A DNA stretch of 64,000 bases, taken from assembly GCF_013364355.1 (NCBI RefSeq), contig NZ_CP054931.1, positions 4,081,501 to 4,145,500 of the forward strand, in the 5' to 3' direction. The position numbers and the translations under genes were made by a program. The stretch is from Stenotrophomonas sp. NA06056. Its GTDB lineage: Bacteria; Pseudomonadota; Gammaproteobacteria; Xanthomonadales; Xanthomonadaceae. Every line of letters begins with the position of its first letter. Position 1 is the stretch's first letter. Below, in pieces: positions 1-64,000 of this stretch. The notes beneath the pieces are model-generated. The model made no database searches. It was not told the origin of the DNA and was given only the letters and a program-made list of their open reading frames with translations.

Positions 1-99
1 ATGGCCGATCAACAGGCCGACCACCGCGCCGAACAGCGGATTGGGCCGGAACAGCAAGGCCCCGGCGATGAAACCGAGCAGTTTTCCGTACCAGCGCAT
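1..99 (-). CDS. djlA: DjlA-type membrane-anchored J-domain co-chaperone, N-terminus only
   Basis: This is the first 33 codons of a minus-strand gene cut by the window edge. The peptide begins MRWYGKLLGFIAGALLF and continues into GAVVGLLIGH. That matches the single N-terminal membrane segment of DjlA proteins (a W/YGK start, then a glycine-rich helix ending GLLIGH). Known members carry a TerB-like middle domain and a C-terminal J domain that stimulates DnaK; neither is visible here. An alternative start a few codons upstream cannot be excluded. The identification rests on one short segment, so the family call is probable rather than certain. Confidence 0.6.
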   Translation of the reverse strand, partial: MRWYGKLLGFIAGALLFRPNPLFGAVVGLLIGH

Positions 100-240
100 G
101 GCGCTCCGGGGTCGGCCGACGAAATGGACGCTCATTTTACGTCACAGCGGGCCCGGACCGCTTTACACTAGGCCGCCCGCTGGTCAGCGGGCCCGCCGGG
201 TCCGTTGGGCAGCCGTATCGACGAAGCCCCAGGAGTGCCC

Positions 241-1167
241 GTGCCAACCACGCTGTTGCAATCCGATCTCCCCGGCCTGCCCTTGCGCCACCGCGGCAAG
301 GTGCGTGATGTGTTCGATATCCCGCGCGAGCGGCTGCCGGCCGGTACCCCACCGGGGGACTACCTCTTGATGGTCGCCACCGACCGCCTGTCGGCGTTCG
401 ACGTGGTCCTGCCCGACCCGATTCCGGGCAAGGGCGAGATGCTCTGCCAGGTGTCCAACTTCTGGTTCGCAAAGACCGCGCACCTGATGCCCAACCACCT
501 GACCGGCATCGATGTGGCCAGCGTGTTGCCCGAAGGCGTGGACGCGGCCCTGTACGCCAAGCGCGCGGTGGTTACCCGCAAGCTGAAGCCGGTACCGGTG
601 GAAGCGATCGCTCGCGGCTACCTGATCGGTAGCGGCTGGAAGGACTACCAGCGCACCGGCAAGGTCAGCGGTATCGACCTGCCCGACGGCCTGCGCCAGG
701 CCGAGCAGCTGCCCGAGCCGATCTTCACGCCCTCGACCAAGGCCGCCGTTGGCGACCATGACGAGAACATCGACTTCGACGCGATGGTGAAGACGGTCGG
801 TGCGGAAATGGCCGAGCGCGTGCGCGACGCCACGCTGCGCATCTACAAGTTCGCCGCCGATTACGCGCGCGAGCGCGGCATCATCCTGGCCGACACCAAG
901 TTCGAGTTCGGTACCGACGCCGACGGTCGCCTGTACATCATGGACGAGATGCTGACGCCGGATTCCTCGCGTTACTGGCCGGCCGACGAGTACGAAGTGG
1001 GCACCAGCCCGCCGAGCTACGACAAGCAGTTCGTGCGCGATTACCTGGAGACGCTGGACTGGGGCAAGACCGCCCCGGGCCCGACCATTCCGGCCGAGAT
1101 CATCGAGCGCACCCGCGCCAAGTACGCCGAGGCGCTGCAGCGCCTGGCCGGAATCAGCGTCGATTGA
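241..1167 (+). CDS. purC: Phosphoribosylaminoimidazole-succinocarboxamide synthase (SAICAR synthetase)
   Basis: PurC catalyses the ATP-dependent condensation of CAIR with aspartate in purine synthesis. The 308-residue product opens with [12 protein letters not shown], the glycine-rich nucleotide-binding hairpin of the family. It also carries [14 protein letters not shown] and [23 protein letters not shown], the substrate and metal-binding strands. Length fits the long proteobacterial form of about 300 residues. I chose the GTG at 241 because AGGAG lies 5 bases upstream; the frame stays open to 205 without a better start. It is followed directly by a factor-independent terminator, so it is probably a single-gene unit. 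Confidence 0.95.
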
Positions 1168-1175
1168 TTCCCCTG

Positions 1176-1207
1176 CGCCCCCGGCCTGGCCGGGGGCGTT
1201 TCATTTT
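1176..1207 (+). terminator. Rho-independent terminator of purC
   Basis: A GC-rich hairpin (CGCCCCCGGCC, TGG-containing loop, GGGGGCG) starts 9 bases after the purC stop and is followed by TTTCATTTT. Confidence 0.8.
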
Positions 1208-1211
1208 GGGG

Positions 1212-1273
1212 GTAGTGCCGGCCGCTGGCCGCCAACCTTGGCCAATCCGCAGCCAGGCATGGCCTGGCTCTAC
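1212..1273. repeat. SMAG/REP-like palindrome pair
   Basis: One GTAG-headed palindrome (GTAGTGCCGGCC at 1212) faces an inverted copy with stem AGCCAGGC/GCCTGGCT ending in CTAC at 1273. The head-to-head arrangement and GTAG/CTAC termini are those of the S. maltophilia SMAG repeats. Confidence 0.75.
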
Positions 1274-1303
1274 TGTCGGCCGTGGCCGGAGTATGCTGGC
1301 CAC

Positions 1304-1789
1304 ATGCAGACCACCACCCAGCTTGCGCGTCCGATCGACCGCTATTTCGCCAGCTACTCCGACGATCACCGCAATGTGGTCAACCAGCGCATCCACGTGG
1401 TGGCGGTACCGGCCATCCTGTGGTCGGTGGTGGCCCTGCTGTGGTGCGTGCCGCCGCTGATCACCTGGTTCCAGTACGGCATCTGGTCGGCGTTCGCGAT
1501 GTTCAGCGCCTGGTGTTTCTACAACAAGCTGTCGCGCCCGCTGGGCATCGGCATGCTCATCCAGTTCTTCGTGTTCGGCTGCCTGTGCCGGCTGCTGGAA
1601 GCGGAAATCGGCCTGCACGATCTGCGCTGGCTGGCGATCGGCGTGTTCGTGGTGGCCTGGATCGCGCAGTTCATTGGCCACAAGTTCGAGGGCCGCAAGC
1701 CGAGCTTCCTGACCGACCTGACCTACCTGCTGATCGGCCCGGCCTGGGTGATGGCCAAGGCCTATCGCAAGCTCGACTGGCGCTACTGA
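1304..1789 (+). CDS. Mpo1-like (DUF962) integral membrane protein
   Basis: The 161-residue product begins MQTTTQLARPIDRYFASYSD and contains DHRNVVNQRIHVVAVPAILW, the N-terminal histidine-containing signature of the DUF962/YGL010w family. Four hydrophobic segments follow. The yeast member Mpo1 is an iron-dependent dioxygenase in 2-hydroxy fatty acid degradation; whether bacterial members share this is not established. I rejected the longer frame from 1238 because its first 22 codons translate a SMAG repeat. No operon partner: purC upstream is terminated and the antiporter operon downstream is 332 bases away. Confidence 0.8.
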   Translation: MQTTTQLARPIDRYFASYSDDHRNVVNQRIHVVAVPAILWSVVALLWCVPPLITWFQYGIWSAFAMFSAWCFYNKLSRPLGIGMLIQFFVFGCLCRLLEAEIGLHDLRWLAIGVFVVAWIAQFIGHKFEGRKPSFLTDLTYLLIGPAWVMAKAYRKLDWRY

Positions 1790-2121
1790 CCTGCGTTCCC
1801 GCACCGACGCCTTCGTTTCCTGAACGGGCAGATGCCATCACCCACGCTGCACGACGCGCCTGCCAGCCTGCCGAGGTGACCTCCTCTCTCTGTACCGCCC
1901 AGCACCGGCGGTCCCTGTGCGACAGGGGCTGCGGTCTCCCTGCGTGGGCGTAGGGTGGGCCCGACAATCCGGCCCTGACGGGTCACCCGCGCGGCATGCT
2001 GCATCGCAGAAAAAATGAATCAGCGCACGTTACATGCAATTGATCGCTGTTCAATGGGTTTCGGCGACATTTGGCAGCCTGTTATGCTCCCTGACCTGCT
2101 CGTGAATCATGGATTCCCTGC
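1790..2121. other. Intergenic region upstream of the antiporter operon
   Basis: The 332 bases hold no convincing gene. AT-rich sequence at about 2010-2090 (AAAAAATGAATC, TTATGCTCC) is the likeliest promoter zone for phaAB, with TATGCT at 2083 as a possible -10, but no good -35 is at the right distance. Confidence 0.4.
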
Positions 2122-4950
2122 ATGCTCCCCAGCCTGCCCCTGCTGCTGGCCCTGCCGTTCCTCATGGCAGTGGCCGTTGCCGCCTTCCCCCGTAGTTCGC
2201 GCTCGACTGCTGCCTGGCTGGCGGCGCTGGCGCCGTTGGGCGGGCTGGCGATCCTCGCCTGGCTGACGCCATCGGTGCTCGATGGCCAGGTGGTGCGGAC
2301 GATGGTGCCGTGGCTGCCGCAGATCGGCCTGGACTTCACCCTGCGCCTGGATGGCCTGGCCTGGATGTTCGCCGGGCTGGTGTTGGGCATCGGCGCACTG
2401 GTGGTGCTGTATGCGCGCTACTACCTGAGCAGCCAGGACAACGCGCACCGCTTCTATACCTACCTGTTGCTGTTCATGGGCGCCATGCTGGGCATGGTGC
2501 TGTCGGGCAACCTGTTGTTGCTGATGGTCTTCTGGGAAATGACCAGCATCAGCTCGTTCCTGCTGATCGGTTTCTGGTCGCATCGCCAGGACGCCCGCGA
2601 GGGCGCGCGGATGGCGCTGGTGATCACCGGCGGCGGCGGCCTGGCCCTGCTGGGCGGCGTACTGCTGATCGGCCGCATCGTCGGCAGCTTCGATCTGGAC
2701 GTGGTGCTGGCCGCCGGCGAGCAGATCCGCGCCAGTGCGCTGTACCCGTACGCGCTGTTCCTGGTGCTGGCCGGCATCTTCACCAAGAGCGCGCAGTTCC
2801 CGTTCCACTTCTGGCTGCCGCACGCGATGGCCGCGCCCACCCCGGTGTCGGCCTACCTGCACTCGGCCACCATGGTGAAGGCCGGCGTGTTCCTGCTGGC
2901 GCGCCTGCACCCGGCGCTGGCCGGCACCGATCTGTTCTTCTACACGGTCAGTGGCATTGGGGCGCTCACCCTGCTGATCGGTGCCTGGAACGCGATCTTC
3001 CAGCATGACCTGAAGGGCCTGCTGGCCTATTCGACGATCTCGCACCTGGGCCTGATCACCCTGCTGTTCGGCCTGTCCACGCCGATGGCGGTGGTGGCCG
3101 GCGTGTTCCATATCCTCAACCACGCCACGTTCAAGGCCTCGCTGTTCATGGCCGCCGGCATCATCGACCACGAAACCGGCACCCGCGACATGCGCAAGCT
3201 GGGCGGGCTGCGCAAGCTGATGCCGTTCACCAGCGCGCTGGCCATCATCGCCTCGCTGGCGATGGCCGGCATCCCGCTGCTCAACGGCTTCCTGTCCAAG
3301 GAAATGCTCTTCGCCGAAGCACTCTCGGCCGGTGGCACCGACGCCATGCGCACGGCCGTGTCGATCGCCGCGCTGCTGGCCGGCGTGTTCGGCGTGGCCT
3401 ACAGCCTGCGCTTCGTGCACGACACGTTCTTCGGCAAAGGCCCGCATGATCTGGACCGCGTGCCGCACGAGCCGCCGCGCTGGATGAAGGTACCGGTGGA
3501 AATCCTGGTGGTGATCTGCGTGGCGGTGGGTATCGCCCCGGCACTGACGGTGGCGCCGGTACTGCACGCGGCAGCGGCCTCGATCCTCGGCAGCGCGATG
3601 CCCGAGTACAACCTGTCGGTGTGGCATGGCTTCAACCTGCCGCTGGCGATGAGCGCGATCGGCGTGGTCGGTGGCGTGGCCCTCTATTTCGGCCTGCGCA
3701 AGCTGATCAACCTGCATGGCGTGACCAACACCACGCCGGGGCGCAACGTCTTCCACCACCAGCTGGACCTGCTGTCGGCCGCTGCGCAGCGGTTGACCGC
3801 CGGCATCGCCAACGGCAGCCTGCAGCGCATGCTGCTGGGTCTGGTGGTGGTGGCCATCGTGGTGGGCGCCGCGCCCCACATCGTCAACCCAGTCTCGCCG
3901 CAGTGGACGAAACCGCAGCCGATCCCGTTGCTGGGCTGGGCACTGTGGCTGGTGATGATGTCCTGCGCGGCAGCGACGCTGCGCATGTACAAGCAGCGCC
4001 TGCTGGCGGTGCTGCTGGTCGGCGGCGTGGGCCTGATGGTGGCGCTGACCTTCGTGTTCCTGTCCGCACCGGACCTGGCGCTGACCCAGCTGCTGGTGGA
4101 GATGGTGACCCTGGTGCTGATGCTGCTGGGCATGAACTACCTGCCCGCACAGTCCGGCCCGGAGCGGCCGCGCTGGCGCAAGCGCCGTGATGCCCTGATC
4201 GCCATCGTCGCCGGTGCCGGCCTTGGCGCGCTGGCCTACAGCGCGATGACCCTGCCGCCCAACACCATGGCCGGCGAGCTGCTCGCCCGCGCGTTGCCCG
4301 AGGCGTACGGCCAGAACGTGGTCAACGTGATCCTGGTCGACTTCCGCGGCTTCGATACTTTCGGCGAGATCACCGTGTTCGGCATCGCCGCGCTGGTGGT
4401 GCACGCGCTGCTGCGGCGCACGCGGATGGCGCCGGAGCAGATCATGCCCGGCCCGCCGATCAAGCTGCCGGTGCCGGCCGATCTGGCGCAGATCATGTTC
4501 CCGCTGACCCTGACGGTCTCCATCTTCCTGTTCCTGCGCGGCCACAACGCGCCGGGCGGCGGCTTCATCGCGGGCCTGGTGCTGGCCGTGCCGCTGCTGA
4601 TCCAGTACGTGATCCAGGGCACGGCATCGGTGGAGTCGCGCTTCGGCTTCGACTACATCCGCTGCATCGGCACCGGCCTGCTGATCGCCATCCTCAGCGG
4701 CGCCGCCTCGATGCTGTTCGGCGTGCCGTTCCTGACCAGTGGCCACTTGGACCTGCACCTGCCGCTGATCGGCGAGGTACCGCTGGCCAGCGCGATTGGT
4801 TTTGATATCGGCGTGTACCTGGTGGTGTTCGGCGGCGCGATGCTGATGCTGTCGATGATGGCCACCGTCAAACCCTCGCGGACGCGCACCGCGCGCAAGG
4901 GCGAGATCGACCTGCAACGCCGCTCGGCACGAACGGGGGAGATGCACTGA
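2122..4950 (+). CDS. phaAB: Monovalent cation/H+ antiporter subunit A fused to subunit B
   Basis: This is the large subunit of the multi-subunit Mrp/Mnh/Pha antiporter, which exports Na+ (or K+) in exchange for protons across the inner membrane. The 942-residue product has about 20 membrane segments. Residues 1-500 are NuoL/ND5-like proton channel, with KSAQFPFHFWLPHAM and the HSATMVKAG segment. The C-terminal 180 residues match MnhB, with FLRGHNAPGGGFIAGLVLA. The A-B fusion is the gamma-proteobacterial form, and no separate B gene is present. Its stop overlaps the start of phaC (TGATG), the first of a chain of overlaps implying translational coupling through phaG. Confidence 0.93.
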   Translation: MLPSLPLLLALPFLMAVAVAAFPRSSRSTAAWLAALAPLGGLAILAWLTPSVLDGQVVRTMVPWLPQIGLDFTLRLDGLAWMFAGLVLGIGALVVLYARYYLSSQDNAHRFYTYLLLFMGAMLGMVLSGNLLLLMVFWEMTSISSFLLIGFWSHRQDAREGARMALVITGGGGLALLGGVLLIGRIVGSFDLDVVLAAGEQIRASALYPYALFLVLAGIFTKSAQFPFHFWLPHAMAAPTPVSAYLHSATMVKAGVFLLARLHPALAGTDLFFYTVSGIGALTLLIGAWNAIFQHDLKGLLAYSTISHLGLITLLFGLSTPMAVVAGVFHILNHATFKASLFMAAGIIDHETGTRDMRKLGGLRKLMPFTSALAIIASLAMAGIPLLNGFLSKEMLFAEALSAGGTDAMRTAVSIAALLAGVFGVAYSLRFVHDTFFGKGPHDLDRVPHEPPRWMKVPVEILVVICVAVGIAPALTVAPVLHAAAASILGSAMPEYNLSVWHGFNLPLAMSAIGVVGGVALYFGLRKLINLHGVTNTTPGRNVFHHQLDLLSAAAQRLTAGIANGSLQRMLLGLVVVAIVVGAAPHIVNPVSPQWTKPQPIPLLGWALWLVMMSCAAATLRMYKQRLLAVLLVGGVGLMVALTFVFLSAPDLALTQLLVEMVTLVLMLLGMNYLPAQSGPERPRWRKRRDALIAIVAGAGLGALAYSAMTLPPNTMAGELLARALPEAYGQNVVNVILVDFRGFDTFGEITVFGIAALVVHALLRRTRMAPEQIMPGPPIKLPVPADLAQIMFPLTLTVSIFLFLRGHNAPGGGFIAGLVLAVPLLIQYVIQGTASVESRFGFDYIRCIGTGLLIAILSGAASMLFGVPFLTSGHLDLHLPLIGEVPLASAIGFDIGVYLVVFGGAMLMLSMMATVKPSRTRTARKGEIDLQRRSARTGEMH

Positions 4951-5327
4951 TGGAACTGGCCCTGGCCTCTGCGATCGGCGTGCTGACCGCCATCGGCATC
5001 TACCTGCTGCTGCGCGCGCGCAGCTTCGATGTGATCCTCGGCATGACCTTCCTGTCCTACGCCACCAACCTGCTGATCTTCGCCGGTGGCCGCGTGGTGC
5101 AGGGCAAGGCGCCGGTGCTGCAGGATGGCGTGGAAAGCCACCTGGGCAACTACACCGATCCGCTGCCGCAGGCCCTGGTGCTGACCGCCATCGTCATTGC
5201 CTTTGCGATGACCGCGGTCAGCATCGTGCTGGCCATGCGCAGCCGCAGCGACAACCACAGTGACCATGTGGACGCGCACGAACCGGACGACGATGCACCG
5301 CCGCGCCGGGGCGAGGACCGCGCATGA
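4950..5327 (+). CDS. phaC: Monovalent cation/H+ antiporter subunit C
   Basis: The 125-residue NuoK-like subunit has three membrane helices, with GVLTAIGIYLLLRARSFDVI at the start and LPQALVLTAIVIAFAMTAV near residue 70, the MnhC signature. The charged tail (HSDHVDAHEPDDDAPP) is probably cytoplasmic. It forms part of the proton path between subunits A and D in known complexes. The start overlaps the phaAB stop by one base, and the stop overlaps phaD by four. Confidence 0.92.
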   Translation: MELALASAIGVLTAIGIYLLLRARSFDVILGMTFLSYATNLLIFAGGRVVQGKAPVLQDGVESHLGNYTDPLPQALVLTAIVIAFAMTAVSIVLAMRSRSDNHSDHVDAHEPDDDAPPRRGEDRA

Positions 5328-6859
5328 ATCATCTGGTGATCCTGCCGATCCTGGTACCGCTGCTCGGCGCTGCACTGTCGCTGTTCGTCGAACACCGCCG
5401 CTATGGACCGAAGGTGCAACGCGCCGTCGCGTGGACATCGCTGGCCGCGTTGGCGGTGGTGGTCGGCCTGTTGTTTGCCGACACCGCGGGCGGCGACATC
5501 CGCGTGTATCTGCTGGGCGACTGGCCGTCGCGGCTGGGCATCGCGCTGGTGGCCGACCAGTTGTCCGCATGGATGCTGCTGACCACCCTGCTGCTGGCCA
5601 TTCCCTGCCTGCTGCATGCGTGTTCGGGATGGGACCGCCGCGCACCGCACTTCCATGCGCTGTTCCAGTTCCAGCTGGTGGGCCTCAACGGCGCCTTCCT
5701 GACCGGCGACATCTTCAACCTGTTCGTGTTCTTCGAGGTGATGCTGATCGCCTCCTACGGCCTGCTGCTCAGTGGCGGCCGTGGCCTGCGCATGCGCATC
5801 GGCCTCCACTACGTGGTGTTCAACGTCACCGCCTCGACCCTGTTCCTGATCGCACTGGGCCTGCTGTACGCCTCGCTGGGGTCGTTGAACATGGCCGAGC
5901 TGTCGCAGCGCATTGCCGAGGTGCCGCCCGCGCAGCTGACCCTGGTGAAGGCGACGATGGGCCTGCTGTTGCTGGTGTTCTGTGCCAAGGCCGCGCTGAT
6001 GCCGCTGTACCTGTGGCTGCCCGAATCGTATGCGCGTGCACCGGCGGCGGTAGCGGCGCTGTTCGCGATCATGACCAAGGTGGGCCTGTATGCCGTGCTG
6101 CGCATCCAGATGCTGTGGTTCGGCGAGGATGCGGGTGCGATGGCCGGCTACGGCCGCGACTGGCTGCTGTGGGCCGGCGTAGCGACGCTGGTGCTGGGTG
6201 GCCTGGGCGCGTTGGCCGCAGCGCGCCTGCGCGTGTTGATTTCGTATCTGGTGATCGTCTCGGCGGCGACGCTGTTCATCGCGTTCTCTGCCGGCACGCC
6301 GAAGGTGCTGTCTGCCGGCCTGTACTATCTGCCGCACAGCAGCTTCGTCGCCGCCGCACTGTTCCTGGTCGCCGACCTGATCCGACGCCGCCGTGGCGGC
6401 GCCAGCGACCGCAAGGAAGTGATCGCACCGATGCCCGGCAAGGAGACGCCTGCGGTGCTGTTCCTGATCGCGGCAGTGTCGGTGGCCGGCCTGCCGCCGC
6501 TGTCCGGCTTCCTGGCCAAGGCCGCGCTGTTGGCCGGCATGCCCGCCCAATACACCGGCGCGGTGTGGACGGCAGTGCTGGTCAGCAGCCTGCTGGTGAT
6601 CATGGGTCTGACCCGTGGTGGCATCCGCCTGTTCTGGCGCGTGCCGCTGCCCGATCCCGATGCACCGCCGCCACGCAAGGCACCGCTGCGCCGTGTGGAG
6701 CTGTTTGCCGCCTGCATCCTGCTGGCCTACGGCATCGGCATGACGCTGTTCGCTGCGCCGCTGATGCAGCACACCGACGCCATCGCCACCCAGCTGCTGC
6801 AGCCGGGCGATTACGTGCAGCAGTTGCGCGCGACCACGCCGGAGATCCGCCAGCCATGA
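5324..6859 (+). CDS. phaD: Monovalent cation/H+ antiporter subunit D
   Basis: This is the second antiporter-like (NuoM/NuoN-type) proton channel subunit of the complex, 511 residues and about 14 helices. Visible family marks are LTGDIFNLFVFFEVMLIASY, AKAALMPLYLWLPESYARAP (conserved lysine and proline of the channel) and SVAGLPPLSGFLAKAAL. It is translated from an ATGA overlap with phaC and ends in an ATGA overlap with phaE. Length and helix count are normal for the family. Confidence 0.93.
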   Translation: MNHLVILPILVPLLGAALSLFVEHRRYGPKVQRAVAWTSLAALAVVVGLLFADTAGGDIRVYLLGDWPSRLGIALVADQLSAWMLLTTLLLAIPCLLHACSGWDRRAPHFHALFQFQLVGLNGAFLTGDIFNLFVFFEVMLIASYGLLLSGGRGLRMRIGLHYVVFNVTASTLFLIALGLLYASLGSLNMAELSQRIAEVPPAQLTLVKATMGLLLLVFCAKAALMPLYLWLPESYARAPAAVAALFAIMTKVGLYAVLRIQMLWFGEDAGAMAGYGRDWLLWAGVATLVLGGLGALAAARLRVLISYLVIVSAATLFIAFSAGTPKVLSAGLYYLPHSSFVAAALFLVADLIRRRRGGASDRKEVIAPMPGKETPAVLFLIAAVSVAGLPPLSGFLAKAALLAGMPAQYTGAVWTAVLVSSLLVIMGLTRGGIRLFWRVPLPDPDAPPPRKAPLRRVELFAACILLAYGIGMTLFAAPLMQHTDAIATQLLQPGDYVQQLRATTPEIRQP

Positions 6860-7362
6860 CCGCCAAGCGTTCCCCGATCCGCCGCCTGCTGCCCTCGCCC
6901 GCGCTGAGCGTGATGGTGGTGGTGTTCTGGCTGCTGATGTCCGACAGCTTCACGCTCGGCCAGTTCCTGCTGGGCCTGATGCTGGGCGTGGTGATTCCGT
7001 TGTTTGCTGCGCGCCTGGACCGCGAGTTCGCCCGCATCGGCACCCTGCGGCCGCTGCCGAAGCTGCTGTTCGTGACGCTGTGGGACATCCTGATGTCCAA
7101 CATCCGCGTGGCCATCCAGGTGCTGGGCCCGGAAAAGAACATCCACCCCGGTTTCATCTGGCTGCCGCTGGACATCGCCAACATCCACGGCATCGCCGCG
7201 CTGACCAGCATGATCACCCTGACCCCTGGCACGGTGTCGGCCGCGCTCAGCGACGACCGCAGGTTCCTGCTGGTGCACGTGCTGCACCTGGACGACCCGC
7301 AGGCGCTGATCGACACGATCAAGCGCCGTTATGAAGCCCCGTTGATGGAGATCTTCCCATGA
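6856..7362 (+). CDS. phaE: Monovalent cation/H+ antiporter subunit E
   Basis: The 168-residue MnhE-family subunit has two N-terminal membrane helices (LSVMVVVFWLLMSDSFTLGQ, LLGLMLGVVIPLFAARL) and a cytoplasmic domain. The domain carries the family motif ALTSMITLTPGTVSAALSDD and ends HVLHLDDPQ...RRYEAPLMEIFP. Its start is the ATG at 6856, overlapping the phaD stop; the same frame is open further upstream but only inside phaD. The function of E within the complex is accessory and not mechanistically settled. Confidence 0.92.
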   Translation: MTAKRSPIRRLLPSPALSVMVVVFWLLMSDSFTLGQFLLGLMLGVVIPLFAARLDREFARIGTLRPLPKLLFVTLWDILMSNIRVAIQVLGPEKNIHPGFIWLPLDIANIHGIAALTSMITLTPGTVSAALSDDRRFLLVHVLHLDDPQALIDTIKRRYEAPLMEIFP

Positions 7363-7643
7363 CTGGATTCCAGATCATCCAGACCACCCTGGTGGTATGC
7401 ATGCACGTGGTCGGCCTGGCCATGCTGCTGGCCACCTGGCGCCTGCTGCGCGGGCCGACCGTGCCTGACCGCATCCTGGCACTGGATACGCTGTCGGTGA
7501 CCGCCATCGCCGAGCTCATGCTGTTCGGCATGTACCTCAATTCGGCGATCTACTTCGAGGCGGCACTGATCATCGCCATGCTCGGCTTCGGCAGCACCGT
7601 GGTGCTGAGCAAGTTCGTGCTGCGCCGGGACATCGTCGAATGA
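7359..7643 (+). CDS. phaF: Monovalent cation/H+ antiporter subunit F
   Basis: The 94-residue MnhF subunit has three hydrophobic helices. The motif RLLRGPTVPDRILALDTLS after helix one is diagnostic, and AALIIAMLGFGSTVVLSKFV forms the last helix. It overlaps phaE and phaG by four bases each. Confidence 0.92.
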   Translation: MTGFQIIQTTLVVCMHVVGLAMLLATWRLLRGPTVPDRILALDTLSVTAIAELMLFGMYLNSAIYFEAALIIAMLGFGSTVVLSKFVLRRDIVE

Positions 7644-8026
7644 TCACCTTCATCCAGATCGCGCTGTCGATCCTGCTGCTGTTCGGCTGCTTCTTCATCC
7701 TGGTCGGCGCACTGGGCCTGGTGAAACTGTCCACCTTCTTCAAGCGCCTGCACGCACCGACCAAGGCCAGCACGCTGGGCGTGGGCTGCGTGCTGGTGTG
7801 CTCGGTGTGTTACCACATCTTCCTAGGCCAGGACCCGCAGCCGCGCGAGCTGCTGATCACCGTGTTCCTGTTCATCACCGCACCGATCAGCGCGCACCTG
7901 ATGGCCAAGGCCGCGCTGTCGCTGCTGATGGAAACGCGCCCCACTCTGCCGGGCAACGAGCGTGCGGAAGAAGAGCAGTTGCCGCCGCCGGAACCGGAGC
8001 GGGAAGAGGAAACCACCACGCGTTGA
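7640..8026 (+). CDS. phaG: Monovalent cation/H+ antiporter subunit G
   Basis: The 128-residue MnhG subunit closes the operon. It has three membrane helices, the family signature GLVKLSTFFKRLHAPTKAST after helix one, and ITAPISAHLMAKAAL in helix three. The acidic C-terminal tail (ERAEEEQLPPPEPEREEE) is long for the family and probably cytoplasmic. No terminator hairpin with a T-run follows; SMAG repeats start within 40 bases. Confidence 0.92.
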   Translation: MITFIQIALSILLLFGCFFILVGALGLVKLSTFFKRLHAPTKASTLGVGCVLVCSVCYHIFLGQDPQPRELLITVFLFITAPISAHLMAKAALSLLMETRPTLPGNERAEEEQLPPPEPEREEETTTR

Positions 8027-8063
8027 CGGTGGGTGCCGACCGTTGGCCGGCAAGGTACCAACC

Positions 8064-8113
8064 GCATCCACGCATGGCGTGGCCCTACTGTAGAGCCGAG
8101 CCCACGCTCGGCT
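8064..8113. repeat. Two adjacent SMAG repeats in opposite orientation
   Basis: An inverted copy (GCATCCACGCATGGCGTGG... ending CTAC at 8088) abuts a forward copy GTAGAGCCGAGCCCACGCTC from 8090. They lie between the convergent ends of phaG and the CaCA exchanger gene. A related palindrome (GGTGCCGACCGTTGGCCGGCA) precedes them near 8033. Confidence 0.8.
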
Positions 8114-8118
8114 GGGCG

Positions 8119-9084
8119 TTACAGCGCCGGTGCACCTACCAGCAGCAGCTCCAGCAAGAACCACGCCACGAACGCCCCCAGCAGCACCGCACCTTCAATG
8201 CGGCTGATGCGCAGGTCGCCGCGCAGCATCGGATACAGCACCAGGGCGAGGGCCAGCAGCGCCGGTAGTTCAAGGCGTACGAACGAAGCAGGCAGCGCCA
8301 ACGGCTGCAGCAGCCCCATCGCACCGATCACCAGCATCAGGTTGACCGCGCTGGAACCGAGCACGTGGCCCAGCACCATGTCGCCGTGACCACGGCGCGC
8401 CGCCGCGACGGCGGCTGCCACCTCCGGCAATGCAGTGCCGATCGCCACCGGCAGCAGGCCGACCAGCAGCGGTGTCCAGCCCAGAGCGGCGCCGAAATCA
8501 GCAGCAGCACCGACCACCAGGCGCGCACCCCAGTACAGGGCCACGCCAGCAAACAGCACGCGCAACACGTTCAATGGCAGGCTGGTGCGGCTCAGTGCCG
8601 ATTCGGCGATGAGCGCCTGTACCTCAGCGCTTTCATGGCGCCCGCGTCGCAGCAGCAGGAACTGCACCACCACGAAGCCAGCCAGCAGCACGCCCGCCTC
8701 CCAGCGCAGCAAGCGGCCATCAAGCCCGAACACGATCAGCAGCAGGCCGGCGGCCAGCAACGCCCACCACAGCACCGTCTGCAGGCGAGCACGCAACAAC
8801 AACGGCGCAGCAATGGCAGCCACCGCCAGGGTCAGGCCGAGGTTGACCACACTGCTGCCAACGGCGTTGCCCAAGGCCAGCTCCGGCTGGCCCACCACCA
8901 GCGCGCGGGCGTTGACCGCCAGTTCCGGCAGCGAGGTGGTGATGCCCAGCAACAGCAGGCCCGCAGTGAATGCGCTGGCGCCGAAGCGCTGCGCCAGGCC
9001 GGAAACGGCCTTGACGATGGAGTCCCCGCCCAGGGCCAGCAACAACAGGCCAAGCAGGAACCAGACAATGGCAATGGCGATCAT
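8119..9084 (-). CDS. Sodium/calcium exchanger family (CaCA, YrbG-like) membrane protein
   Basis: The 321-residue protein has about 10 membrane helices in two homologous halves. The alpha-1 repeat reads LLLGITTSLPELAVNARALV with GNAVGSSVVNLGLTL. The alpha-2 repeat reads VAIGTALPEVAAAVAAARRG with GHVLGSSAVNLMLVIG. These GT(S/A)LPE and G(N/H)xxGSSxxN motifs form the cation site of K+-dependent and bacterial Ca2+/Na+ exchangers. The exact ion is unknown. The gene stands alone, convergent with the pha operon. Confidence 0.88.
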   Translation of the reverse strand: MIAIAIVWFLLGLLLLALGGDSIVKAVSGLAQRFGASAFTAGLLLLGITTSLPELAVNARALVVGQPELALGNAVGSSVVNLGLTLAVAAIAAPLLLRARLQTVLWWALLAAGLLLIVFGLDGRLLRWEAGVLLAGFVVVQFLLLRRGRHESAEVQALIAESALSRTSLPLNVLRVLFAGVALYWGARLVVGAAADFGAALGWTPLLVGLLPVAIGTALPEVAAAVAAARRGHGDMVLGHVLGSSAVNLMLVIGAMGLLQPLALPASFVRLELPALLALALVLYPMLRGDLRISRIEGAVLLGAFVAWFLLELLLVGAPAL

Positions 9085-9157
9085 CGAGCACTCCCCAGCG
9101 GTCGTGGCGCGATTCTACGCTCGGCCCACCCGCTGCGGGTGAGCCGAGGATGGCGGA

Positions 9158-9802
9158 TCAGCCGCAGCCTTCGGCGTAGTCCACCTGCGGGGTCCTGCCG
9201 ACCCGCCAGGCACCGACCTTGCCGTCAGCGCCGAGGGCGAAATCGATGATCGCCGCGCCTTCCTGCGCCGGGCGCACGCGCAGATGCTGGGCCTTGTCGT
9301 CGTACTTGTCCGGGCCGACGTCGGCGCGCTCGGGATAGAGCACCTGCAGCTCACCCAGGGTCATGCCGACCCGGCCGCCGCCGGGGGCGACGATCGACGG
9401 GCTGCGCACGTCGTAGCGGACCAGCTTGCGTGCCTCGAACATCAGGCGCGGGTCTTCGGCGTCCTGCGGGCGCAGGAAGTAGCAGCCCTCGTTGGCATCG
9501 TCGGCCGGCAGCGGCTTGCCAGCGGCATCGGTGCCCAGCCCCTGCAACGGCGTGCCGAAGCCACTGCGGACCTCGGCGATGCCGGCGCCCAGCGTGGCAC
9601 CGCCGAAGCCATCCAGGCGGGCCGGGCTGTCGCGGCGCGGGTCCACCGGCGAAGCGGTGGCCAGATCGGCGTCGGCGGGGACGGAGGCATCCTTCGCCGG
9701 CGCGGTTGCGGCAGGAGGTGCGTCCGGCGTAGCGGTTTCGGGACTACGGTTGCAGGCGGCCAGCGACAACAGCAGCAGGCCGGCCATCGGGAGGTGCTTC
9801 AT
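9158..9802 (-). CDS. Predicted lipoprotein of unknown function
   Basis: The 214-residue product has a lipoprotein signal (MKHLPMAGLLLLSLAACNRS, lipobox LAAC) and an Ala/Pro-rich linker to about residue 60. A compact domain with FGGATLGAGIAEVRSGFGTP, one internal Cys (EGCYFL) and a C-terminal EGCG follows; the two later cysteines could pair. I do not recognise the domain. It ends 74 bases after the start of the CaCA gene on the same strand and may share its transcript. Confidence 0.7.
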   Translation of the reverse strand: MKHLPMAGLLLLSLAACNRSPETATPDAPPAATAPAKDASVPADADLATASPVDPRRDSPARLDGFGGATLGAGIAEVRSGFGTPLQGLGTDAAGKPLPADDANEGCYFLRPQDAEDPRLMFEARKLVRYDVRSPSIVAPGGGRVGMTLGELQVLYPERADVGPDKYDDKAQHLRVRPAQEGAAIIDFALGADGKVGAWRVGRTPQVDYAEGCG

Positions 9803-9924
9803 CGGTGCGGATCCTTGGCACAGGGTGGGAGCACGCTACCGCAGCGCGCGTGCAGGCGCTGCATTGTCATCGCGGTTTCATCGCCCTCATTCAGGCTGGG
9901 CAAGCACCGACTTGGCTGTCCCCC

Positions 9925-10461
9925 ATGCAACCGCGCAAGACCGACCTCGCCCGAACCGCGCTGCAGGCCCACCGCGCGCCGCTGGACATGCGCCAGCGAC
10001 GGCTGCTGATCCTGTGTGATGGCCAGCGCAGCATCGCCGAGCTGACCGCGCTGCTGGGGCAGGATGCGGCGGCGATGGTGATCCAGCTGATCCAGGCCGG
10101 CTACCTGGTGACCGCTGCGGACGCCGTCGGCTCCATGCAACCCGTGCCGATTGCGACAACTGCTCCCCTGGCGCCGCCAGTCTCTGCCACGTCTCCAGCA
10201 CCGGTCGAACGCCGTCGCTCGCTGGTTGCCGCGCGCATCTATGTGCTGGGAATCCTGGAGATGCAGCGGCACCCCAACGCAGCGGCGTTGTTCCGCGACC
10301 TGCAGCAGGCGCGCGCCGAAGGCGAGGTGCTGCAGGTGATGCAATCAGCGCTGCAGGTGCTGCCGACGCTGACCTCGGAAGGCTACTGCCAACGCGTGCG
10401 GCAGCGGCTGATGGAGGCATTGCCGATGGAGCATTGCAGCGCGTTCGCGGCTATCGCCTGA
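9925..10461 (+). CDS. Conserved hypothetical protein with N-terminal winged-helix-like region
   Basis: The 178-residue protein from the ATG at 9925 starts MQPRKTDLARTAL. Residues 15-60 (LDMRQRRLLILCDGQRSIAE then LTALLGQ, MVIQLIQAGYL) look like the small winged-helix unit seen in some regulator and PqqD-like proteins. A Pro/Ala linker and an alpha-helical C-terminal part follow. The frame is open upstream to 9805, but that part would overlap the divergent lipoprotein promoter zone. Function unknown. Confidence 0.6.
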   Translation: MQPRKTDLARTALQAHRAPLDMRQRRLLILCDGQRSIAELTALLGQDAAAMVIQLIQAGYLVTAADAVGSMQPVPIATTAPLAPPVSATSPAPVERRRSLVAARIYVLGILEMQRHPNAAALFRDLQQARAEGEVLQVMQSALQVLPTLTSEGYCQRVRQRLMEALPMEHCSAFAAIA

Positions 10462-10472
10462 TCCGGCGAACA

Positions 10473-10780
10473 GCATCCACGCATGGCGTGGATCTACTGC
10501 ATCACGAACCCGGTTGGATCCACGCCGCGCGCGATATCGCGCTTCCCAGTAGATCCACGCCATGCGTGGATGCGGTATCGCGCCTCCCGGTAGATCCACG
10601 CCATGCGTGGATGCGGTATCGCGCCTCCCGGTAGATCCACGCCATGCGTGGATACGGTATCGCGCCTCCCGGTAGATCCACGCCATGCGTGGATACGGTA
10701 TCGCGCTTCCCAGTAGATCCACGCCATGCGTGGATACGGTATCGCGCTTCCTGGTAGATCCACGCCATGCGTGGATGCGG
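10473..10780. repeat. Tandem SMAG array: six 41-bp units plus flanking copies
   Basis: Six units start at 10549, 10590, 10631, 10672, 10713 and 10754, each exactly 41 bases apart. A unit is a 23-base GTAG-headed palindrome (GTAGATCCACGCC...) plus an 18-base linker (GCGGTATCGCGCCTCCCG with small changes). A decayed unit precedes the first at about 10514, and an inverted copy lies at 10473-10497. Differences between units are limited to TGCGG/TACGG and CCTCCC/CTTCCC. The array ends about 10 bases from the hmgA stop codon. Confidence 0.92.
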
Positions 10781-10784
10781 ACGA

Positions 10785-12083
10785 TCAACGGAAATTGTTG
10801 CGCAGGCCGTTCCAGCACTGCTGGTAATCGCCCTGCCGGTGGCCCGCGGCCAGCGCCTGCGCGGTCGGGCGGATCACCCCACGGGTCTCGAACATGAAGG
10901 CCATGGTGTCCTTGATCACGTCCGGCTTGGACAGGTCTGCACTGGAGGCCTTGTCGAAGGTCGGCGCATCCGGACCGTGGCCACTCATGCAGTTGTGCAA
11001 CGACGCACCGCCCGGCACGAAGCCTTCGGCCTTGGCGTCGTAGGCACCATGCACCAGGCCCATGAACTCGCTGGCGATGTTGCGGTGGAACCACGGCGGG
11101 CGGAACGTGTTCTGCGCCACCAGCCAGCGCGGCGGGAAGATGGCGAAGTCCATGTTGCTGGTGCCCGCGGTGTCGCTGGGCGAGTGCAGCACCAGGAAGA
11201 TCGACGGGTCCGGGTGGTCGTAGCTGATCGAGCCGATGGTGTTGAAGCGGCGCAGGTCGTAGCGGTACGGCGCGTAGTTGCCGTGCCAGGCCACCACGTC
11301 CAGCGGCGAATGATCGATCAGGGCACGCCACAGGCGGCCGTCGAACTTGGCGATCAGCTCGAAATCACCGTCGATGTCTTCGAACGCCGCATGCGGGGTC
11401 TCGAAGTCGCGCGGGTTGGCCAGGCCGTTGGAGCCGATCGGGCCCAGGTCGGGCAGCTTCAGCAGCGCGCCGTAGTTCTCGCAGATGTAGCCACGGCTCG
11501 GGCCGTCGGGCAGCTCCACGCGGAAGCGGACACCACGCGGGATCACCGCGATCTGCTGCGGCTCGATCTCGATCACGCCCAGCTCGGTGAGCAGGCGCAG
11601 GCTGCCCAGCTGCGGCACGATCAGCAGTTCGCCGTCGGCGTCGTAGAAGTAGCGGCCGACCATGTCACGGTTGGCCGCATACAGATGGATGCCGACACCG
11701 GCATGCGCGTCGGGCGAACCGTTGCCGCCCATCGTGTACAGGCCTTCGACAAAATCGGTCGGCAGTTCCGGCAGCGGCAGCGGGCTCCAGCGCAGCTGGT
11801 TCGGCGAGGCCGGCTGCGCACCGAAATCGCACTGCAGCTGCGATTGCGCAAACGGAGTGAACTCGCCGTGGGTCACCGCCGGACGGATCCGGTACAGCCA
11901 GCTGCGGCGGTTGCTGCCACGCGGCGCGGTGAACGCGGTACCGGTCAACTGCTCGGCATACAGGCCATGGGCCACCTTCTGCGGCGAGTTCTGGCCGACG
12001 GGCAGTGCGCCGGCAACGGCCTCGGTGGCGAACTCGTTGCCGAAACCGGACTGATAGCCGCGGGCTGTGATGGCGCTGGACAT
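10785..12083 (-). CDS. hmgA: Homogentisate 1,2-dioxygenase
   Basis: HmgA opens the ring of homogentisate to maleylacetoacetate in tyrosine and phenylalanine catabolism. The 432-residue product reads [20 protein letters not shown] at the start and has the cupin-type iron enzyme features [20 protein letters not shown] and [13 protein letters not shown] near the C-terminus. The ATG at 12083 has AGGAG at good spacing. hppD lies 102 bases upstream on the same strand, so the pair makes two consecutive pathway steps; the next steps are not in the window. The 3' end abuts the SMAG array. Confidence 0.96.
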
Positions 12084-12185
12084 GGGGGGCTCCTGGGTAC
12101 GGCGGGACCGGAACGGAAAGCAGCCGAGCATGGCTCGGCCTACAGGCAAGCAGGCGCCGGGACTGGCCCGGCGCTGCCGACGACC

Positions 12186-13298
12186 TTACAGCACGCCGCG
12201 GCGGATCTGGTCGCGCTCGATGCTCTCGAACAGCGCGGTGAAGTTGCCTTCGCCGAAGCCCTCGTTGCCCTTGCGCTGGATGATCTCGAAGAAGATCGGG
12301 CCGATGCAGTTCTGGGTGAAGATCTGCAGCAGCTTGCGCTGGTGGGTTTCCGGATCGGCATCGATCAGGATCTTGTTCTTGGCCAGGCGGGCGACGTCTT
12401 CACCGTGGTTCGGCACGCGCTGGTCGATCACGTCGAAGTAGGTGTCCGGCGTGTCGAGGAAATCCACGCCCTGCGCGCGCATGGCTTCGACGGTCTCGTA
12501 GATGTTGTCGGTGAAGCAGGCGATGTGCTGGATGCCCTCGCCCTTGTACGCATCCAGATACTCGTTGATCTGGCTCTTCGGGTCGGACGATTCGTTCAGC
12601 GGAATGCGCACGATGCCGTCCGGCGCGGTCATGGCCTTGGACACCAGGCCGGTCTTCAGGCCCTTGATGTCGAAGTAGCGGATCTCGCGGAAGTTGAACA
12701 GGCGCTCGTAGTAGTCCGACCACTGCTGCATGTTGCCGAAGTACAGGTTGTGGGTCAGGTGGTCGATGAAGGTCAGGCCGAAGCCGAACGGGCGCAGGTC
12801 AGCGCCGGCGATCAGCTCGTAGTCGCCATCGAAGATGCTGCCGGCATCGCCGTAGCGATCCACCAGGTACAGCATGCAGTCGCCGATGCCCTTGATGACC
12901 GGCGCGTTGACCGCCTTGCTCTCCGGCTTGAAGGCGATGGCCTCAGCGCCGTTGCCCAGCGCGGTCTGGTAGACCTCCGCGCCCGGCTTCTTGAAGCGGA
13001 TCGCGAAGCCGCAGGCGCACGGGCCGTGCTTTTCGGCGAAGTCGGCCGCGAACGAATCGGGGTCTTCATTGACCAGGAAGTTGACGTCGCCCTGGCGATA
13101 GACGGTAATCGGACGCTGCTTGTGCTTGAGCACCGCGCTGAAGCCCATCTTGCGGAAGTACTCGTGCAGCTCGGCACCACGGCCGGCCGGTGCGGCGAAT
13201 TCGACGAACTCGAAGCCGTCGATGCCCATCGGGTTCTCGAAGGTGGTGACCTGCATGCCGGGGTTGGGATGCGAGGCGGACGGGACTGCGGTATTCAT
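12186..13298 (-). CDS. hppD: 4-hydroxyphenylpyruvate dioxygenase
   Basis: HppD converts 4-hydroxyphenylpyruvate to homogentisate using Fe(II) and O2. The 370-residue product contains NPMGIDGFEFVEFAAP at the N-terminus. The C-terminal vicinal-oxygen-chelate half has GIQHIACFTDNIYETVEAMR with an iron-ligand histidine, FTQNCIGPIFFEIIQRKG with the glutamate ligand, and GFGEGNFTALFESIERDQ. I chose the ATG at 13298; the frame continues upstream only as a shadow of the divergent gene. It probably starts the hppD-hmgA transcript from the promoter at 13386-13414. Confidence 0.96.
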   Translation of the reverse strand: MNTAVPSASHPNPGMQVTTFENPMGIDGFEFVEFAAPAGRGAELHEYFRKMGFSAVLKHKQRPITVYRQGDVNFLVNEDPDSFAADFAEKHGPCACGFAIRFKKPGAEVYQTALGNGAEAIAFKPESKAVNAPVIKGIGDCMLYLVDRYGDAGSIFDGDYELIAGADLRPFGFGLTFIDHLTHNLYFGNMQQWSDYYERLFNFREIRYFDIKGLKTGLVSKAMTAPDGIVRIPLNESSDPKSQINEYLDAYKGEGIQHIACFTDNIYETVEAMRAQGVDFLDTPDTYFDVIDQRVPNHGEDVARLAKNKILIDADPETHQRKLLQIFTQNCIGPIFFEIIQRKGNEGFGEGNFTALFESIERDQIRRGVL

Positions 13299-13385
13299 GG
13301 CGTGGCTCCGAATCGGTGCCGCATCGGCACAAACCAGGTGCGGGCGGGGTTGGACCCGGCGAGAATGCAGGGTACGGACCCAACA

Positions 13386-13414
13386 CTTATAGTTACACTT
13401 GAAACCACCAGCAA
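13386..13414 (-). promoter_or_regulatory. Predicted sigma-70 promoter of hppD-hmgA
   Basis: Read on the minus strand, TTGCTG (13414-13409) and TATAAG (13391-13386) are separated by exactly 17 bases, about 90 bases before the hppD start. The operator-like palindrome 13390-13407 fills the spacer. Confidence 0.5.
13390..13407. promoter_or_regulatory. Candidate MarR operator between hppD and its regulator
   Basis: The sequence TAGTTACACTTGAAACCA is an imperfect palindrome: half-site TAGTTACA, two-base spacer, then TGAAACCA, which matches the inverted half-site TGTAACTA at 6 of 8 positions. It overlaps the predicted hppD promoter and lies 20 bases before the marR start, so one bound dimer could repress both directions. 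Confidence 0.45.
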
Positions 13415-13427
13415 GGTGCACCGCAAC

Positions 13428-13922
13428 ATGAGCCCCGCCGATCCCGTTTCGACCCGCCTGCGTGCCTCCCACGTCCTGCTCGACCTGGAACAGTTCCTGC
13501 CCTACCGGCTGAGCGTGCTGTCCAACCGGGTCAGCGGCAACATCGCCAAGCTGTACGGCGACCGTTATGGCCTGGCCATCCCGGAGTGGCGGGTGATCAC
13601 CATCCTGGCGCTGTACCCGGGGTCGTCGGCCAGCGAGGTCTCCGACCGCACGGCGATGGACAAGGTGGCGGTCAGCCGCGCGGTGGCCCGCCTGCTGGAA
13701 CGTGGTTTCATCAAGCGTGAGACCCATGGCGATGATCGTCGGCGCTCGGTGCTGGCGCTGTCGGCGGCAGGGTTCGAGGTGTACGAGACGATCGCGCCGA
13801 TGGTGATCGAGATCACCCGCAAGCTGATGTCGGTGCTGAGCGAGGAAGAGGAGCAGGTGCTGGAGAAGCTGATCCTGCGCCTGGCCGGGGATGGCCTGGA
13901 GCGGATGGGCGAAGGGGTCTGA
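13428..13922 (+). CDS. MarR-family transcriptional regulator of the homogentisate genes
   Basis: The 164-residue protein is a typical MarR. Its winged helix includes PEWRVITILALYPGSSASEV then DKVAVSRAVARLLERGFIKR, with the wing ETHGDDRRRSVLALS. Long dimerisation helices flank the domain. It is transcribed divergently from hppD-hmgA with 129 bases between, the usual layout for a local ligand-released repressor of homogentisate catabolism; that role is inferred from position. The start ATG at 13428 lies 20 bases after the candidate operator, suggesting autoregulation. The stop is followed at once by the structured repeat 13923-14107. Confidence 0.85.
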   Translation: MSPADPVSTRLRASHVLLDLEQFLPYRLSVLSNRVSGNIAKLYGDRYGLAIPEWRVITILALYPGSSASEVSDRTAMDKVAVSRAVARLLERGFIKRETHGDDRRRSVLALSAAGFEVYETIAPMVIEITRKLMSVLSEEEEQVLEKLILRLAGDGLERMGEGV

Positions 13923-14107
13923 GGGGTTTCCGGGGCTGCGCCCCGGGCCCTGCAGAGGCATACGGGCAGGAACCGAGGCAGAAGCGGCCTTCCTGAGGGG
14001 ATGCGGGGTGGTGTCGGATTGCGGAGACGCCGTAAACCCATCCATGGGGGCTTGGCCGCGGCATCCATGCCGCGGACACCCCGCAATCCGACACCACCCC
14101 GCCTTCG
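13923..14107 (+). repeat. Structured 3'-flanking element, copy 1
   Basis: Immediately after the marR stop comes a hairpin GGGGC-TGC-GCCCC (13932-13944). After a spacer comes a perfect 22-bp outer stem, 14003-14024 with 14081-14102. The stem encloses two hairpins, CCCAT-CC-ATGGG (14037-14048) and CCGCGGCAT-CC-ATGCCGCGG (14056-14075), joined by the conserved GACGCCGTAAACCCATCC. The fold is a three-way junction. Two relatives occur at 33651-33840 and 34028-34222 with different outer-stem sequences that still pair. Confidence 0.8.
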
Positions 14108-14440
14108 ACAATTTCCCGCTGCTGTTGGTAGGTGTCGACCTTGGTCGACACATGGATCCCTGCCATGCGCGGATGATGTCGCGGGCTGCGCTGTGGTCGA
14201 TCAGGCGCATGCCATCGATGACCTGCATCGCGTGGTTTTCATGGCCCGCCGACGAACGGTCTTTCGGCCGGGTTCGACTCGATGTGTCGCGATTACCACC
14301 TGATGTTTCGGCATCGGGCCGGTAGAGTCCTGATCGACAGAGCGGCTGTATCGGAATTCGCGCATCGAGTGGCATTGCCTATTGGACGACCGGTTCCATC
14401 GGTCCGAGAGTAGGCGCGCAGCGGAGCACCGCTGCCGGGG
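14108..14440. other. Gene-free stretch with decayed palindromes
   Basis: No gene is convincing here. A GTAG-headed palindrome GTAGGTGTCGACC lies at 14128-14151, followed by a decayed SMAG-like TGGATCCCTGCCATGCGCGG at 14153-14173. Confidence 0.5.
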
Positions 14441-14632
14441 TTGAAAGCCCGATGATCCGAAGGAAACCACGCCGCACCCGTCGCCGCCCATCGCGGGCGG
14501 CGACGACTCGCGCTGCCCCGCTTTGGCGGGCGGTGCGTGGGGCCGCATGGCCGCCGTTCCTCCTTCGGATCACGGTCTTTCAACCACGCATCGCCTGCCG
14601 CCTTTCCGGCGGCCTCGCCACGGAGTTTCGCC
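14441..14632 (+). ncRNA. Structured leader, copy A, upstream of a small ORF
   Basis: A long stem pairs 14441-14464 (TTGAAAG...CCGAAGGA) with 14561-14583, with one mismatch and one bulge. Inside are the hairpin GTCGCCGCCC/GGGCGGCGAC (14480-14504) and the conserved string GGCGGGCGGTGCGTGGGG (14525-14542). After the stem come CCACGCATCG, a hairpin GCCGCC-TTTCC-GGCGGC and CACGGAG, which serves as the ribosome site of the ORF at 14633. The same order with different pairing sequences recurs at 57778-57985. Whether it is an RNA regulator or a mobile DNA element is unknown. Confidence 0.6.
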
Positions 14633-14860
14633 ATGACACGCCGCCATCACCCCGCTACCGAACCCATCGATCGCGAAGCCGACCTGCAGCGCATCGATGA
14701 AGCACTGGCCACGCTGGAAACCGTCACCGAAGCGTGGTTCGAACATCATCGACTGAAGGCCTGCCAGCCAGGCCTGCTGCTGTCGTTGAACCGGCTGCTC
14801 GACCTGACCAGTCTCGCCAAGGGCTATGCCAGTGCGCTGCGGGTGATTGCTGAACCCTGA
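14633..14860 (+). CDS. Small protein of unknown function behind a structured leader
   Basis: The 75-residue product starts MTRRHHPATEPIDREADLQR and is predicted largely helical, with a C-terminal leucine-rich part (GLLLSLNRLLDLTSLAKGYA). No membrane segment or cysteine pair is evident. The ATG follows CACGGAG at 8 bases. In layout it resembles the small helical ORFs that sit behind similar leaders in pseudomonads, as I recall, but I cannot name the family. The DUF1016 nuclease gene starts 20 bases after its stop, so the two are probably co-transcribed. Confidence 0.65.
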   Translation: MTRRHHPATEPIDREADLQRIDEALATLETVTEAWFEHHRLKACQPGLLLSLNRLLDLTSLAKGYASALRVIAEP

Positions 14861-14880
14861 CCCTGCTGGAAGGCACTTTC

Positions 14881-15942
14881 ATGGACCACACACCGCCCCC
14901 CACCTTGCCGCAAACCAACGATCTGCTGGCTGATATCCGCCAATTGATATCCACAGCCCGCGCCGGGATGGTCAGGACCGTCAATGCCGAACTGACACTG
15001 CTCTACTGGCGTATAGGACGTCGCATCCATGTCGATCAGATGGGTGGACGTCGGGCACGCTATGGAGAGGTCCTGTTCAAGCGCATCGCCAGCAAGCTGG
15101 CTGCCGAGTTCGGCGGTTCGTTCGGTGAAAAGAGCCTGCGCAGGATGGTGCAGTTCTCCATCGCGTTTGCCGACGAGCAGATTGTCGTATCACTGCTACG
15201 ACAATTGAGCTGGACCCATTTCATCGCACTGATTCCGCTGTCTGATCCGCTCAAGCGCGACTTCTACGCGCAGATGGCCAGCACCGAAGGCTGGAGTGTC
15301 CGCATGTTGCGTCAGCGCATCGACTCGATGCTGTACGAGCGCACGGCACTGTCCAGCCAGCCGGAACAGACCATTGCCAACGAGCTGTCGGCATTGCGCA
15401 GTAACCAGCAGCTCACGCCGGGTCTGGTCCTGCGCGACCCGTACGTACTGGATTTTCTCGGGCTGAAGGAGTGCTGGGACGAACAGGAACTGGAAGGCGC
15501 CATCCTGCGTGAAATGCAGGGGTTCCTGCTTGAACTCGGAGTGGGATTCAGTTTTGTCGCCCGCCAGAAACGCATCCAGATCGACGACGACGACTTCCAT
15601 CTCGACCTGCTGTTCTACAACCGTCGCCTGCGCAGGCTGGTGGCCGTCGAACTGAAGATCGGTGACTTCAAGCCAGCGTACAAAGGCCAGATGGAGCTCT
15701 ATCTACGTTGGCTGGATCGTTATGAGCGGGAGGAAGGTGAAGAGGCACCGCTGGGCATCATCCTTTGCACGGGCAAGAAGGCGGGCCAGATCGAGTTGCT
15801 GGAGCTGGACCGCTCAGGCATCCACGTGGCGGAGTACCTGACATCCCTTCCCTCCCGGGAAGTTCTCAAGCAACGGCTGCAGGCCGCGACCGAGCGTGCG
15901 CGGCAACGCATGGAACTCACTACGGCAGAGCTCGACCAGTAA
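14881..15942 (+). CDS. DUF1016 (YhcG-like) PD-(D/E)XK nuclease family protein
   Basis: The 353-residue protein has the DUF1016 N-terminal helical domain (residues 15-170; TLLYWRIGRRIH, FGEKSLRRMVQFSIAFAD, SWTHFIALIPLSDPLKRDFY) and the C-terminal nuclease domain. The latter carries FHLDLLFYNRRLRRLVAVEL followed by KIGDFKPAYKGQMELYLRWL, supplying the D...ExK catalytic residues and the conserved glutamine. Family members are common in mobile and defence-linked loci; the cellular role is unsettled. It follows the leader and 75-residue ORF with only 20 bases between, and no restriction or toxin partner is visible nearby. Confidence 0.88.
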   Translation: MDHTPPPTLPQTNDLLADIRQLISTARAGMVRTVNAELTLLYWRIGRRIHVDQMGGRRARYGEVLFKRIASKLAAEFGGSFGEKSLRRMVQFSIAFADEQIVVSLLRQLSWTHFIALIPLSDPLKRDFYAQMASTEGWSVRMLRQRIDSMLYERTALSSQPEQTIANELSALRSNQQLTPGLVLRDPYVLDFLGLKECWDEQELEGAILREMQGFLLELGVGFSFVARQKRIQIDDDDFHLDLLFYNRRLRRLVAVELKIGDFKPAYKGQMELYLRWLDRYEREEGEEAPLGIILCTGKKAGQIELLELDRSGIHVAEYLTSLPSREVLKQRLQAATERARQRMELTTAELDQ

Positions 15943-15992
15943 CCACCGCGCAGGGGATCACCAGGCCCACGTCACGCGCGGATGGCACATGC

Positions 15993-17132
15993 TCAGCTCA
16001 GATGCTTGCGCCGCGCATGGATCCACGGCACCGCCAGCGCGCCGATGGCGCCACCGGCAAAGCCCAGCGAGGCGGCAACCGTGGCCGCTTCAACCGCCCC
16101 GGGCAACGCCAGCGCGGCCGTAACCAGCAGCAGCGACGGCAGGCCGACGAACGTACCCAGGAAGAACGGCCAGCGCGGCGACCAGGTATTGAGCTGCAGC
16201 AGGCTGACCGGCTGCCATGCCTCGGACGAAGCGTCTTCGGCGATCTTCGCGACCACTCTGCCCAGATCCACTTCCGGCAGCAGCTTGCCCGGACGCGCGG
16301 CGGCAATCGCCTCGGCCACGGCTTCAACCGGCGGGAAGCTGCCCGGCCACGCCACCGGTGCAGGCACGCCGTACGCGGTCAGCAGCGGCACGCTCAGCCA
16401 GGGCGCCACCAGCGGGCGCAGCCTGCGCCGGCCATGCACGCACCAGACCTGTGGCTGGCCGTGCGCGGTCACGCTGTACAGCGCCAGCTCGCTCGGCGGC
16501 GGGTAGCCCAGCATGGTCACCCGTGCCGCCAGGCTGTCCTGGTCCATCGCACGCAGGAAGCCGGGGCGGCTGCGCCCTTCCTGCATCCACGCCATGCCGA
16601 GCGCGCCGACCAGATAGGCCTCGGCCACATCCTTGCTGCCCGCGTTGGCGCGATCATCGCTGGCCAGGTACCAGGCCAGTGACTTGGGTTCGGGTACGTC
16701 GGCCAGGCCCCAGCGGCTGTCGTCGCCCAGCACATGGCGCACCGGCAGGCGGGCCGGTGCGGTTTCACCCCGTTCGCCGGGCTGCAGGAACGGCAGCACG
16801 CCCTGCACGAAACTGGACAGGTCGATCGCGCGCACGCCGTTGCCGTGCCATTCCGGCGGCAGCAGACCGGCCAGCTGTCCTTCGGCGGCGAGTCGATCCA
16901 GCCGCGCCTTCTGTTCCACCAGCTTCTGCACTGCGCCCTTCAGCACCACGTTGTCGGGCAAGGCGATCTGCGGCAAGCGATGTCGCGGCGGTGCCAGCTC
17001 AAGGGCGTCTTCACCGGTGCCGGCGTCGTCCAGCAAGGTTTCCTGGGCAGGCAGGCTCACGCCATCGGGTGCCCCACCTTCGGCCAGCGGGCTGGCAGGT
17101 TCGGGCAGGCGTTCGGCGTGGTCGCTGTGCAT
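15993..17132 (-). CDS. Conserved hypothetical protein with two C-terminal membrane helices
   Basis: The 379-residue protein is soluble for most of its length (acidic, Pro-rich N-terminus to about residue 75), then has two adjacent hydrophobic segments near the C-terminus (FFLGTFVGLPSLLLVTAALA and AATVAASLGFAGGAIGALAV). The tail ARRKHLS is probably cytoplasmic. I do not recognise a catalytic motif. It stands alone, convergent with the DUF1016 gene. Confidence 0.65.
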   Translation of the reverse strand: MHSDHAERLPEPASPLAEGGAPDGVSLPAQETLLDDAGTGEDALELAPPRHRLPQIALPDNVVLKGAVQKLVEQKARLDRLAAEGQLAGLLPPEWHGNGVRAIDLSSFVQGVLPFLQPGERGETAPARLPVRHVLGDDSRWGLADVPEPKSLAWYLASDDRANAGSKDVAEAYLVGALGMAWMQEGRSRPGFLRAMDQDSLAARVTMLGYPPPSELALYSVTAHGQPQVWCVHGRRRLRPLVAPWLSVPLLTAYGVPAPVAWPGSFPPVEAVAEAIAAARPGKLLPEVDLGRVVAKIAEDASSEAWQPVSLLQLNTWSPRWPFFLGTFVGLPSLLLVTAALALPGAVEAATVAASLGFAGGAIGALAVPWIHARRKHLS

Positions 17133-17199
17133 GGGCGCTCCGGTCGCGCCGGGTGGCGCAGTGAGGTCCTTGCCATTAACGGCCGAAGGGTATCGATCT

Positions 17200-17224
17200 G
17201 TAGATCCGCGCCATGCGTGGATGG
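17200..17224 (+). repeat. SMAG repeat
   Basis: A single GTAG-headed palindrome (GTAGATCCGCGCCATGCGTG) between the start of the 379-residue gene and the end of the thioredoxin-like lipoprotein gene. Confidence 0.8.
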
Positions 17225-17258
17225 TCGGGCAGTGGCGAAGCTGCGGGGCCGCCCAGCG

Positions 17259-17861
17259 CTAGCGGTCAGGTGCCCACTGTTTGAGGAATGCCATCACCCG
17301 TGCGGTCTGCACCGTCTTGCCCTTGTGCATCGCTTCGCTGGGCTGCGGCGCCAGCAGGGTGCCGTCGGCATCGATCACCAGCAGGTGCGGATGCTCACCT
17401 TGCAGCGGCGGGAACTGGCCCAGGAAGGCCGTGTTCGCATTCTCGGCACTGTCGTTGATCTTTACCCAGACGAAGTGGGCATCACGGAAGCGGCGCAGAT
17501 CGCCATCGCCTTCCACGGCTTCATCCAGCGCATGGCAGGGCTCGCAAGCGGCGTTGCCCACTTCCAGGATGATCCGTTTGTTGCCGCGCTGGGCTTCGAC
17601 CTTGGCGGTTTCCAGGTCGGCAGCGGCGTTGCGGGTCGGGTCGAACTGCGCACCGAGCCCTGCAATGGCGGCGATGTCGGCCGCTGCGGGGGTGTTGCCC
17701 GAGGCCACCGGTTCGCTGGGGTCAGCGACCGGTGGCTCGGTGGGGCGGGTATCGAGGGGCTGCGTGGGTTCGGGGGCCGCGGGAGGTTGAGGCTGCGAAC
17801 AAGCGCCGATCAGCGCCGCACACACCACTGCCACCACTGCACCACCGAACGTTGTACGCAT
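17259..17861 (-). CDS. Thioredoxin-fold lipoprotein
   Basis: The 200-residue product has a lipoprotein signal (AVVAVVCAALIGACSQ, lipobox LIGAC) and a Pro/Glu-rich linker. The thioredoxin-like domain contains GNAACEPCHALDEAVE, a CxxC redox motif at about residue 108. It then has FVWVKINDSAENAN and PHLLVIDADGTLL with the expected strand order. It probably reduces or relays electrons to periplasmic thiols; the partner is unknown. The ATG at 17861 is preferred over a GTG two codons upstream because GAGAGG lies at proper distance. It may be co-transcribed with the POT gene, 16 bases away. Confidence 0.8.
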   Translation of the reverse strand: MRTTFGGAVVAVVCAALIGACSQPQPPAAPEPTQPLDTRPTEPPVADPSEPVASGNTPAAADIAAIAGLGAQFDPTRNAAADLETAKVEAQRGNKRIILEVGNAACEPCHALDEAVEGDGDLRRFRDAHFVWVKINDSAENANTAFLGQFPPLQGEHPHLLVIDADGTLLAPQPSEAMHKGKTVQTARVMAFLKQWAPDR

Positions 17862-17877
17862 GCCCACTACCCTCTCA

Positions 17878-19377
<1,500 letters not shown>

Positions 19378-19556
19378 GCGGAATTCCTGGTTCGGTGGAT
19401 GGAGGCACGTCCGATGTGCGGTGAAGCAACGCGCGAGGATCACCGACTTCTGGCGTTCACGTCAAATACACGCCGTTTGAGGCAGGTCGCTACCTGCTCG
19501 CTGAACTTGCATCTGAAACGATCCAGCCAGCCGCGGGCGGCCAAGCTGAATGGGGG

Positions 19557-20432
19557 TCAGGCCAGATCCGGCGGGCCCGCGACCTGCAGCGTGGTGCGTA
19601 CCTGGAACAATTCGGGGAAGAAGGTCAGTTCCAGCGCCTTGGCGAGGAAGCCCACCCCGGACGAGCCGCCGGTGCCGCGCTTGAAGCCGATCACCCGCAT
19701 CACCGTGCGCATGTGTCGGAATCGCCACAGCTGGAAGGCGGTTTCCAGGTCCACCAGGTCCTCGCACAGCGAATACTCGCGCCAGTAGCGGTCGGTGTCC
19801 TGGTAGATGCGTTCGAAGACCGGCTGCAATGCGTCATCGGCCACATGCGGCTGGGTCCAGTCGTGCGCCTCGTACACCGCCGGCACGGCATGGCCGAAGC
19901 GGGCCAGGTACTTCAGGAACTCCTCGTACAGGCTCGGCGCCTCCAGCACGGTGCGCAGCTGCGCCTGCCCGGCCGTGTCGTGCTCGAACACCTGCAGCAT
20001 CTGTGCGTTCTTGTTGCCCAGCAGGAACTCGATGTAGCGGTACTGCAGCGACTGGAAGCCCGAGGACGGGCCCAGCACGTCGCGGAAACCCATGTACTCG
20101 GACGGGGTGAGCGTTTCCAGTACCGACCACTGCTCGGTCAGCTGGCGCAGCACCTGCTTGCTGCGCGCCAGCACCTTGCGGCACTGCCAGACTTCGTCGC
20201 GCTGCAGGAAGCCGATCGCCGCACCCAGCTCGTGGCCCAGCAGCTTCAGCCACAACTCTGAGGTCTGGTGCTGGATGATGAAGAGCATCTCGTCGTGATG
20301 CGGCGGGTTGGACAATGGCTGCTGCGCGCTGAGCAGTTGGTCCAGCCGCAGGTAGCCGCCATAGGTCAGCCGCCCCTGCAGATCGGTGTGGATACCGGCT
20401 TCGAGATCGCGTTGGTTGTTGTCGACGGACAT
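19557..20432 (-). CDS. kynA: Tryptophan 2,3-dioxygenase
   Basis: TDO uses haem and O2 to open the indole ring, giving N-formylkynurenine. The 291-residue product has [40 protein letters not shown] with the distal and substrate-binding residues, [20 protein letters not shown], and [20 protein letters not shown] with the proximal haem histidine and the conserved GTGGS loop. Other kynurenine-pathway genes are not adjacent. It is divergent from the pdh operon across 325 bases. Confidence 0.95.
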
Positions 20433-20757
20433 GGGCGGGACCAGATCGGGGGCGGCAAGGGTAGCGCGTTGCTGCCGTGCTGGCAGCCGCGGTGACCGTA
20501 CCGGGGCGTGCGGTGGGGCTGTGGAACGGCCGTTGCGCGTGGAACCGTTTGCGCCGTTCTACTGGCGCTCAGCACTGGGCGGTTTGTGATGCTTTGCAGC
20601 AATGGCTGAATACGTTGAAGTTATTGGCATCATGCACCTGGAAGGGGGTACAAAGGCCGGTCGGCCGTGCTGCGCCGCAGGACGGCTTTTTCGTACGCAT
20701 TCCTTAACATGGCGATTCATATCATTTGTAACTTCTCTGTCGAAGGTGCAGTACGCA
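20433..20757. other. Divergent intergenic region between kynA and pdhA
   Basis: No gene is supported in these 325 bases. The right part is AT-rich (TTAACATGGCGATTCATATC from 20704), the likely promoter zone of the dehydrogenase operon; I cannot fix -35/-10 boxes with proper spacing. Confidence 0.45.
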
Positions 20758-21840
20758 ATGACGGTTGCCGCTGAGTTCAAGATCGAATACCTGCAGTATC
20801 TGGACACGGACGGCACGCTCGTCCGCGATGATCTGCCCGAAGCCCTGCGCGACCCGCGCGCGTTGCTGCCGATGTTCAAGCAGATGCTGTTCGTGCGCGT
20901 GTTCGACGGCAAGTCGATCGCGCTGCAGCGCACCGGCAAGCTGGGCACCTACGCCGCCTGCCTCGGCCACGAAGCCGCGCATGTGGGCATCGGCGCATCG
21001 ATGCAGAAGGACGACGTGTTCGCACCGTCCTACCGCGAGTACGGCGCCATGTTCATGCGTGGCGTGCGCCCGCACGACGTACTGATGTACTGGGGCGGCG
21101 ATGAGCGCGGCAACGACTATGGCGGCAATGCGGCCAAGGACTTCCCGTTCTGCGTGCCGATTTCCACCCAGTGCCTGCACGCCGCAGGCGCCGCGCTGAA
21201 GTTCAAGCTCAACAAGGAACAGCAGATCGCCGTGGCCGTGTGTGGCGATGGCGGCAGCTCCAAGACCGACTTCTACGCTGCGCTGAATTCGGCAGGTGCC
21301 TACAAGCTGCCGCTGATCCTGTGCATCGTCAACAACGGCTGGGCCATCTCGGTCCCGCGTTCGGCACAGACCGGTGCCGAGACGCTGGCACAGAAGGGCC
21401 TGGCCGGCGGCCTGCACTGCCTGCAGGTGGACGGCAACGATCTGATCGCGGTGATGGCCGCCATGCTGCAGGCGCGCGAACGTGCGCTGGCCGGCGACGG
21501 TGGCACCGTGCTGGAACTGATGACCTATCGCCTGTCCGATCACACCACCGCCGACGACGCACGCCGCTACCGCGACGACGCCGAAGTGAAGGATGCCTGG
21601 CAGCGTGAGCCGATGCTGCGCCTGCGCAAGTACCTGACCAACGCCGGTGTGTGGAGCGAGGAAGAAGAAGCCGCCTGGACCGCCGAGTGCGGCAAGCGCG
21701 TGGACGAGGAAGTGAACCTCTACCTCAACACGCCGGTGCAGCCGGTCGAGGCGATGTTCGATTTCCTCTATGCCGACCCGCCGCAGGACCTGCTGGCACA
21801 GCGCGCCCAGGCGATCGCCCTGGAGCAGCGTCATGGATGA
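20758..21840 (+). CDS. pdhA: 2-oxoacid (pyruvate) dehydrogenase E1 component, alpha subunit
   Basis: This is the ThDP-dependent decarboxylase alpha chain of an alpha2beta2 E1. The 360-residue product contains GHEAAHVGIGASMQKDDVFA, YREYGAMFMRG and the ThDP-binding stretch from CGDGGSSKTDF to IVNNGWAISVP (GDG...NN). It also has SDHTTADDARRYRD. I chose ATG 20758 (MTVAAEFKIEYLQYL); the frame upstream runs through the promoter region. Xanthomonad genomes label this operon pyruvate dehydrogenase; a branched-chain oxoacid substrate is possible and sequence alone does not decide. E1beta follows. Confidence 0.88.
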   Translation: MTVAAEFKIEYLQYLDTDGTLVRDDLPEALRDPRALLPMFKQMLFVRVFDGKSIALQRTGKLGTYAACLGHEAAHVGIGASMQKDDVFAPSYREYGAMFMRGVRPHDVLMYWGGDERGNDYGGNAAKDFPFCVPISTQCLHAAGAALKFKLNKEQQIAVAVCGDGGSSKTDFYAALNSAGAYKLPLILCIVNNGWAISVPRSAQTGAETLAQKGLAGGLHCLQVDGNDLIAVMAAMLQARERALAGDGGTVLELMTYRLSDHTTADDARRYRDDAEVKDAWQREPMLRLRKYLTNAGVWSEEEEAAWTAECGKRVDEEVNLYLNTPVQPVEAMFDFLYADPPQDLLAQRAQAIALEQRHG

Positions 21841-21913
21841 GATCAAGAACGGCGCGTCCAGCGCGCACACCAACGCCGCCGACAGCGCTGCCGTCGCGCG
21901 CGGAGAACAGAAC

Positions 21914-22900
21914 ATGACCGATACCCCGATCACCCTCATCGAAGCCATCACCCAGGCGCTGGCCTGGGAGCTGGAGCACGACAAGTCGGTGCTGGTGCTG
22001 GGCGAAGACGTGGGCGTCAACGGCGGCGTGTTCCGCGCCACCGCAGGCCTGCAGCAGCGCTTCGGCGCCGACCGCATCCTCGACACCCCGCTGGATGAAA
22101 CCACCATCGCCGGCCTCACCATCGGCCTGGCCGCACAGGGCATGAAGCCGGTGGCAGAAGCCCAGTTCGACGGCTTCATGTACCCGATGGTCGACCACAT
22201 CATCTGCCACGCTGCGCGCCTGCGTTACCGCACCCGTGGCCGCCTGCACTGCCCGATGGTGCTGCGCGTGCCGTGGGGTGGTGGCATCCGCGCACCGGAA
22301 CACCACAGCGAAGCCAACGAAGCGATCTTCACCAACGTGCCGGGCCTGCGCGTGGTGCTGCCGTCTTCGCCGCAGCGCGCCTATGGCCTGCTGCTGGCCG
22401 CGATCCGCGAACCGGATCCGGTGATCTACATGGAGCCCAAGCGCATCTATCGCCAGTACAAGGAAGTGGTCGTCAACGACGGCGAGGCCTTGCCGCTGGA
22501 CGTGTGCTTCGTGCTGCGCGATGGCACCGATGTGACCCTGGTGACCTGGGGCGCGCAGGTGAAGGAAGCGCTGGAAGCGGCCGACAAGCTGGCCGGCGAA
22601 GGCATCAGTGCCGAAGTCATCGACGTGGCCACGCTGCGTCCGCTGGACTTCGCCACCATCGCCGAGTCGGTGGCCAAGACCGGCCGCTGCGTGATCGTGC
22701 AGGAGGCCCCGAAGACCGCGGGCTTCGGCGCGGAAATCGCCGCACGCCTGGCCGAGGAATCGATCTACGACCTGCTGGCCCCGGTCGAGCGCGTTACCGG
22801 TTACGACACCCACATTCCGCTGTTCCGCCTGGAGATGAAGTATCTGCCGAGCGTGGAGCGGATCGTGGCGGCGGCCAAGCGCGCGGTGGCGGCAGGCTGA
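21914..22900 (+). CDS. pdhB: 2-oxoacid (pyruvate) dehydrogenase E1 component, beta subunit
   Basis: The 328-residue transketolase-like beta chain reads MTDTPITLIEAITQALAWEL and has VLVLGEDVGVNGGVFRATAG, LDETTIAGLTIGLAAQGMKP, EAQFDGFMYPMVDHIICHAA and the C-terminal EIAARLAEESIYDLLAPVER. It completes the E1 heterotetramer. ATG 21914 has GGAG at 10 bases; an in-frame ATG at 21833 overlapping the pdhA stop would add 27 low-complexity residues and cannot be excluded. Confidence 0.88.
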   Translation: MTDTPITLIEAITQALAWELEHDKSVLVLGEDVGVNGGVFRATAGLQQRFGADRILDTPLDETTIAGLTIGLAAQGMKPVAEAQFDGFMYPMVDHIICHAARLRYRTRGRLHCPMVLRVPWGGGIRAPEHHSEANEAIFTNVPGLRVVLPSSPQRAYGLLLAAIREPDPVIYMEPKRIYRQYKEVVVNDGEALPLDVCFVLRDGTDVTLVTWGAQVKEALEAADKLAGEGISAEVIDVATLRPLDFATIAESVAKTGRCVIVQEAPKTAGFGAEIAARLAEESIYDLLAPVERVTGYDTHIPLFRLEMKYLPSVERIVAAAKRAVAAG

Positions 22901-22901
22901 C

Positions 22902-23255
22902 ATGCGGGCCCGCCTTCTCGGGGCTTACCGCAGCCAGTATCCCAACCCGCTCCGGTTCCGCACCGGCCAGATCGTCGAAGTAGGTGTACGTGACGAGGAA
23001 TGGCCGGCGTTTGCCTGGGTGCGCACCAGTGATGGGCGCGCCGGCTGGGCACCGGTAGCGTGGTTGCAGCTGTTGGACGATGGTCGCGCAGAAGCCCTGC
23101 GCGACTATGACGCCCGCGAGCTGGATGTGGAGAACGGCGAGATGGTCAAGCTTCATCACGAACACGGCGGGTGGTGGTGGTCCGAGCGCGCCAATGGCGC
23201 GACGGGCTGGTTGCCTGCCCGCGAACTGGAACTGCTGGAAGAGAACTGCAAATGA
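22902..23255 (+). CDS. Double SH3-domain protein within the dehydrogenase operon
   Basis: The 117-residue product has two SH3-like barrels in tandem: residues 1-55 (LRFRTGQIVEVGVRDEEWPA, TSDGRAGWAPVAWL) and 60-113 (ALRDYDARELDVENGEMVKL, GGWWWSERANGATGWLPARE). The second is close to the eukaryotic SH3 consensus (ALYDY, WW, G-W-x-P). It starts one base after the E1beta stop and its stop overlaps the E2 start by four bases, so it is translated with the complex. A scaffold role is inferred; no signal peptide is present. Confidence 0.8.
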   Translation: MRARLLGAYRSQYPNPLRFRTGQIVEVGVRDEEWPAFAWVRTSDGRAGWAPVAWLQLLDDGRAEALRDYDARELDVENGEMVKLHHEHGGWWWSERANGATGWLPARELELLEENCK

Positions 23256-24646
23256 GCCAGACCAAGAACTTCAACCTGCCCGACCTGGGCGAAGGCCTGC
23301 CGGACGCGACCATCGTCGAGTGGTTCGTCAAGGAAGGCGATGTGATCAAGCTGGACGAGCCGCTGGTCTCGATGGAGACCGCCAAGGCCGTTGTCGAAGT
23401 GCCCTCGCCGTTCTCCGGCACGGTGCTGAAGCTGTCCGGCGCTGCCGGCGACATCATCCCGACCGGCGCGGTGCTGGCCAGCTTCGCGCTGGACCCGAAC
23501 CTGCCGCAGCGCGCTGACGGCCAGGACACCGGCCACAGCCACGGCCATGCCGCGCCGGCAGCACCTGCCGCACCGACACCGCCGCCGCTGCCGACCGCAG
23601 CCGCCCCGGTAGCTGCTGAAGAAGCCAAGCCGGCCGCCGCCGAGCGTGATGACGCCGGCACCGTGGTTGGCGCGATGCAGAGCTCCAACGCGGTGCATGC
23701 CGAACAGGCGCTGGCCGTTGGCGGCGTCAAGGCCGTACCGGCCGTGCGTGCCACCGCGCGCAAGCTGGGCGTGGACCTGAGCCGCGTGCGTGCCACCGGC
23801 ACCGATGGCGCGGTGACCATGGCCGACGTCAAGCAGGCTGCCGCCGATGGCAGCGCGAAGATCGGCGCCACCCCGGCACCGGTTGCCGCCGCCGCGTATG
23901 CCGCGCCGGCCCCGGCGCAGGTGTCTGCCCCGGTGCAGAGCGAAGCGCGTACCCCGCTGTCCGCCGCCGGCAAGCCGATGCGCACCCAGCCGCCGGGCGT
24001 GGTCGCCAAGGGCCAGCCGGAACCGCTGAAGGGCGTGCGCCGCAACATGGCCCGCGTCATGGCCGATGCGCACAGCAAGGTCGTGCCGACCACGCTGAAC
24101 GACGACGCCGACATCCACGCCTGGCTGCCGGGCAACGACGTTACCGCGCGCCTGGTGCGCTCGATCGTGGTCGCCGCGCAGAAGGTGCCGGCGATGAACG
24201 CCTGGTTCGACGGTGAAGCGCTGACCCGCACCCTGCACGCGCAGGTGGACATCGGCATCGCCGTGGACACCGACGACGGCCTGTTCGTGCCGGCGCTGCG
24301 CAATGCCGACATGCTGGACGCACGCGGCATCCGCGAAGGCGTGAACCGTCTGCGCGAGCAGGTGGAAGCGCGTTCGATCGCCGCTTCGGAACTGAGCGGC
24401 TACACCATCTCGCTGTCCAACTTCGGCATGTTCGCCGGCCGCTACGCGACCCCGGTCGTGGTGCCGCCGTGCGTGGCCATCGTCGGTGCCGGTCGTGCCC
24501 GCCACCAGATGACCCCGGTGATGGGCGGCGTGGAAGCGCACAAGGTGATCCCGCTGTCGGTAACGTTCGACCACCGCGCTGCCACGGGCGGTGAAGCAGC
24601 ACGCTTCCTGCGCGCGATGATGGACGACCTGGCACTGGCCAGCTGA
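23252..24646 (+). CDS. pdhC: Dihydrolipoamide acyltransferase, E2 component
   Basis: The 464-residue E2 has one lipoyl domain (residues 5-80, lipoyl lysine 45 in METAKAVVEVPSP), an Ala/Pro linker, a peripheral subunit-binding domain (VPAVRATARKLGVDLSRVRA then TGTDGAVTMADV), a second linker, and the catalytic domain from about residue 250 (LKGVRRNMARVMADAHSKVV, TVDIGIAVDTDDGLFVPALR-like stretch). The catalytic motif reads TFDHRAATGGEAARF: the usual DHRxxDG has threonine in place of aspartate. Its start overlaps the SH3 gene stop. No E3 gene is in the window. A strong terminator follows. Confidence 0.88.
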   Translation: MSQTKNFNLPDLGEGLPDATIVEWFVKEGDVIKLDEPLVSMETAKAVVEVPSPFSGTVLKLSGAAGDIIPTGAVLASFALDPNLPQRADGQDTGHSHGHAAPAAPAAPTPPPLPTAAAPVAAEEAKPAAAERDDAGTVVGAMQSSNAVHAEQALAVGGVKAVPAVRATARKLGVDLSRVRATGTDGAVTMADVKQAAADGSAKIGATPAPVAAAAYAAPAPAQVSAPVQSEARTPLSAAGKPMRTQPPGVVAKGQPEPLKGVRRNMARVMADAHSKVVPTTLNDDADIHAWLPGNDVTARLVRSIVVAAQKVPAMNAWFDGEALTRTLHAQVDIGIAVDTDDGLFVPALRNADMLDARGIREGVNRLREQVEARSIAASELSGYTISLSNFGMFAGRYATPVVVPPCVAIVGAGRARHQMTPVMGGVEAHKVIPLSVTFDHRAATGGEAARFLRAMMDDLALAS

Positions 24647-24663
24647 TCGACGACCTGATCGGT

Positions 24664-24686
24664 GGGTGCCAACCGTTGGTTGGCAC
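24664..24686. repeat. SMAG-like palindrome
   Basis: GGTGCCAACCGTTGGTTGGCAC-type palindrome lying between the E2 stop and the terminator; similar units recur near 45917. Confidence 0.6.
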
Positions 24687-24696
24687 ATGAATAGAA

Positions 24697-24724
24697 AACG
24701 CCGGGCACTGCCCGGCGTTTTTTT
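24697..24724 (+). terminator. Rho-independent terminator of the dehydrogenase operon
   Basis: AACGCCGGGCA-CT-GCCCGGCGTT hairpin followed by an uninterrupted run of T, 50 bases after the E2 stop. Confidence 0.92.
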
Positions 24725-24728
24725 GCCC

Positions 24729-24753
24729 GCATCCACGCATGGCGTGGATCTAC
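24729..24753 (-). repeat. SMAG repeat
   Basis: Inverted copy with GCATCCACGCATGGCGTGG ending in CTAC, directly after the terminator. Confidence 0.8.
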
Positions 24754-24763
24754 TTCACGCGGA

Positions 24764-25150
24764 TCAATCGCGCGCCACCAAACCCTCGGCGCGGCTGTAG
24801 ACACGCAGGCGGTGGCCATCGGGATCGACGCCGACGAAGGTGTGGCCAAACTCCAGCGTCACCGGTGCCTGGGTGATCTGCACGCCCAGCGAGCGCCATG
24901 CATCGTGCAACTGCTGCACTTCATCAGGATTGGCGACCACCATCGCCAGCTCGGCGGCGCCTGCCTCCGCGCTCACCGGCGGCTGCACGCCGTCGCGCTG
25001 CCACAGGCCCAGTGCGACGCCATCGCCGAGCAGGAACAGGGCGAAGCCGGGTGACTGCTCGACCGGCGCTTTGCCGAGGATGTCGCTGTAGAACGTGGCG
25101 CTGGTGGCGACGTCGCGCACGTACTGCAACAGCGTGCTGGGCTTGAACAT
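24764..25150 (-). CDS. VOC-fold (glyoxalase/bleomycin-resistance-like) protein
   Basis: The 128-residue protein has a single VOC domain with two beta-alpha-beta-beta-beta units: LLQYVRDVATSATFYSDILG at the start and AELAMVVANPDEVQQLHDAW to FVGVDPDGHRLRVYSRAEGL at the end. The usual first metal ligand after the opening strand is not a histidine here (VRDV), so metal binding is uncertain. The substrate is unknown. It is a single gene, convergent with the dehydrogenase operon. Confidence 0.8.
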   Translation of the reverse strand: MFKPSTLLQYVRDVATSATFYSDILGKAPVEQSPGFALFLLGDGVALGLWQRDGVQPPVSAEAGAAELAMVVANPDEVQQLHDAWRSLGVQITQAPVTLEFGHTFVGVDPDGHRLRVYSRAEGLVARD

Positions 25151-25242
25151 GGGGAACCTCCGTTGTTGGGAGCGCCCATCATTGCCCTGCCCTGCTGACA
25201 GTTCCTGTCAGCAGCATCGAGCCTGCTCACGCCCTGGCTCTG

Positions 25243-25360
25243 GTAGATGTCGAGCTTGCTCGACTGCTCTCCGCGAAGATCAGAAGCAGTCGAGCAAGCT
25301 CGACATCTACCGAGAGCGGAGAGCAAAGAGCAAAAGCAGTCGAGCAAGCTCGACCTCTAC
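25243..25360. repeat. Three GTAG-headed palindromes of the TCGAGC type
   Basis: One forward copy (GTAGATGTCGAGCTTGCTCG, 25243-25264) and two inverted copies (25289-25310, 25339-25360, each ending in CTAC). The last two are separated by a short imperfect direct repeat, so they look like a local duplication. Confidence 0.8.
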
Positions 25361-25373
25361 CAAAGGCGCTACG

Positions 25374-26081
25374 TCACGAGCGATCCAGCCAATCCGGGGC
25401 GATGCCCTGCGCCTTCTGCCAGCGCCGTAGCAAGGTGGCGCGCGGCACAAGATAGTGATCCGGCAGTGCGCGCACTTGGCGGATACGGTCCAGGCGGAAA
25501 TGGCGGAAATCCTCGCGGCCCTCGCACCACGCAGCCAGCATCGGCACTTCATCGAAGTACCCCAGTGCGAACGGCCAGACCACGCGCTCGCTGCGCCGCC
25601 CCTGCGCATCTTCATAGGCGAACTGCAGCCGCTGCTGCGTGCCCACCGCTTCGCGCACGGCCTGCAGGCGCGCCGGTGGCACCGTTGCCGCCGTACGCGA
25701 CGGGCCCACGCGCAGGCCGCTGTCACGCAGTGCTTCACGTCGCGCCGCAGGCAGCACATGGGCGATGCGCGCCAACGCATCGCGTGCGGCCTCGGCCAAC
25801 GCCGGTTCGGTACGCGCCGCCACCCAGCGCAGGCCCAGCACCAGCGCGTCGATCTCGGCCGGTGGCAACGTCAACGGCGGCAGCACGTCGCCCGGTTCCA
25901 ACTGATAGCCGACACCGGCTTCCCCGCGCAGGTCGGCGCCCTGCTCGCGCAGTGTTTCGATGTCGCGGTACAGCGTACGCAGGCTGATGCCCAGCTCATC
26001 GGCCAGTGCCTGCCCGACCACTGCCCGGCGGTGGCGGCGCAGCACCTGCAGCAACTGGGTCAGGCGCAGCGCACGCGACAT
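25374..26081 (-). CDS. YafY-type WYL-domain transcriptional regulator
   Basis: The 235-residue protein has an N-terminal HTH_11 winged helix (RLTQLLQVLRRHRRAVVGQA, ELGISLRTLYRDIETLREQG) and a WYL domain from about residue 125 (RLQFAYEDAQGRRSERVVWP, DFRHFRLDRIRQV). Such proteins sense nucleotides or other ligands and often control neighbours. It starts inside the stop of the upstream NAD(P)-binding gene (ATGA overlap), so the two are co-expressed. The ATG at 26081 is chosen because upstream codons only duplicate that gene in another frame. Confidence 0.88.
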   Translation of the reverse strand: MSRALRLTQLLQVLRRHRRAVVGQALADELGISLRTLYRDIETLREQGADLRGEAGVGYQLEPGDVLPPLTLPPAEIDALVLGLRWVAARTEPALAEAARDALARIAHVLPAARREALRDSGLRVGPSRTAATVPPARLQAVREAVGTQQRLQFAYEDAQGRRSERVVWPFALGYFDEVPMLAAWCEGREDFRHFRLDRIRQVRALPDHYLVPRATLLRRWQKAQGIAPDWLDRS

Positions 26082-26716
26082 CAGTCCACCAGGTCTTTCG
26101 AGGCCACCACGTGCTCGCCCGGCGCTGGCGCCAGTGCCGCGTTCACCAGCGCCCGCGCGATATGCGTAGCAGGGTTGATACGCCACGCACGCGGCAGCAC
26201 CGGCCGCAGCGCGCCCAGCACCTGCAGAGCGAGCTGTTCACCGCGACGCGCCTGTGGGCGGTGGCCGCCGATCAGGCCCGGCCGGACCAGGGTCAGTGAA
26301 GCGAAGCCCAGCGCACGCAGATCGCGCTCCAGTTCGCCCTTTACCCGGCTGTAGAAGATGGACGAACCCGGATTGGCCCCCGCCGCCGAATTCAGTACGA
26401 AGGCACGGGCGCCCTGAGTCCTGGCCAGGCGGGCGAAGGCGAGTGGGTAGTCGTGGTCGATCCGGTAGAAAGCCTCGCGGCTTCCCGCCTGGGCCATGGT
26501 GCTGCCCAACGCGCACACCACCGCATCCACCGGTGCCCAGCCCGGCGCATCCGGCAGCTGATCGAAGTCCAGCACCGGCGCATGCAGTTTCGGGTCGCGC
26601 AGGGCCAGCGGCCGCCGGGTCGGTGCCACCACAGCGCGACAGCGCGGGTCGTCCAGCAGCATCGGCAGGGCCAGCCCACCCACCAGCCCCGTCGCCCCCA
26701 GCAGCATCACACGCAT
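26081..26716 (-). CDS. Atypical SDR, TIP30-like NAD(P)H-binding protein
   Basis: The 211-residue Rossmann protein begins MRVMLLGATGLVGGLALPML (GxxGxxG cofactor loop). It continues with VDAVVCALGSTMAQAGSREA, FVLNSAAGANPGSSIFYSRV and the YxxxK pair (YSRVKGELERDL), matching the SDR_a5/TIP30 group. The start at 26716 has GGAGG five bases upstream; a GTG four codons earlier is a poorer choice. Substrate unknown. It is coupled to the WYL regulator downstream. Confidence 0.82.
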   Translation of the reverse strand: MRVMLLGATGLVGGLALPMLLDDPRCRAVVAPTRRPLALRDPKLHAPVLDFDQLPDAPGWAPVDAVVCALGSTMAQAGSREAFYRIDHDYPLAFARLARTQGARAFVLNSAAGANPGSSIFYSRVKGELERDLRALGFASLTLVRPGLIGGHRPQARRGEQLALQVLGALRPVLPRAWRINPATHIARALVNAALAPAPGEHVVASKDLVD

Positions 26717-26821
26717 ACCCACCTCCACTGCGGCATCCTGTCGCCCATCCTATCGGTTCAAGCCATCGCCGGTTGCGCCGATATGCTGTGACCAGTCCCC
26801 TGCCACCCCAGGATTTGCTCC

Positions 26822-28360
26822 ATGACGGACCAGCCCGACCCCCGCCCTGCCCCCGGTACCGCCATCGGGTCGCCTGCGCGCGTGCGCGCGGTGGCTGATG
26901 ACGGGCGCGGCGATCGGGTGGTACTGCAGGGCGGTAGCGGCGTGGCGTTGCAGCAGCTGTTTGCCGGGGCCGATGCGCCCGAGCCGCTGCTGGCCGCCTT
27001 TGCCAATGGCATGGCCACCCTGCCCGGCGAGCTGGGCGACATGGGTGATCGCCTGCAATCGGCACAGGCCAGTGCCGACTGGCCGCGTTATGGCCGGGCA
27101 ATGCGGCAACTGATCGACAAATACATCCGCACCATCGACCAGCACTCGCCCGATGGCCAGCCCGACAGCCTGCGCCTGTCCGAACAGCTGCGCTTGCTGC
27201 TGGGTGGCGCGATGGTGGCGCTGCTGCAGCACGATCCTGATCTGCGCGATCAGGCACAGGCGCTGGCCGGGCGCCTGCGCCAGTGGCAGCCGGGCGCGGC
27301 ACTGGAGCCGATCGAACAAGGTGCGCGCGAGCTGGGTCACCAGATCGGCGTGCGCGCCGAAAGCTGGCAGGAACAACAGGCACTGCTGCTGGAGTTGTTC
27401 GCACTGCTGCTGGAGAACGTCAGCGAGCTGCTGGATGACCGCAGCTGGCTGCAGGGTCAGATCGCAGCCGTGCGCCAGCTGCTGGCCGGGCCGCTGGAAG
27501 CCGAATCGGTCGAGCGCACCCGCGCCGAGCTGCGCGAAGTGATCTACAAGCAGGGCCTGCTGCGGCAGGGAATCGACGATTCGAAAGCGGCCATGCGCGG
27601 GTTGATGGGCGAGTTCATCGAGCGCATGGACGGCATGGCTGCCAGCACCGGGGAATACCACGATCGCATCGGCAGCTACGCGCTGCAGCTGCGCGAGGCC
27701 CGCAGCATCGCCGACCTCAACCACCTGCTGCAGGAAGTGATGCAGGACACCGGCAAGGTGCAGCTGCAGGCCGCGCAGGCGCGCGATCATCTGGCCAGCG
27801 CGCGGCAGGAAGTGGAGCGCGCCGAGCAGCGTATCAACCAGCTGGAACAGGATCTGCGCGCAGCCGGCGATCTGGCGCGTATCGACCCGCTGACCCAGGC
27901 CCTGAACCGGCGGGGCCTGGATGAACTGCTGCAACGCGAACTGGCCCGCGCCGCACGCAACAGTTCGCCGCTGGGGCTGGCGGTGATCGACCTGGATGAT
28001 TTCCACCAGACCAACGACGAACACGGCCACGCCGGCGGCGACGCACTGCTGCAGCACCTGGTGGCGGTATGCCGCCTGCTGCTGCGTGCCACCGATGGCA
28101 TCGCCCGGCTGGGCGGCGACGAGTTCGTGCTGGTACTTCCGGAAACCCCCGGCGCGGACAGCATGGCCACCGTGCAGCGCCTGCAGCGTTCACTGGCACA
28201 TCGCGTGCTGACCGTGCAGGACCGGCGGGTACCGGTGCATTTCAGTGCGGGGCTTTCGCAATGGCAGCCGGGAGACGATGCCGATACGTTGCTGCGGCGC
28301 GCCGATGACGCCCTGTATGTGGCCAAGCGCGAAGGCAAGAACCGGGTGCACGCCGGGTAG
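26822..28360 (+). CDS. Diguanylate cyclase (GGDEF) with N-terminal helical sensor region
   Basis: The 512-residue protein has a long alpha-helical, heptad-rich N-terminus (to about residue 345, with VERAEQRINQLEQDLRAAGD as the final coiled coil) and a GGDEF domain. The active site RLGGDEFVLVLPE is intact, so it should make cyclic di-GMP. The inhibitory site RATD lies five residues before GGDEF, implying product feedback. No membrane segment is present; the protein is cytosolic. The ligand of the N-terminal region is unknown. A single gene followed by SMAG repeats. Confidence 0.92.
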   Translation: MTDQPDPRPAPGTAIGSPARVRAVADDGRGDRVVLQGGSGVALQQLFAGADAPEPLLAAFANGMATLPGELGDMGDRLQSAQASADWPRYGRAMRQLIDKYIRTIDQHSPDGQPDSLRLSEQLRLLLGGAMVALLQHDPDLRDQAQALAGRLRQWQPGAALEPIEQGARELGHQIGVRAESWQEQQALLLELFALLLENVSELLDDRSWLQGQIAAVRQLLAGPLEAESVERTRAELREVIYKQGLLRQGIDDSKAAMRGLMGEFIERMDGMAASTGEYHDRIGSYALQLREARSIADLNHLLQEVMQDTGKVQLQAAQARDHLASARQEVERAEQRINQLEQDLRAAGDLARIDPLTQALNRRGLDELLQRELARAARNSSPLGLAVIDLDDFHQTNDEHGHAGGDALLQHLVAVCRLLLRATDGIARLGGDEFVLVLPETPGADSMATVQRLQRSLAHRVLTVQDRRVPVHFSAGLSQWQPGDDADTLLRRADDALYVAKREGKNRVHAG

Positions 28361-28379
28361 TAGACCGCGTAGCGACTCT

Positions 28380-28451
28380 GTAGCGCCCGAGCCCATGCCC
28401 GGGCGGCGGCGCGCAGCGCCGTAGAGCAGCCGAGCGTGGGCTCGGCTCTAC
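28380..28451. repeat. SMAG repeat pair, head to head
   Basis: Forward GTAGCGCCCGAGCCCATGCC at 28380-28405 and inverted CAGCCGAGCGTGGGCTCGGC ending in CTAC at 28451, in the convergent gap before the DUF808 gene. Confidence 0.8.
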
Positions 28452-28454
28452 AGC

Positions 28455-29381
28455 TTATTTCCCGCGCAGCTTCTGCACGCCGGTCACCACCGCCAGCACG
28501 ATCGCACCGGCGATGATGCCGACCACCATGTTGCCCAGCGCGTTGACCAGCCAGCCCCATTGGCCTTCGCCGCCGAGCGCCTGCACAGCGTGGTGCAGCG
28601 CCGGCACGTTGTGTACCAGGATGCCGCCACCGACCAGGAACATCGCTGCGGTACCGGCCACCGACAGGAACTTCATCAACCACGGTGCAGACACCAGCAG
28701 GCCGCGACCGACCGCCGCCAGCGCTGCGCCCTTGCGCGACAGGTACAGGCCCAGGTCGTCCAGCTTGACGATGCCTGCAACCAGTCCATAGACAAACACG
28801 GTCATCGCCAGCGCGATCACCACCAGGGTAGTGACCTGGTTGATGAACGACGCCGTGGCGACCACACCCAGCGACAGCACGATGATCTCGGCCGAAAGGA
28901 TGAAGTCGGTGCGGATCGCGCCCTTCACCTTGTCCTTCTCCCACGCGACCATGTCCACCTGCGCATCGGCCAGCGCCTTGCGCCGCTCGGCCTGGTGTTC
29001 GGCGTCCTCGTCGGCGGAATGCAGGAAACGGTGCGCCAGCTTCTCCACGCCCTCGAAGCACAGGAAGGCGCCGCCGATCATCATCAGCGGCACGATCAGC
29101 GGCACGTTCCAGCCACGGCTGTGCAGCCAGGCTTCCAGCGCGCTGATCGCCAGCGCAGCCGGCACCAGGATCACCTTGTTCACCAGCGAGCCCTTGGCCA
29201 CCGCCCACACCACCGGCAGTTCCCGGTTGGCGTTGACGCCGGTCACCTGCTGCGCGTTCAGCGCCAGGTCGTCGCCCAGCACACCGGCGGTCTTCTTGGC
29301 GGCGACCTTGGTCAGCACCGAGACGTCGTCGAGCAGGGAGGCGATATCGTCGAGCAGGGCAAACAGGCTGGCACCGGCCAT
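28455..29381 (-). CDS. DUF808 family (YedI-like) inner-membrane protein
   Basis: The 308-residue protein begins [20 protein letters not shown] and has [20 protein letters not shown], the conserved N-terminal segment of DUF808. Six to seven hydrophobic helices follow (for example [20 protein letters not shown]) and a glycine-rich C-terminal helix. No transport or catalytic role is established for the family. It is divergent from the AarF gene across 200 bases containing a SMAG pair. Confidence 0.88.
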
Positions 29382-29490
29382 GGGGGATCCAGTAAAGGGA
29401 ATGAGCGGATTCTGACCGATACCGGGGCGGCTGCGGTAGCGGTTGGATTCACCGCATGCCTACCGCCCCCCGGCGACACTGCGAAATCCG

Positions 29491-29555
29491 GTAGTGCCGG
29501 CCGCTGGCTGGCAACCGCGCAGTTCCGGACATTGCCGGCCAGCGCCCGGCACTAC
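29491..29555. repeat. SMAG repeat pair of the GTGCCGGCC type
   Basis: GTAGTGCCGGCCGCTGGCTG at 29491 faces an inverted copy ending GCACTAC at 29555, in the divergent gap before the AarF gene. Confidence 0.8.
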
Positions 29556-29581
29556 CTGTCCTAGTCGCATGGGAGTTCCGC

Positions 29582-31273
29582 TTGAGCAATCCGCCCACCG
29601 CCAATGGCAATCCCCCGCTGGTCAAAGGCATGAACCGGCGCAGCCAGATCCTGCGCCTGTTGATGCGCTACCGCCATTCCGGCGTGTTCTCCGGCATGAA
29701 CCTGGACGCTGCCGGCAGCCACACCGATGTGCCGCCCGACGGCAATCCCGAGCAGTTCGTCAGTGACCTGGAAGCGCTGGGGCCGACCTTCGTCAAGCTT
29801 GGGCAGATGCTGTCCACCCGCCCGGACATGGTGCCGGTGGAGTTCGCCACCGCGCTGGAGCGGATGCAGGAGAAAGTGGCCGAGATCCCGGTCGAACGCA
29901 TCCACGCCATCGTCGAGCAGGAACTGGGTGCACCGGTGAACAAGCTGTTCGCCGCGTTCGACGCACAGCCGCTGGGCTGCGCATCCATTGCCCAGGTGCA
30001 TCGGGCGGTGCTGCATGACGGCCGCGAGGTGGCGGTGAAAGTGCAGAAGCCCGAAGTAGCTGCACAGCTGCGTTCAGACCTTGAAGTGCTGCGCAGCTTC
30101 GCCCTGGCCGCCGACCATCTGACCCAGATCGGTCGCCGCGTGCGCCTGCGCGACTGGCTCAATGAATTCGCCAAGACGCTGATGCAGGAGCTGGACTACC
30201 ACGCCGAGGCCGAGAACCTGTCGCGCTTCGGTCGGCATCTGAAGCCGTTCCGACGCCTGTGGATTCCGCAGCCGCTGTGGGATTACAGCAGCCATCGCGT
30301 ACTGACCATGGAACTGGCTACCGGCGTGCGCGTGGATGCCATCCCCGATGTGCGCCGCACCGAACAGGCGATGGACCCGCTGGCGGCCGCGCTGATCCGC
30401 GGCTATCTGGACCAGATCTTCGTGCACGGCGAAATCCACGCCGACCCGCATCCCGGCAACCTGCGGGTGATGCCCGATGGACGCCTGGCGATCTTCGACC
30501 TGGGCATGGTCGCGCACATGCCGCCGCGCCTTCGCGAGCGACTGCTGAAGATCCTGTTCGCCGCCGTCGATGGCCGTGGAGAGGAGGTGGCCGACGACCT
30601 GATCAGCATCAGCACGCGGCTGGAAGCGTTCGATGAAGAACGTTACCTGCGCGAGACCGGTCAGCTGATCGCCCGCTATGCCGCCAGCGCGAACTTCTCC
30701 GAAGGACGTGTGGTGCTGGACATGGTGCGCATCGCTACCTCGTCAGGATTGCGCACGCCGCCGGAGCTGAGCCTGCTGGGCAAAGCGCTGCTCAACCTTG
30801 AAACCGTGTGCCGATTGCTCGCACCGGATCTGGATACGCGCCGCATCGTCGAGCGCCAGTTGCAGCACGTGATGCGCGCGCGCCTGAAGAAGTCGCTGTC
30901 GGCTGCCAACCTGGCCAGCGAGGCAATGGAACTGCAGCAACTGCTGCGCGACGGGCCGCGCAAACTGTCAGACATCATGGCGCTGCTGGCCGAGAACCGC
31001 CTGCAGATGAAGGTGACCGGCCTGGAAGAATCGCGACTGATGGAGAACCTGCAGAAGATCGCCAACCGCGTGGCTGCCGGCATCATCAGCGCGGCGTTGA
31101 TCATGGCCGCGGCGATGATGATGAAGATCGATACCGACTGGCATGTGTTCGGCTATCCGGCCATCGCACTCGTGCTGCTGTTGATCGGCGTGGTGCTTGG
31201 TCTTGGCATCGTGACCAGTGCGTTGCTGTTCGATCGGCGAGCACGTGCGCGCGAGGAACGCGGGCACCGGTAG
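29582..31273 (+). CDS. AarF/UbiB/ABC1 family atypical kinase
   Basis: The 563-residue protein has the UbiB signature FVKLGQMLSTRPD (KxGQ motif), an A-rich loop (LGCASIAQVHRAVL), AVKVQKPEV with the ATP lysine, HADPHPGNLRVMPDGRLAIF and DLGM, all intact. Two C-terminal membrane helices (AGIISAALIMAAAMMMKI, ALVLLLIGVVLGLGIVTSAL) anchor it. Known members support ubiquinone biosynthesis or lipid handling. The start is a TTG at 29582; an ATG at 29630 (MNRRSQILRLL) is an alternative. Whether this is the true ubiB or a paralogue is unclear, since no ubi genes are adjacent. Confidence 0.85.
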   Translation: MSNPPTANGNPPLVKGMNRRSQILRLLMRYRHSGVFSGMNLDAAGSHTDVPPDGNPEQFVSDLEALGPTFVKLGQMLSTRPDMVPVEFATALERMQEKVAEIPVERIHAIVEQELGAPVNKLFAAFDAQPLGCASIAQVHRAVLHDGREVAVKVQKPEVAAQLRSDLEVLRSFALAADHLTQIGRRVRLRDWLNEFAKTLMQELDYHAEAENLSRFGRHLKPFRRLWIPQPLWDYSSHRVLTMELATGVRVDAIPDVRRTEQAMDPLAAALIRGYLDQIFVHGEIHADPHPGNLRVMPDGRLAIFDLGMVAHMPPRLRERLLKILFAAVDGRGEEVADDLISISTRLEAFDEERYLRETGQLIARYAASANFSEGRVVLDMVRIATSSGLRTPPELSLLGKALLNLETVCRLLAPDLDTRRIVERQLQHVMRARLKKSLSAANLASEAMELQQLLRDGPRKLSDIMALLAENRLQMKVTGLEESRLMENLQKIANRVAAGIISAALIMAAAMMMKIDTDWHVFGYPAIALVLLLIGVVLGLGIVTSALLFDRRARAREERGHR

Positions 31274-31290
31274 CACTGATGTTCTCTCGT

Positions 31291-31313
31291 ATCCACGCAT
31301 GGCGTGGATCTAC
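31291..31313 (-). repeat. SMAG repeat
   Basis: Inverted copy with ATCCACGCATGGCGTGGA ending in CTAC, 18 bases after the AarF stop. Confidence 0.8.
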
Positions 31314-31346
31314 TGAATCAGCGTATTCATGCGATTTTTAATGCAA

Positions 31347-31370
31347 TCGAGCGTGAGTTTTCACGCTCGA
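31347..31370. other. Perfect hairpin upstream of opgB
   Basis: TCGAGCGTGA-GTTT-TCACGCTCGA: two perfect 10-bp arms around a four-base loop in a locally AT-rich stretch. It lacks a T-run, so it could be an operator or an attenuating leader hairpin rather than a terminator. Confidence 0.55.
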
Positions 31371-31544
31371 CTTACGTTCGCGGCGTGATATCGCGCGCAC
31401 GATTTCAACAAACATTTCAGTCAGGTTCGTGCATGCACTATCGGGTCATCGGCCTGTCATGCAGATGTGCTTGCAGCAGCGCCGGTCGGATGGACACGCG
31501 TCGGTACGACGTCCATCGCCACCCCGTCACTGCCGAAGCTGCCT

Positions 31545-33650
31545 ATGCTCTGGATTCTGCTGCTGTCGCTGTTGCTGCTGTCCTGGTTGTTCCTCGCGTC
31601 CGCAAAGTGGGTGTGGTGGAAAGCCGGTCTGTTCTCGCTGTTGCTGCTGGCGCTCAGTGCGTGGTGGCTGATCGACAAGCTGTCCGGCGACGGACTCAAC
31701 GCCGCCACCCTGTATCACCTGGGTGCGGACATGGAAGGCGCTGGTGTCGCCGACTTCAAGGGCTATATCGCCGGCTTCATCGTGCTGGCGGCAGTGTCGC
31801 TGCTGCCGTTGTTTGCCACGCGGGTGAAGCGCTGGCGCCGTCCCACAGCCGGTGGTGCATGGTTTGCCGGTTTCGCCGCGCTGTGGGTGGCCACGATCAT
31901 GATCAGCCCACTGGCACGCGATGGCCAACGCCTTTACCAGCAGCTGCGCCCGGTGGATTTCGCCCGTATCGCCCCCGAATACCAGGTGCCCACGCAGGCC
32001 CTGCAGCGCCCGCGCAACATCGTGTGGATCTACGGCGAAAGCCTGGAGCGCACCTATCTGGATGAGGCCGTGTTTCCCGGCCTGATGCCCAATCTCAACC
32101 GCTTGGCCGCCAAGTCACTCGATGTCCGCGGGCTGGCCTCGGCCGAGGGTGGCGGCTGGACCATCGCCGGCCTGGTGTCATCGATGTGCGGCGTACCGCT
32201 GACCACCTCGCAGGGCGATGAGAACAGCATGGACCGGATGGGCAGCTTCCTGCCCAAGGCCGTGTGCCTGGGCGACTACCTGAAGCAGCAGGGCTACACC
32301 AACCACTACCTGGGCGGTGCCAACGGCCAGTTCGCCGGCAAGGGCCAGTTCCTGGCCAGCCATGGCTTCGATGAAGTGCATGACCTGGCGTGGTTCAAAC
32401 AGCAGAAGAAGATCGGCCGCATCCATTACTCCGCGTGGGGCGTGCATGACGACGTGCTGCTGGACACGGCCTATCAGCGCTTCGAGCAGCTGTCGCGGCA
32501 GGACGCGCCGTTCATGCTTACCACGTTGACCATGGACACGCACCACCCGGCCGGGCATCTGCCGGTGGCCTGCAAGGGCGAGCGCTACCAGAGCCAGTAC
32601 GGCAACATCGGCATGCTCAATGCCCTGAAGTGCACCGACCGCCTGATCTCGCAGCTGGTCGAGCGCATCCTGGCCAGCCCCTATGGCAAGGACACGCTGA
32701 TCGTGATTGCCTCCGATCACCTGGCCATGCCCAATGACCTCAGCCATATCCTGACCAAGCAGAAGCGCGAAAACCTGCTGCTGTTCCTCGGTGACGGCGT
32801 GACCCCGCGCCAGCTGGCGGCCGAAGACGGCTCGACGCTGGATTCCGGTGCCACCCTGCTCAGCCTGCTCGATCCGAACCTGCAGACGATGGGCTTTGGC
32901 CGTTCGCTGCTGGATGACAAGCGCGCGCCGAGTGCCAGCGCCGCCGCACGCCGCGATGGCGGCCGTGACTACCCGCAGTACCTGGCCTTCGCGCGCTCGC
33001 TGTGGCTGGGTGAACCGACCCGGCAGCTGAAGATCGACGGCGATGACCAGGTGGTGGTGGGCCTGCAGCACGTGCAGCCGCCGGTGCTGCTGGAGTACGA
33101 CAAGGACTGGGACCTGAAATCGGTGTACCTGGAAAACACCTCGCGCCAGTTCGACGACGCCGACCCGGACAACACGCTGGCCTATGTCGATCGCTGCACC
33201 GCGTTCGAGGATGGCTCGGCCGACGGCGACTGGTGCGCGCTGCTGGTGAACCGCGACAACGGCATCAAGCTGTACCGCGATGGCGAGCTACGCAACGGCA
33301 TCGGCGTGGATGCCCCGCTGGATGCGTTCCAAGGTCCCCGCCCCAGCGTGCGCCAGGCGCACATGATCACGCAGAAGGGCCGCCGTACCCGTGCCGGCCA
33401 GTACATGCTGCAGTTGGTGGCCAGCACGCGGCCCGATCGCGGGTTCTGGATCGAAGCGGTGTCCTCGCAGCGCAAGGTGGTGCTGGCCCAGCAGTGGGTG
33501 CAGCCCGATGCCGATGGCAAGATCAACGTGTCGTTCGGTCTCGACCACGAAGTGGACGACCTGGAGATCCGCGCGTGGTTGAACCACGCCGAGAAGCTGG
33601 CGGTAGATACGTTCGCACTGGTGCCCTCGCGCGGGCGGCCGCGGGGGTAA
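31545..33650 (+). CDS. opgB: Phosphoglycerol transferase I (OpgB-like, LTA-synthase/sulfatase fold)
   Basis: OpgB transfers phosphoglycerol from phosphatidylglycerol to periplasmic glucans. The 701-residue product has four N-terminal membrane helices to about residue 145. A periplasmic alkaline-phosphatase-fold domain follows with WIYGESLERTYLDEAVFPGL, the nucleophile region EGGGWTIAGLVSSMCGVP and metal-site IVIASDHLAMPNDL. A beta-rich C-terminal extension starts near residue 500. I chose ATG 31545 (MLWILLLSLLLLSWLFLA); a GTG at 31467 would add 26 non-hydrophobic residues. A structured repeat starts right after the stop. Confidence 0.85.
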   Translation: MLWILLLSLLLLSWLFLASAKWVWWKAGLFSLLLLALSAWWLIDKLSGDGLNAATLYHLGADMEGAGVADFKGYIAGFIVLAAVSLLPLFATRVKRWRRPTAGGAWFAGFAALWVATIMISPLARDGQRLYQQLRPVDFARIAPEYQVPTQALQRPRNIVWIYGESLERTYLDEAVFPGLMPNLNRLAAKSLDVRGLASAEGGGWTIAGLVSSMCGVPLTTSQGDENSMDRMGSFLPKAVCLGDYLKQQGYTNHYLGGANGQFAGKGQFLASHGFDEVHDLAWFKQQKKIGRIHYSAWGVHDDVLLDTAYQRFEQLSRQDAPFMLTTLTMDTHHPAGHLPVACKGERYQSQYGNIGMLNALKCTDRLISQLVERILASPYGKDTLIVIASDHLAMPNDLSHILTKQKRENLLLFLGDGVTPRQLAAEDGSTLDSGATLLSLLDPNLQTMGFGRSLLDDKRAPSASAAARRDGGRDYPQYLAFARSLWLGEPTRQLKIDGDDQVVVGLQHVQPPVLLEYDKDWDLKSVYLENTSRQFDDADPDNTLAYVDRCTAFEDGSADGDWCALLVNRDNGIKLYRDGELRNGIGVDAPLDAFQGPRPSVRQAHMITQKGRRTRAGQYMLQLVASTRPDRGFWIEAVSSQRKVVLAQQWVQPDADGKINVSFGLDHEVDDLEIRAWLNHAEKLAVDTFALVPSRGRPRG

Positions 33651-33840
33651 AGGGGGTTCGGCAGGGCTGCGCCCTGCACCTGCCGAGGCTGAAGCAAAAG
33701 CAACGGCCAAATCGGCTCTGGGTTGTCTGTGGTTGGGCGGGGCGGTGTGGGTGTGCAGGACACGCCGTAAACCCATCCCTGGGGGCTCGATGGCGCCATC
33801 CATGGCGCCAACGGTCCTGCACACCCACACCGCCCCACCC
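33651..33840 (+). repeat. Structured 3'-flanking element, copy 2
   Basis: Starting at the opgB stop: hairpin GCAGGGC-TGC-GCCCTGC (33661-33677), a spacer, then a perfect 23-bp outer stem 33739-33761 with 33814-33836. It encloses CCCA-TCCC-TGGG (33772-33783) and TGGCGCCAT-CC-ATGGCGCCA (33791-33810). The inner sequence ACGCCGTAAACCCATCC matches copy 1, while the outer and second inner stems differ from copy 1 and remain complementary. Confidence 0.8.
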
Positions 33841-33867
33841 CCGACAGTTTCCCGGTGACGGTTGGTG

Positions 33868-33957
33868 GTAGATCCACGCCATGCGTGGATGAATGTCCAT
33901 CGAAATCGAATATCTCGACAATTGATCGAAAAACATCCACGCATGGCGTGGATCTAC
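33868..33957. repeat. SMAG repeat pair, head to head
   Basis: Forward GTAGATCCACGCCATGCGTG at 33868-33890 and inverted copy CATCCACGCATGGCGTGG ending in CTAC at 33957, followed by a GTCGACCAAGGTCGAC palindrome. They sit between the two structured elements that flank the convergent opgB and mechanosensitive-channel genes. Confidence 0.85.
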
Positions 33958-34027
33958 GTGTCGACCAAGGTCGACACCCACCAAGAGCACGCCATGCCAT
34001 TCCGACAGATCGCGGGAATCTGTCGAA

Positions 34028-34222
34028 GGCGGGGTGGGTCCGGTTGCGGGGGTGTCCGCGGCATGGATGCCGCGGCCAAGCCCCCAAGGATGGGTTTACG
34101 GCGTCCCCCGCAACCGGACCCACCCCGCCAAACCACGGATAGCCAGCTTTTGCTGTTGCTCCGGCTTTTGCCGTTGCCGTTGCCTCTGCGGGTGCAGGGC
34201 GCAGCCCTGCCGCCCCACCCTC
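34028..34222 (-). repeat. Structured 3'-flanking element, copy 3
   Basis: Read on the minus strand from the stop of the mechanosensitive-channel gene: hairpin GCAGGGC-TGC-GCCCTGC (34210-34194), spacer, then a perfect 25-bp outer stem (34129-34105 with 34052-34028). It encloses the conserved GACGCCGTAAACCCATCC hairpin and CCGCGGCAT-CC-ATGCCGCGG (34075-34056). The outer stem differs from copies 1 and 2. Confidence 0.8.
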
Positions 34223-36652
34223 TTACTGCTCTGGATCGCGGGTGATGTGGATGTCGGTCGGCGTGGACAGCGGAATGTTCCGCTCGGCCAGGATCTGCAG
34301 CAGGCTGAAATACAGATCGCTGCGCGTGCCATACACCTGCCGCGGGCTGGCCACGTAGGCGAAGCTGTTGATGCTGATCTGGCCACCGGCAATGCTGTCG
34401 ATATAGACCGACGGCGCCGGCTGCTGCAGTACCGAGGTGTGGGCACCGTAGGCATCCAGCAGCGCCTGTCGCAGGCTCGCGACGTCGGTACTGGTCGGCA
34501 CCGCGAACTGGATCTGGATGCGGCCCTGGTTGTTGCCCATCGTCATGTTGCGGATGGTCTTGGTGATCAGCTCCGAGTTCGGCACGATCAGCGTGGACTT
34601 GTCGCTCACCTGGATCTCGGTCGAACGCACGTTGATGCGCTTGATGTCACCTTCCTGGTCACCCAGCTTCACCCAGTCGCCGATCTTCACCGGGCGCTCG
34701 GTCAGCAGGATCAGGCCGGAGACGAAGTTCTGGATGATCGCCTGCAGGCCAAAACCAATACCCACCGAGAGCGCGCTGACCAGCAGCGCCAGGTTCTTCA
34801 GGTTCAGGCCCATCGCGGTCAGCGCCCACAGGCCCACCAGGATGATGCCGACGTAGCCGGCGATGGTGCTGATCGAATTGCGCGCGCCCAGGTCCAGTTC
34901 GGTCTTGGGCAGGTAGGTGTCGGTCAGCCAGCGCTGCAGCAGCTGGGTCAGGCCGATGCCCACCAGCAGTACCAGCACGCCGGTGACGATGCGGCCCGGC
35001 TGCAGCGTCAGGTCCTTGTTGATCACGATGCCGTTGGCCAGCGATGCAACGCGCTCGACCACCGAGCCGATATTGCCGAACGGCGCGGCCAGCGCCAGCA
35101 GCGCGAACAACACCACGAACGTGCGCAGCAGCGCCGACAACAGCACGCCCGCCTGTTCCAGCTTGGACACGCTGAGGCCGGTGCTGAGCAGGATGGTCTG
35201 GCCAACCTTGCTGTCGGCATTGAGCAGCCAGGTGGAGAAATCATCGACAAACTTGAACAGCAGCGTTGCCGCCAGCACCACGATGCTGCCGCCGATCAGC
35301 TGCTGGTTCACGAACTTTGCGAAGTTCACATAGCCCATCAGGGTGGCGACAATCGCGGCCACCACGGCGATGTTGCCGGCGACCCGTGCCAGCACCAGCC
35401 AGCTGCTGCGCCGTACCGGAACGGCCGCGCCCTGGCCGTCGGCCTGCGCTTCCAGCTTTGCCTCGGCCTCGGCGGTCTGGCGCCGATGCAGGCGTGCCAG
35501 GGTCACCAGCATGGCCATGATCAGACCCAGATAGGTCAAGGCGATCACGCCGTCCACTGCCACCGTGGTGACATCGCTGGTGCGGGTGGCACGATCGATG
35601 GCTACCAGCACCGTACTCAGCCAGGCCAGGGCAGCAGCACCCCAAGCGTACTTGCGCAGTTTCAGCGCGGCGGTGTCATCCAGGTTCAGCAGCCGCCACG
35701 AGGGTCGCTTGGGCACCAGCAGGCAGGCACTGAGCGCGGAAATGAAGGCCGCAGCGAAGGTCGCTGCCTGTATGCCTTCGGCCACGCTCTGCAGTCGCGG
35801 CGGAATCGCGCCGATGGCATCCAGTGAAGCCACCAGCACCACCACGGCGTAGCCGGGCAGCAGGGTACCCACCAACAGCAGCCACATGGCCAGGCCGGAG
35901 CGGCGCAGGCGGCCGTCGGGCGCTCGCTCGGATGCAGCGAAGCGGCGCCCCAGCGCGCGCAGCCACAGGCGCAGCGGGAACATCATCACCAAGGCCGCCG
36001 CCAGCCCCAGCAGCAACGTGCCCCAGCCATGGGTGGCAATGGCCGTGGTCAACGCCGCACGGCCCTGCTGGGCCAACGGCATGACGCGGGCGATGTCGTT
36101 TGGCAACTGATCGGCCACCTGTTGCCACAGCGCCGGTGACAGCGGCGAGGCGACCTTGCGCCCCAGTTCCTCGGTGCGCTGCGCGTTGCGCTGTTTGTCG
36201 ATGTCCGCGCTCAGCTGCTGTGCACGCACGGCATTGGACTTGGCCTGGGCAATCGATGCCACCAGGGCATCGCGCTGGCGGGTCAGCGTGCGCCGCTGCG
36301 CGGCCAGCTCCGGCGGTTCCGTGGTGTCCTTGGGCGCATCGCCCAGCTGCGCCAGTTGCTCGTTGAGCTGGTCCAGCTGCGGCTGCAGGGTCTTTTCCAG
36401 CGCCTCGGCATCGCGCTTGGCCTGTGATGCAGTTTCCGAAAGCGTGCCCAGCGTTTCGGTGGCCTCGGCGTCCACGCGCTTGCGTGCAACATCCTTCAGC
36501 GTGCTGTCGATCTGCGCCAGCTGCTGCTTCGGTGTGGGGTCGTCATCCTGGGCCAGCGCCGGCACGGCCAGCAGCAGCGTGCAACACAACAGCAGGCCCA
36601 ACCACGGACCACGCACCAGGATCGTTCGGAAGAAAGAAGACACGCCAGCCAC
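34223..36652 (-). CDS. MscS-family mechanosensitive channel with DUF3772 N-terminus
   Basis: The 809-residue protein has a signal peptide (LLLCCTLLLAVPALAQDDD) and a periplasmic coiled-coil/DUF3772 region to about residue 200 with repeated heptads (ALEKTLQPQLDQLNEQLAQL). About ten membrane helices follow, then the MscS pore and beta domain near residues 610-780 (SALSVGIGFGLQAIIQNFVS, LTERPVKIGDWVKLGDQEGD, VPNSELITKTIRNMTMG). It should relieve hypo-osmotic pressure; the large periplasmic part suggests an MscK-like relative. Start is a GTG. Convergent with opgB. Confidence 0.88.
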   Translation of the reverse strand: MAGVSSFFRTILVRGPWLGLLLCCTLLLAVPALAQDDDPTPKQQLAQIDSTLKDVARKRVDAEATETLGTLSETASQAKRDAEALEKTLQPQLDQLNEQLAQLGDAPKDTTEPPELAAQRRTLTRQRDALVASIAQAKSNAVRAQQLSADIDKQRNAQRTEELGRKVASPLSPALWQQVADQLPNDIARVMPLAQQGRAALTTAIATHGWGTLLLGLAAALVMMFPLRLWLRALGRRFAASERAPDGRLRRSGLAMWLLLVGTLLPGYAVVVLVASLDAIGAIPPRLQSVAEGIQAATFAAAFISALSACLLVPKRPSWRLLNLDDTAALKLRKYAWGAAALAWLSTVLVAIDRATRTSDVTTVAVDGVIALTYLGLIMAMLVTLARLHRRQTAEAEAKLEAQADGQGAAVPVRRSSWLVLARVAGNIAVVAAIVATLMGYVNFAKFVNQQLIGGSIVVLAATLLFKFVDDFSTWLLNADSKVGQTILLSTGLSVSKLEQAGVLLSALLRTFVVLFALLALAAPFGNIGSVVERVASLANGIVINKDLTLQPGRIVTGVLVLLVGIGLTQLLQRWLTDTYLPKTELDLGARNSISTIAGYVGIILVGLWALTAMGLNLKNLALLVSALSVGIGFGLQAIIQNFVSGLILLTERPVKIGDWVKLGDQEGDIKRINVRSTEIQVSDKSTLIVPNSELITKTIRNMTMGNNQGRIQIQFAVPTSTDVASLRQALLDAYGAHTSVLQQPAPSVYIDSIAGGQISINSFAYVASPRQVYGTRSDLYFSLLQILAERNIPLSTPTDIHITRDPEQ

Positions 36653-36742
36653 ACCGGTTCACGCGGACCACCGCGCCTGCGCGCGACTATACGGCAGGCG
36701 CCGTAAACGGCGGATGCGCAGGCGCTGGCCGCTGGTTACGGC

Positions 36743-36991
36743 TCAATACTTCAGCCGCAGTTCTTCCACCTGTGGCTGCTGCAGCGCGTACCAGTCCTGG
36801 AATTCTTCCTCGGTGATCTCGTCCGGTGCGTACACCGCGATCGGGTGCCAGTCATGGTCGGTCGGCAACGGCTGGCGCGGCCCGGCGCGCAGGCTGTAGG
36901 CCACGCCTTCGTAGTCCACCAGGTCGTCGACCTGCGGCCACTGCTCGCGGGCGAACTGGGTTTCACTCTTCAACAGGATCACCTGGTACAT
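36743..36991 (-). CDS. Small conserved hypothetical protein
   Basis: The 82-residue acidic product starts MYQVILLKSETQFAREQWPQ and is rich in Trp, Tyr and Glu (EEEFQDWYALQQPQVEEL). There is no signal or membrane segment. The ATG at 36991 follows GGAGGTGCC, a good ribosome site, which rules out the longer frame. Function unknown. Confidence 0.7.
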   Translation of the reverse strand: MYQVILLKSETQFAREQWPQVDDLVDYEGVAYSLRAGPRQPLPTDHDWHPIAVYAPDEITEEEFQDWYALQQPQVEELRLKY

Positions 36992-37173
36992 CGGCACCTC
37001 CACTGCGGTTGGATCGGAAAAACGCGGCGCTGGCGGAAGCATACCGCTGCGCCGATGACGGCACGCGCTCCGCCGCGGCGACGGAACGTTCTGGACATGA
37101 CCCTCGCCCCGGCTTCACCCGCCCGTGGCAGTGCCCTCGTCATCGTGGAGGTCCTCTCCTGCCACGCCTGACA

Positions 37174-37668
37174 ATGACCGACCTGCCGCCCCTGAAGACC
37201 GTCACCGACCTCAAGCTGCCCCGCTACCTGGGCACCTGGTACGAGATCGCCCGCCTGCCGATGCGCCACGAACCGGAGGGCTGCACCGACGTATCGGCGC
37301 ATTACACCCTGCTCGACAACGGCAACGTGGGTGTCACCAACCGCTGCCGCATGGACGGCGAGGTCGAGGAAGCCACCGGCGAGGCCTGCGCGATCGACAA
37401 CGACAGCGCGCGGCTGGAAGTCAGCTTCCTGCCCAAGGGCCTGCGCTGGCTGCCCTTCGCCAAGGGTGACTACTGGGTGATGCAGGTGGCGCCGGACTAC
37501 AGCGTTGCCCTGGTCGGCAGCCCGGACCGCAAGTACCTGTGGCTGCTGGCGCGTGAGCCGCGGCTGGATGCCACCGTGCAGGAACATTATCTGGCAGCCG
37601 CACGCCTGCAGGGCTTCGATCTGTCCGAACTGATCCAGACCCCGCATACCGGCCACCCCACTGCCTGA
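37174..37668 (+). CDS. Blc-type bacterial lipocalin
   Basis: The 164-residue protein has the lipocalin core motif YLGTWYEIARLPMRHEP near residue 20. It also has GNVGVTNRCRMDGEVEEATG, DYWVMQVAPDYSVALVGSPD with the second structurally conserved region, and REPRLDATVQEHYLAAARLQ in the C-terminal helix. Unlike E. coli Blc no lipobox or signal peptide precedes the barrel, so it should be cytoplasmic unless the true start lies upstream. A lipid or hydrophobic ligand is expected. The FAD oxidoreductase gene starts 12 bases downstream and is probably co-transcribed. Confidence 0.85.
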   Translation: MTDLPPLKTVTDLKLPRYLGTWYEIARLPMRHEPEGCTDVSAHYTLLDNGNVGVTNRCRMDGEVEEATGEACAIDNDSARLEVSFLPKGLRWLPFAKGDYWVMQVAPDYSVALVGSPDRKYLWLLAREPRLDATVQEHYLAAARLQGFDLSELIQTPHTGHPTA

Positions 37669-37680
37669 GCACCAACGCGC

Positions 37681-38889
37681 ATGGACCTGAAGAGTGGATA
37701 CCCGTGGTGGGCGGTGCGCAACGGCCTGATCCAGGCCTTCCCGCCGCTGGAGCAGGATCTGCACTGCGATGTGCTGGTGGTCGGTGGCGGCATCACCGGC
37801 GCGCTGATCGCCGATGAGTTGTCTGCCCATGGGCACGACGTGGCGGTGATCGAGCAGCGTGACATCGGCTGGGGCAGCACCGCAGCCAGTACCGCGTTGC
37901 TGCAGTACGAAATCGACACCCACCTGCTGGAGCTGGCCGCGCAGTATGGCAACGACGCTGCGGCGCTGGCTTACCGGGCATGCGCCGATGCGATCCCGGC
38001 CCTGCGCCAGGTGGCACGCGGCCTGAAGGACGTGGATTTCAAGCAGATGGACAGCCTGTACCTGGCCAGTCGCCGCCGTGACGTACCGCGGCTGATGGCC
38101 GAAGGCGAGGCCCGCCGTGGCATCGGCCTGGATGCGCGCTGGCTGGACCGGGAAGCGCTGCAGGAACGTTTCAGCGTCGATGCCGGCGGTGCGCTGTTGA
38201 CCCGTCAGGCGGCGCGCGTGGATCCGTACCGTCTGGCCTATGGCCTGCTCGAGCGTGTGTGCAAGCGCGGCGGCGTGGTGCATGACCGCACCGTGCTGCA
38301 TGCCCTCACCCCCAGCGCGCGCGGCGTGACCGCACGCACCGAATCCGGAGTGCAGATCCGTGCCCGCCACGTGGTGCTGGCGATGGGCTATGCCAACCAG
38401 CAATGGCTGGACCCGCGCGTGGCACGCAACCGCAGCAGCTATGCCTTCATCACCGACCCGATCAACGCCGACGAGCTGGGCTGGCTGCAGCGCACCATGG
38501 TGTGGGAGAGCGCGCGCCCCTACCTGTACCTGCGCGCCACCGGCGACCGGCGGCTGCTGGTGGGCGGGCTGGACGACGCCATCGATGTTCCCGCCCGCCG
38601 CGATGGCCGGGTGGAAAGCAAGGCCCGCAAACTGATGAAGCAGCTAATGCAGTGGTTCCCGCACCTGCAGCCGACCCCGGCGTTTTCGTGGGCGGGCACC
38701 TTTGCCGAGACCGCCGACGGCCTGCCGTTTTTCGGGCCGCATGCGCAATGGGGCCCGCGGGTGCAGTTCGCCATGGCCTACGGTGGCAACGGCATCACCT
38801 ATTCCATGATCGGCGCCGGGCTGCTGCGGGCGGGGGTCGAGCGGCGCAAGCATCCACTGGCGGGGCTGTTCGGGTTCGGGCGGCTGTAA
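37681..38889 (+). CDS. FAD-dependent oxidoreductase, DAO/glycine-oxidase fold
   Basis: The 402-residue protein has the dinucleotide-binding start CDVLVVGGGITGALIADELS and VAVIEQRDIGWGSTAASTAL, where the GSTAAST segment matches the flavin loop of DadA/glycine oxidase-like enzymes. The C-terminal TFAETADGLPFFGPHAQWGP and GGNGITYSMIGAGLL complete the FAD site. No signal peptide. The substrate (an amine or amino acid) is not readable. It lies 12 bases after the lipocalin gene. Confidence 0.82.
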   Translation: MDLKSGYPWWAVRNGLIQAFPPLEQDLHCDVLVVGGGITGALIADELSAHGHDVAVIEQRDIGWGSTAASTALLQYEIDTHLLELAAQYGNDAAALAYRACADAIPALRQVARGLKDVDFKQMDSLYLASRRRDVPRLMAEGEARRGIGLDARWLDREALQERFSVDAGGALLTRQAARVDPYRLAYGLLERVCKRGGVVHDRTVLHALTPSARGVTARTESGVQIRARHVVLAMGYANQQWLDPRVARNRSSYAFITDPINADELGWLQRTMVWESARPYLYLRATGDRRLLVGGLDDAIDVPARRDGRVESKARKLMKQLMQWFPHLQPTPAFSWAGTFAETADGLPFFGPHAQWGPRVQFAMAYGGNGITYSMIGAGLLRAGVERRKHPLAGLFGFGRL

Positions 38890-38892
38890 CGT

Positions 38893-38917
38893 GCAGCCAG
38901 GCATGGCCTGGCTCTAC
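38893..38917 (-). repeat. SMAG repeat
   Basis: Inverted copy GCAGCCAGGCATGGCCTGGC ending in CTAC, a few bases after the oxidoreductase stop. Confidence 0.75.
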
Positions 38918-39014
38918 CGCAATCGGCGGGCGACAGGCATCATTCAAGCAACGCCTGCTAGCGTCGGCCTGTACCGCCGCGTGCTGCGCGGCCCCTCTCC
39001 ATTGGAGCGCCGTC

Positions 39015-39506
39015 ATGATCCGCCCCCTGACCCTGCTGCTGTGCCTGGCCGCCCTGCCCGGAACTGCCCTGGCGCAGTCCGCTGCCGGTGCCACCGCGCC
39101 GCAGGCTTCCGGCCTGGACCTGTCCGTGCCGCAGACGCCGATCCGCTATCTCAACGATCCGGCGCTGCAACAGGATCCGCCGGGCACGTTCTACGGCGAC
39201 AAGACCGGCCCACGCGTGAACGGCGACGGCAGGATCGCCGATGTGACGGATGACAAGGTCAAGGTGTCCGGCAGTTTCACCACCGGCATCGGCTACGCCA
39301 AGAATTACGGCAACACCCACTACAACGCCGCCACGCTCAACCTCAGCAAGAACTACACCAACGATGAAGGCAAGACCCGCGGGGTCAACGTCAACATCCA
39401 CGTGAGCGAAGGCAAAGGCCCGGGCTTCTTCGGGCCGTATGGTGGCGGCGGTTACTACGGGGGTGGCCCCGGCTATTGGGACTACCCACCGCCCTACGGC
39501 TGGTAA
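39015..39506 (+). CDS. Exported hypothetical protein with glycine/tyrosine-rich tail
   Basis: The 163-residue product has a signal peptide (MIRPLTLLLCLAALPGTALA-QS) and a mature region with alternating polar beta-strand-like segments (DDKVKVSGSFTTGIGYAKNY, NAATLNLSKNYTNDEGKTRG). It ends in a Gly/Tyr/Pro-rich tail (YGGGGYYGGGPGYWDYPPPY). The pattern suggests a small periplasmic or surface protein; no family recognised. The ATG at 39015 has GGAG at 9 bases. Confidence 0.7.
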   Translation: MIRPLTLLLCLAALPGTALAQSAAGATAPQASGLDLSVPQTPIRYLNDPALQQDPPGTFYGDKTGPRVNGDGRIADVTDDKVKVSGSFTTGIGYAKNYGNTHYNAATLNLSKNYTNDEGKTRGVNVNIHVSEGKGPGFFGPYGGGGYYGGGPGYWDYPPPYGW

Positions 39507-39517
39507 CCCACGCCCCT

Positions 39518-39579
39518 GCAGAGCCGAGCCCATGCTCGGCTGCGGCCGGCTGCAGCGCCGAGCATGGGCTCGACGCTAC
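39518..39579. repeat. SMAG repeat pair, head to head
   Basis: GCAGAGCCGAGCCCATGCTC at 39518 (GTAG head decayed to GCAG) and an inverted copy ending in CTAC at 39579, in the convergent gap before the PepSY gene. Confidence 0.75.
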
Positions 39580-39590
39580 ATGGATGAGCA

Positions 39591-40025
39591 TCAATCCAGC
39601 CAGCCATCACGCTCGCTGTGCAGGATGCGGCCGTCATACCCACTCAGGCGCACGTCCACGCGCTGATTGCGGGCATTGCGGGCTTCCAGCGACCACGTCG
39701 CACCGTCGCGTTCCAGCGAATGGATCTCACGCAGGCCCTGCGACTGCGCCTTGGCCAGCACCTGCTCAGTGCTCAGCAGTGCGCGGCTATCGTGCTCGTC
39801 GAAGATCTCGCCGGTCTTCGGGTCCACATACACCTCACTGAAGCGACCGTCGGCGCGGCTGACATCGGCTTCCCACAGGCCATCATCGCGCTCGATCTCA
39901 TGGATCTGGGTGTAACCGGCCTTGCGCAGGGTCTGTTCGACCTGGGCCATGCCCAGCGGTGCCGCCTGGGCAGCGGGAGCAATGGCAAGCGCAACGACGG
40001 TGGCGAGGGTGAGCGACTTCAACAT
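39591..40025 (-). CDS. Exported protein with two PepSY-like domains
   Basis: The 144-residue product has a signal peptide (MLKSLTLATVVALAIAPAAQ-AA) and two repeats of the PepSY pattern. The first is residues 25-75 (MAQVEQTLRKAGYTQIHEIE to VDPKTGEIFDE), the second 80-140 (EQVLAKAQSQGLREIHSLER to RLSGYDGRILHSE). PepSY proteins are periplasmic and often accompany histidine kinases or peptidases. It is divergent from a second PepSY gene that leads a two-component operon, which suggests shared control. Confidence 0.82.
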   Translation of the reverse strand: MLKSLTLATVVALAIAPAAQAAPLGMAQVEQTLRKAGYTQIHEIERDDGLWEADVSRADGRFSEVYVDPKTGEIFDEHDSRALLSTEQVLAKAQSQGLREIHSLERDGATWSLEARNARNQRVDVRLSGYDGRILHSERDGWLD

Positions 40026-40167
40026 GGGGGTTCTCCTGTTCGGTGCCGGACCATCCCGGCAACGCCACGATGCATGGCGTGGTTAACAGCGGCTTAGCCA
40101 GCGCTGTTAGCCAACCGTTAGTCGGTGGCGGCACACTCGCGCCTGTTCCCCATTCCCCATCACCCGC

Positions 40168-40464
40168 GTGCCCATCCTCTCTTCCCTGTCCCTGCTGCTG
40201 GCCCTGGCCAGCGCCCCGACCGCCACCGGCCCTGCCCAGGACCCGGCGCAGCAGGTTGCGCGCCGGGCCGTGCAGCAGGGCCGCTACGTGCCGCTGGAAA
40301 GCGTGGTGCGCGATGCGCTCAAGCGCCACCCCGGCCAGCTGCTGGAAGTGGAGCTTGACGACGGCGTGTACGAAGTGGAGATCCTGCGCGCCGACGGCGT
40401 GGTGGTGGAGCTGGACTATGATGCGCGCAACGGCAGGCTGCTGAAGACGGAGCTGGACGACTGA
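40168..40464 (+). CDS. Exported PepSY-domain protein leading a two-component operon
   Basis: The 98-residue product starts at a GTG (40168), with a signal peptide (ILSSLSLLLALASAPTATGP) and one PepSY domain: LESVVRDALKRHPGQLLEVE then YEVEILRADGVVVELDYDAR with the closing GRLLKTELDD. Its TGA overlaps the ATG of the response regulator gene by one base, so the three genes PepSY-regulator-kinase form a coupled operon. A role in tuning the kinase from the periplasm is inferred from context. Confidence 0.82.
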   Translation: MPILSSLSLLLALASAPTATGPAQDPAQQVARRAVQQGRYVPLESVVRDALKRHPGQLLEVELDDGVYEVEILRADGVVVELDYDARNGRLLKTELDD

Positions 40465-41123
40465 TGCGCATCCTGTTGGCCGAAGACGATGCCGCATTGG
40501 CCGAGCGCCTGCAGCCGCTGCTGGAACAGGCCGGTTACGTGGTCGACGTGGTGGCCGATGGTCGCCAGGCCGAGGAGATCGGCCAGGTGGAAGACCTGCA
40601 GGCGGCGATTGTCGATCTGGGCCTGCCCGGGCTGGATGGCCTGAGCGTGATCGAGCGTTGGCGTGGCAATGGCCGCGACTTCCCGGTGCTGGTGCTGACC
40701 GCACGCGGGCGCTGGCACGACAAGCTGGCCGGCTTTGATGCCGGCGCCGACGACTACCTGACCAAACCCTTCCAGGCCGACGAACTGGTGCTGCGCCTGC
40801 GCGCGCTGATCCGTCGCAGCCATGGCCATGCCAGCCCACGCCTGCAGTGCGGCCCGCTGCAGCTGGACGTCAATGCCGGGCGCTTCGACCTGGACGGCCA
40901 GGCACTGGCGCTGAGCCCGCAGGAATTCCGCCTGCTCAGCTACTTCATCCACCACAATGGCCAGGTGATCGGCCGCGACCGCCTGGGTGAGCACGTATTC
41001 GATGGCGGCCACGATCCCGATTCGAATGCACTGGACGTGCTGCTGGGCCGCGTGCGCCGCAAGCTTGGCACCGATCTGATCCAGACCGTACGCGGCCAGG
41101 GCTGGCGGTTGGCCGCGCCGTGA
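40464..41123 (+). CDS. OmpR/PhoB-family response regulator
   Basis: The 219-residue regulator has a receiver domain with acidic pocket ED7-8, phospho-acceptor Asp51 (AAIVDLGLPGLDGLSVI), the conserved Thr in VLVLTARG and Lys in DDYLTKPFQADEL. Its C-terminal winged helix shows LSPQEFRLLSYFIHHNGQVI and DVLLGRVRRKLGTDLIQTVR plus GQGWRL. The order and length match PhoP/QseB-like regulators. It is coupled to the kinase gene by an ATGA-type overlap (GTGA). Confidence 0.92.
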   Translation: MRILLAEDDAALAERLQPLLEQAGYVVDVVADGRQAEEIGQVEDLQAAIVDLGLPGLDGLSVIERWRGNGRDFPVLVLTARGRWHDKLAGFDAGADDYLTKPFQADELVLRLRALIRRSHGHASPRLQCGPLQLDVNAGRFDLDGQALALSPQEFRLLSYFIHHNGQVIGRDRLGEHVFDGGHDPDSNALDVLLGRVRRKLGTDLIQTVRGQGWRLAAP

Positions 41124-42448
41124 GCCCGCAACCGTCACTGCGACGCCGGCTGCTGCTGGCCGGTGGCATCGGCCTGCTGCTGGTCTCGGCACTGGCCAGT
41201 GCGCTGCTGGGCGAACTGTTCAAGCGCAGCGCGCGCGACCGCCTGGACAACGAACTGCAGCAGGACATGCTGACCCTGCTGGCGCAGGCCGAGATCGATG
41301 CCGACGGCCAGCTGCAGTTGCGGCAGGAACCCAACGACGCGCGCTTCCAGCGCGTGTTCTCCGGCGCCTACTGGCAGATCGCCGATGGCAGCGGCAAGGT
41401 GCTGCTGCAGTCGCGTTCGTTGTGGGACGAGACGTTGCCCGTGGCCGCCAATGGCGCAGCCGAACGCAATCTTCCTGGCCCGCTGCAGCAGTCGCTGCGC
41501 GCACGGGTGCAGCCGGTGCGCCTGCCCCGCGCGACCCAACCCTATGTCGCCGTGGTCGCCACCGACCGCAGTGCATTGGACGCGGACGTCGCCGCGTTCC
41601 GCCAACGCAGCGCGATGGCGCTGGCGGTGCTGGTTGCCGCGTGGCTGGCGGTGTTGGCCAGCCAGGTGCATTTCGGCCTGCGCCCGCTGCAGCGTCTCGG
41701 TGCGCAGCTGGAACGTGTGCGCCGCGGCGATGCACAGCGCATCGATACGGCGGGACTGGGCGCTGAAATCGCGCCGCTGGGCGACGAACTCAATGCGCTG
41801 CTGGACCACCAGCAACGAATGGTGGCGCGCGCGCGTACCAGTGCACAGGATCTGGCGCATGCGCTGAAGACACCTTTGAGCGTGCTTGCCGCCGAAGCTG
41901 ATGGTGAAGGCCGCGAGTGGCGCACCACGCTGCGCGAGCAGGGCGCGCGCATGCAGGCCAGCGTTGATCGCTATCTTGCCGCCGGGCTGACCGCCGATCA
42001 TCGCGAGCGCACACCGGTGGCAGCGGTGGCGCAGGCGATGTGCAGGCTGATGGCACGCGTGCATGGCGAGCGCGCGTTGCAGTTCCAGGCCGAGGGCATT
42101 GCTACCGATCTGCAGTTCGCCGGTGCCAGTGCCGATCTGGAAGAGATGCTTGGCAACCTGCTCGACAATGCCGGCAAGTGGGCACAGCAGGACGTGACAG
42201 TGACGGCGCGTGCGGACGAAGGGCAGTTGCGCATCGACGTGCGCGATGACGGCCCGGGTCTGGCAGCCGAGGCGCTGGCGCAGGTCACCCAGCGCGGCGT
42301 GCGGTTGGATGAGCGCGAAAGCAGCAGCGGCCTGGGGTTGGCGATCGTCGGCGATATCGCCGCCAGTTATGGCGGGCGGCTGGCGTTGGAGAACGCGCAT
42401 CCGGGATTGCGTGCCACGTTGTGGTTGCCGGGCATCGTCAAGCAATAG
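41120..42448 (+). CDS. Sensor histidine kinase (PhoQ/QseC-like)
   Basis: The 442-residue kinase has two membrane helices (about 10-30 and 165-185) bordering a periplasmic domain of about 130 residues, then a HAMP-like linker. The H-box is DLAHALKTPLSVLA with the phospho-accepting His247. The catalytic domain has NLLDNAGKWA, RDDGPGLA and SSGLGLAIVGDIAASYGG, all intact. Start is a GTG overlapping the regulator stop. The input signal is unknown; the PepSY gene in the operon could contribute. Confidence 0.9.
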   Translation: MSPQPSLRRRLLLAGGIGLLLVSALASALLGELFKRSARDRLDNELQQDMLTLLAQAEIDADGQLQLRQEPNDARFQRVFSGAYWQIADGSGKVLLQSRSLWDETLPVAANGAAERNLPGPLQQSLRARVQPVRLPRATQPYVAVVATDRSALDADVAAFRQRSAMALAVLVAAWLAVLASQVHFGLRPLQRLGAQLERVRRGDAQRIDTAGLGAEIAPLGDELNALLDHQQRMVARARTSAQDLAHALKTPLSVLAAEADGEGREWRTTLREQGARMQASVDRYLAAGLTADHRERTPVAAVAQAMCRLMARVHGERALQFQAEGIATDLQFAGASADLEEMLGNLLDNAGKWAQQDVTVTARADEGQLRIDVRDDGPGLAAEALAQVTQRGVRLDERESSSGLGLAIVGDIAASYGGRLALENAHPGLRATLWLPGIVKQ

Positions 42449-42468
42449 ATCGACCTGGATGCGCCGTT

Positions 42469-42572
42469 GTAGAGCCGAGCCCATGCTCGGCTCGGGGCAG
42501 TGCGAAGCGCAGCCGAGCGTGGGCTCGGCTCTACAGGCAGCGCGAAGAGCGCCGACCAAGGTCGGCATCTAC
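42469..42572. repeat. Three GTAG-type palindromes
   Basis: Forward GTAGAGCCGAGCCCATGCTC (42469-42492), inverted CAGCCGAGCGTGGGCTCGGC to CTAC (42510-42534), and inverted GCCGACCAAGGTCGGCATCTAC-like unit (42551-42572), lying downstream of the kinase gene. Confidence 0.8.
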
Positions 42573-42594
42573 CAGAGCAGGTGTTCGCTGCAAA

Positions 42595-42915
42595 TCAGCG
42601 GTGGTGCATCCACCAGCAATCAATCGCGTCCAGCGCGATGTGGATCATCAAACCAATCCCCACCAACCGCGTCTTCTTCGGTACGCACAGGCCCGCATAC
42701 ACGGCAATCGCCGGTGCGGTATGCAGCGGGTGGAAGCCGATGCTGCAGCGGTTCGGGGCATAGATCGGATCGGCCAGCAGATGGTCCAGGTCGATGATCC
42801 AGCCCAGCAGCAGCAACAGCCACGCCGACGCAAAGCGCTTGCGCCAGAACAGCCATGCCAGCAGGGCTGGCACGGCGGCATGCAGGAACAGATGGAAGAT
42901 CGCGCGGGCGCTCAT
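42595..42915 (-). CDS. Small integral membrane protein, DUF6122-like
   Basis: The 106-residue product starts MSARAIFHLFLHAAVPALLA and has three to four hydrophobic helices with histidine and aspartate in them (LGWIIDLDHLLADPIYAPNR, CSIGFHPLHTAPAIAVYAGL). The HLLADPI and HPLHT motifs resemble the DUF6122 / metal-dependent-hydrolase-like membrane families (HD...H). Activity unknown. The gene follows speA on the same strand with 40 bases between. Confidence 0.7.
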   Translation of the reverse strand: MSARAIFHLFLHAAVPALLAWLFWRKRFASAWLLLLLGWIIDLDHLLADPIYAPNRCSIGFHPLHTAPAIAVYAGLCVPKKTRLVGIGLMIHIALDAIDCWWMHHR

Positions 42916-42955
42916 CGGGGGCTGGGGTGACGGCACGGGGCCGTCACCCGGCGCA

Positions 42956-44845
42956 TCAGACCAGCGGTTCGTCGGACAAGTAGGTATAACCGGTCAGGCC
43001 CGCTTCCAGCGCTTCGGACAGTTCCTGCGCGCGCTCCGGCGACAGCTCGGCGGCGGCCACGCGCTGCGCATACGCCGCACGCAGGTCATCCAGCTTGTAG
43101 CCCACGTAGTCCAGCATCACGTCGGTGGTGTCGCCGCGGCGCTGCTGGGTGATGGCGTAGCCATCGGCATCGGCCAGCACTTCCACCGCGTCGGTATCAC
43201 CGAACAGGTTGTGGATGTCGCCGAGGATTTCCTGGTAGGCACCGACCATGAAGAAACCGATCCGGTAGCTTTCGCCATGCTTGATCGCGTGCAGCGGCAG
43301 CGAGCTGTCCAGGCTTTCGTTCTCGACATAGGTCTTGACCATGCCGTCGGAATCGCAGGTCATGTCGGCGATGATGCCGCGGCGGTCCGGCGTTTCGTTC
43401 AGGCGCTCGATCGGCACGATCGGGAACACCTGGTCGATCGCCCACGCATCGGGAATCGACTCGAACACGCTGAAGTTGACGAAATACTTGTCGACCAGGC
43501 GCTCGTTCAGTTCATCCAGCGCCGGGCGATGGCTCTTCTCGTCGTAGCTCAGGCGCGCACGCACACCGTGGGCGATGGCATAGAACAGATCGTCGATGCG
43601 CGCACGCTGCGGCAGGTCGATCTGGCCCAGCGCATAGCTGGACAGGCCTTCGGCATGGAAGTGCTGCGCTTCCTGGAACAGCTCCACCGCCGGACGCACG
43701 TCCAGCTCTTCGTGGATCTCACGCAGGTGGCGGATCGAGGCCGGCTCGTCGTCGTGCTGGTCCGGCACGCGGCCTTCCTGCGCCTGTTCCACTTCGGACA
43801 CATTGGCGATCAGCACCGCGTGGTGCGCGGTCATCGCGCGGCCGCACTCGGTGACGATGCGCGGCGGGGTCAGGCCGTGTTCTTCGCAGGCATTGGCCAG
43901 CGGCTGCACGATGTTGCTGGCGTACGAATTCAGGCCGTAGTTGATCGAGCAGAAGCTGCGCGAGCGGGTGCCTTCGTAGTCAACGCCCAGGCCGCCGCCC
44001 ACGTCGACGTGGGTGATCTTCGCACCCAGCTGTGACAGCTCGACGAAATAGCGGGTGGCTTCGCGCATGCCGTTGGCGATGTCGCGCACGTTGGAGATCT
44101 GCGAGCCCATGTGGAAATGCAGCAGGCTCAGGCAGTCGGCATATTCGGTATCGCGCAGCGACTTCCACAGGTCCAGCAGCTGGCGCGGGGACAAGCCGAA
44201 CTTGGCCTTGTCGCCACCGCTGTTCTGCCACTTGCCGGCGCCCAGCGAGGCCAGGCGCATGCGCACGCCCAGGCCTGGCTTCACGTCCAGCGCCTTGGAC
44301 TCTTCCAGCACCAGCTTCAGCTCGGACGGCTTCTCGATGACGATGAAGGTCTGCAGGCCCAGCTTGCGGCCGATCAGGGCCAAGCGGATGTACTCGCGGT
44401 CCTTGTAGCCGTTGCAGACGATCAGGCCACCCGGGCGCGACAGCGCCAGCACGGCCATCAGTTCCGGCTTGCTGCCCGCTTCCAGGCCGAAGCCTTCACC
44501 GTGGTGGCTGGCCAGGGTGCCGGCCACGCCACGGTGCTGGTTGACCTTGATCGGGTACACGGCGGTGTAGCCGCCCGGGTAGTCCCAATCCTGCTGGGCC
44601 TGGGCGAACGCCGCCTGCAGCTTGCCCAGGCGCTGGCCGAGGATGTCCGGGAAGCGCACCAGCAGCGGCAGCTTGGCCCCAGCCGCGCGCGCGGCATCCA
44701 CCACCTTGGGCAGCGACACCACCGGGCCGTCCGCCCCGGTCGGTCTCACCACCATGTGCCCGGCCTGATCCACGTCGAAATAGCCATCCGCCCAGTGCGG
44801 GATCGAGTAGGTCTTGCGGGCTTGGTCGAGGGACCAATCGGTCAT
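42956..44845 (-). CDS. speA: Biosynthetic arginine decarboxylase
   Basis: SpeA makes agmatine from arginine, the first step of the ADC polyamine route. The 629-residue PLP fold-III enzyme begins MTDWSLDQARKTYSIPHWAD, has VYPIKVNQHRGVAGTLASHH with the PLP lysine, LLHFHMGSQISNVRDIANGM, VDVGGGLGVDYEGT and the C-terminal CDSDGMVKTYVENESLDSSL. Length matches the family (about 630). It is divergent from speE across 179 bases carrying a perfect 11-bp dyad, so both polyamine genes may answer to one signal. Confidence 0.95.
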   Translation of the reverse strand: MTDWSLDQARKTYSIPHWADGYFDVDQAGHMVVRPTGADGPVVSLPKVVDAARAAGAKLPLLVRFPDILGQRLGKLQAAFAQAQQDWDYPGGYTAVYPIKVNQHRGVAGTLASHHGEGFGLEAGSKPELMAVLALSRPGGLIVCNGYKDREYIRLALIGRKLGLQTFIVIEKPSELKLVLEESKALDVKPGLGVRMRLASLGAGKWQNSGGDKAKFGLSPRQLLDLWKSLRDTEYADCLSLLHFHMGSQISNVRDIANGMREATRYFVELSQLGAKITHVDVGGGLGVDYEGTRSRSFCSINYGLNSYASNIVQPLANACEEHGLTPPRIVTECGRAMTAHHAVLIANVSEVEQAQEGRVPDQHDDEPASIRHLREIHEELDVRPAVELFQEAQHFHAEGLSSYALGQIDLPQRARIDDLFYAIAHGVRARLSYDEKSHRPALDELNERLVDKYFVNFSVFESIPDAWAIDQVFPIVPIERLNETPDRRGIIADMTCDSDGMVKTYVENESLDSSLPLHAIKHGESYRIGFFMVGAYQEILGDIHNLFGDTDAVEVLADADGYAITQQRRGDTTDVMLDYVGYKLDDLRAAYAQRVAAAELSPERAQELSEALEAGLTGYTYLSDEPLV

Positions 44846-44877
44846 TGCAGTCGGCCTTGTGGCAAATAAAAGGGGGG

Positions 44878-44917
44878 GCATGATAACGCCTATATGCCCA
44901 CAGGTTCGTTATCATGC
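44878..44917. promoter_or_regulatory. Perfect dyad between divergent speA and speE
   Basis: GCATGATAACG (44878-44888) and CGTTATCATGC (44907-44917) are exact inverted copies 18 bases apart, in the only AT-rich part of the intergenic region. Each arm contains TATCAT reading toward one of the two genes, so it may hold the two -10 regions, an operator, or both. Confidence 0.55.
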
Positions 44918-45024
44918 GCGCCCGCGCCCGTGGCAGGTTCCAACCTGAACGGGCCGATCCGTCCGGATGCGTGGCACCCCGCCTTCAGCCCGGCTCCATC
45001 CCCTCCGAACAGGAATGCATTCCC

Positions 45025-45876
45025 ATGACTGACAACAGCAACTGGTACATCGAACACTTCGAGCGCACCGGCTCGGCCATCGGCTACCGCATCACCGGCA
45101 AGCTGGACGAAGTGCAGTCGCCGTTCCAGAAGATCGAGATCTTCCAGACCACCGACTGGGGCAACCTGATGACCATCGACGGGGCCATCATGCTGACCAG
45201 CAAGGACAACTTCTTCTACCACGAGATGATCAGCCACCCGGTGCTGTTCACCCACGCCGCGCCCAAGCGCGTGGTGATCATCGGCGGCGGCGACTGCGGC
45301 ACCCTGCGCGAAGTGCTCAAGCACAAGGGCGTGGAGAGCGTGACCCAGTGCGACATCGACGAGCAGGTCACCGTGATGGCGCGCAAGCACTTCCCGGAAC
45401 TGTGCGATGCCAACAACGACCCGCGCGCCGAGCTGATGTTCGATGACGGCGTGGCCTACATGGCCAACTGCCCGGCCGGCAGCGTGGACGTGGTGATCGT
45501 CGATTCGACCGATCCGGTCGGCCCGGGCGAAGGCCTGTTCAACAAGGCGTTCTACGAGAGCTGCTTCAAGGCCCTGAAGGACGACGGCATCCTGGTGCAG
45601 CAGTCCGAGTCGCCGCTGATGCAGCTGGAGCTGATCAACGAAATGCGTACCGAGATGGGCAAGGCCGGCTTCGGCTCGTTCAAGACCCTGCCGTTCCCGC
45701 AGCCGTGCTACCCCACCGGCTGGTGGAGCGTGACCCTGGCGCGCAAGGGCGACAGCAGCTTCGACTTCCGCCAGGCCGATTCGGCCGCCAAGACCTTCGA
45801 CACCCTGTACTACACCGCCGCGCTGCACACCGGCGTGCTGGTGACCCCGCCGTTCGTGAAGGCGGCGCTGAAGTAA
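45025..45876 (+). CDS. speE: Spermidine synthase
   Basis: SpeE transfers an aminopropyl group from decarboxylated S-adenosylmethionine to putrescine. The 283-residue product has YHEMISHPVLFTHAAPKRVV, VIIGGGDCGTLREVLKHKGV (SAM-type Rossmann loop), VIVDSTDPVGPGEGLFNKAF with the catalytic Asp, and FPQPCYPTGWWSVTLARKGD. The ATG at 45025 is the first in frame after an AGGA ribosome site. speA lies divergently upstream; together they cover the ends of the agmatine-to-spermidine route. Confidence 0.95.
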   Translation: MTDNSNWYIEHFERTGSAIGYRITGKLDEVQSPFQKIEIFQTTDWGNLMTIDGAIMLTSKDNFFYHEMISHPVLFTHAAPKRVVIIGGGDCGTLREVLKHKGVESVTQCDIDEQVTVMARKHFPELCDANNDPRAELMFDDGVAYMANCPAGSVDVVIVDSTDPVGPGEGLFNKAFYESCFKALKDDGILVQQSESPLMQLELINEMRTEMGKAGFGSFKTLPFPQPCYPTGWWSVTLARKGDSSFDFRQADSAAKTFDTLYYTAALHTGVLVTPPFVKAALK

Positions 45877-45878
45877 GG

Positions 45879-46059
45879 CGTGTCGACCAACGGTCGGCAC
45901 CTACCGGGGTTGAGGCGTGCCAACCAAGGTTGGCACCTACCAACAAAAAACCCGCGCTGGCGACAGCGCTGGTTTTTGCTTTCTGTAGAGCCGAGCCCAC
46001 GCTCGGCTGCTCTTCGGACAGGTTGCGGTAGACCAAGCCGAGCATAGGCTCGGCTCTAC
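45879..46059. repeat. Cluster of four GTAG-type palindromes
   Basis: Two inverted units (45879-45903, 45917-45940), then after the terminator a forward GTAGAGCCGAGCCCACGCTC (45985-46008) and an inverted unit ending in CTAC at 46059. Confidence 0.8.
45947..45977 (+). terminator. Terminator of speE
   Basis: AAAACCCGCGCTG-GCGA-CAGCGCTGGTTTTT hairpin with one mismatch and T-rich tail, between SMAG units 70 bases after the speE stop. The A-rich left arm makes it potentially bidirectional. Confidence 0.75.
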
Positions 46060-46091
46060 ACGCTACCCCGCCAAGTCCGGCGGCGGTTCGC

Positions 46092-47000
46092 TCAGAGCGC
46101 CCAGATACCGGCGATCACCGCCACCACCAGGCCCCACTTGATCAGCTGGTAGGCCACCACGCTGCGCTCGCGCAGTGCCTTGGCCTTCAGCCGCACCTTG
46201 TACACGCTGCCGAAGGCCTTGTTGACGCCACCGGTCGGGTCGCCCGGCAGGTTCGGCGATGCCCCACCGGCCAGCAGCGTGGACGCCACCAGGCGGTTGA
46301 ACAAGCCCGGCAGGCCGAAGCGCAGCGGGCGGGCGATATCGCAGAACAGGATCACCCGGTCATCGGGCGTCTCGTTGTGCGCATGGTGGATGTAGGTCTC
46401 GTCGAACATCATCCACTCGCCGTCGCGCCAGCTCTTCTTGATGCCGTCCACTTCGATGTAGCAGGCATCGTTGTTGGGCGTGGCCAGGCCCAGGTGCAGG
46501 CGCAGCGAACCGGCGAACGGATCGCGGTGCGGGCGCAGCTCGCTGCCCGACGGCAGCTGCGCGAACATCGCCGCGCGCACGTCCGGCAGCGATTCCAGCA
46601 GCGCGGTGGTCTTGGGGCACATCGCCTTGGCCGACGGGTGCGAGGGGCCGTACCACTTCAGGTAGAAGCGCTTCCAGCCGCGGCGGAAGAACGAATTGAA
46701 GCCGGCATCGTTGAACGTGCTGGAGGCCGCGATCGCCTGTGCATCGCGCAGTGCCAGCGCCTCGTCGCGGATCATCTGCCAGTTCTGCCGCAACGGCTCC
46801 AGCTGCGGGAATTCCTTGCCCGGGTCCAGGAACGGCGTGGTCGGCACCTTCGAGAACATATACATGACCACGTTGATCGGGGCCATGAAGCTGGAGTGGT
46901 CCAGCAGCTGGCGCGACCAGCGCGCACGGACCTTTCCACGGAAGTGGATGTACAGCACGCAGGACACAAAGAGCGCCGCAAGTACGATTTTGATGATCAA
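46092..47000 (-). CDS. lpxO: LpxO-type aspartyl/asparaginyl beta-hydroxylase (lipid A 2-hydroxylase)
   Basis: The 302-residue protein has an N-terminal membrane helix (IIKIVLAALFVSCVLYIHF), the family core SFMAPINVVMYMFSKVPTTP, the Fe(II)/2-oxoglutarate site LRPHRDPFAGSLRLHLGL (HxD) and DETYIHHAHNETPDDRVILF (second His and 2OG Arg), and a C-terminal membrane helix. LpxO hydroxylates a secondary acyl chain of lipid A. The start is the TTG at 47000 because GGAGG sits 8 bases upstream; the GTG at 47018 overlaps that ribosome site. Divergent from the hydrolase gene. Confidence 0.85.
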   Translation of the reverse strand: MIIKIVLAALFVSCVLYIHFRGKVRARWSRQLLDHSSFMAPINVVMYMFSKVPTTPFLDPGKEFPQLEPLRQNWQMIRDEALALRDAQAIAASSTFNDAGFNSFFRRGWKRFYLKWYGPSHPSAKAMCPKTTALLESLPDVRAAMFAQLPSGSELRPHRDPFAGSLRLHLGLATPNNDACYIEVDGIKKSWRDGEWMMFDETYIHHAHNETPDDRVILFCDIARPLRFGLPGLFNRLVASTLLAGGASPNLPGDPTGGVNKAFGSVYKVRLKAKALRERSVVAYQLIKWGLVVAVIAGIWAL

Positions 47001-47221
47001 AACACTTTCCTCCAGCACGCGCCGGACAGGGAAACAGGGCGATGCGGCCGCAGGGCCAGCATCAGTGGGGGAACGCGGCAGAAGACGGGGACGTGCCGGG
47101 TGGGTGCGGCCGCCGATGTCGCGATTAACAGCTTATGGTCGGCAGGCCGTGCGCCGGGGTCAAGCCGGGCGTGCGGGACAGTCAGTGCCGCGTTACTGAA
47201 CAGGTGGCCTACACTGCCTCG

Positions 47222-48172
47222 ATGCCGTTGCCCCAGACCGATCCCTACCCCGCCCTGAGCGCACGCTACGGCGACTTTTTCGCCCTGCCCGCACAGGCCG
47301 CGGCGCCACGCAGCGAGCTCTTTGGCTGGGGCGGCAGCCGGCTGCGAATGGACCGGCATGGACCCGCCGACGCCGGCCTGACCGTGCTGCTGGTGCATGG
47401 CGCCGGCGGCTACGGGCGGATGTTCGCGCCGCTGGCGGCAGAGCTGGCCGCGGCCGGGCACGAGGTGCTGGCGCCGGATCTGCCCGGCTATGGGCTCAGC
47501 CCCGCGCCCTGGCAGCAGGTGGACTACGGCAGCTGGAAACAGGCGCTGCTGGCGCTGATTCACGCCGAACACCAGCGGCGGCCGCGACCGTTCGTGCTGC
47601 TTGGCGCCAGCATCGGCGGCTACCTGGCCTATCTGGTGGCGGCCGAATCACCGTGGGTGCGTGGCCTGGCCGTCACGACCCTGGCCGACCCGCGCGATCC
47701 GGTGGTGCAGGCAGCGCTGGTCCGCCAGCCGTGGATGCGCGCCCTGCTGCCGGGGCTGCGCCCGCTCAGCCGACTGACCCGCGGCCTGCGCGTACCCGTG
47801 CGCTGGTTCACCCACATGCAACGGATGTCGCGCAATCCAGAACTGACCGCGCTGGTCTGCGCCGACCCGCTGGGGGGCGGCAACCGGGTGCCGTTGGGGC
47901 TGATGGCATCGCTGTTTGATACCACCCCGGCCATGGAGCCCGAACGCTTCACCCGCTGCCCGGTGCTGATGGTGCACCCCGCCTGCGACGACTGGACGCC
48001 GGTGGCGATCAGCGACCGCTTCTACCAGCGGCTGGCCGCGCCGAAGCAGCGGGTGCTGCTGGACGAATGTGGCCATTTCCCCATCGAGCAGCCGGGGCTG
48101 GACCAGCTGCGCGACGCACTGCTGCCGTTCGTTGCGCGCATTGCTGGGCTTGACGCTACGGCAAGTGGCTGA
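47222..48172 (+). CDS. Alpha/beta-fold hydrolase
   Basis: The 316-residue protein has LTVLLVHGAGGYGRMFAPLA with the HGxGG oxyanion loop, LAPDLPGYGLSPAP, nucleophile elbow LLGASIGGYLAYL (Ser in GASIG), an acidic residue in VLMVHPACDDWTPVAIS and the catalytic His in LLDECGHFPIEQPG. No signal peptide or clear lid assignment; the substrate is unknown. Single gene, divergent from lpxO. Confidence 0.85.
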   Translation: MPLPQTDPYPALSARYGDFFALPAQAAAPRSELFGWGGSRLRMDRHGPADAGLTVLLVHGAGGYGRMFAPLAAELAAAGHEVLAPDLPGYGLSPAPWQQVDYGSWKQALLALIHAEHQRRPRPFVLLGASIGGYLAYLVAAESPWVRGLAVTTLADPRDPVVQAALVRQPWMRALLPGLRPLSRLTRGLRVPVRWFTHMQRMSRNPELTALVCADPLGGGNRVPLGLMASLFDTTPAMEPERFTRCPVLMVHPACDDWTPVAISDRFYQRLAAPKQRVLLDECGHFPIEQPGLDQLRDALLPFVARIAGLDATASG

Positions 48173-48294
48173 TTTCAATGGCTCCGCACGGAAGTGAGAC
48201 AGAATTGTCCGAATGTATGTGACGAACTGTTCCAGTCACGACACCGACATTTTTCCGACAAATCGTGGAATAGCGAACTCGCCGGTACTAAAAT

Positions 48295-48316
48295 TGGCTT
48301 AACGAAAGTTTAGCCA
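48295..48316. other. Hairpin in the AT-rich leader of the small kinase gene
   Basis: TGGCTTAA-CGAAAG-TTTAGCCA, one mismatch, 67 bases before the kinase start in an unusually AT-rich stretch (48180-48320) that probably also holds its promoter. Confidence 0.4.
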
Positions 48317-48382
48317 GTTTCCCCAGTCGTACCGGTTCGCTTGACGCTTCAGCGCCGCCCACCGGGTCGCCCGAGACCCCAG

Positions 48383-49042
48383 ATGATCCCTTCCATTACC
48401 CCCTCCCCGTCCTGCGGCGATGACGTCGTGGCGCCGCTGCTGCTCAAGCGCGGTGAACGCTTCCTCGCCCCCGATGTCTACCGCACCTGCCTGGACGGCC
48501 GTCCGGCGGTGGTGAAGGACTACTCCCGCTACCGCGGCACCCCGGTGTCGCCGATCGCCCGGCTGATGGTGCGCCGCGAGGCGCGCATGCTGGAGCGCCT
48601 GGGCGGCTGGAAGCACGCCCCGGCCCTGCTCGGCACCCTCGGTGGCCTGGCGCTGGGCATGGAATTCATCCCCGGCCAGACCCTGAGCACCGCGCAGGCG
48701 GTGGGCAATGAAGTGTTCGAGCAGCTGCAGCTCGCACTCAGCCGCCTGCATGCCGCCGGCATCACCCACAACGACCTGCACGGCACCAACGTGGTGGTCA
48801 GCGCCGGCGTGCCGGTGCTGCTGGACTTCACCTCGGCCTGGCGCGTACCGCGCTGGCTGCGCCGCAACCCGCTGAGCCGGCAGCTGAGCCGCAGCGACAT
48901 GAAGAACCTGCTGAAGATGCGCCAGCGCGTCACCGGCCAAGCGCCAAGTGCAGCGCAGGCCGCGCTGGTGGCCGACCCCGGTTGGGTAGCGGCCGTGCGC
49001 CAAGGCTGGAAGCGGTTCTACAAATGGGCCAAGAGGCGGTAG
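48383..49042 (+). CDS. RIO/LPS-kinase-like small protein kinase
   Basis: The 219-residue protein has a reduced kinase fold: AVVKDYSRYRGTPVSPIARL with the ATP lysine, LGMEFIPGQTLSTAQ hinge, HAAGITHNDLHGTNVVVSAG (HxDxxxxN catalytic loop) and VPVLLDFTSAW (DFT in place of DFG). This is the pattern of RIO and Kdo-kinase-like enzymes of lipopolysaccharide synthesis. The basic C-terminus (QGWKRFYKWAKRR) could contact membrane. The stop codon TAG is part of the GTAG head of a SMAG repeat. Confidence 0.8.
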   Translation: MIPSITPSPSCGDDVVAPLLLKRGERFLAPDVYRTCLDGRPAVVKDYSRYRGTPVSPIARLMVRREARMLERLGGWKHAPALLGTLGGLALGMEFIPGQTLSTAQAVGNEVFEQLQLALSRLHAAGITHNDLHGTNVVVSAGVPVLLDFTSAWRVPRWLRRNPLSRQLSRSDMKNLLKMRQRVTGQAPSAAQAALVADPGWVAAVRQGWKRFYKWAKRR

Positions 49043-49129
49043 AGGTCGAGCTTGCTCGACCGCTTTTCTGTAGAGCCGAGCCCACGCTCGGCTGCTCTTT
49101 GCATCAGCCGAGCGTGGGCTCGGCTCTAC
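49039..49129. repeat. Three GTAG-type palindromes; the last SMAG copies in the window
   Basis: Forward GTAGAGGTCGAGCTTGCTCG (49039-49061, overlapping the kinase stop), forward GTAGAGCCGAGCCCACGCTC (49070-49093) and inverted CAGCCGAGCGTGGGCTCGGC ending in CTAC at 49129. No further copy is seen to 64000. Confidence 0.8.
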
Positions 49130-49141
49130 AACAAAAACGAC

Positions 49142-49483
<342 letters not shown>

Positions 49484-49527
49484 CTATCTCCTGTATTCCG
49501 GCGTGGAGGATAGCGCCTGAACGCGGC

Positions 49528-49880
49528 CGGTGCGAAACCCGCAGCGCCTGTCCGGCAGCCCGGGGCCAGCAGTATCCTTACTGCCGAACAGCCGTGGCCG
49601 CGCCGGATGCGCAGCCCCCCCCCCACGGAGCACCCCATGATCGACCTGAACCAAATCGATGACCTCGCCCGTCGCCTCAGCGACCTGGTGCCGCCGGGCC
49701 TGCGCGAATCGCGCGAGGAACTACAGGCAACCTTCAAGAGCGCACTGCAGGCAGGGCTGGCCAAGCTGGACCTGGTGACGCGCGAGGAATTTGAAGTGCA
49801 GCGCGCGGTGTTGTTGAAGACCCGCGAGAAGCTGGATGCGCTGGAAACAGCGGTGCGCGAGCTGGAGCAGCGCCGCACGA
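49528..49880 (+). repeat. Direct repeat, left copy (ubiK and its upstream region)
   Basis: About 320-350 bases that recur at 50579-50927: upstream GCAGTATCCTTACTGCC, CCGTGGCCGCGCCGGATGCG and nearly the whole ubiK reading frame. Copies differ by a few substitutions and diverge in the last few codons. Confidence 0.85.
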
Positions 49881-49891
49881 ACGCGGAGTGA
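49637..49891 (+). CDS. ubiK: Ubiquinone biosynthesis accessory factor UbiK (BMFP domain), copy 1
   Basis: The 84-residue protein starts MIDLNQIDDLARRLSDLVPP and has the helical, heptad-rich BMFP/YqiC fold (ESREELQATFKSALQAGLAK then a C-terminal coiled coil). UbiK binds lipids and assists the aerobic ubiquinone-synthesis complex. CACGGAG precedes the ATG. It ends ELEQRRTNAE, unlike the second copy at 50687 (ELEGRSKAE); both frames are intact. Confidence 0.88.
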   Translation: MIDLNQIDDLARRLSDLVPPGLRESREELQATFKSALQAGLAKLDLVTREEFEVQRAVLLKTREKLDALETAVRELEQRRTNAE

Positions 49892-49935
49892 GCCCTCTGG
49901 GAGTGAGTCCTCTGCGTCTCCGGTAGCAAAACAAG

Positions 49936-49951
49936 GCCCGCATTTGCGGGC
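49936..49951 (+). terminator. Weak terminator-like hairpin after ubiK copy 1
   Basis: GCCCGCA-TT-TGCGGGC hairpin preceded by an A-rich stretch and followed by only GTTGCC, so termination would be weak. Confidence 0.4.
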
Positions 49952-50011
49952 GTTGCCATGTCATCCCCGGCGGACTCAGTCCAGGATGGTCAAAACGTAG
50001 TACCTACTGGC

Positions 50012-50440
50012 TTACTCGTGCAACCGGAACGACAGGACCTCCTCAATGTCGAAGACGACGAGGCCCTCTGGCTTCAGCCGTACCCGCCCAGATACCTCCA
50101 CGACGGCCGTGGTGTTGCACACCGCCGGAGCATCGCGCATCAAGCAGATGTGCTTCTGTTCCGCGTAGAACTGCTTGACCGATTCGGAAGACCCACGCCT
50201 GCCGATATCCAGGATGCACCCGCCCTTGCTGCGATGGGAACTGCGCAACATCTCGAAGTGGCGGTTATCGGTTATGTACGTTGCGGACAACACAACCTCC
50301 TCCCCATCGTGCTTGCCGGGGTTGCCCGCGATGGCGCACAGCAATTCGTCGCGGGGCTCTACCGCTGCCGTGATTGCGACACGATGCGTGCATGCAGACA
50401 GCAGCAGGGTCAGCGCGAACGCAGCACACGCTGGTTTCAT
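50012..50440 (-). CDS. Predicted lipoprotein between the two ubiK copies
   Basis: The 142-residue product has a lipoprotein signal (MKPACAAFALTLLLSACTHR, lipobox LLSAC). Its mature domain includes ELLCAIAGNPGKHDGEEVVL, GGCILDIGRRGSSE, KHICLMRDAPAVC and VVEVSGRVRLKPEGLVVFDI. The strand pattern resembles small OB-fold-like domains that follow a G-(K/E)-x-V-x-(L/V)-x-G rule; four cysteines in the mature part may form disulphides. The ATG at 50440 has AAGGA 9 bases upstream. It lies inside the segment bracketed by the duplicated ubiK repeat. Confidence 0.7.
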   Translation of the reverse strand: MKPACAAFALTLLLSACTHRVAITAAVEPRDELLCAIAGNPGKHDGEEVVLSATYITDNRHFEMLRSSHRSKGGCILDIGRRGSSESVKQFYAEQKHICLMRDAPAVCNTTAVVEVSGRVRLKPEGLVVFDIEEVLSFRLHE

Positions 50441-50578
50441 GGTCATCTGTCCTTCGTGGCCCTTTGCTGGCGTGCTTCCCAGCACCTAACGGAACCCTCA
50501 ACGCCTCTGGGCTGCGACCCCGCCGTTGCGGCGGCGTTCCGCTGTACCCGGCCCGGAGCATAACGCTGGGACGCCGCC

Positions 50579-50927
50579 GGCGTGAAATCACCCCGCCTGT
50601 GCGGGTATTCGGGCCGGCAGTATCCTTACTGCCGAACAGCCGTGGCCGCGCCGGATGCGCAGGCCCACCACCCCACGGAGCACCCCATGATCGACCTGAA
50701 CCAAATCGATGACCTCGCCCGTCGCCTCAGCGACCTGGTGCCGCCGGGCCTGCGCGAATCGCGCGAGGAACTGCAGGCCACCTTCAAGAGCGCGCTGCAG
50801 GCGGGGCTGGCCAAGCTGGACCTGGTGACGCGCGAAGAATTTGAAGTGCAGCGCGCGGTGTTGTTGAAGACCCGCGAGAAGCTGGATGCGCTGGAAACGG
50901 CGGTGCGCGAGCTGGAAGGCCGCAGCA
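50579..50927 (+). repeat. Direct repeat, right copy (ubiK and its upstream region)
   Basis: Second copy of the segment at 49528-49880. Here the upstream palindrome is perfect, GGCAGTA-TCCT-TACTGCC; the left copy has one mismatch. Confidence 0.85.
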
Positions 50928-50938
50928 AGGCAGAATGA
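50687..50938 (+). CDS. ubiK: Ubiquinone biosynthesis accessory factor UbiK, copy 2
   Basis: The 83-residue product is identical to copy 1 over its first 76 residues and differs only in the last few (ELEGRSKAE). It has the same CACGGAG ribosome site and the same leader. The terminator hairpin right after its stop suggests this is the ancestral copy with its native 3' end, but that is inference. Two UbiK genes are not expected, so a recent tandem duplication is likely. Confidence 0.88.
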   Translation: MIDLNQIDDLARRLSDLVPPGLRESREELQATFKSALQAGLAKLDLVTREEFEVQRAVLLKTREKLDALETAVRELEGRSKAE

Positions 50939-50942
50939 AAAA

Positions 50943-50961
50943 GGAGGCGCACCGCGCCTCC
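50943..50961 (+). terminator. Terminator-like hairpin after ubiK copy 2
   Basis: GGAGGCGC-ACC-GCGCCTCC preceded by GAAAAA and followed by CGTTT, 5 bases after the stop. Confidence 0.6.
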
Positions 50962-51062
50962 CGTTTACAGAGTATTTCCCTGATGGGGCCTTGCCGCAAG
51001 GCCCGCCCGGCGCCCTAGACTCGCCGGCCTGTCGATCCGGCAGGACAGTAGGGGTAGCGCCA

Positions 51063-51497
51063 ATGGCGCAGGACACCGAATGGACACCCGTTTCGCATGA
51101 CACCTGCGACCAGGTTGCCGCGCCGTTCTATCACGGCACCCGCGCTGATCTCGCGGTGGGCGAATTGCTGAGCGCGGGGTTCCGGTCCAACTATCGCGAC
51201 AGCGTGGTGATGAACCACATCTATTTCACGACGATTGCCAAGGGCGCCGGGCTGGCTGCGGAGATGGCCAAGGGTGAGGGTCGGCCGCGTGTGTATGTGG
51301 TGGAGCCGACCGGGCCGTTTGAAGACGATCCGAACGTGACCAACAAAAAGTTTCCTGGGAATCCGACGCGATCGTATCGGAGTGTGGAGCCGTTGCGGGT
51401 TGTTGGCGAAATTACGGAGTGGGAGGCTTACGACGCGGAGTTCGTTCGGCAGTTGAGGGAATTTGTTGCTTCGGGGAGTGGGGAGATCATCAACTGA
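51063..51497 (+). CDS. arr: Rifamycin NAD+ ADP-ribosyltransferase (Arr)
   Basis: Arr inactivates rifamycins by ADP-ribosylating the C23 hydroxyl. The 144-residue product (normal length about 140) has AAPFYHGTRADLAVGELLSA with the NAD-binding His24, DSVVMNHIYFTTIAKGAGLA with Tyr54, and VYVVEPTGPFEDDPNVTNKK with Asp88/89, then FPGNPTRSYRSVEPLRVVGE. The three catalytic positions are intact. Codon use in the last 50 codons has more A/T at third positions than the core genes. It is a single gene, apparently chromosomal, in the SMAG-free right part. Confidence 0.9.
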   Translation: MAQDTEWTPVSHDTCDQVAAPFYHGTRADLAVGELLSAGFRSNYRDSVVMNHIYFTTIAKGAGLAAEMAKGEGRPRVYVVEPTGPFEDDPNVTNKKFPGNPTRSYRSVEPLRVVGEITEWEAYDAEFVRQLREFVASGSGEIIN

Positions 51498-51501
51498 TGA
51501 G

Positions 51502-51936
51502 CTATTGACGTTGGGCGTTGCGCACGTCTTCCCCGGCATCATAGATGTCCAGCCCTAGCTCAATCCCGCGCTGCCCCAAGGCGAGCAAAACACGAGGCGA
51601 GAGCGATACACCATCATTGCTGCTGCCCATGAAAAGACCGCAGAACAGGTCAGGCCGGAACCGTGCAAGTGACGCCCATATGGCGAGATCTCCGGTGAGT
51701 TGATCGAGGATCTCGAAGATCTGAGCTTCCAGATCCTCAGGCTCACGACGCTCCGCATCAAGTCGCCAGCTTCCGGTCCTGGCGACACGCACGGCGCCGG
51801 ATTGGCTGCCCTTCAGTTCCTGGCCCTTGTGATGCGAAGCGGTTGGAGTCGCGCCGAGCAAGGCACTGACTTCGTCTGGCAGGAGGTCGTCCCCGAAGAA
51901 GCGGAGGGTTACCTGGGAATGATCGAATGCTGCCAT
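51502..51936 (-). CDS. DUF4279 domain protein
   Basis: The 144-residue protein starts MAAFDHSQVTLRFFGDDLLP and has DEVSALLGATPTASHHKGQE and GSWRLDAERREPEDLEAQIF, the DUF4279 core. It continues through a helical middle and RGIELGLDIYDAGEDVRNAQ. DUF4279 proteins are small and found near toxins and other accessory genes, with no established activity. It is convergent with arr, 4 bases between stops. Confidence 0.75.
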   Translation of the reverse strand: MAAFDHSQVTLRFFGDDLLPDEVSALLGATPTASHHKGQELKGSQSGAVRVARTGSWRLDAERREPEDLEAQIFEILDQLTGDLAIWASLARFRPDLFCGLFMGSSNDGVSLSPRVLLALGQRGIELGLDIYDAGEDVRNAQRQ

Positions 51937-51987
51937 TTGACCTCAGTTTCGCCTATGGGAATCCCTTTCATTCTGCAAGCCTCTTCG

Positions 51988-52015
51988 ATGTCAGCTAACG
52001 GCCAAAAGCGGTCAT
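51988..52015. repeat. Short palindromic motif related to 56240-56267
   Basis: ATGTCAGCTAACGGCC...AGCGGTCAT, an imperfect inverted repeat sharing the GTC-GCT-CG-CC-AGCGG-CA framework with the perfect copy near 56240. Confidence 0.5.
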
Positions 52016-52107
52016 CGCGCCACCGCCCCCGTGCGAAGCTACGTCCTGCATTGTATTGCCCACGGCCGACCAACCGAGCCCATTCGCAGCCGCAAGCCAG
52101 TCTCACA

Positions 52108-52578
52108 TCAGACCAACCCGAGTACGCGCGGGCTCCCGGTACGCCAGACGTTGTCTACAGTCACCTGCTCGATCACCCACACATCGCCCCTCCGGGAAAG
52201 CGCAACGTCGTAGCGATTCTTCATCAGGTAGTGGCTGCCTGGGTCGTCGCGGGATACATGCTGGGCCTCCACCAGCATGTCTACGCTGGCACCGTCCCCA
52301 TCAATCATCACGCGAGGGTTGCTGATGGAGTGGGTTGTATCAACCTGGCTGAGCGAGCTCGCCAGTGCTTCAACGATGATGTCCCGGCCTTGCAGGACCG
52401 GGTACTCGAACCCGGCTTTGGCGGCCGCTGGGCGGAAATCGGAGATCGCGTTCTCGGCGAACGCAGACGCGAGCAGAGCGCGATCGCGCAGGTCGATGCC
52501 TGCGGCAAAACGGTAGAGCGCTTCCAGAACGGATTGCTTGTCGCTGGCAAGGTGCTCGGTAGCGTTGGGAACTGACAT
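52108..52578 (-). CDS. SnoaL/NTF2-like protein
   Basis: The 156-residue protein has the NTF2-like cone fold pattern: VLEALYRFAAGIDLRDRALL then ASAFAENAISDFRP, RDIIVEALASSLSQVDTTHS (with His), DGASVDMLVEAQHVSRDDPG and RRGDVWVIEQVTVDNVWRTG. Such proteins are small-molecule isomerases, hydrolases or scaffolds; the substrate is unknown. It is the last gene of the minus-strand operon 55129-52108, 11 bases after the saccharopine-dehydrogenase-like gene. Confidence 0.8.
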   Translation of the reverse strand: MSVPNATEHLASDKQSVLEALYRFAAGIDLRDRALLASAFAENAISDFRPAAAKAGFEYPVLQGRDIIVEALASSLSQVDTTHSISNPRVMIDGDGASVDMLVEAQHVSRDDPGSHYLMKNRYDVALSRRGDVWVIEQVTVDNVWRTGSPRVLGLV

Positions 52579-52589
52579 TTCAAGACTCC

Positions 52590-53597
52590 TTAGAGTGTGA
52601 GGGCCACTCGCGCGCCCTGCAGAGTGATGCGGGTGTCGGCGATGGATTCGGCAAAGCCACTGCCAAAGATGTCGACCGGCGTCTGGAATCCCGCACGCAT
52701 CCCACCCGCCAGCACACGGCGCGCGGCCTCTATCGCTGCCAGAGGGGTGAAGGTGTATCCGTTCACGGTATCCAGCACGGCATGGGCGGTCGATCCGTCG
52801 GCATCCATGACTTCCACTGCTGCGTGGTAGCGGTTGTCGGCGCGCTCCTGGTCGGTGGGGCCGTCTGGCAATGCTTCAATTCCCCCCTCGGGGAATGCGG
52901 TTCCGGACACGTGCACGTAGGTTTCGATATCGGCCACGCCGCTTTGGCGGGCAATGGTGATCAGATCAGGTAGGGTCACCGGGAAACAGCTGGACGCACC
53001 GTTGCCAAAATCAAAGTCACGCAGCTCGCCCGGGTCACGACCAACAAGCTCACCGCCCCTGCGCATCAGGCATTGCGCGGTGATCTGCTGGATGGCACTG
53101 ATTGCCGAACCCCGGGACATCGCACCGGAGACGTGCAGCGCGATACCCAACGATGTCGGCCGCTCAACCTGTTCCATCGCGCGCGCGGCAAGGCTACCCA
53201 GCATCGCCACGCTGCCCCCGCTTCCCGGCATCAACATCACGCCTGCTTTCACTGCGTCCTGGTCCAACGCTGCAGCGAGCTCATAGCTGACCAGCTCGGC
53301 GGCGATATCCAGATAGTGGGCACCGGTACGCAGGCATGCCGCCATCAGCGGCGCAGCTGTATGCACGAACGGGCCGGCACAGTTGAGCAGCACGGTAATT
53401 CCGTGCAGCCCGCGCTCCACATCGGTCGCCGCATCCAGGGAAAATACGCGGTACTCGACGCACAGCACGGTCGCCAAGGCACGCAACTGTTCCTCGTCGC
53501 GGCCCGCCAGGACCACTTCCAGCCCGGCCTCCTTTGCGCGTGCCGCTGCCATGCGCCCGGTGTAGCCGGGGGCACCGTAGATCATCAGTTTGCTCAT
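52590..53597 (-). CDS. Saccharopine-dehydrogenase-like NADP-binding oxidoreductase
   Basis: The 335-residue protein begins MSKLMIYGAPGYTGRMAAAR (GxxGYTGR loop of the saccharopine dehydrogenase / trans-acting enoyl reductase group). It continues ITVLLNCAGPFVHTAAPLMA, GAHYLDIAAELVSYELAAAL and MLMPGSGGSVAMLGSLAARA. The N-terminal Rossmann fold is complete; the substrate domain is only generally similar to the family. It sits in an operon with an SDR, a VOC protein and two SnoaL-like proteins, suggesting modification of a small carbonyl compound. Confidence 0.82.
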   Translation of the reverse strand: MSKLMIYGAPGYTGRMAAARAKEAGLEVVLAGRDEEQLRALATVLCVEYRVFSLDAATDVERGLHGITVLLNCAGPFVHTAAPLMAACLRTGAHYLDIAAELVSYELAAALDQDAVKAGVMLMPGSGGSVAMLGSLAARAMEQVERPTSLGIALHVSGAMSRGSAISAIQQITAQCLMRRGGELVGRDPGELRDFDFGNGASSCFPVTLPDLITIARQSGVADIETYVHVSGTAFPEGGIEALPDGPTDQERADNRYHAAVEVMDADGSTAHAVLDTVNGYTFTPLAAIEAARRVLAGGMRAGFQTPVDIFGSGFAESIADTRITLQGARVALTL

Positions 53598-53615
53598 GGT
53601 GTGTTCCTCGCCGCT

Positions 53616-53969
53616 CTACTCAAGTGCGGCATCAATGCGGGAAATCCTGCCGTGCGTATCCACGGCAAGGTCAAGCAGACCGATCTCATGTCCGAAGTCA
53701 CCGGTGAAGTCGACACGGGCGCGAATGCGGGTCCTTCCCAATGCCGTTACCGAGAGCAGATGGGTGACCGTGTGGTAGCCGACGAAGTACCGTTCCAGGT
53801 AGTCCTGAACGCCGGCGCGTCCGCGGAACGTGTGACCGGTCGAGGGGTCATCGATCACGGCGGTTGCGGTGAACAACGCGAGGCCCGCCTGCACATCGAA
53901 GGCATTGGTCGCGGCAATGAGGGCTTTCACGGTGGCTTCCAACGGCAGCAGCTCCGCAGCCTCACTCAT
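53616..53969 (-). CDS. SnoaL/NTF2-like protein, short form
   Basis: The 117-residue protein from the ATG at 53969 (MSEAAELLPLEATVKALIAA) shows TNAFDVQAGLALFTATAVID then GHTFRGRAGVQDYLERYFVG and the terminal strands RIRARVDFTGDFGHEIGLLD. It fits a single NTF2-like domain; catalytic residues are not assignable. It overlaps the VOC gene by 8 bases and precedes the dehydrogenase-like gene by 18. Confidence 0.75.
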   Translation of the reverse strand: MSEAAELLPLEATVKALIAATNAFDVQAGLALFTATAVIDDPSTGHTFRGRAGVQDYLERYFVGYHTVTHLLSVTALGRTRIRARVDFTGDFGHEIGLLDLAVDTHGRISRIDAALE

Positions 53970-54366
53970 GACCGTGCTGCCAGCTCTTGTAGACGAACTC
54001 GAGGCTGTAGCCGTCCGGATCACGTACCTGCGCGGCGTAGTAGCGCGGATCGTAGTGCAGCTGCGCGCCTGGGGGATGAATTTCCGTAGCACCTGCAGCG
54101 ATAGCTGCGGCGTAGGCGGCGTCGACCATGGCGGTCGAGTCGGCAACGAAGCCGACGTGCATGGCCTGCGCTGCGGCCACTCCCTGCCTCAGCCAGAAGA
54201 ACACTCGCCCACGCGCACCGAAGCCCTTCAGGTCAGGGTGCCCAGGCGGACCCTGGTGACCGTCGTAGTCGAGCCGATTGACAATGCCCAGCGGCGCCAG
54301 CGCGGCAGTGTAGAAGGCGATCGACCGCGTGGTGTCTGTCACCGTCAGAAAGAGATGGTCCAACAT
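53962..54366 (-). CDS. VOC family protein
   Basis: The 134-residue protein has one VOC domain: LDHLFLTVTDTTRSIAFYTA with the metal-ligand His at position 4, QAMHVGFVADSTAMVDAAYA with a second His, and YAAQVRDPDGYSLEFVYKSW with the C-terminal Glu ligand. The ligand set is therefore complete, unlike the VOC protein at 24764. GGGAGACAG precedes the ATG at 54366. It follows the SDR gene by 19 bases in the operon. Confidence 0.85.
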   Translation of the reverse strand: MLDHLFLTVTDTTRSIAFYTAALAPLGIVNRLDYDGHQGPPGHPDLKGFGARGRVFFWLRQGVAAAQAMHVGFVADSTAMVDAAYAAAIAAGATEIHPPGAQLHYDPRYYAAQVRDPDGYSLEFVYKSWQHGHE

Positions 54367-54385
54367 GTCTGTCTCCCGTTGAAGT

Positions 54386-55129
54386 TCAGATGATGTAGCC
54401 GCCGGCCACTTCCAGGGTCTGTGCATTTACCCAGCCGTAGCCATCCCCTAGAAGCCCGGCTACGACGCGGCCGACATCGTCGGGCTCCCCCACCCTGCCC
54501 AGTGCAGTTTGTGAAGCCAGCAATGCTTCGAATTCGTCATTCAGGCCGCCGCCCAGTTCGGTACGGATCGCGCCCGGCGCCACCGCATTCACGCGAATGC
54601 GCCGTTCGCCGAACTCCTTGGCCATGTAGCGGGTGAGCACTTCCAGTCCGCCCTTGAAGGCGGCATACGGCGCCACCCCTGCGGTTGCCACACGCGTGGT
54701 GGCGCTGGTGATGTTGACGATGCTCGCACCCATGGCCAGCAGAGGCAGCAAGGCCTGGGTGAGAAAGAACGGGCCCTTCAGATGCACGTTGTACAGGCTG
54801 TCGAACTGGTCCTCACTCACCGTCTCGATTGGATTGAACACCCCGAAGCCGGCGTTGTTGACCAGACCCGCAAGTGTGTTTGCGCCCCAGGTGTCCTGCA
54901 GCGTCTGCGCCAGCTGCGTAGCGAATGACGCGAAGCTGTCGGTCCTGCCCAGGTCCAGCTGCAGAGCAACGGCGCTGCCACCCTTTTCCTGTATGCGCGC
55001 CACGACCTGCTGGGCAGCGTCCGGCTGGGCGTTGTAGGTGAGAACGACACCCATGCCTTGCTGCGCGCAGTTGAGGGCGACACTGGCGCCGATGCCACGG
55101 CTGCCGCCGGTGATCAGTACGTGTTTCAT
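54386..55129 (-). CDS. Short-chain dehydrogenase/reductase
   Basis: The 247-residue classical SDR has MKHVLITGGSRGIGASVALN (TGxxxGIG cofactor loop), GLVNNAGFGVFNPIETV, catalytic Ser in IVNITSATTRVA and the Tyr/Lys pair in YAAFKGGLEVLTRY, then RVNAVAPGAIRTELGGG and the C-terminal VNAQTLEVAGGYII. It is the first gene of a five-gene operon (SDR, VOC, SnoaL, saccharopine-DH-like, SnoaL) and is divergent from an AraC regulator. Confidence 0.92.
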   Translation of the reverse strand: MKHVLITGGSRGIGASVALNCAQQGMGVVLTYNAQPDAAQQVVARIQEKGGSAVALQLDLGRTDSFASFATQLAQTLQDTWGANTLAGLVNNAGFGVFNPIETVSEDQFDSLYNVHLKGPFFLTQALLPLLAMGASIVNITSATTRVATAGVAPYAAFKGGLEVLTRYMAKEFGERRIRVNAVAPGAIRTELGGGLNDEFEALLASQTALGRVGEPDDVGRVVAGLLGDGYGWVNAQTLEVAGGYII

Positions 55130-55137
55130 GCAGCGAT

Positions 55138-55164
55138 CCTGTGCGATGAATGTTGATGCACAGG
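55138..55164. promoter_or_regulatory. Inverted repeat upstream of the SDR operon
   Basis: CCTGTGC (55138-55144) and GCACAGG (55158-55164), perfect arms with a 13-base spacer, beginning 9 bases before the SDR start and 103 before the AraC start. A plausible binding site for the divergent regulator. Confidence 0.45.
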
Positions 55165-55266
55165 CTAGGCCTGAGCACCGAGTGGCGCCGTTCTGATCCT
55201 CGCCGATTCTTGCCTATTCCTGCTTTTATCCTTGCCAGGCATATTCCAGGGGTGTCCAATGCCAGC

Positions 55267-56175
55267 ATGGACAACGCCCTGCAAGAGCTTCGCCGCTTGG
55301 CGGCAAATGCCGAGAATCGCCGGACTGAAACCGGGATTCCCCGCGTGGCCATGGTCCAGGGCGAGATCCCCGAGCATGCGCTGGCCGCCGTGTACGAGCC
55401 GATGATCAACCTGATCCTGCAGGGCAGCAAGTCGATGACGGTGGGCGAGAAGACCCTCCACTACGACCCGGCGACCTACTTCATCATGTCGGTGGACCTG
55501 CCGGCCGTCGGCGCGGTGCATCCGACGCCTACGGGCGAGCCTTACCTGGCCGTGAGTCTCACCCTGGACGCAGACATCATTTCCACGCTCCTCTGCGACA
55601 CCACCGATGAGGCCAGCGGACGCGGCGTGCCTTCATCGCAGACCGAGGCTTTCAATGTGGCTGCGGTAACCCCCGAGCTGATGGACGCGTGGGTGAGGAT
55701 GCTGCGTCTGATGGAACAGCGCTCCGACATCCCGGCACTGGCTCCGGTATACGAGCGTGAAATCCTTTACCGCGTGCTGCAGGGGCCGCATGGCTGCATG
55801 TTGCGCCAGCTGGCTACGCCAGATTCGGCGCTGGCCCGCATCAGTAGCGCCATCCAGCGCATCCGCCATGACTTTTCAAAACCGTTGCGCGTTGCCTCGC
55901 TCGCCCGACAGGTGGCCATGAGCGAGTCGGCGTTCCACCGGCACTTCAAGGCAGCGACGGCGCTCAGCCCCCTGCAATACCAGAAGCAACTGCGCCTGCT
56001 GCGGGCGCGTCAGATGCTGGCGACCCATGGCAAAGGCGTTACGACGACAGCGATGGAAGTCGGCTATGAAAGCCCCACACAGTTCAGCCGCGAATATGCA
56101 CGCGCGTTTGGATTACCGCCTTCGCAGGATATGGCACGGATGCTGGCCAGCCGGCGCATGCAGTTGCCGGAGTAA
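55267..56175 (+). CDS. AraC-family transcriptional regulator
   Basis: The 302-residue protein has the AraC_N-type (PF06719-like) N-terminal domain (residues 30-190; PMINLILQGSKSMTVGEKTL, TGEPYLAVSLTLDADIISTL). The C-terminal double HTH follows (LRVASLARQVAMSESAFHRH, FKAATALSPLQYQKQLRLLR, AMEVGYESPTQFSREYARAF). This subtype often activates adjacent oxidoreductase genes in response to aldehydes. I chose ATG 55267 (MDNALQELRRLAANAEN); the upstream frame covers the intergenic promoter region. The divergent five-gene operon is its likely target. Confidence 0.88.
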   Translation: MDNALQELRRLAANAENRRTETGIPRVAMVQGEIPEHALAAVYEPMINLILQGSKSMTVGEKTLHYDPATYFIMSVDLPAVGAVHPTPTGEPYLAVSLTLDADIISTLLCDTTDEASGRGVPSSQTEAFNVAAVTPELMDAWVRMLRLMEQRSDIPALAPVYEREILYRVLQGPHGCMLRQLATPDSALARISSAIQRIRHDFSKPLRVASLARQVAMSESAFHRHFKAATALSPLQYQKQLRLLRARQMLATHGKGVTTTAMEVGYESPTQFSREYARAFGLPPSQDMARMLASRRMQLPE

Positions 56176-56180
56176 TTGCT

Positions 56181-56203
56181 CCCCACGGTGGAGATGCGTG
56201 GGG
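56181..56203 (+). terminator. Hairpin after the AraC gene
   Basis: CCCCACG-(9-base loop)-CGTGGGG, 6 bases after the stop, without a T-run. Confidence 0.4.
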
Positions 56204-56239
56204 CCGGCTTCCGTAGACTTGCTGCGCTTGCTATTGGGG

Positions 56240-56267
56240 TGTCCGCTTTCGACCAGGAGCGGACACT
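56240..56267. repeat. Perfect palindromic motif GTGTCCGCT...AGCGGACAC
   Basis: Nine-base perfect arms around TTCGACCAGG. I recognise the GTCCGC-TTTCGACC framework as a short interspersed repeat in several proteobacteria; a weaker copy lies at 51988-52015. Confidence 0.55.
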
Positions 56268-56332
56268 CGCAGTGCCTTGTACAGGTCAAGACGCGAATCG
56301 GCTTGGCCTAGAACGAAGTGACGGGCCGGTAC

Positions 56333-56704
56333 CTACTTGAACATGCCCAGCAAGTCCTTGTCCTCATGCCGCTGCTCCCACGTAGAGAGAAAGCAGAAGC
56401 TCACCCCACTGTGCATCGCAGCCTTCTGGAACCCAGCCAGCTCTTCCTTCGTGATCGGATACTCAACCGGGTCAAAGTGCAGAAGCGCCCACGGCTTGAA
56501 GAATGAGAACCCAGGCAGGAGTTCCGAGAAGACTTCCTTCAGCTTAGGCTGGATGGTGGAGAAGTCCCTGATCGCCCCCGCGCGATTGCCAAGTGCATGG
56601 CACTGGCGACGAACGGTTCTGTCTCCACCCACCACGCGCGCAATGAAGTGGTCCTGGCGCACTTGAACGTAAATCAGCTGGCGGCGAAAGATCCTCATCC
56701 CCAT
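56333..56704 (-). CDS. Conserved hypothetical protein
   Basis: The 123-residue protein starts MGMRIFRRQLIYVQVRQDHF and is soluble, with DRTVRRQCHALGNRAGAIRD, FSELLPGFSFFKPWALLHFD and GVSFCFLSTWEQRHEDKDLL. The opening Y-V-Q-V-R-x-D pattern recalls YjaA-like MreB-related small proteins, but I am not confident. The gene follows the DUF998 gene on the same strand (48 bases). Function unknown. Confidence 0.6.
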   Translation of the reverse strand: MGMRIFRRQLIYVQVRQDHFIARVVGGDRTVRRQCHALGNRAGAIRDFSTIQPKLKEVFSELLPGFSFFKPWALLHFDPVEYPITKEELAGFQKAAMHSGVSFCFLSTWEQRHEDKDLLGMFK

Positions 56705-56752
56705 CTCAACGCCACCTGCTCAACAGCCGTCCGTGTAACTGCATGCCTGCCA

Positions 56753-57355
56753 TCAATGCGTAGGCTCCGCCTTCAGCGCGCTTGAATCCCTTCGCAGCAG
56801 GTACAGCGCCACCAGGAACGGCCACAGCGAGTTGATCGACGAGAACACGCGCTGGGTCAGCCCCCTGAACCCTTCCGGATCCGCTCCCACCACGTTCAAC
56901 CAGAGATAGATGATGCTCGCGATGCTCACCACTGCGGTCACGGCGTACGCCCTTCGGTTGGCGGACCACGCACTCAACTCGATATGCGACATCGCCGGTG
57001 CAATGATGTTGGCGATGCCGATGGTGTAGAAGCCGTGCATCGGATGACCCATCGGCCAGAGCCCGTTGGTCAGCATCGAGACGCCAAAGATCATCCAGCA
57101 GATCGCACCTACGGCAATGCGACGACCGGACTCCCGCCACACCCCGATGGAGAAGGCCACGAAGCCCACACCGGAGCCGATGGCGGCGATCCTGCCGCAG
57201 ATGCTTGCAAGCGTTGGCGCCTGCAGCAGCTCGCTGGCGTGCTGCGCAAGCGGGTTGTAGCCCGGCGCGAACAGGGCGGCAACGCTGGTCCAGAACAGGA
57301 ACCACGGAAGCGGGACCAGACCCGCGGAGAGAAGAAGTCGGTTGCGGCGTAACAC
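56753..57355 (-). CDS. DUF998 family membrane protein
   Basis: The 200-residue protein has six hydrophobic helices, with PLPWFLFWTSVAALFAPGYN, QHASELLQAP and GLWPMGHPMHGFYTIGIANI, the spacing and histidines of DUF998. No biochemical role is established. Start is a GTG at 57355, the first in frame. It may be co-transcribed with the small gene at 56333. Confidence 0.78.
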   Translation of the reverse strand: MLRRNRLLLSAGLVPLPWFLFWTSVAALFAPGYNPLAQHASELLQAPTLASICGRIAAIGSGVGFVAFSIGVWRESGRRIAVGAICWMIFGVSMLTNGLWPMGHPMHGFYTIGIANIIAPAMSHIELSAWSANRRAYAVTAVVSIASIIYLWLNVVGADPEGFRGLTQRVFSSINSLWPFLVALYLLRRDSSALKAEPTH

Positions 57356-57777
57356 GTACAGTGGTCCTTGTTTTGGCCTGCGCCAGTGGGTGGAATCCGT
57401 TCAAGTACTGCAGAACCTTCCCGTTGTAGGCAGCACAGCCCTGCGTGACTACATCTGTAGTCAGAATGTGCGTGGCGCCCTGTGGGGGTCAATAGGCAGA
57501 AAGTCACTCACGCTTGAACGCGAAGTACGCGGTACCCATCAACCGCCGTCGGACCGATGCTGTCGCATTTGCCGCATCCTGCGTCCCTGCCGGAAGGTTC
57601 TGACGACTCCATTCCAGAAGTGCCGTTTTCCTAGCACAGCAAGGCGCTCGCCCCTTTCCGCGCTATGCCACAATGCCAAAAACGTCTCGGGCTTTGGCGG
57701 CATTGACCCCAACCCCTTGGCTTTCCCAACAACATCAGGCAACTCTGGTAGAGCCACCGACAACGGGTGGCCGGGCG
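57356..57777. other. Gene-free stretch
   Basis: No frame here has a convincing ribosome site or family match. The stretch is less GC-rich than its surroundings and may contain debris of a lost gene, but I see no recognisable motif. Confidence 0.4.
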
Positions 57778-57985
57778 TCGAAAACCCGATTCACTAGACG
57801 TTGTTTACGCTTGCCAGCCGGTGCCGCCACGCGCGGTGCCGGCTGGCAATCCGTCTGCCGGCTATGGCGGGCGGTGCGTGGGGGTCTTGTACCCGCCGGC
57901 ATTGTCTAGTGATCCGGTTTTCGAGCCACGCATCGTCCGCCACCTTTATCGGTGGCGGCTTCTGCCTGCTTGCACGGAGCCTGCC
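57778..57985 (+). ncRNA. Structured leader, copy B, upstream of a small ORF
   Basis: A long stem pairs 57778-57799 (TCGAAAACC...TCACTAGAC) with 57904-57924. Inside are the hairpin TTGCCAGCCGG/CCGGCTGGCAA (57811-57849) and the conserved string GGCGGGCGGTGCGTGGGG (57866-57883). After it come CCACGCATCG, a hairpin CCGCCACC-TTTAT-CGGTGGCGG and GCACGGAG, the ribosome site. Same architecture as copy A at 14441-14632, but the paired sequences differ in a compensating way. Confidence 0.6.
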
Positions 57986-58342
57986 ATGACCACGCCGCAC
58001 TCCCCTCCCCCGCGCCCCATCCAGGAAGCGCCCTCGTCCGCCCCTGCTTTGGACCCCAACAGCCTCATCGCCATCCTGCGCAGCATCGGCGCCGGCGCTG
58101 CGGCCGATGGCCAGCCGTGGCCCGAACGCCATCACCTGCGCAGCCGGCAGATGCAGTTGTCCGACGCCGACTGCGCGTTGACGGGCCAGCGCATCGTGCA
58201 GGAGCTCCTGCTGGCCGCCGAGCGCACGCGCCAGAACGGTGAGCCCGACCAGTACGTGGGCGACCGGGTGATGGAAGGGCTGGTGATGGCCGATATCGCA
58301 CTTACCGCCTTCATCCACGAACGGGTGCGCCCACGGGAGTGA
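57986..58342 (+). CDS. Small protein of unknown function behind a structured leader
   Basis: The 118-residue product starts MTTPHSPPPRPIQEAPSSAP (Pro-rich, disordered), followed by a helical domain (PNSLIAILRSIGAGAAADGQ, CALTGQRIVQELLLAAERTR, RVMEGLVMADIALTAFIHER). No membrane segment. It is unrelated in sequence to the 75-residue ORF behind the other leader. The next gene starts 4 bases after its stop. Confidence 0.65.
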   Translation: MTTPHSPPPRPIQEAPSSAPALDPNSLIAILRSIGAGAAADGQPWPERHHLRSRQMQLSDADCALTGQRIVQELLLAAERTRQNGEPDQYVGDRVMEGLVMADIALTAFIHERVRPRE

Positions 58343-58346
58343 GCGC

Positions 58347-58832
58347 ATGAAGAAGTACGGTTCTGCAGCGGCGGTGGCGTGCATCGTTCTGATCGGTGCG
58401 ATGTGGGCCGGATGGCCCGAACCGGCAGGCGAACAGGTGTGGGCCTACCAGAAGCTGCGCCCGGCCGATTACCGGCTACTGCACAGTGATGCACTCGGCT
58501 TCGTTACCGCGAAAGAGGATGAGGGCTTTGAACTGCACACGCGCTATGCCGGTGTAACGTCCTTCGAGATCCGGTGCAAGGGCGTTCTGGTGATGGACGT
58601 GGAGAATGCCCCCTCACGCGTGCTGATCCGGATGCCTGCCGATGCACTGTGGCGGGCGCCGGATATCGAGCGCCTGCGTCTCAGCTTCGTGCGTTGGTTG
58701 GATCTTCACCAGAGCCAGGGGCAGCTGCTGGTGGAAAGTGCTGGGCCATCGTGGGTTGAGGCGCGGTTTGGGCGCTTCAATGGGGCGGTACCTGATGGGC
58801 AGCGGTGCTTGTTTGAGTCGGCAGGGACATGA
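58347..58832 (+). CDS. Hypothetical protein with N-terminal signal/anchor
   Basis: The 161-residue product has an N-terminal hydrophobic segment (SAAAVACIVLIGAMWAGWPE) that may be a signal or anchor. A mixed domain follows with GFELHTRYAGVTSFEIRCKG, VLIRMPADALWRAPDIERLR and VESAGPSWVEARFGRFNGAV; two Cys could pair. I do not recognise it. It is close behind the 118-residue ORF and probably co-transcribed. Confidence 0.6.
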   Translation: MKKYGSAAAVACIVLIGAMWAGWPEPAGEQVWAYQKLRPADYRLLHSDALGFVTAKEDEGFELHTRYAGVTSFEIRCKGVLVMDVENAPSRVLIRMPADALWRAPDIERLRLSFVRWLDLHQSQGQLLVESAGPSWVEARFGRFNGAVPDGQRCLFESAGT

Positions 58833-59069
58833 GGTGCCCGGGACGGCCCGCATGCACCGTTCGAATTCTGGTTCTCCCTACCTTGCCGAGTGGAGCCGAC
58901 GTCCCCCGAGATTGAGTAGCGCAACGGTTTGGAGTCCAATCATCAACGCCTTTAGTCCGGCAAATTCGATGACGGTCAAGTTCAACGAGGTTACCAAGGA
59001 CGCCACTTGCTCCCGGTGGTGGACGCAGGTCCAGCAGAATCAGTGCCCACTATGAAAGACGGAAAGATG

Positions 59070-59762
59070 ATGAAAGCACGGAAAATTCTGATCCTCGCCC
59101 CAGCTCTGTTGGTGATGATCACTGCGGGATGCGGCGACCATGAGGCTGTGTCTGCGCCTGCACCCGACACCAGCAAAAATGTGGCTGATCAGCTTGATGC
59201 TGCAAAGGACGGCGCTTCTACTGCCATTTCCTCCGGTGGCAATCAACGTCCTGCCACGTTGGAGTACCAATGTGCTGATGAACCTGGCTGCGCCATCAGT
59301 CCTCTGGCCGCCAGAGATCGGGAGGAAGCTAATTGGCTGATGGATAACGGCTACCCCTCAGCAAATGAACTGAAGGCATTCTCCGCGCTGTCCCGCAGCC
59401 AGCTCAAGAGGCAGGCGGATGACGGCTCGCTATCGGCCATGGTCCTGTATGGCGAAAGGGCGGCATCGGAGGGAGATACAAAGGAAGGCATCGACTACAT
59501 TACTGATGCGATCAACCGTGGCAGCATCTATGGCTATTACGGAATGTCCAGCGTGTATCAGAACACGCCCGGACTGAAGAACGTCGTGGACTCCGGTGCA
59601 TACTTGCGTGTGGCCTACACTTTGGGCGATTCGAAAGCGGCAAATGAACTGCAGCTTCGTTTCCCAGGGCTGACCCAAGTTGAGCAGGCCGCAATCGATG
59701 CCCGTGCCGCATCGCTCTATCAGACGTTCGCAAAGTCCAAGCAACCCATTCCCCGCCCCTGA
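59070..59762 (+). CDS. Predicted lipoprotein with TPR/Sel1-like helical region
   Basis: The 230-residue product from the ATG at 59070 (MKARKILILAPALLVMITAG) has a lipobox ending AGC and a linker. A helical domain follows with Sel1-like periodicity: LKRQADDGSLSAMVLYGERA, GIDYITDAINRGSIYGYYGM, SGAYLRVAYTLGDSKAANEL. Upstream in-frame ATGs at 59052 and 59067 are possible, but the last gives a normal lipoprotein N-terminus. Lower GC than core genes. A periplasmic binding or immunity role is conceivable given the toxin locus nearby; this is inference. Confidence 0.65.
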   Translation: MKARKILILAPALLVMITAGCGDHEAVSAPAPDTSKNVADQLDAAKDGASTAISSGGNQRPATLEYQCADEPGCAISPLAARDREEANWLMDNGYPSANELKAFSALSRSQLKRQADDGSLSAMVLYGERAASEGDTKEGIDYITDAINRGSIYGYYGMSSVYQNTPGLKNVVDSGAYLRVAYTLGDSKAANELQLRFPGLTQVEQAAIDARAASLYQTFAKSKQPIPRP

Positions 59763-59773
59763 GCATGTTCCAG

Positions 59774-59802
59774 ACCACTCCGGCATCGCATGCCGGGGTG
59801 GT
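59774..59802. terminator. Hairpin between convergent genes
   Basis: ACCACTCCGGCAT-CGC-ATGCCGGGGTGGT, nearly perfect, exactly between the stops at 59762 (+) and 59802 (-); it could end transcription from both sides although T-runs are absent. Confidence 0.55.
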
Positions 59803-60151
59803 CAACCTTCCGCATGACATGAGCTCGCCACGGAAACGGAGCCGTCTTCCCTCAGCCGGACGCTTACATACACATCTGGCGGGGGTATCCGATGGATCGA
59901 CGCCCCGGCAGGAAGGATCTCCCAGCTGGTGATCGAACCGCAGACCGTTTTATGAATCAACCTGCGACTATCCAACCCCCGTCTGGAAAGCTCGGCAACA
60001 ACCACTTCAGGGAGGGGCGATCAAAGCCCTTGTAGGCAGTGCAGGTCTTTCCGCTCTGACCCATGGGATACGTTGAACTCTCCACCTCGTCCCTGCACCC
60101 CAGCAGGCTCAGGACGAGGAAGAGGACGGCTGGTATCCGAATGCATCGCAT
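59802..60151 (-). pseudogene. Frameshifted small lipoprotein gene
   Basis: Two overlapping minus-strand frames form one gene. The first (from 60151) gives a lipoprotein signal MRCIRIPAVLFLVLSLLGCR and reads through KTCTAYKGFDRPSLK before drifting to a stop at 59957. The second continues EVVVAELSRRGLDSRRLIHK to the stop at 59802. Adding one base to the four-G run at 60014-60017 (CCCC on the coding strand) joins them into a continuous 116-residue protein. Either a real inactivating deletion or a sequencing error. Function unknown. Confidence 0.65.
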
Positions 60152-60266
60152 TGCCGGTCACTCCTTCTTGCCGCCGCGGCGGTATGCATTGCGGTGATTG
60201 GAACGATGCGGGCAAGCCTGCCCGGGCGAGCGAGCGAGTGTCATGGTGATCCAGCAAACACCAGAC

Positions 60267-60812
60267 CTAGACACCATCGCAGTCATTGCCCCCCTTCACC
60301 AGCGTCCCAACGTCCCGCAGAAACGTCTGGATATCCGCGACCGAGCTGCACATGCTCTCCGGCGTGACGTCGAAGCTATTTCCCGCCGCCCGCTTCTTGA
60401 ATGCCTCCAGTTCAGAGCGGCATTGCGCCGCCAGCTTCCTGGCATCCAGCTTCGCAGCAGCCTGAATCACCGGGCCGCCTCGCGAAGCGACGTAGCATTT
60501 GTAGTCCTCTGAAAGTGCCCCGTCCATGCGGAAGCGTGAGAGTTCCAGCAAGTGTTTGGGGGCAGAAGGGCTGCTACTGCCGCCTATAAGGGCGAGCCCA
60601 AGTTCCGCGCCATCAGCCCCCGCGCATGCATAGGGGCTCTGCGAACACAGTGACCTGCGTTCCGAACTCTTATGCACGGCCAACGAGGCGAGAATGGCGT
60701 GCTCTGCCATCCTGATGTCCGCCGCAAGTCTCTGGGCCATGGGACGGGCCGACGCCGAGCTTACAAGCGCGACGCATAGAACGAGGCATGGAATGAGCAA
60801 TTTAGCCTTCAT
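60267..60812 (-). CDS. Exported cysteine-containing protein of unknown function
   Basis: The 181-residue product has a signal peptide (MKAKLLIPCLVLCVALVSSA-SA) and a helical mature region. Its six cysteines (SLCSQSPYACAG, DYKCYV, AQCRSE, SMCSS, NDCDGV) are probably disulphide-bonded in the periplasm. No family recognised. The position beside the toxin/immunity pair and a lipoprotein cluster fits an accessory island. Confidence 0.65.
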   Translation of the reverse strand: MKAKLLIPCLVLCVALVSSASARPMAQRLAADIRMAEHAILASLAVHKSSERRSLCSQSPYACAGADGAELGLALIGGSSSPSAPKHLLELSRFRMDGALSEDYKCYVASRGGPVIQAAAKLDARKLAAQCRSELEAFKKRAAGNSFDVTPESMCSSVADIQTFLRDVGTLVKGGNDCDGV

Positions 60813-61244
60813 TGGCTTACCAGAGGCGTGGAAGAAGAAACGCACGAACGATCTGCAGGATGTGAAGCGCATGGTGCCGCATTTCAGGGTCCGATCCCAC
60901 CGCTGATGCGGCAACGTTCTTATCCTGGACATGGAAACAAGCGTGGCGGCGATGGCGGGTGGCGGCAACCCGCCCTGCTCCGGCGAAACTCCGCTCGCGC
61001 TCCATGGCGCGCTGCTTTTTTGGAAGAGCTTCCCGAGTGGAACCCACGACTGCGACGCAGGGGACCACGGCCGAGTCAGCCGCATCGCCAGCCATGCTGT
61101 CGCACGGTTGGCAGGTTTCCCCGTCCCGAATTTTCCCGAGATTCACTAAATCGGGTATCGCGGCACCGTTTCGGTGGAACTTGTGGCTGCGCTGAAGCCC
61201 CGCTAGCATCGGCTCAACAGCTTTCCCGTCCTGCCCCCGCATCC
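60813..61244. other. Gene-free stretch before the immunity gene
   Basis: In 432 bases I see no convincing gene. There is a GC hairpin GGCGGGT...ACCCGCC near 60956-60976 and a short T-run near 61015. Open frames here lack ribosome sites. Confidence 0.4.
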
Positions 61245-61910
61245 ATGATGGAAGCCCCCGTGACCGAATCGACCCCCATTGAAGTTTCAGCCGAAGCCGC
61301 ATCTCACAAGGGCGAATTTTTCCTGATCGACGCCAGCGTCCCGGGAAACGGCAAGGTTCCCGGCATAGAGATCGCCAACGAAGAGAAGCTGTTCGACCCG
61401 GGGATGAATGTCGTCTCGCGTCCTGACGGAACGCCAGACCAGTATCCGGAGCGCCCCCATCTGGTTCATGTGCCGGAGAAGGGCGGAATGCCACGCGACC
61501 TGGAAGAGCTCGCTGGCATATGGATTGTGTCGGAGCCGTTGAAGCAGCTGTTTGAGCAGGTGGACGCCGAGGCGTTTGCATTTGTGGCCTGCGACTTCAG
61601 CCTTGCTGACGGCAGCCCTGGCCCTCGGTACTACCTGGGCAATGTGCTGCGCAGGCTCGATGCCCTGGATGAAGCCGCTTCCCGCGTGAAGATCAAGCTC
61701 GACCACAATTATCAGACCGGCGAGGACGAGAAGCTTTACAGCCTCGTCGGCGGAGCGAGCCTGGTGTTCAAACAGGATGTTGTGGGAGATGCCCATATCT
61801 TCCGGCAGGATCGCATGGGAGCACCGCCCATCTGCGACCGCGCGATGTTTGATGCTTTGAGTGCGGCCAGCTTCTCCGGCGTACGGCTGCGCGATGTAGC
61901 CGATATTTAA
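61245..61910 (+). CDS. Imm11 (DUF1629) family immunity protein
   Basis: The 221-residue protein has the DUF1629/Imm11 signature: FFLIDASVPGNGKVPGIEIA, GIWIVSEPLKQLFEQVDAEA, YYLGNVLRRLDALDEAASRV, AHIFRQDRMGAPPICDRAMF and SAASFSGVRLRDV. Imm11 proteins neutralise nuclease toxins of polymorphic systems. It lies 41 bases before the large toxin gene on the same strand, the usual immunity-toxin order for secreted effectors in this family. The frame is open far upstream, but MMEAPVTESTPIE is the first plausible start. Confidence 0.85.
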   Translation: MMEAPVTESTPIEVSAEAASHKGEFFLIDASVPGNGKVPGIEIANEEKLFDPGMNVVSRPDGTPDQYPERPHLVHVPEKGGMPRDLEELAGIWIVSEPLKQLFEQVDAEAFAFVACDFSLADGSPGPRYYLGNVLRRLDALDEAASRVKIKLDHNYQTGEDEKLYSLVGGASLVFKQDVVGDAHIFRQDRMGAPPICDRAMFDALSAASFSGVRLRDVADI

Positions 61911-61951
61911 GACGAGCTCTTTCAAACGGAATCTTGAATGAGGTGGTGCGC

Positions 61952-64000
61952 ATGGCCGACACACCGGTTTTTCAGGGACACCATCTGATCGAACAGATTG
62001 CGTTCGAACAGAGCCAGCTGCTGAAGTCGCTTGCCAGGAGTGGTCATTTCGCGCTCCACGGCCCCGACAACATTCTCAACCTGCCCGCGAACCCTGCGCT
62101 GGCGACCAGGTTGAGTATTTCGCCACACTCAGGCGGCCCGTTGAGTGCGTACTCGGATCAACTGAAGTTCGTTCTCGACGACCTCGCGGAAACATCCGAT
62201 GGCCGCGCTCTGCTGTCGAAGGAGACGCCGCCGGATGTGCGGGCCGCCGCGGCCGAGCGTATGGGTGCCCGCATCCAGAACCTCGAACATACCCTTCGCG
62301 CCGGCATCATCAACGGCGACCTGGTCACCAACACGCCCGAGAACATGACCCCGGCGGAAGCCAACGCCAAGGTCCGCACCTTCTTCTCTGATCTGGACGG
62401 CTACCAGCGCACCCACGCCACGCAGATTGCGGAACTGAAGACGCTCAATCCGTCCGAGTTGCGCTGGCGCGGCGTCACCCAGTCCGAAGCCAACGTGAGG
62501 TTGGCGCTGGATGCCATCGACGAACCCGGCAACTCCACCCTGAGCGAGCGCTGGGGTGGCCGCGCATCGTTGGGCACCGCCATTCAAGAGGCCAACCAGG
62601 GCGGCCGCCTGCCGTTGAGCGAGCACACCGCCGTCCGCGTGCGCACTGCGTTCAACCCGGAAATGCCTCTGACCATCGTGCGCCCCGGCCCGGCAACCAC
62701 AGCTCCGGAACTGGCTGGCACTGCAGGGCGAGCGGGTGCTGCGGAAGGTGCCGCCGAAGCGGCTGCCGCCGCGCGCGGACAGATTACCGGCGCCCGCGTA
62801 CTCGGTGCCGCGGGCGTCGCCGCTCTGGCCGTGGACTTCGCCATCACCGGCCACCGCGTGGCCGAGTTGCGCAGCGAGGGCAACGACGCCGGCGCAAAAT
62901 CTGCTGCCACCCACTTCGTGGGGCGTACCGCGGGCGGCTTCGGCGGCGGTTTCCTGTTGGGCGCAGGGTACGGCGTGGTTACCGGCTCGTGGACCGGGCC
63001 AGGTGCGCTGGCTACCGGGCTGTTGGGCGGCGTGGCCGGTGGCTTTGCCGGTGAGTACTGGGCCCAGTACCAGGACAAGAAAGCCGTCTACACCCAGGTG
63101 GACCGCAGCGGCAACGAATGGAGCCGCGACCCGGAGGATGCAAAGGGCACCTGGAGCCGCAGCGTGCGCACGCCGCAACCCGATGGAAGCTACCGCGAGA
63201 CCACGATGCTCGCCGGTGGCCGGCTGGTGGATGAGCTGAACTACAAAGCCGCCAACGACTCCTATTCGCTGGGCATGGCCAACCTGCCCAAACCGCAGAA
63301 TCCCTTCAAGCTGGATGCAAGCGGAGAGAAAACGCCCCCGCGCGAGCCGTTCGAAACCAACCGCCACTACGTGCGCAACCCGAACAACGGCGAATGGAAC
63401 CTCTCCATCCACGCAGTGATTGATGGACGCGTCCCGTTGGACTACAGCGTGTCCGTCAGCCCGGAAAAGGCTGGCCAACTGGAACTGGAATCGCAGCGCA
63501 TCATTGCCCAGAACGCCGCAAACACGCCGGAGGCGCTCGCCGCCCGTTACCAGGTGGCGTTCAACCAGTACAACTGGCACGAGTTCGCCAGCATCGAGCC
63601 GGTACCGGAGGTGATCACCAACGCGCAGAACCAGACGCAACCCTTGCGCGCCTCGAACGGCGAGAAGTACACACAGGATGCCAACGGGCAGTGGCACACC
63701 CCGGGCTGGGTGTATGGCACCAACCCGGCCGAAGGCAGCATCATCGAGGAGCTCAATCGCACGCGTCAGAGCCAGCAGGCCGGTGTGCAGGAGCTGGCTT
63801 CCATGGCGGACATTGCCCGGGCCAATCCCACGCCAACCGAGTACGGCCTGCGTCGCCAGGTGGTGGACGCCTACCAGAGCGCCGGCATTGTGCGGAACGC
63901 AGAAGAAATTGATGACGCTGTAGCTGCTGTTGCCCAGGATCACGCACGCACCGTGCCCAGCTTCGGCACTTTCATGCTGCAGGTACAGAAGGATGGCTCG
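61952..64000 (+). CDS. AHH-type HNH nuclease toxin, C-terminus beyond the window
   Basis: 683 residues are visible with no stop. Residues 5-75 form an AHH/HNH-superfamily nuclease domain: FQGHHLIEQIAFEQSQLLKS (HH at 10-11), GHFALHGPDNILNLPANPAL and ISPHSGGPLSAYSDQ (His59). A helical region and a glycine-zipper hydrophobic region (about 305-375; GGFGGGFLLGAGYGVVTG, LATGLLGGVAGGFAGEYW) follow, then a beta-rich repeat-like part with NPNNGEW. Toxin domain at the N-terminus fits Xanthomonadaceae type IV secretion effectors, whose XVIPCD recruitment domain is C-terminal and would lie outside this window. GAGG precedes ATG 61952. Confidence 0.75.
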   Translation, partial: MADTPVFQGHHLIEQIAFEQSQLLKSLARSGHFALHGPDNILNLPANPALATRLSISPHSGGPLSAYSDQLKFVLDDLAETSDGRALLSKETPPDVRAAAAERMGARIQNLEHTLRAGIINGDLVTNTPENMTPAEANAKVRTFFSDLDGYQRTHATQIAELKTLNPSELRWRGVTQSEANVRLALDAIDEPGNSTLSERWGGRASLGTAIQEANQGGRLPLSEHTAVRVRTAFNPEMPLTIVRPGPATTAPELAGTAGRAGAAEGAAEAAAAARGQITGARVLGAAGVAALAVDFAITGHRVAELRSEGNDAGAKSAATHFVGRTAGGFGGGFLLGAGYGVVTGSWTGPGALATGLLGGVAGGFAGEYWAQYQDKKAVYTQVDRSGNEWSRDPEDAKGTWSRSVRTPQPDGSYRETTMLAGGRLVDELNYKAANDSYSLGMANLPKPQNPFKLDASGEKTPPREPFETNRHYVRNPNNGEWNLSIHAVIDGRVPLDYSVSVSPEKAGQLELESQRIIAQNAANTPEALAARYQVAFNQYNWHEFASIEPVPEVITNAQNQTQPLRASNGEKYTQDANGQWHTPGWVYGTNPAEGSIIEELNRTRQSQQAGVQELASMADIARANPTPTEYGLRRQVVDAYQSAGIVRNAEEIDDAVAAVAQDHARTVPSFGTFMLQVQKDGS

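Follow-up and report, generated by a model that had tools for sequence, protein, structure and literature searches.

The window analysed here, a stretch of 64,000 nucleotides from Stenotrophomonas sp. NA06056, contains two structured leaders that precede small open reading frames (ORFs). In the leader at 14441, an a1/b1 target region is followed by a spacer hairpin, a C4 RNA and a 3' hairpin, with a ribosome site and then a small ORF downstream; the leader at 57778 is built likewise (Table 1). The original prediction had described, for the first leader, an internal 10-bp hairpin, a GGCGGGCGGTGCGTGGGG string, a second hairpin, the motif CACGGAG, a 75-residue ORF and, 20 bases further on, a DUF1016 gene; all of these are indeed present in the sequence. 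It had also proposed a long-range stem of 23 bp. The two arms, 14441-14464 and 14561-14583, do pair, but in three blocks of 7 + 3 + 11 = 21 base pairs, which two small internal interruptions separate, and not as 23 contiguous pairs. The upstream arm is made up of a conserved half, TTGAAAG, and a variable half, GATCCGAAGGA, and its strongest partner in the pairing matrix of the own genome is the C4 of the same leader. The second leader, which had been predicted as well, is real. Folding of 14405-14640 and 57752-57990 yielded z values of -6.16 and -7.65, respectively, and in both cases none of 200 shuffled sequences folded as well.

Table 1. Features of the two C4 modules in the window
Feature	Position	Strand	Basis and remarks
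a1/b1 target region	14405..14464	+	Rfam c4-a1b1 (RF03163), sub-threshold; pairing arm 14441-14464
Spacer hairpin between a1/b1 and C4	14480..14504 (14480-14489/14495-14504)	+	10 bp; without T-run
C4 antisense RNA	14519..14605	+	RF01695, 53.8 bits; cut-off 45
3' hairpin	14597..14613 (14597-14602/14608-14613)	+	Predicted fold
Shine-Dalgarno-like CACGGAG	14619..14625	+	Sequence
75-aa small ORF, short variant	14633..14860	+	ORF; no accepted family match
DUF1016/YhcG PD-(D/E)XK nuclease, 353 aa	14881..15942	+	PF17761, PF06250; PADLOC candidate PDC-S02
a1/b1 arm of the second module	57778..57799	+	Sequence; own-genome pairing matrix
C4 RNA in the second module	57860..57947	+	RF01695, 61.4 bits; pairing arm 57904-57924
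3' hairpin CCGCCACC/GGTGGCGG	57937..57958	+	Predicted fold; overlaps the C4 3' strand
Small ORF of 118 aa from the C4-linked family	57986..58342	+	Alignments

The search of the window with the Rfam models gave two RNA matches over the cut-off, and both are to the C4 antisense RNA (RF01695). The two leaders are chromosomal copies of this RNA. The loop and the 3' segment (14561-14583) of the first C4 are complementary to the a1/b1 of the same leader. Positions 14405-14455 match c4-a1b1 (RF03163) with 26.0 bits, which is below the cut-off of 46.7. With a C4 over the cut-off and this sub-threshold match upstream of it, the long-range stem is complementarity between an antisense RNA and its target. 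The leader also matches isrK (RF01394) with 19.9 bits, below the cut-off of 50, and it contains no terminator T-run for a short RNA; for the Stenotrophomonas leaders L005 and L002, neither isrK nor c4-a1b1 was found at E ≤ 0.01. C4 of the P1 type is processed by RNase P and has a length of about 77 nt. All of 109 modules carry GG on the 5' side and CCRCY on the 3' side of the C4 stem base, which agrees with RNase P processing at the level of the motif, and this count is partly circular because such motifs served to find or place the modules. The leaders do not represent a new RNA class but belong to a known RNA family, C4 with its a1/b1 target, of which both parts have been listed previously (Weinberg et al. 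2010, PMC2864571). An upstream a1/b1 complementary to the C4 loops is present in the window modules, as judged from cognate pairing and covariation. An a2/b2 that covers the following ORF's ribosome site, as in P1, was not found in them, and the RF01695 family does not demand it. In the own-genome set, in which downstream pairing equals that of non-cognate combinations, no b2-type complementarity to C4 was detected for the CACGGAG motif.

Further copies, for which a search had been proposed, are many: 19 matches in the own genome (15 over the cut-off), matches in 39 of the 61 genomes of a genus sample and in 18 of 274 genomes of the class, the host being included in both samples and the class-wide search using stricter filters. 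Within the genus sample, 7-26 matches were counted in 33 genomes and 1 or 2 in six, and the remaining 22 genomes lack matches. In the class-wide search, the 17 genomes other than the host have 1 to 6. Eighteen of the 19 own-genome matches look like C4, and the remaining one, L019, is an inverted repeat, which was excluded from the energy counts and included in the pairing matrix. At 14003-14103, the window harbours a long inverted repeat whose arms are separated by a short centre; it resembles L019 and may belong to a dispersed repeat family. Moreover, a short tandem DNA unit at 10434-11331, perhaps a repetitive palindromic element, is read as repeated ORFs whose translations contain repeats such as STHGVDLPGSAIPYPRMAWIY.

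Fourteen of the 18 own-genome C4s are located upstream of members of one ORF family (118-140 aa), and two precede short ORFs of 75 aa (L012, the 14441 module) and 82 aa (L018). L015 and L016 are not followed by an ORF of the small-protein family, and a clear target is also missing in L016. In a second complete genome (G011), all 26 matches exceed the cut-off and the small-ORF family follows 24 of them. L015 and L347 of G011, both C4s without a family ORF, have a1/b1 and loop sequences that are nearly alike in the two genomes. C4 modules also occur in close pairs in G011 (762622-763574 and 3782785-3783300), which suggests local duplication. The original prediction had offered two interpretations, a cis-regulatory RNA and a mobile structured DNA. 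The former has stood up, inasmuch as a selected, structured RNA leader lies ahead of small ORFs. A hairpin element that moves as DNA and carries small ORFs along could account for the many dispersed copies and for the close pairs in G011, but the flanks of one locus are conserved across many genomes and the leaders are members of a known RNA family. With nothing that points to mobile DNA, we consider this explanation very improbable.

Using seven members of the small-protein family as queries, 124 relatives were identified in genome contigs and 11 in viral contigs. The best 80 of the 124 genome relatives are all from Stenotrophomonas or '[Pseudomonas] hibiscicola' and show up to 94% identity to the small ORF of the host. 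These 80 and the 11 from the viral-collection contigs make up the relatives set (n = 91). The 5' strand of a C4, searched with up to 4 mismatches in 16 positions, lies no more than 330 bases upstream of the small ORF in 91 of 91 relatives, and the 3' strand could be located for each of them as well; the module of C4 and small ORF is present in eleven viral-collection contigs. Profile searches gave no accepted match for the family, and the predicted structure of the small protein, which consists of two long helices, gave no informative structural match. Neither the 118-aa ORF nor its 321-base leader had a match among 50,697 phage records.

The 75-aa ORF of the first module was found in 8 of 91 genomes of the genus, host included. 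As judged by eye, the C4 upstream of it is intact in four of the eight genomes, degenerate in one (L147) and absent from three. In the latter three (L145, L146 and L148), an a1/b1-like element is located directly at the ribosome site, and a C4 provided in trans could act there as on a2/b2. The DUF1016/YhcG protein passes the cut-offs of PF17761 (145.3 bits) and PF06250 (156.9 bits) and matches a candidate defence class in PADLOC. Its gene starts within 150 bases after the 75-aa ORF in only 3 of the 8 genomes, host included; it is thus a facultative neighbour, possibly co-transcribed with the small ORF. The neighbour of the second module in the window is a different one, so that DUF1016 is no constant partner.

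The specificity of the a1/b1-C4 pairing was assessed by comparing the duplex energies of cognate and non-cognate combinations, both for the upstream a1/b1 and for the region downstream. Upstream, the cognate pairs are clearly more stable, with -39.9 versus -28.5 kcal/mol in the own genome (n = 18), -39.0 versus -28.9 kcal/mol among the relatives (n = 53 distinct loops, one row per distinct C4 interior out of 91) and -38.2 versus -29.1 kcal/mol in the second genome (n = 26). The cognate C4 is the best partner in its row in 14/18, 28/53 and 10/26 cases, respectively. In 8 of the 91 relatives, the pairing of the cognate C4 is matched by more than 10% of the non-cognate ones. Four of these eight (L080, L100, L105 and L106) have a target that appears by eye to be mismatched or partly lost while the small ORF is kept, which suggests recombination within the spacer hairpin.

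The compensatory change that had been noticed between the two copies of the window holds for a far larger number of leaders. For 47 leaders and 16 named pairs, 87.0% of the cells are paired as compared to 73.2% in column shuffles, and 130 double-sided changes contrast with 43.3 in the shuffles. In this set, the duplicate loops (L080, L100, L105, L106 and L119) and seven rows with long loops (L098, L108, L121, L123, L125, L127 and L128) had been removed; since the 16 pairs were picked from this alignment, they are biased towards it. When all 12 rows, i.e. the five mismatched or duplicate-loop rows and the seven long-loop rows, were added back (59 leaders), 84.2% versus 70.0% of the cells were paired and 164 versus 60.7 double-sided changes were counted. 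None of 500 shuffles reached either value in either set. The number of pairs with a double-sided change is 9 versus 7.3 for the 47 leaders, a value that 35 of 500 shuffles reach and that is not extreme, and 12 versus 8.7 for the 59 leaders (1/500). Sliding the partner by 1-3 columns reduced the paired share of the 59 leaders to 20-57%. In the variable helix, six of six pairs show double-sided change, with 67.5% of the cells paired (59 leaders). The covariation that had been demanded of the stem therefore goes beyond shuffles and slides, controls that deal only partly with relatedness.

A further line of evidence comes from the locus of the 57986 module, which was compared in 17 loci and the window. 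Thirteen of the loci were placed by both flanks and four by one flank, the match of L072 being on the unexpected side. Eight distinct C4 interiors occur at this position, several of which are unrelated in sequence, and each of them comes with its own a1/b1, i.e. antisense RNA and target are swapped together. Again, cognate pairing (-38.4 kcal/mol) exceeds non-cognate pairing (-29.1 kcal/mol), and the cognate C4 is best in 5 of the 8 rows. The same small set of alleles was observed at this locus in further genomes. When the allele labels were placed on the gene tree, 13 changes were counted for 20 rows, the mean of the shuffles being 11.9; this tree has no well-supported branch, and two of its rows possibly start at a wrong ATG. 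Recombination of alleles at the locus is suggested. Moreover, the a1/b1 is kept and even strengthened in the Stenotrophomonas branch.

The matched swaps and the strong covariation also bear on whether the leaders are decaying prophage remnants or repeats without a present function. Signs of decay do exist: L309 and L147 look degenerate, L303 has no C4 at the matched flank, and in L016 both the family ORF and a clear target are missing. However, besides the covariation and the swaps, the family ORF is retained in 24 of 26 modules of the second genome, and ORF and leader are unmatched in the phage records mentioned above, which makes decay as a general explanation quite improbable.

Another possibility is that the chromosomal C4s serve as immunity or trans-regulatory RNAs that act on mRNAs of phages or on other mRNAs, the a1/b1 being a decoy or a relic. 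C4 belongs to the superinfection immunity system of P1/P7, and the authors of a study on Acinetobacter have proposed phage or host targets (PMC5320573); furthermore, C4s without a family ORF exist (L015, L016 and L347). However, an exact-pattern search of the own genome with the two window modules, out of about 18, retrieved only their own a1/b1 and their own C4, and 57778..57799 is the only exact sense site for the target pattern used. In viral contigs, the patterns of the two modules had 21 and 94 exact matches, which is no more than expected by chance according to a rough estimate with an assumed collection size. In addition, the target in cis keeps pace with the replacement of the loop, unlike a relic. 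We regard this possibility as unlikely.

The downstream region behaves differently from a1/b1. Its pairing energies with cognate and non-cognate C4s are nearly the same in the own genome (-23.8 versus -24.0 kcal/mol, n = 18), in the relatives (-20.2 versus -20.5 kcal/mol, n = 53) and in the second genome (-25.3 versus -24.8 kcal/mol, n = 26). For comparison, C4 loci were collected across the class with a limit of 30, four of which belong to the host; the remaining 26, from 17 further genomes, were combined with P1 (n = 27); the flanks of L277 and L286 are cut by contig ends, and these two loci are counted in n = 27 and are absent from the fold counts. In this set, cognate pairing is stronger both upstream (-32.1 versus -22.8 kcal/mol) and downstream (-28.4 versus -20.3 kcal/mol), i.e. 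the comparison C4s retain the start-site target a2/b2. They also differ in the region 5' of C4, where a run of five T residues occurs within 75 bases in 25 of the 27 loci, but in none of 110 Stenotrophomonas modules and in none of the second genome (n = 26). The Stenotrophomonas branch is without the terminator T-run and without a detected a2/b2. The wider distribution suggests that both have been lost rather than being absent originally.

The comparison leaders give a hint as to what a1/b1 may do. A terminator was called in 24 of the 27 loci, P1 included, mostly at the position that the spacer hairpin occupies in the 14441 leader, and an antiterminator was called in 23 of these 24. In most of these leaders (L270-L295 and L150, which is P1), the terminator and an antiterminator competing with it are situated 5' of C4, at a distance of about 30-100 bases. 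For 22 of 22 called terminators, a1/b1 overlaps the competing antiterminator; the overlap uses generous duplex ends, and the control rate of 0.302 refers to any antiterminator per locus (22 loci). These predicted structures suggest that binding of C4 at a1/b1 would favour termination in the comparison C4s, and they give a1/b1 a testable role as part of an attenuator controlled by an antisense RNA. The CI RNA of phage P4 is described as acting in this manner (PMC4825925). With the start-site target and the terminator missing and a1/b1 alone kept and co-evolving with C4, a1/b1 must act by itself in Stenotrophomonas. These leaders are thus a natural experiment on the role of a1/b1 in C4 modules.

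The a1/b1-C4 pairing and the fold of C4 use the same bases and exclude each other. The long-range stem is part of the predicted minimum fold of 12 of 18 own-genome leaders, 80 of 91 relatives and 15 of 24 comparison loci, but not of P1; since the comparison leaders share it, this fold is not special to the Stenotrophomonas branch. In the first module, the 3' hairpin and the 3' strand of the C4 closing stem share bases, so that these two structures are predicted to be mutually exclusive as well. The region from the Shine-Dalgarno sequence to the AUG is predicted to be more accessible with the C4 3' strand free in 69 of 81 distinct modules. For 19 dissimilar representatives, the difference in accessibility is 0.13 versus 0.07 with shuffled spacers, and 14 of the 19 lie above the control. 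The difference was also obtained for 13 of 24 comparison C4s, and it is reversed for the 14441 copy (L012). A switch in the accessibility of the ribosome site is at most weakly suggested by these models.

Taken together, the leaders are probably two-state antisense leaders of the C4/IsrK type in a derived form that targets itself. The nascent leader would adopt either the long-range state or the C4 state. In the latter, RNase P would cut the C4 stem at its base and thereby release C4, and the free C4 would bind to a1/b1 only if the transcript comes from the same module. Given such restricted binding, each of the about 16 ORF-bearing modules would set the level of its own small protein with little cross-talk. 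The loss of the terminator and of a2/b2 would remove attenuation and the block at the start site, so that output would have to come from the choice of the fold or from processing. Stenotrophomonas leaders would have kept the two-state core and the release by RNase P and dropped the outputs that depend on the short RNA and the start site. A simpler arrangement would be an attenuator or riboswitch-like leader that acts purely in cis, in which no C4 is set free and the C4 fold is just the alternative structure. The long-range stem as the predicted minimum fold of most modules would fit this arrangement, as would the missing T-run and a2/b2. Nevertheless, the partly circular conservation of the GG/CCRCY stem base in all 109 modules speaks for processing, and processed RNAs are known from related systems, namely C4-like RNAs in Acinetobacter (PMC5320573) and, from the Gifsy-1 leader, an RNA some 80 nt long (PMC4825925). 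An exclusively cis-acting leader therefore does not appear likely to us, and we favour the two-state leader that releases C4.

C4 itself has been described previously, as have, for Acinetobacter, multiple C4 copies whose loops vary and whose processing resembles that by RNase P (PMC5320573). In the open-licence literature, we found no report on the C4 family of Stenotrophomonas, its linkage to a small protein, the missing a2/b2 and terminator or the swapping of alleles. It is tempting to speculate, though the chance that this is correct seems rather small, that Stenotrophomonas has turned a phage immunity RNA into some 7-26 insulated, self-recognising switches per genome, each with one lineage-specific paralogue of the small protein, and that their specificity is perhaps under balancing selection. 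Such selection, as in self/non-self recognition or incompatibility systems, is conceivable because few alleles recur and do not follow the gene tree, which is poorly resolved.

Similar arrangements are known from phages and from other bacteria. In the satellite phage P4, the CI RNA with seqA and seqC is likewise a processed leader RNA that pairs upstream and downstream of itself, but it acts by transcription termination, and the likeness is one of description only (PMC4825925). In Acinetobacter baumannii, the C4-like Group 1 sRNAs comprise 21 similar sequences, and C4-like processed RNAs were recognised by their RNA-seq pattern, with RNase P-like processing (PMC5320573). They share with Stenotrophomonas the multiple copies per genome, the variable specificity loop and the apparent processing at the GG base, whereas the accessible part of that study reports neither a linked small-ORF family nor a test of a1/b1 or a2/b2 (PMC5320573).

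The IsrK-orf45-AnrP locus of the prophage Gifsy-1 is a C4 module. Its leader (L351, 34131-34329) matches c4-a1b1 with 48.1, isrK with 79.3 and C4 with 69.0 bits, the three Rfam matches being overlapping or consecutive. Pairing of IsrK with a downstream stretch generates a translationally silent state (Hershko-Shalev et al. 2016, PMC4825925), as was shown for two base pairs of the long-range stem with the help of compensatory mutations, which were tested in reporter fusions and on native gels (PMC4825925). If position +1 is the 5' end of the Rfam isrK match, the mutated bases G28, G31, C159 and C162 are located in a1/b1 and the 3' segment of C4 and have the expected letters; hence, the stem that was tested is the a1/b1-C4 stem. 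The short IsrK acts in trans, and the downstream RNA STnc1160, of about 80 nt, is processed from the readthrough transcript (PMC4825925); by its position, STnc1160 would be the C4. The authors raised the possibility that STnc1160 modulates the IsrK terminator and also reported a co-expression result against it (PMC4825925). The terms 'antisense C4', 'phage P1' and 'Citron' are absent from the main text of that report (PMC4825925), and the C4 and IsrK literatures can now be joined. The energies of the Gifsy-1 module give a mixed picture: upstream, they amount to -31.9 kcal/mol versus a non-cognate mean of -26.7 and a best non-cognate value of -38.6, and downstream to -30.4 versus a mean of -22.1 and a best value of -32.8. 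The plan of the leader is the same as in Stenotrophomonas, and the long-range stem has been established experimentally as one of two exclusive folds (PMC4825925). However, Gifsy-1 keeps the terminator, and hence the short IsrK that acts in trans, as well as the match at the start site. Following the Gifsy-1 precedent, the long-range state would be the OFF state in Stenotrophomonas, whereas the accessibility calculation leans weakly towards the opposite direction.

A further close counterpart is the C4 of the phages P1 and P7, which is part of their superinfection immunity system (PMC5320573). The P1 record lists a1, b1, C4, a2, b2 and icd in this order, with b2 just before the start of icd and a1/b1 annotated as 'putative'. 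The Stenotrophomonas leaders have in common with P1/P7 a C4 sequence and fold over the cut-off, a variable specificity segment, an upstream a1/b1 and a small ORF downstream (icd in P1). They differ from P1/P7 in that no a2/b2 was detected at the ribosome site and no T-run separates a1/b1 from C4, and in that their C4s are chromosomal, exist as many paralogues and precede a different small protein.
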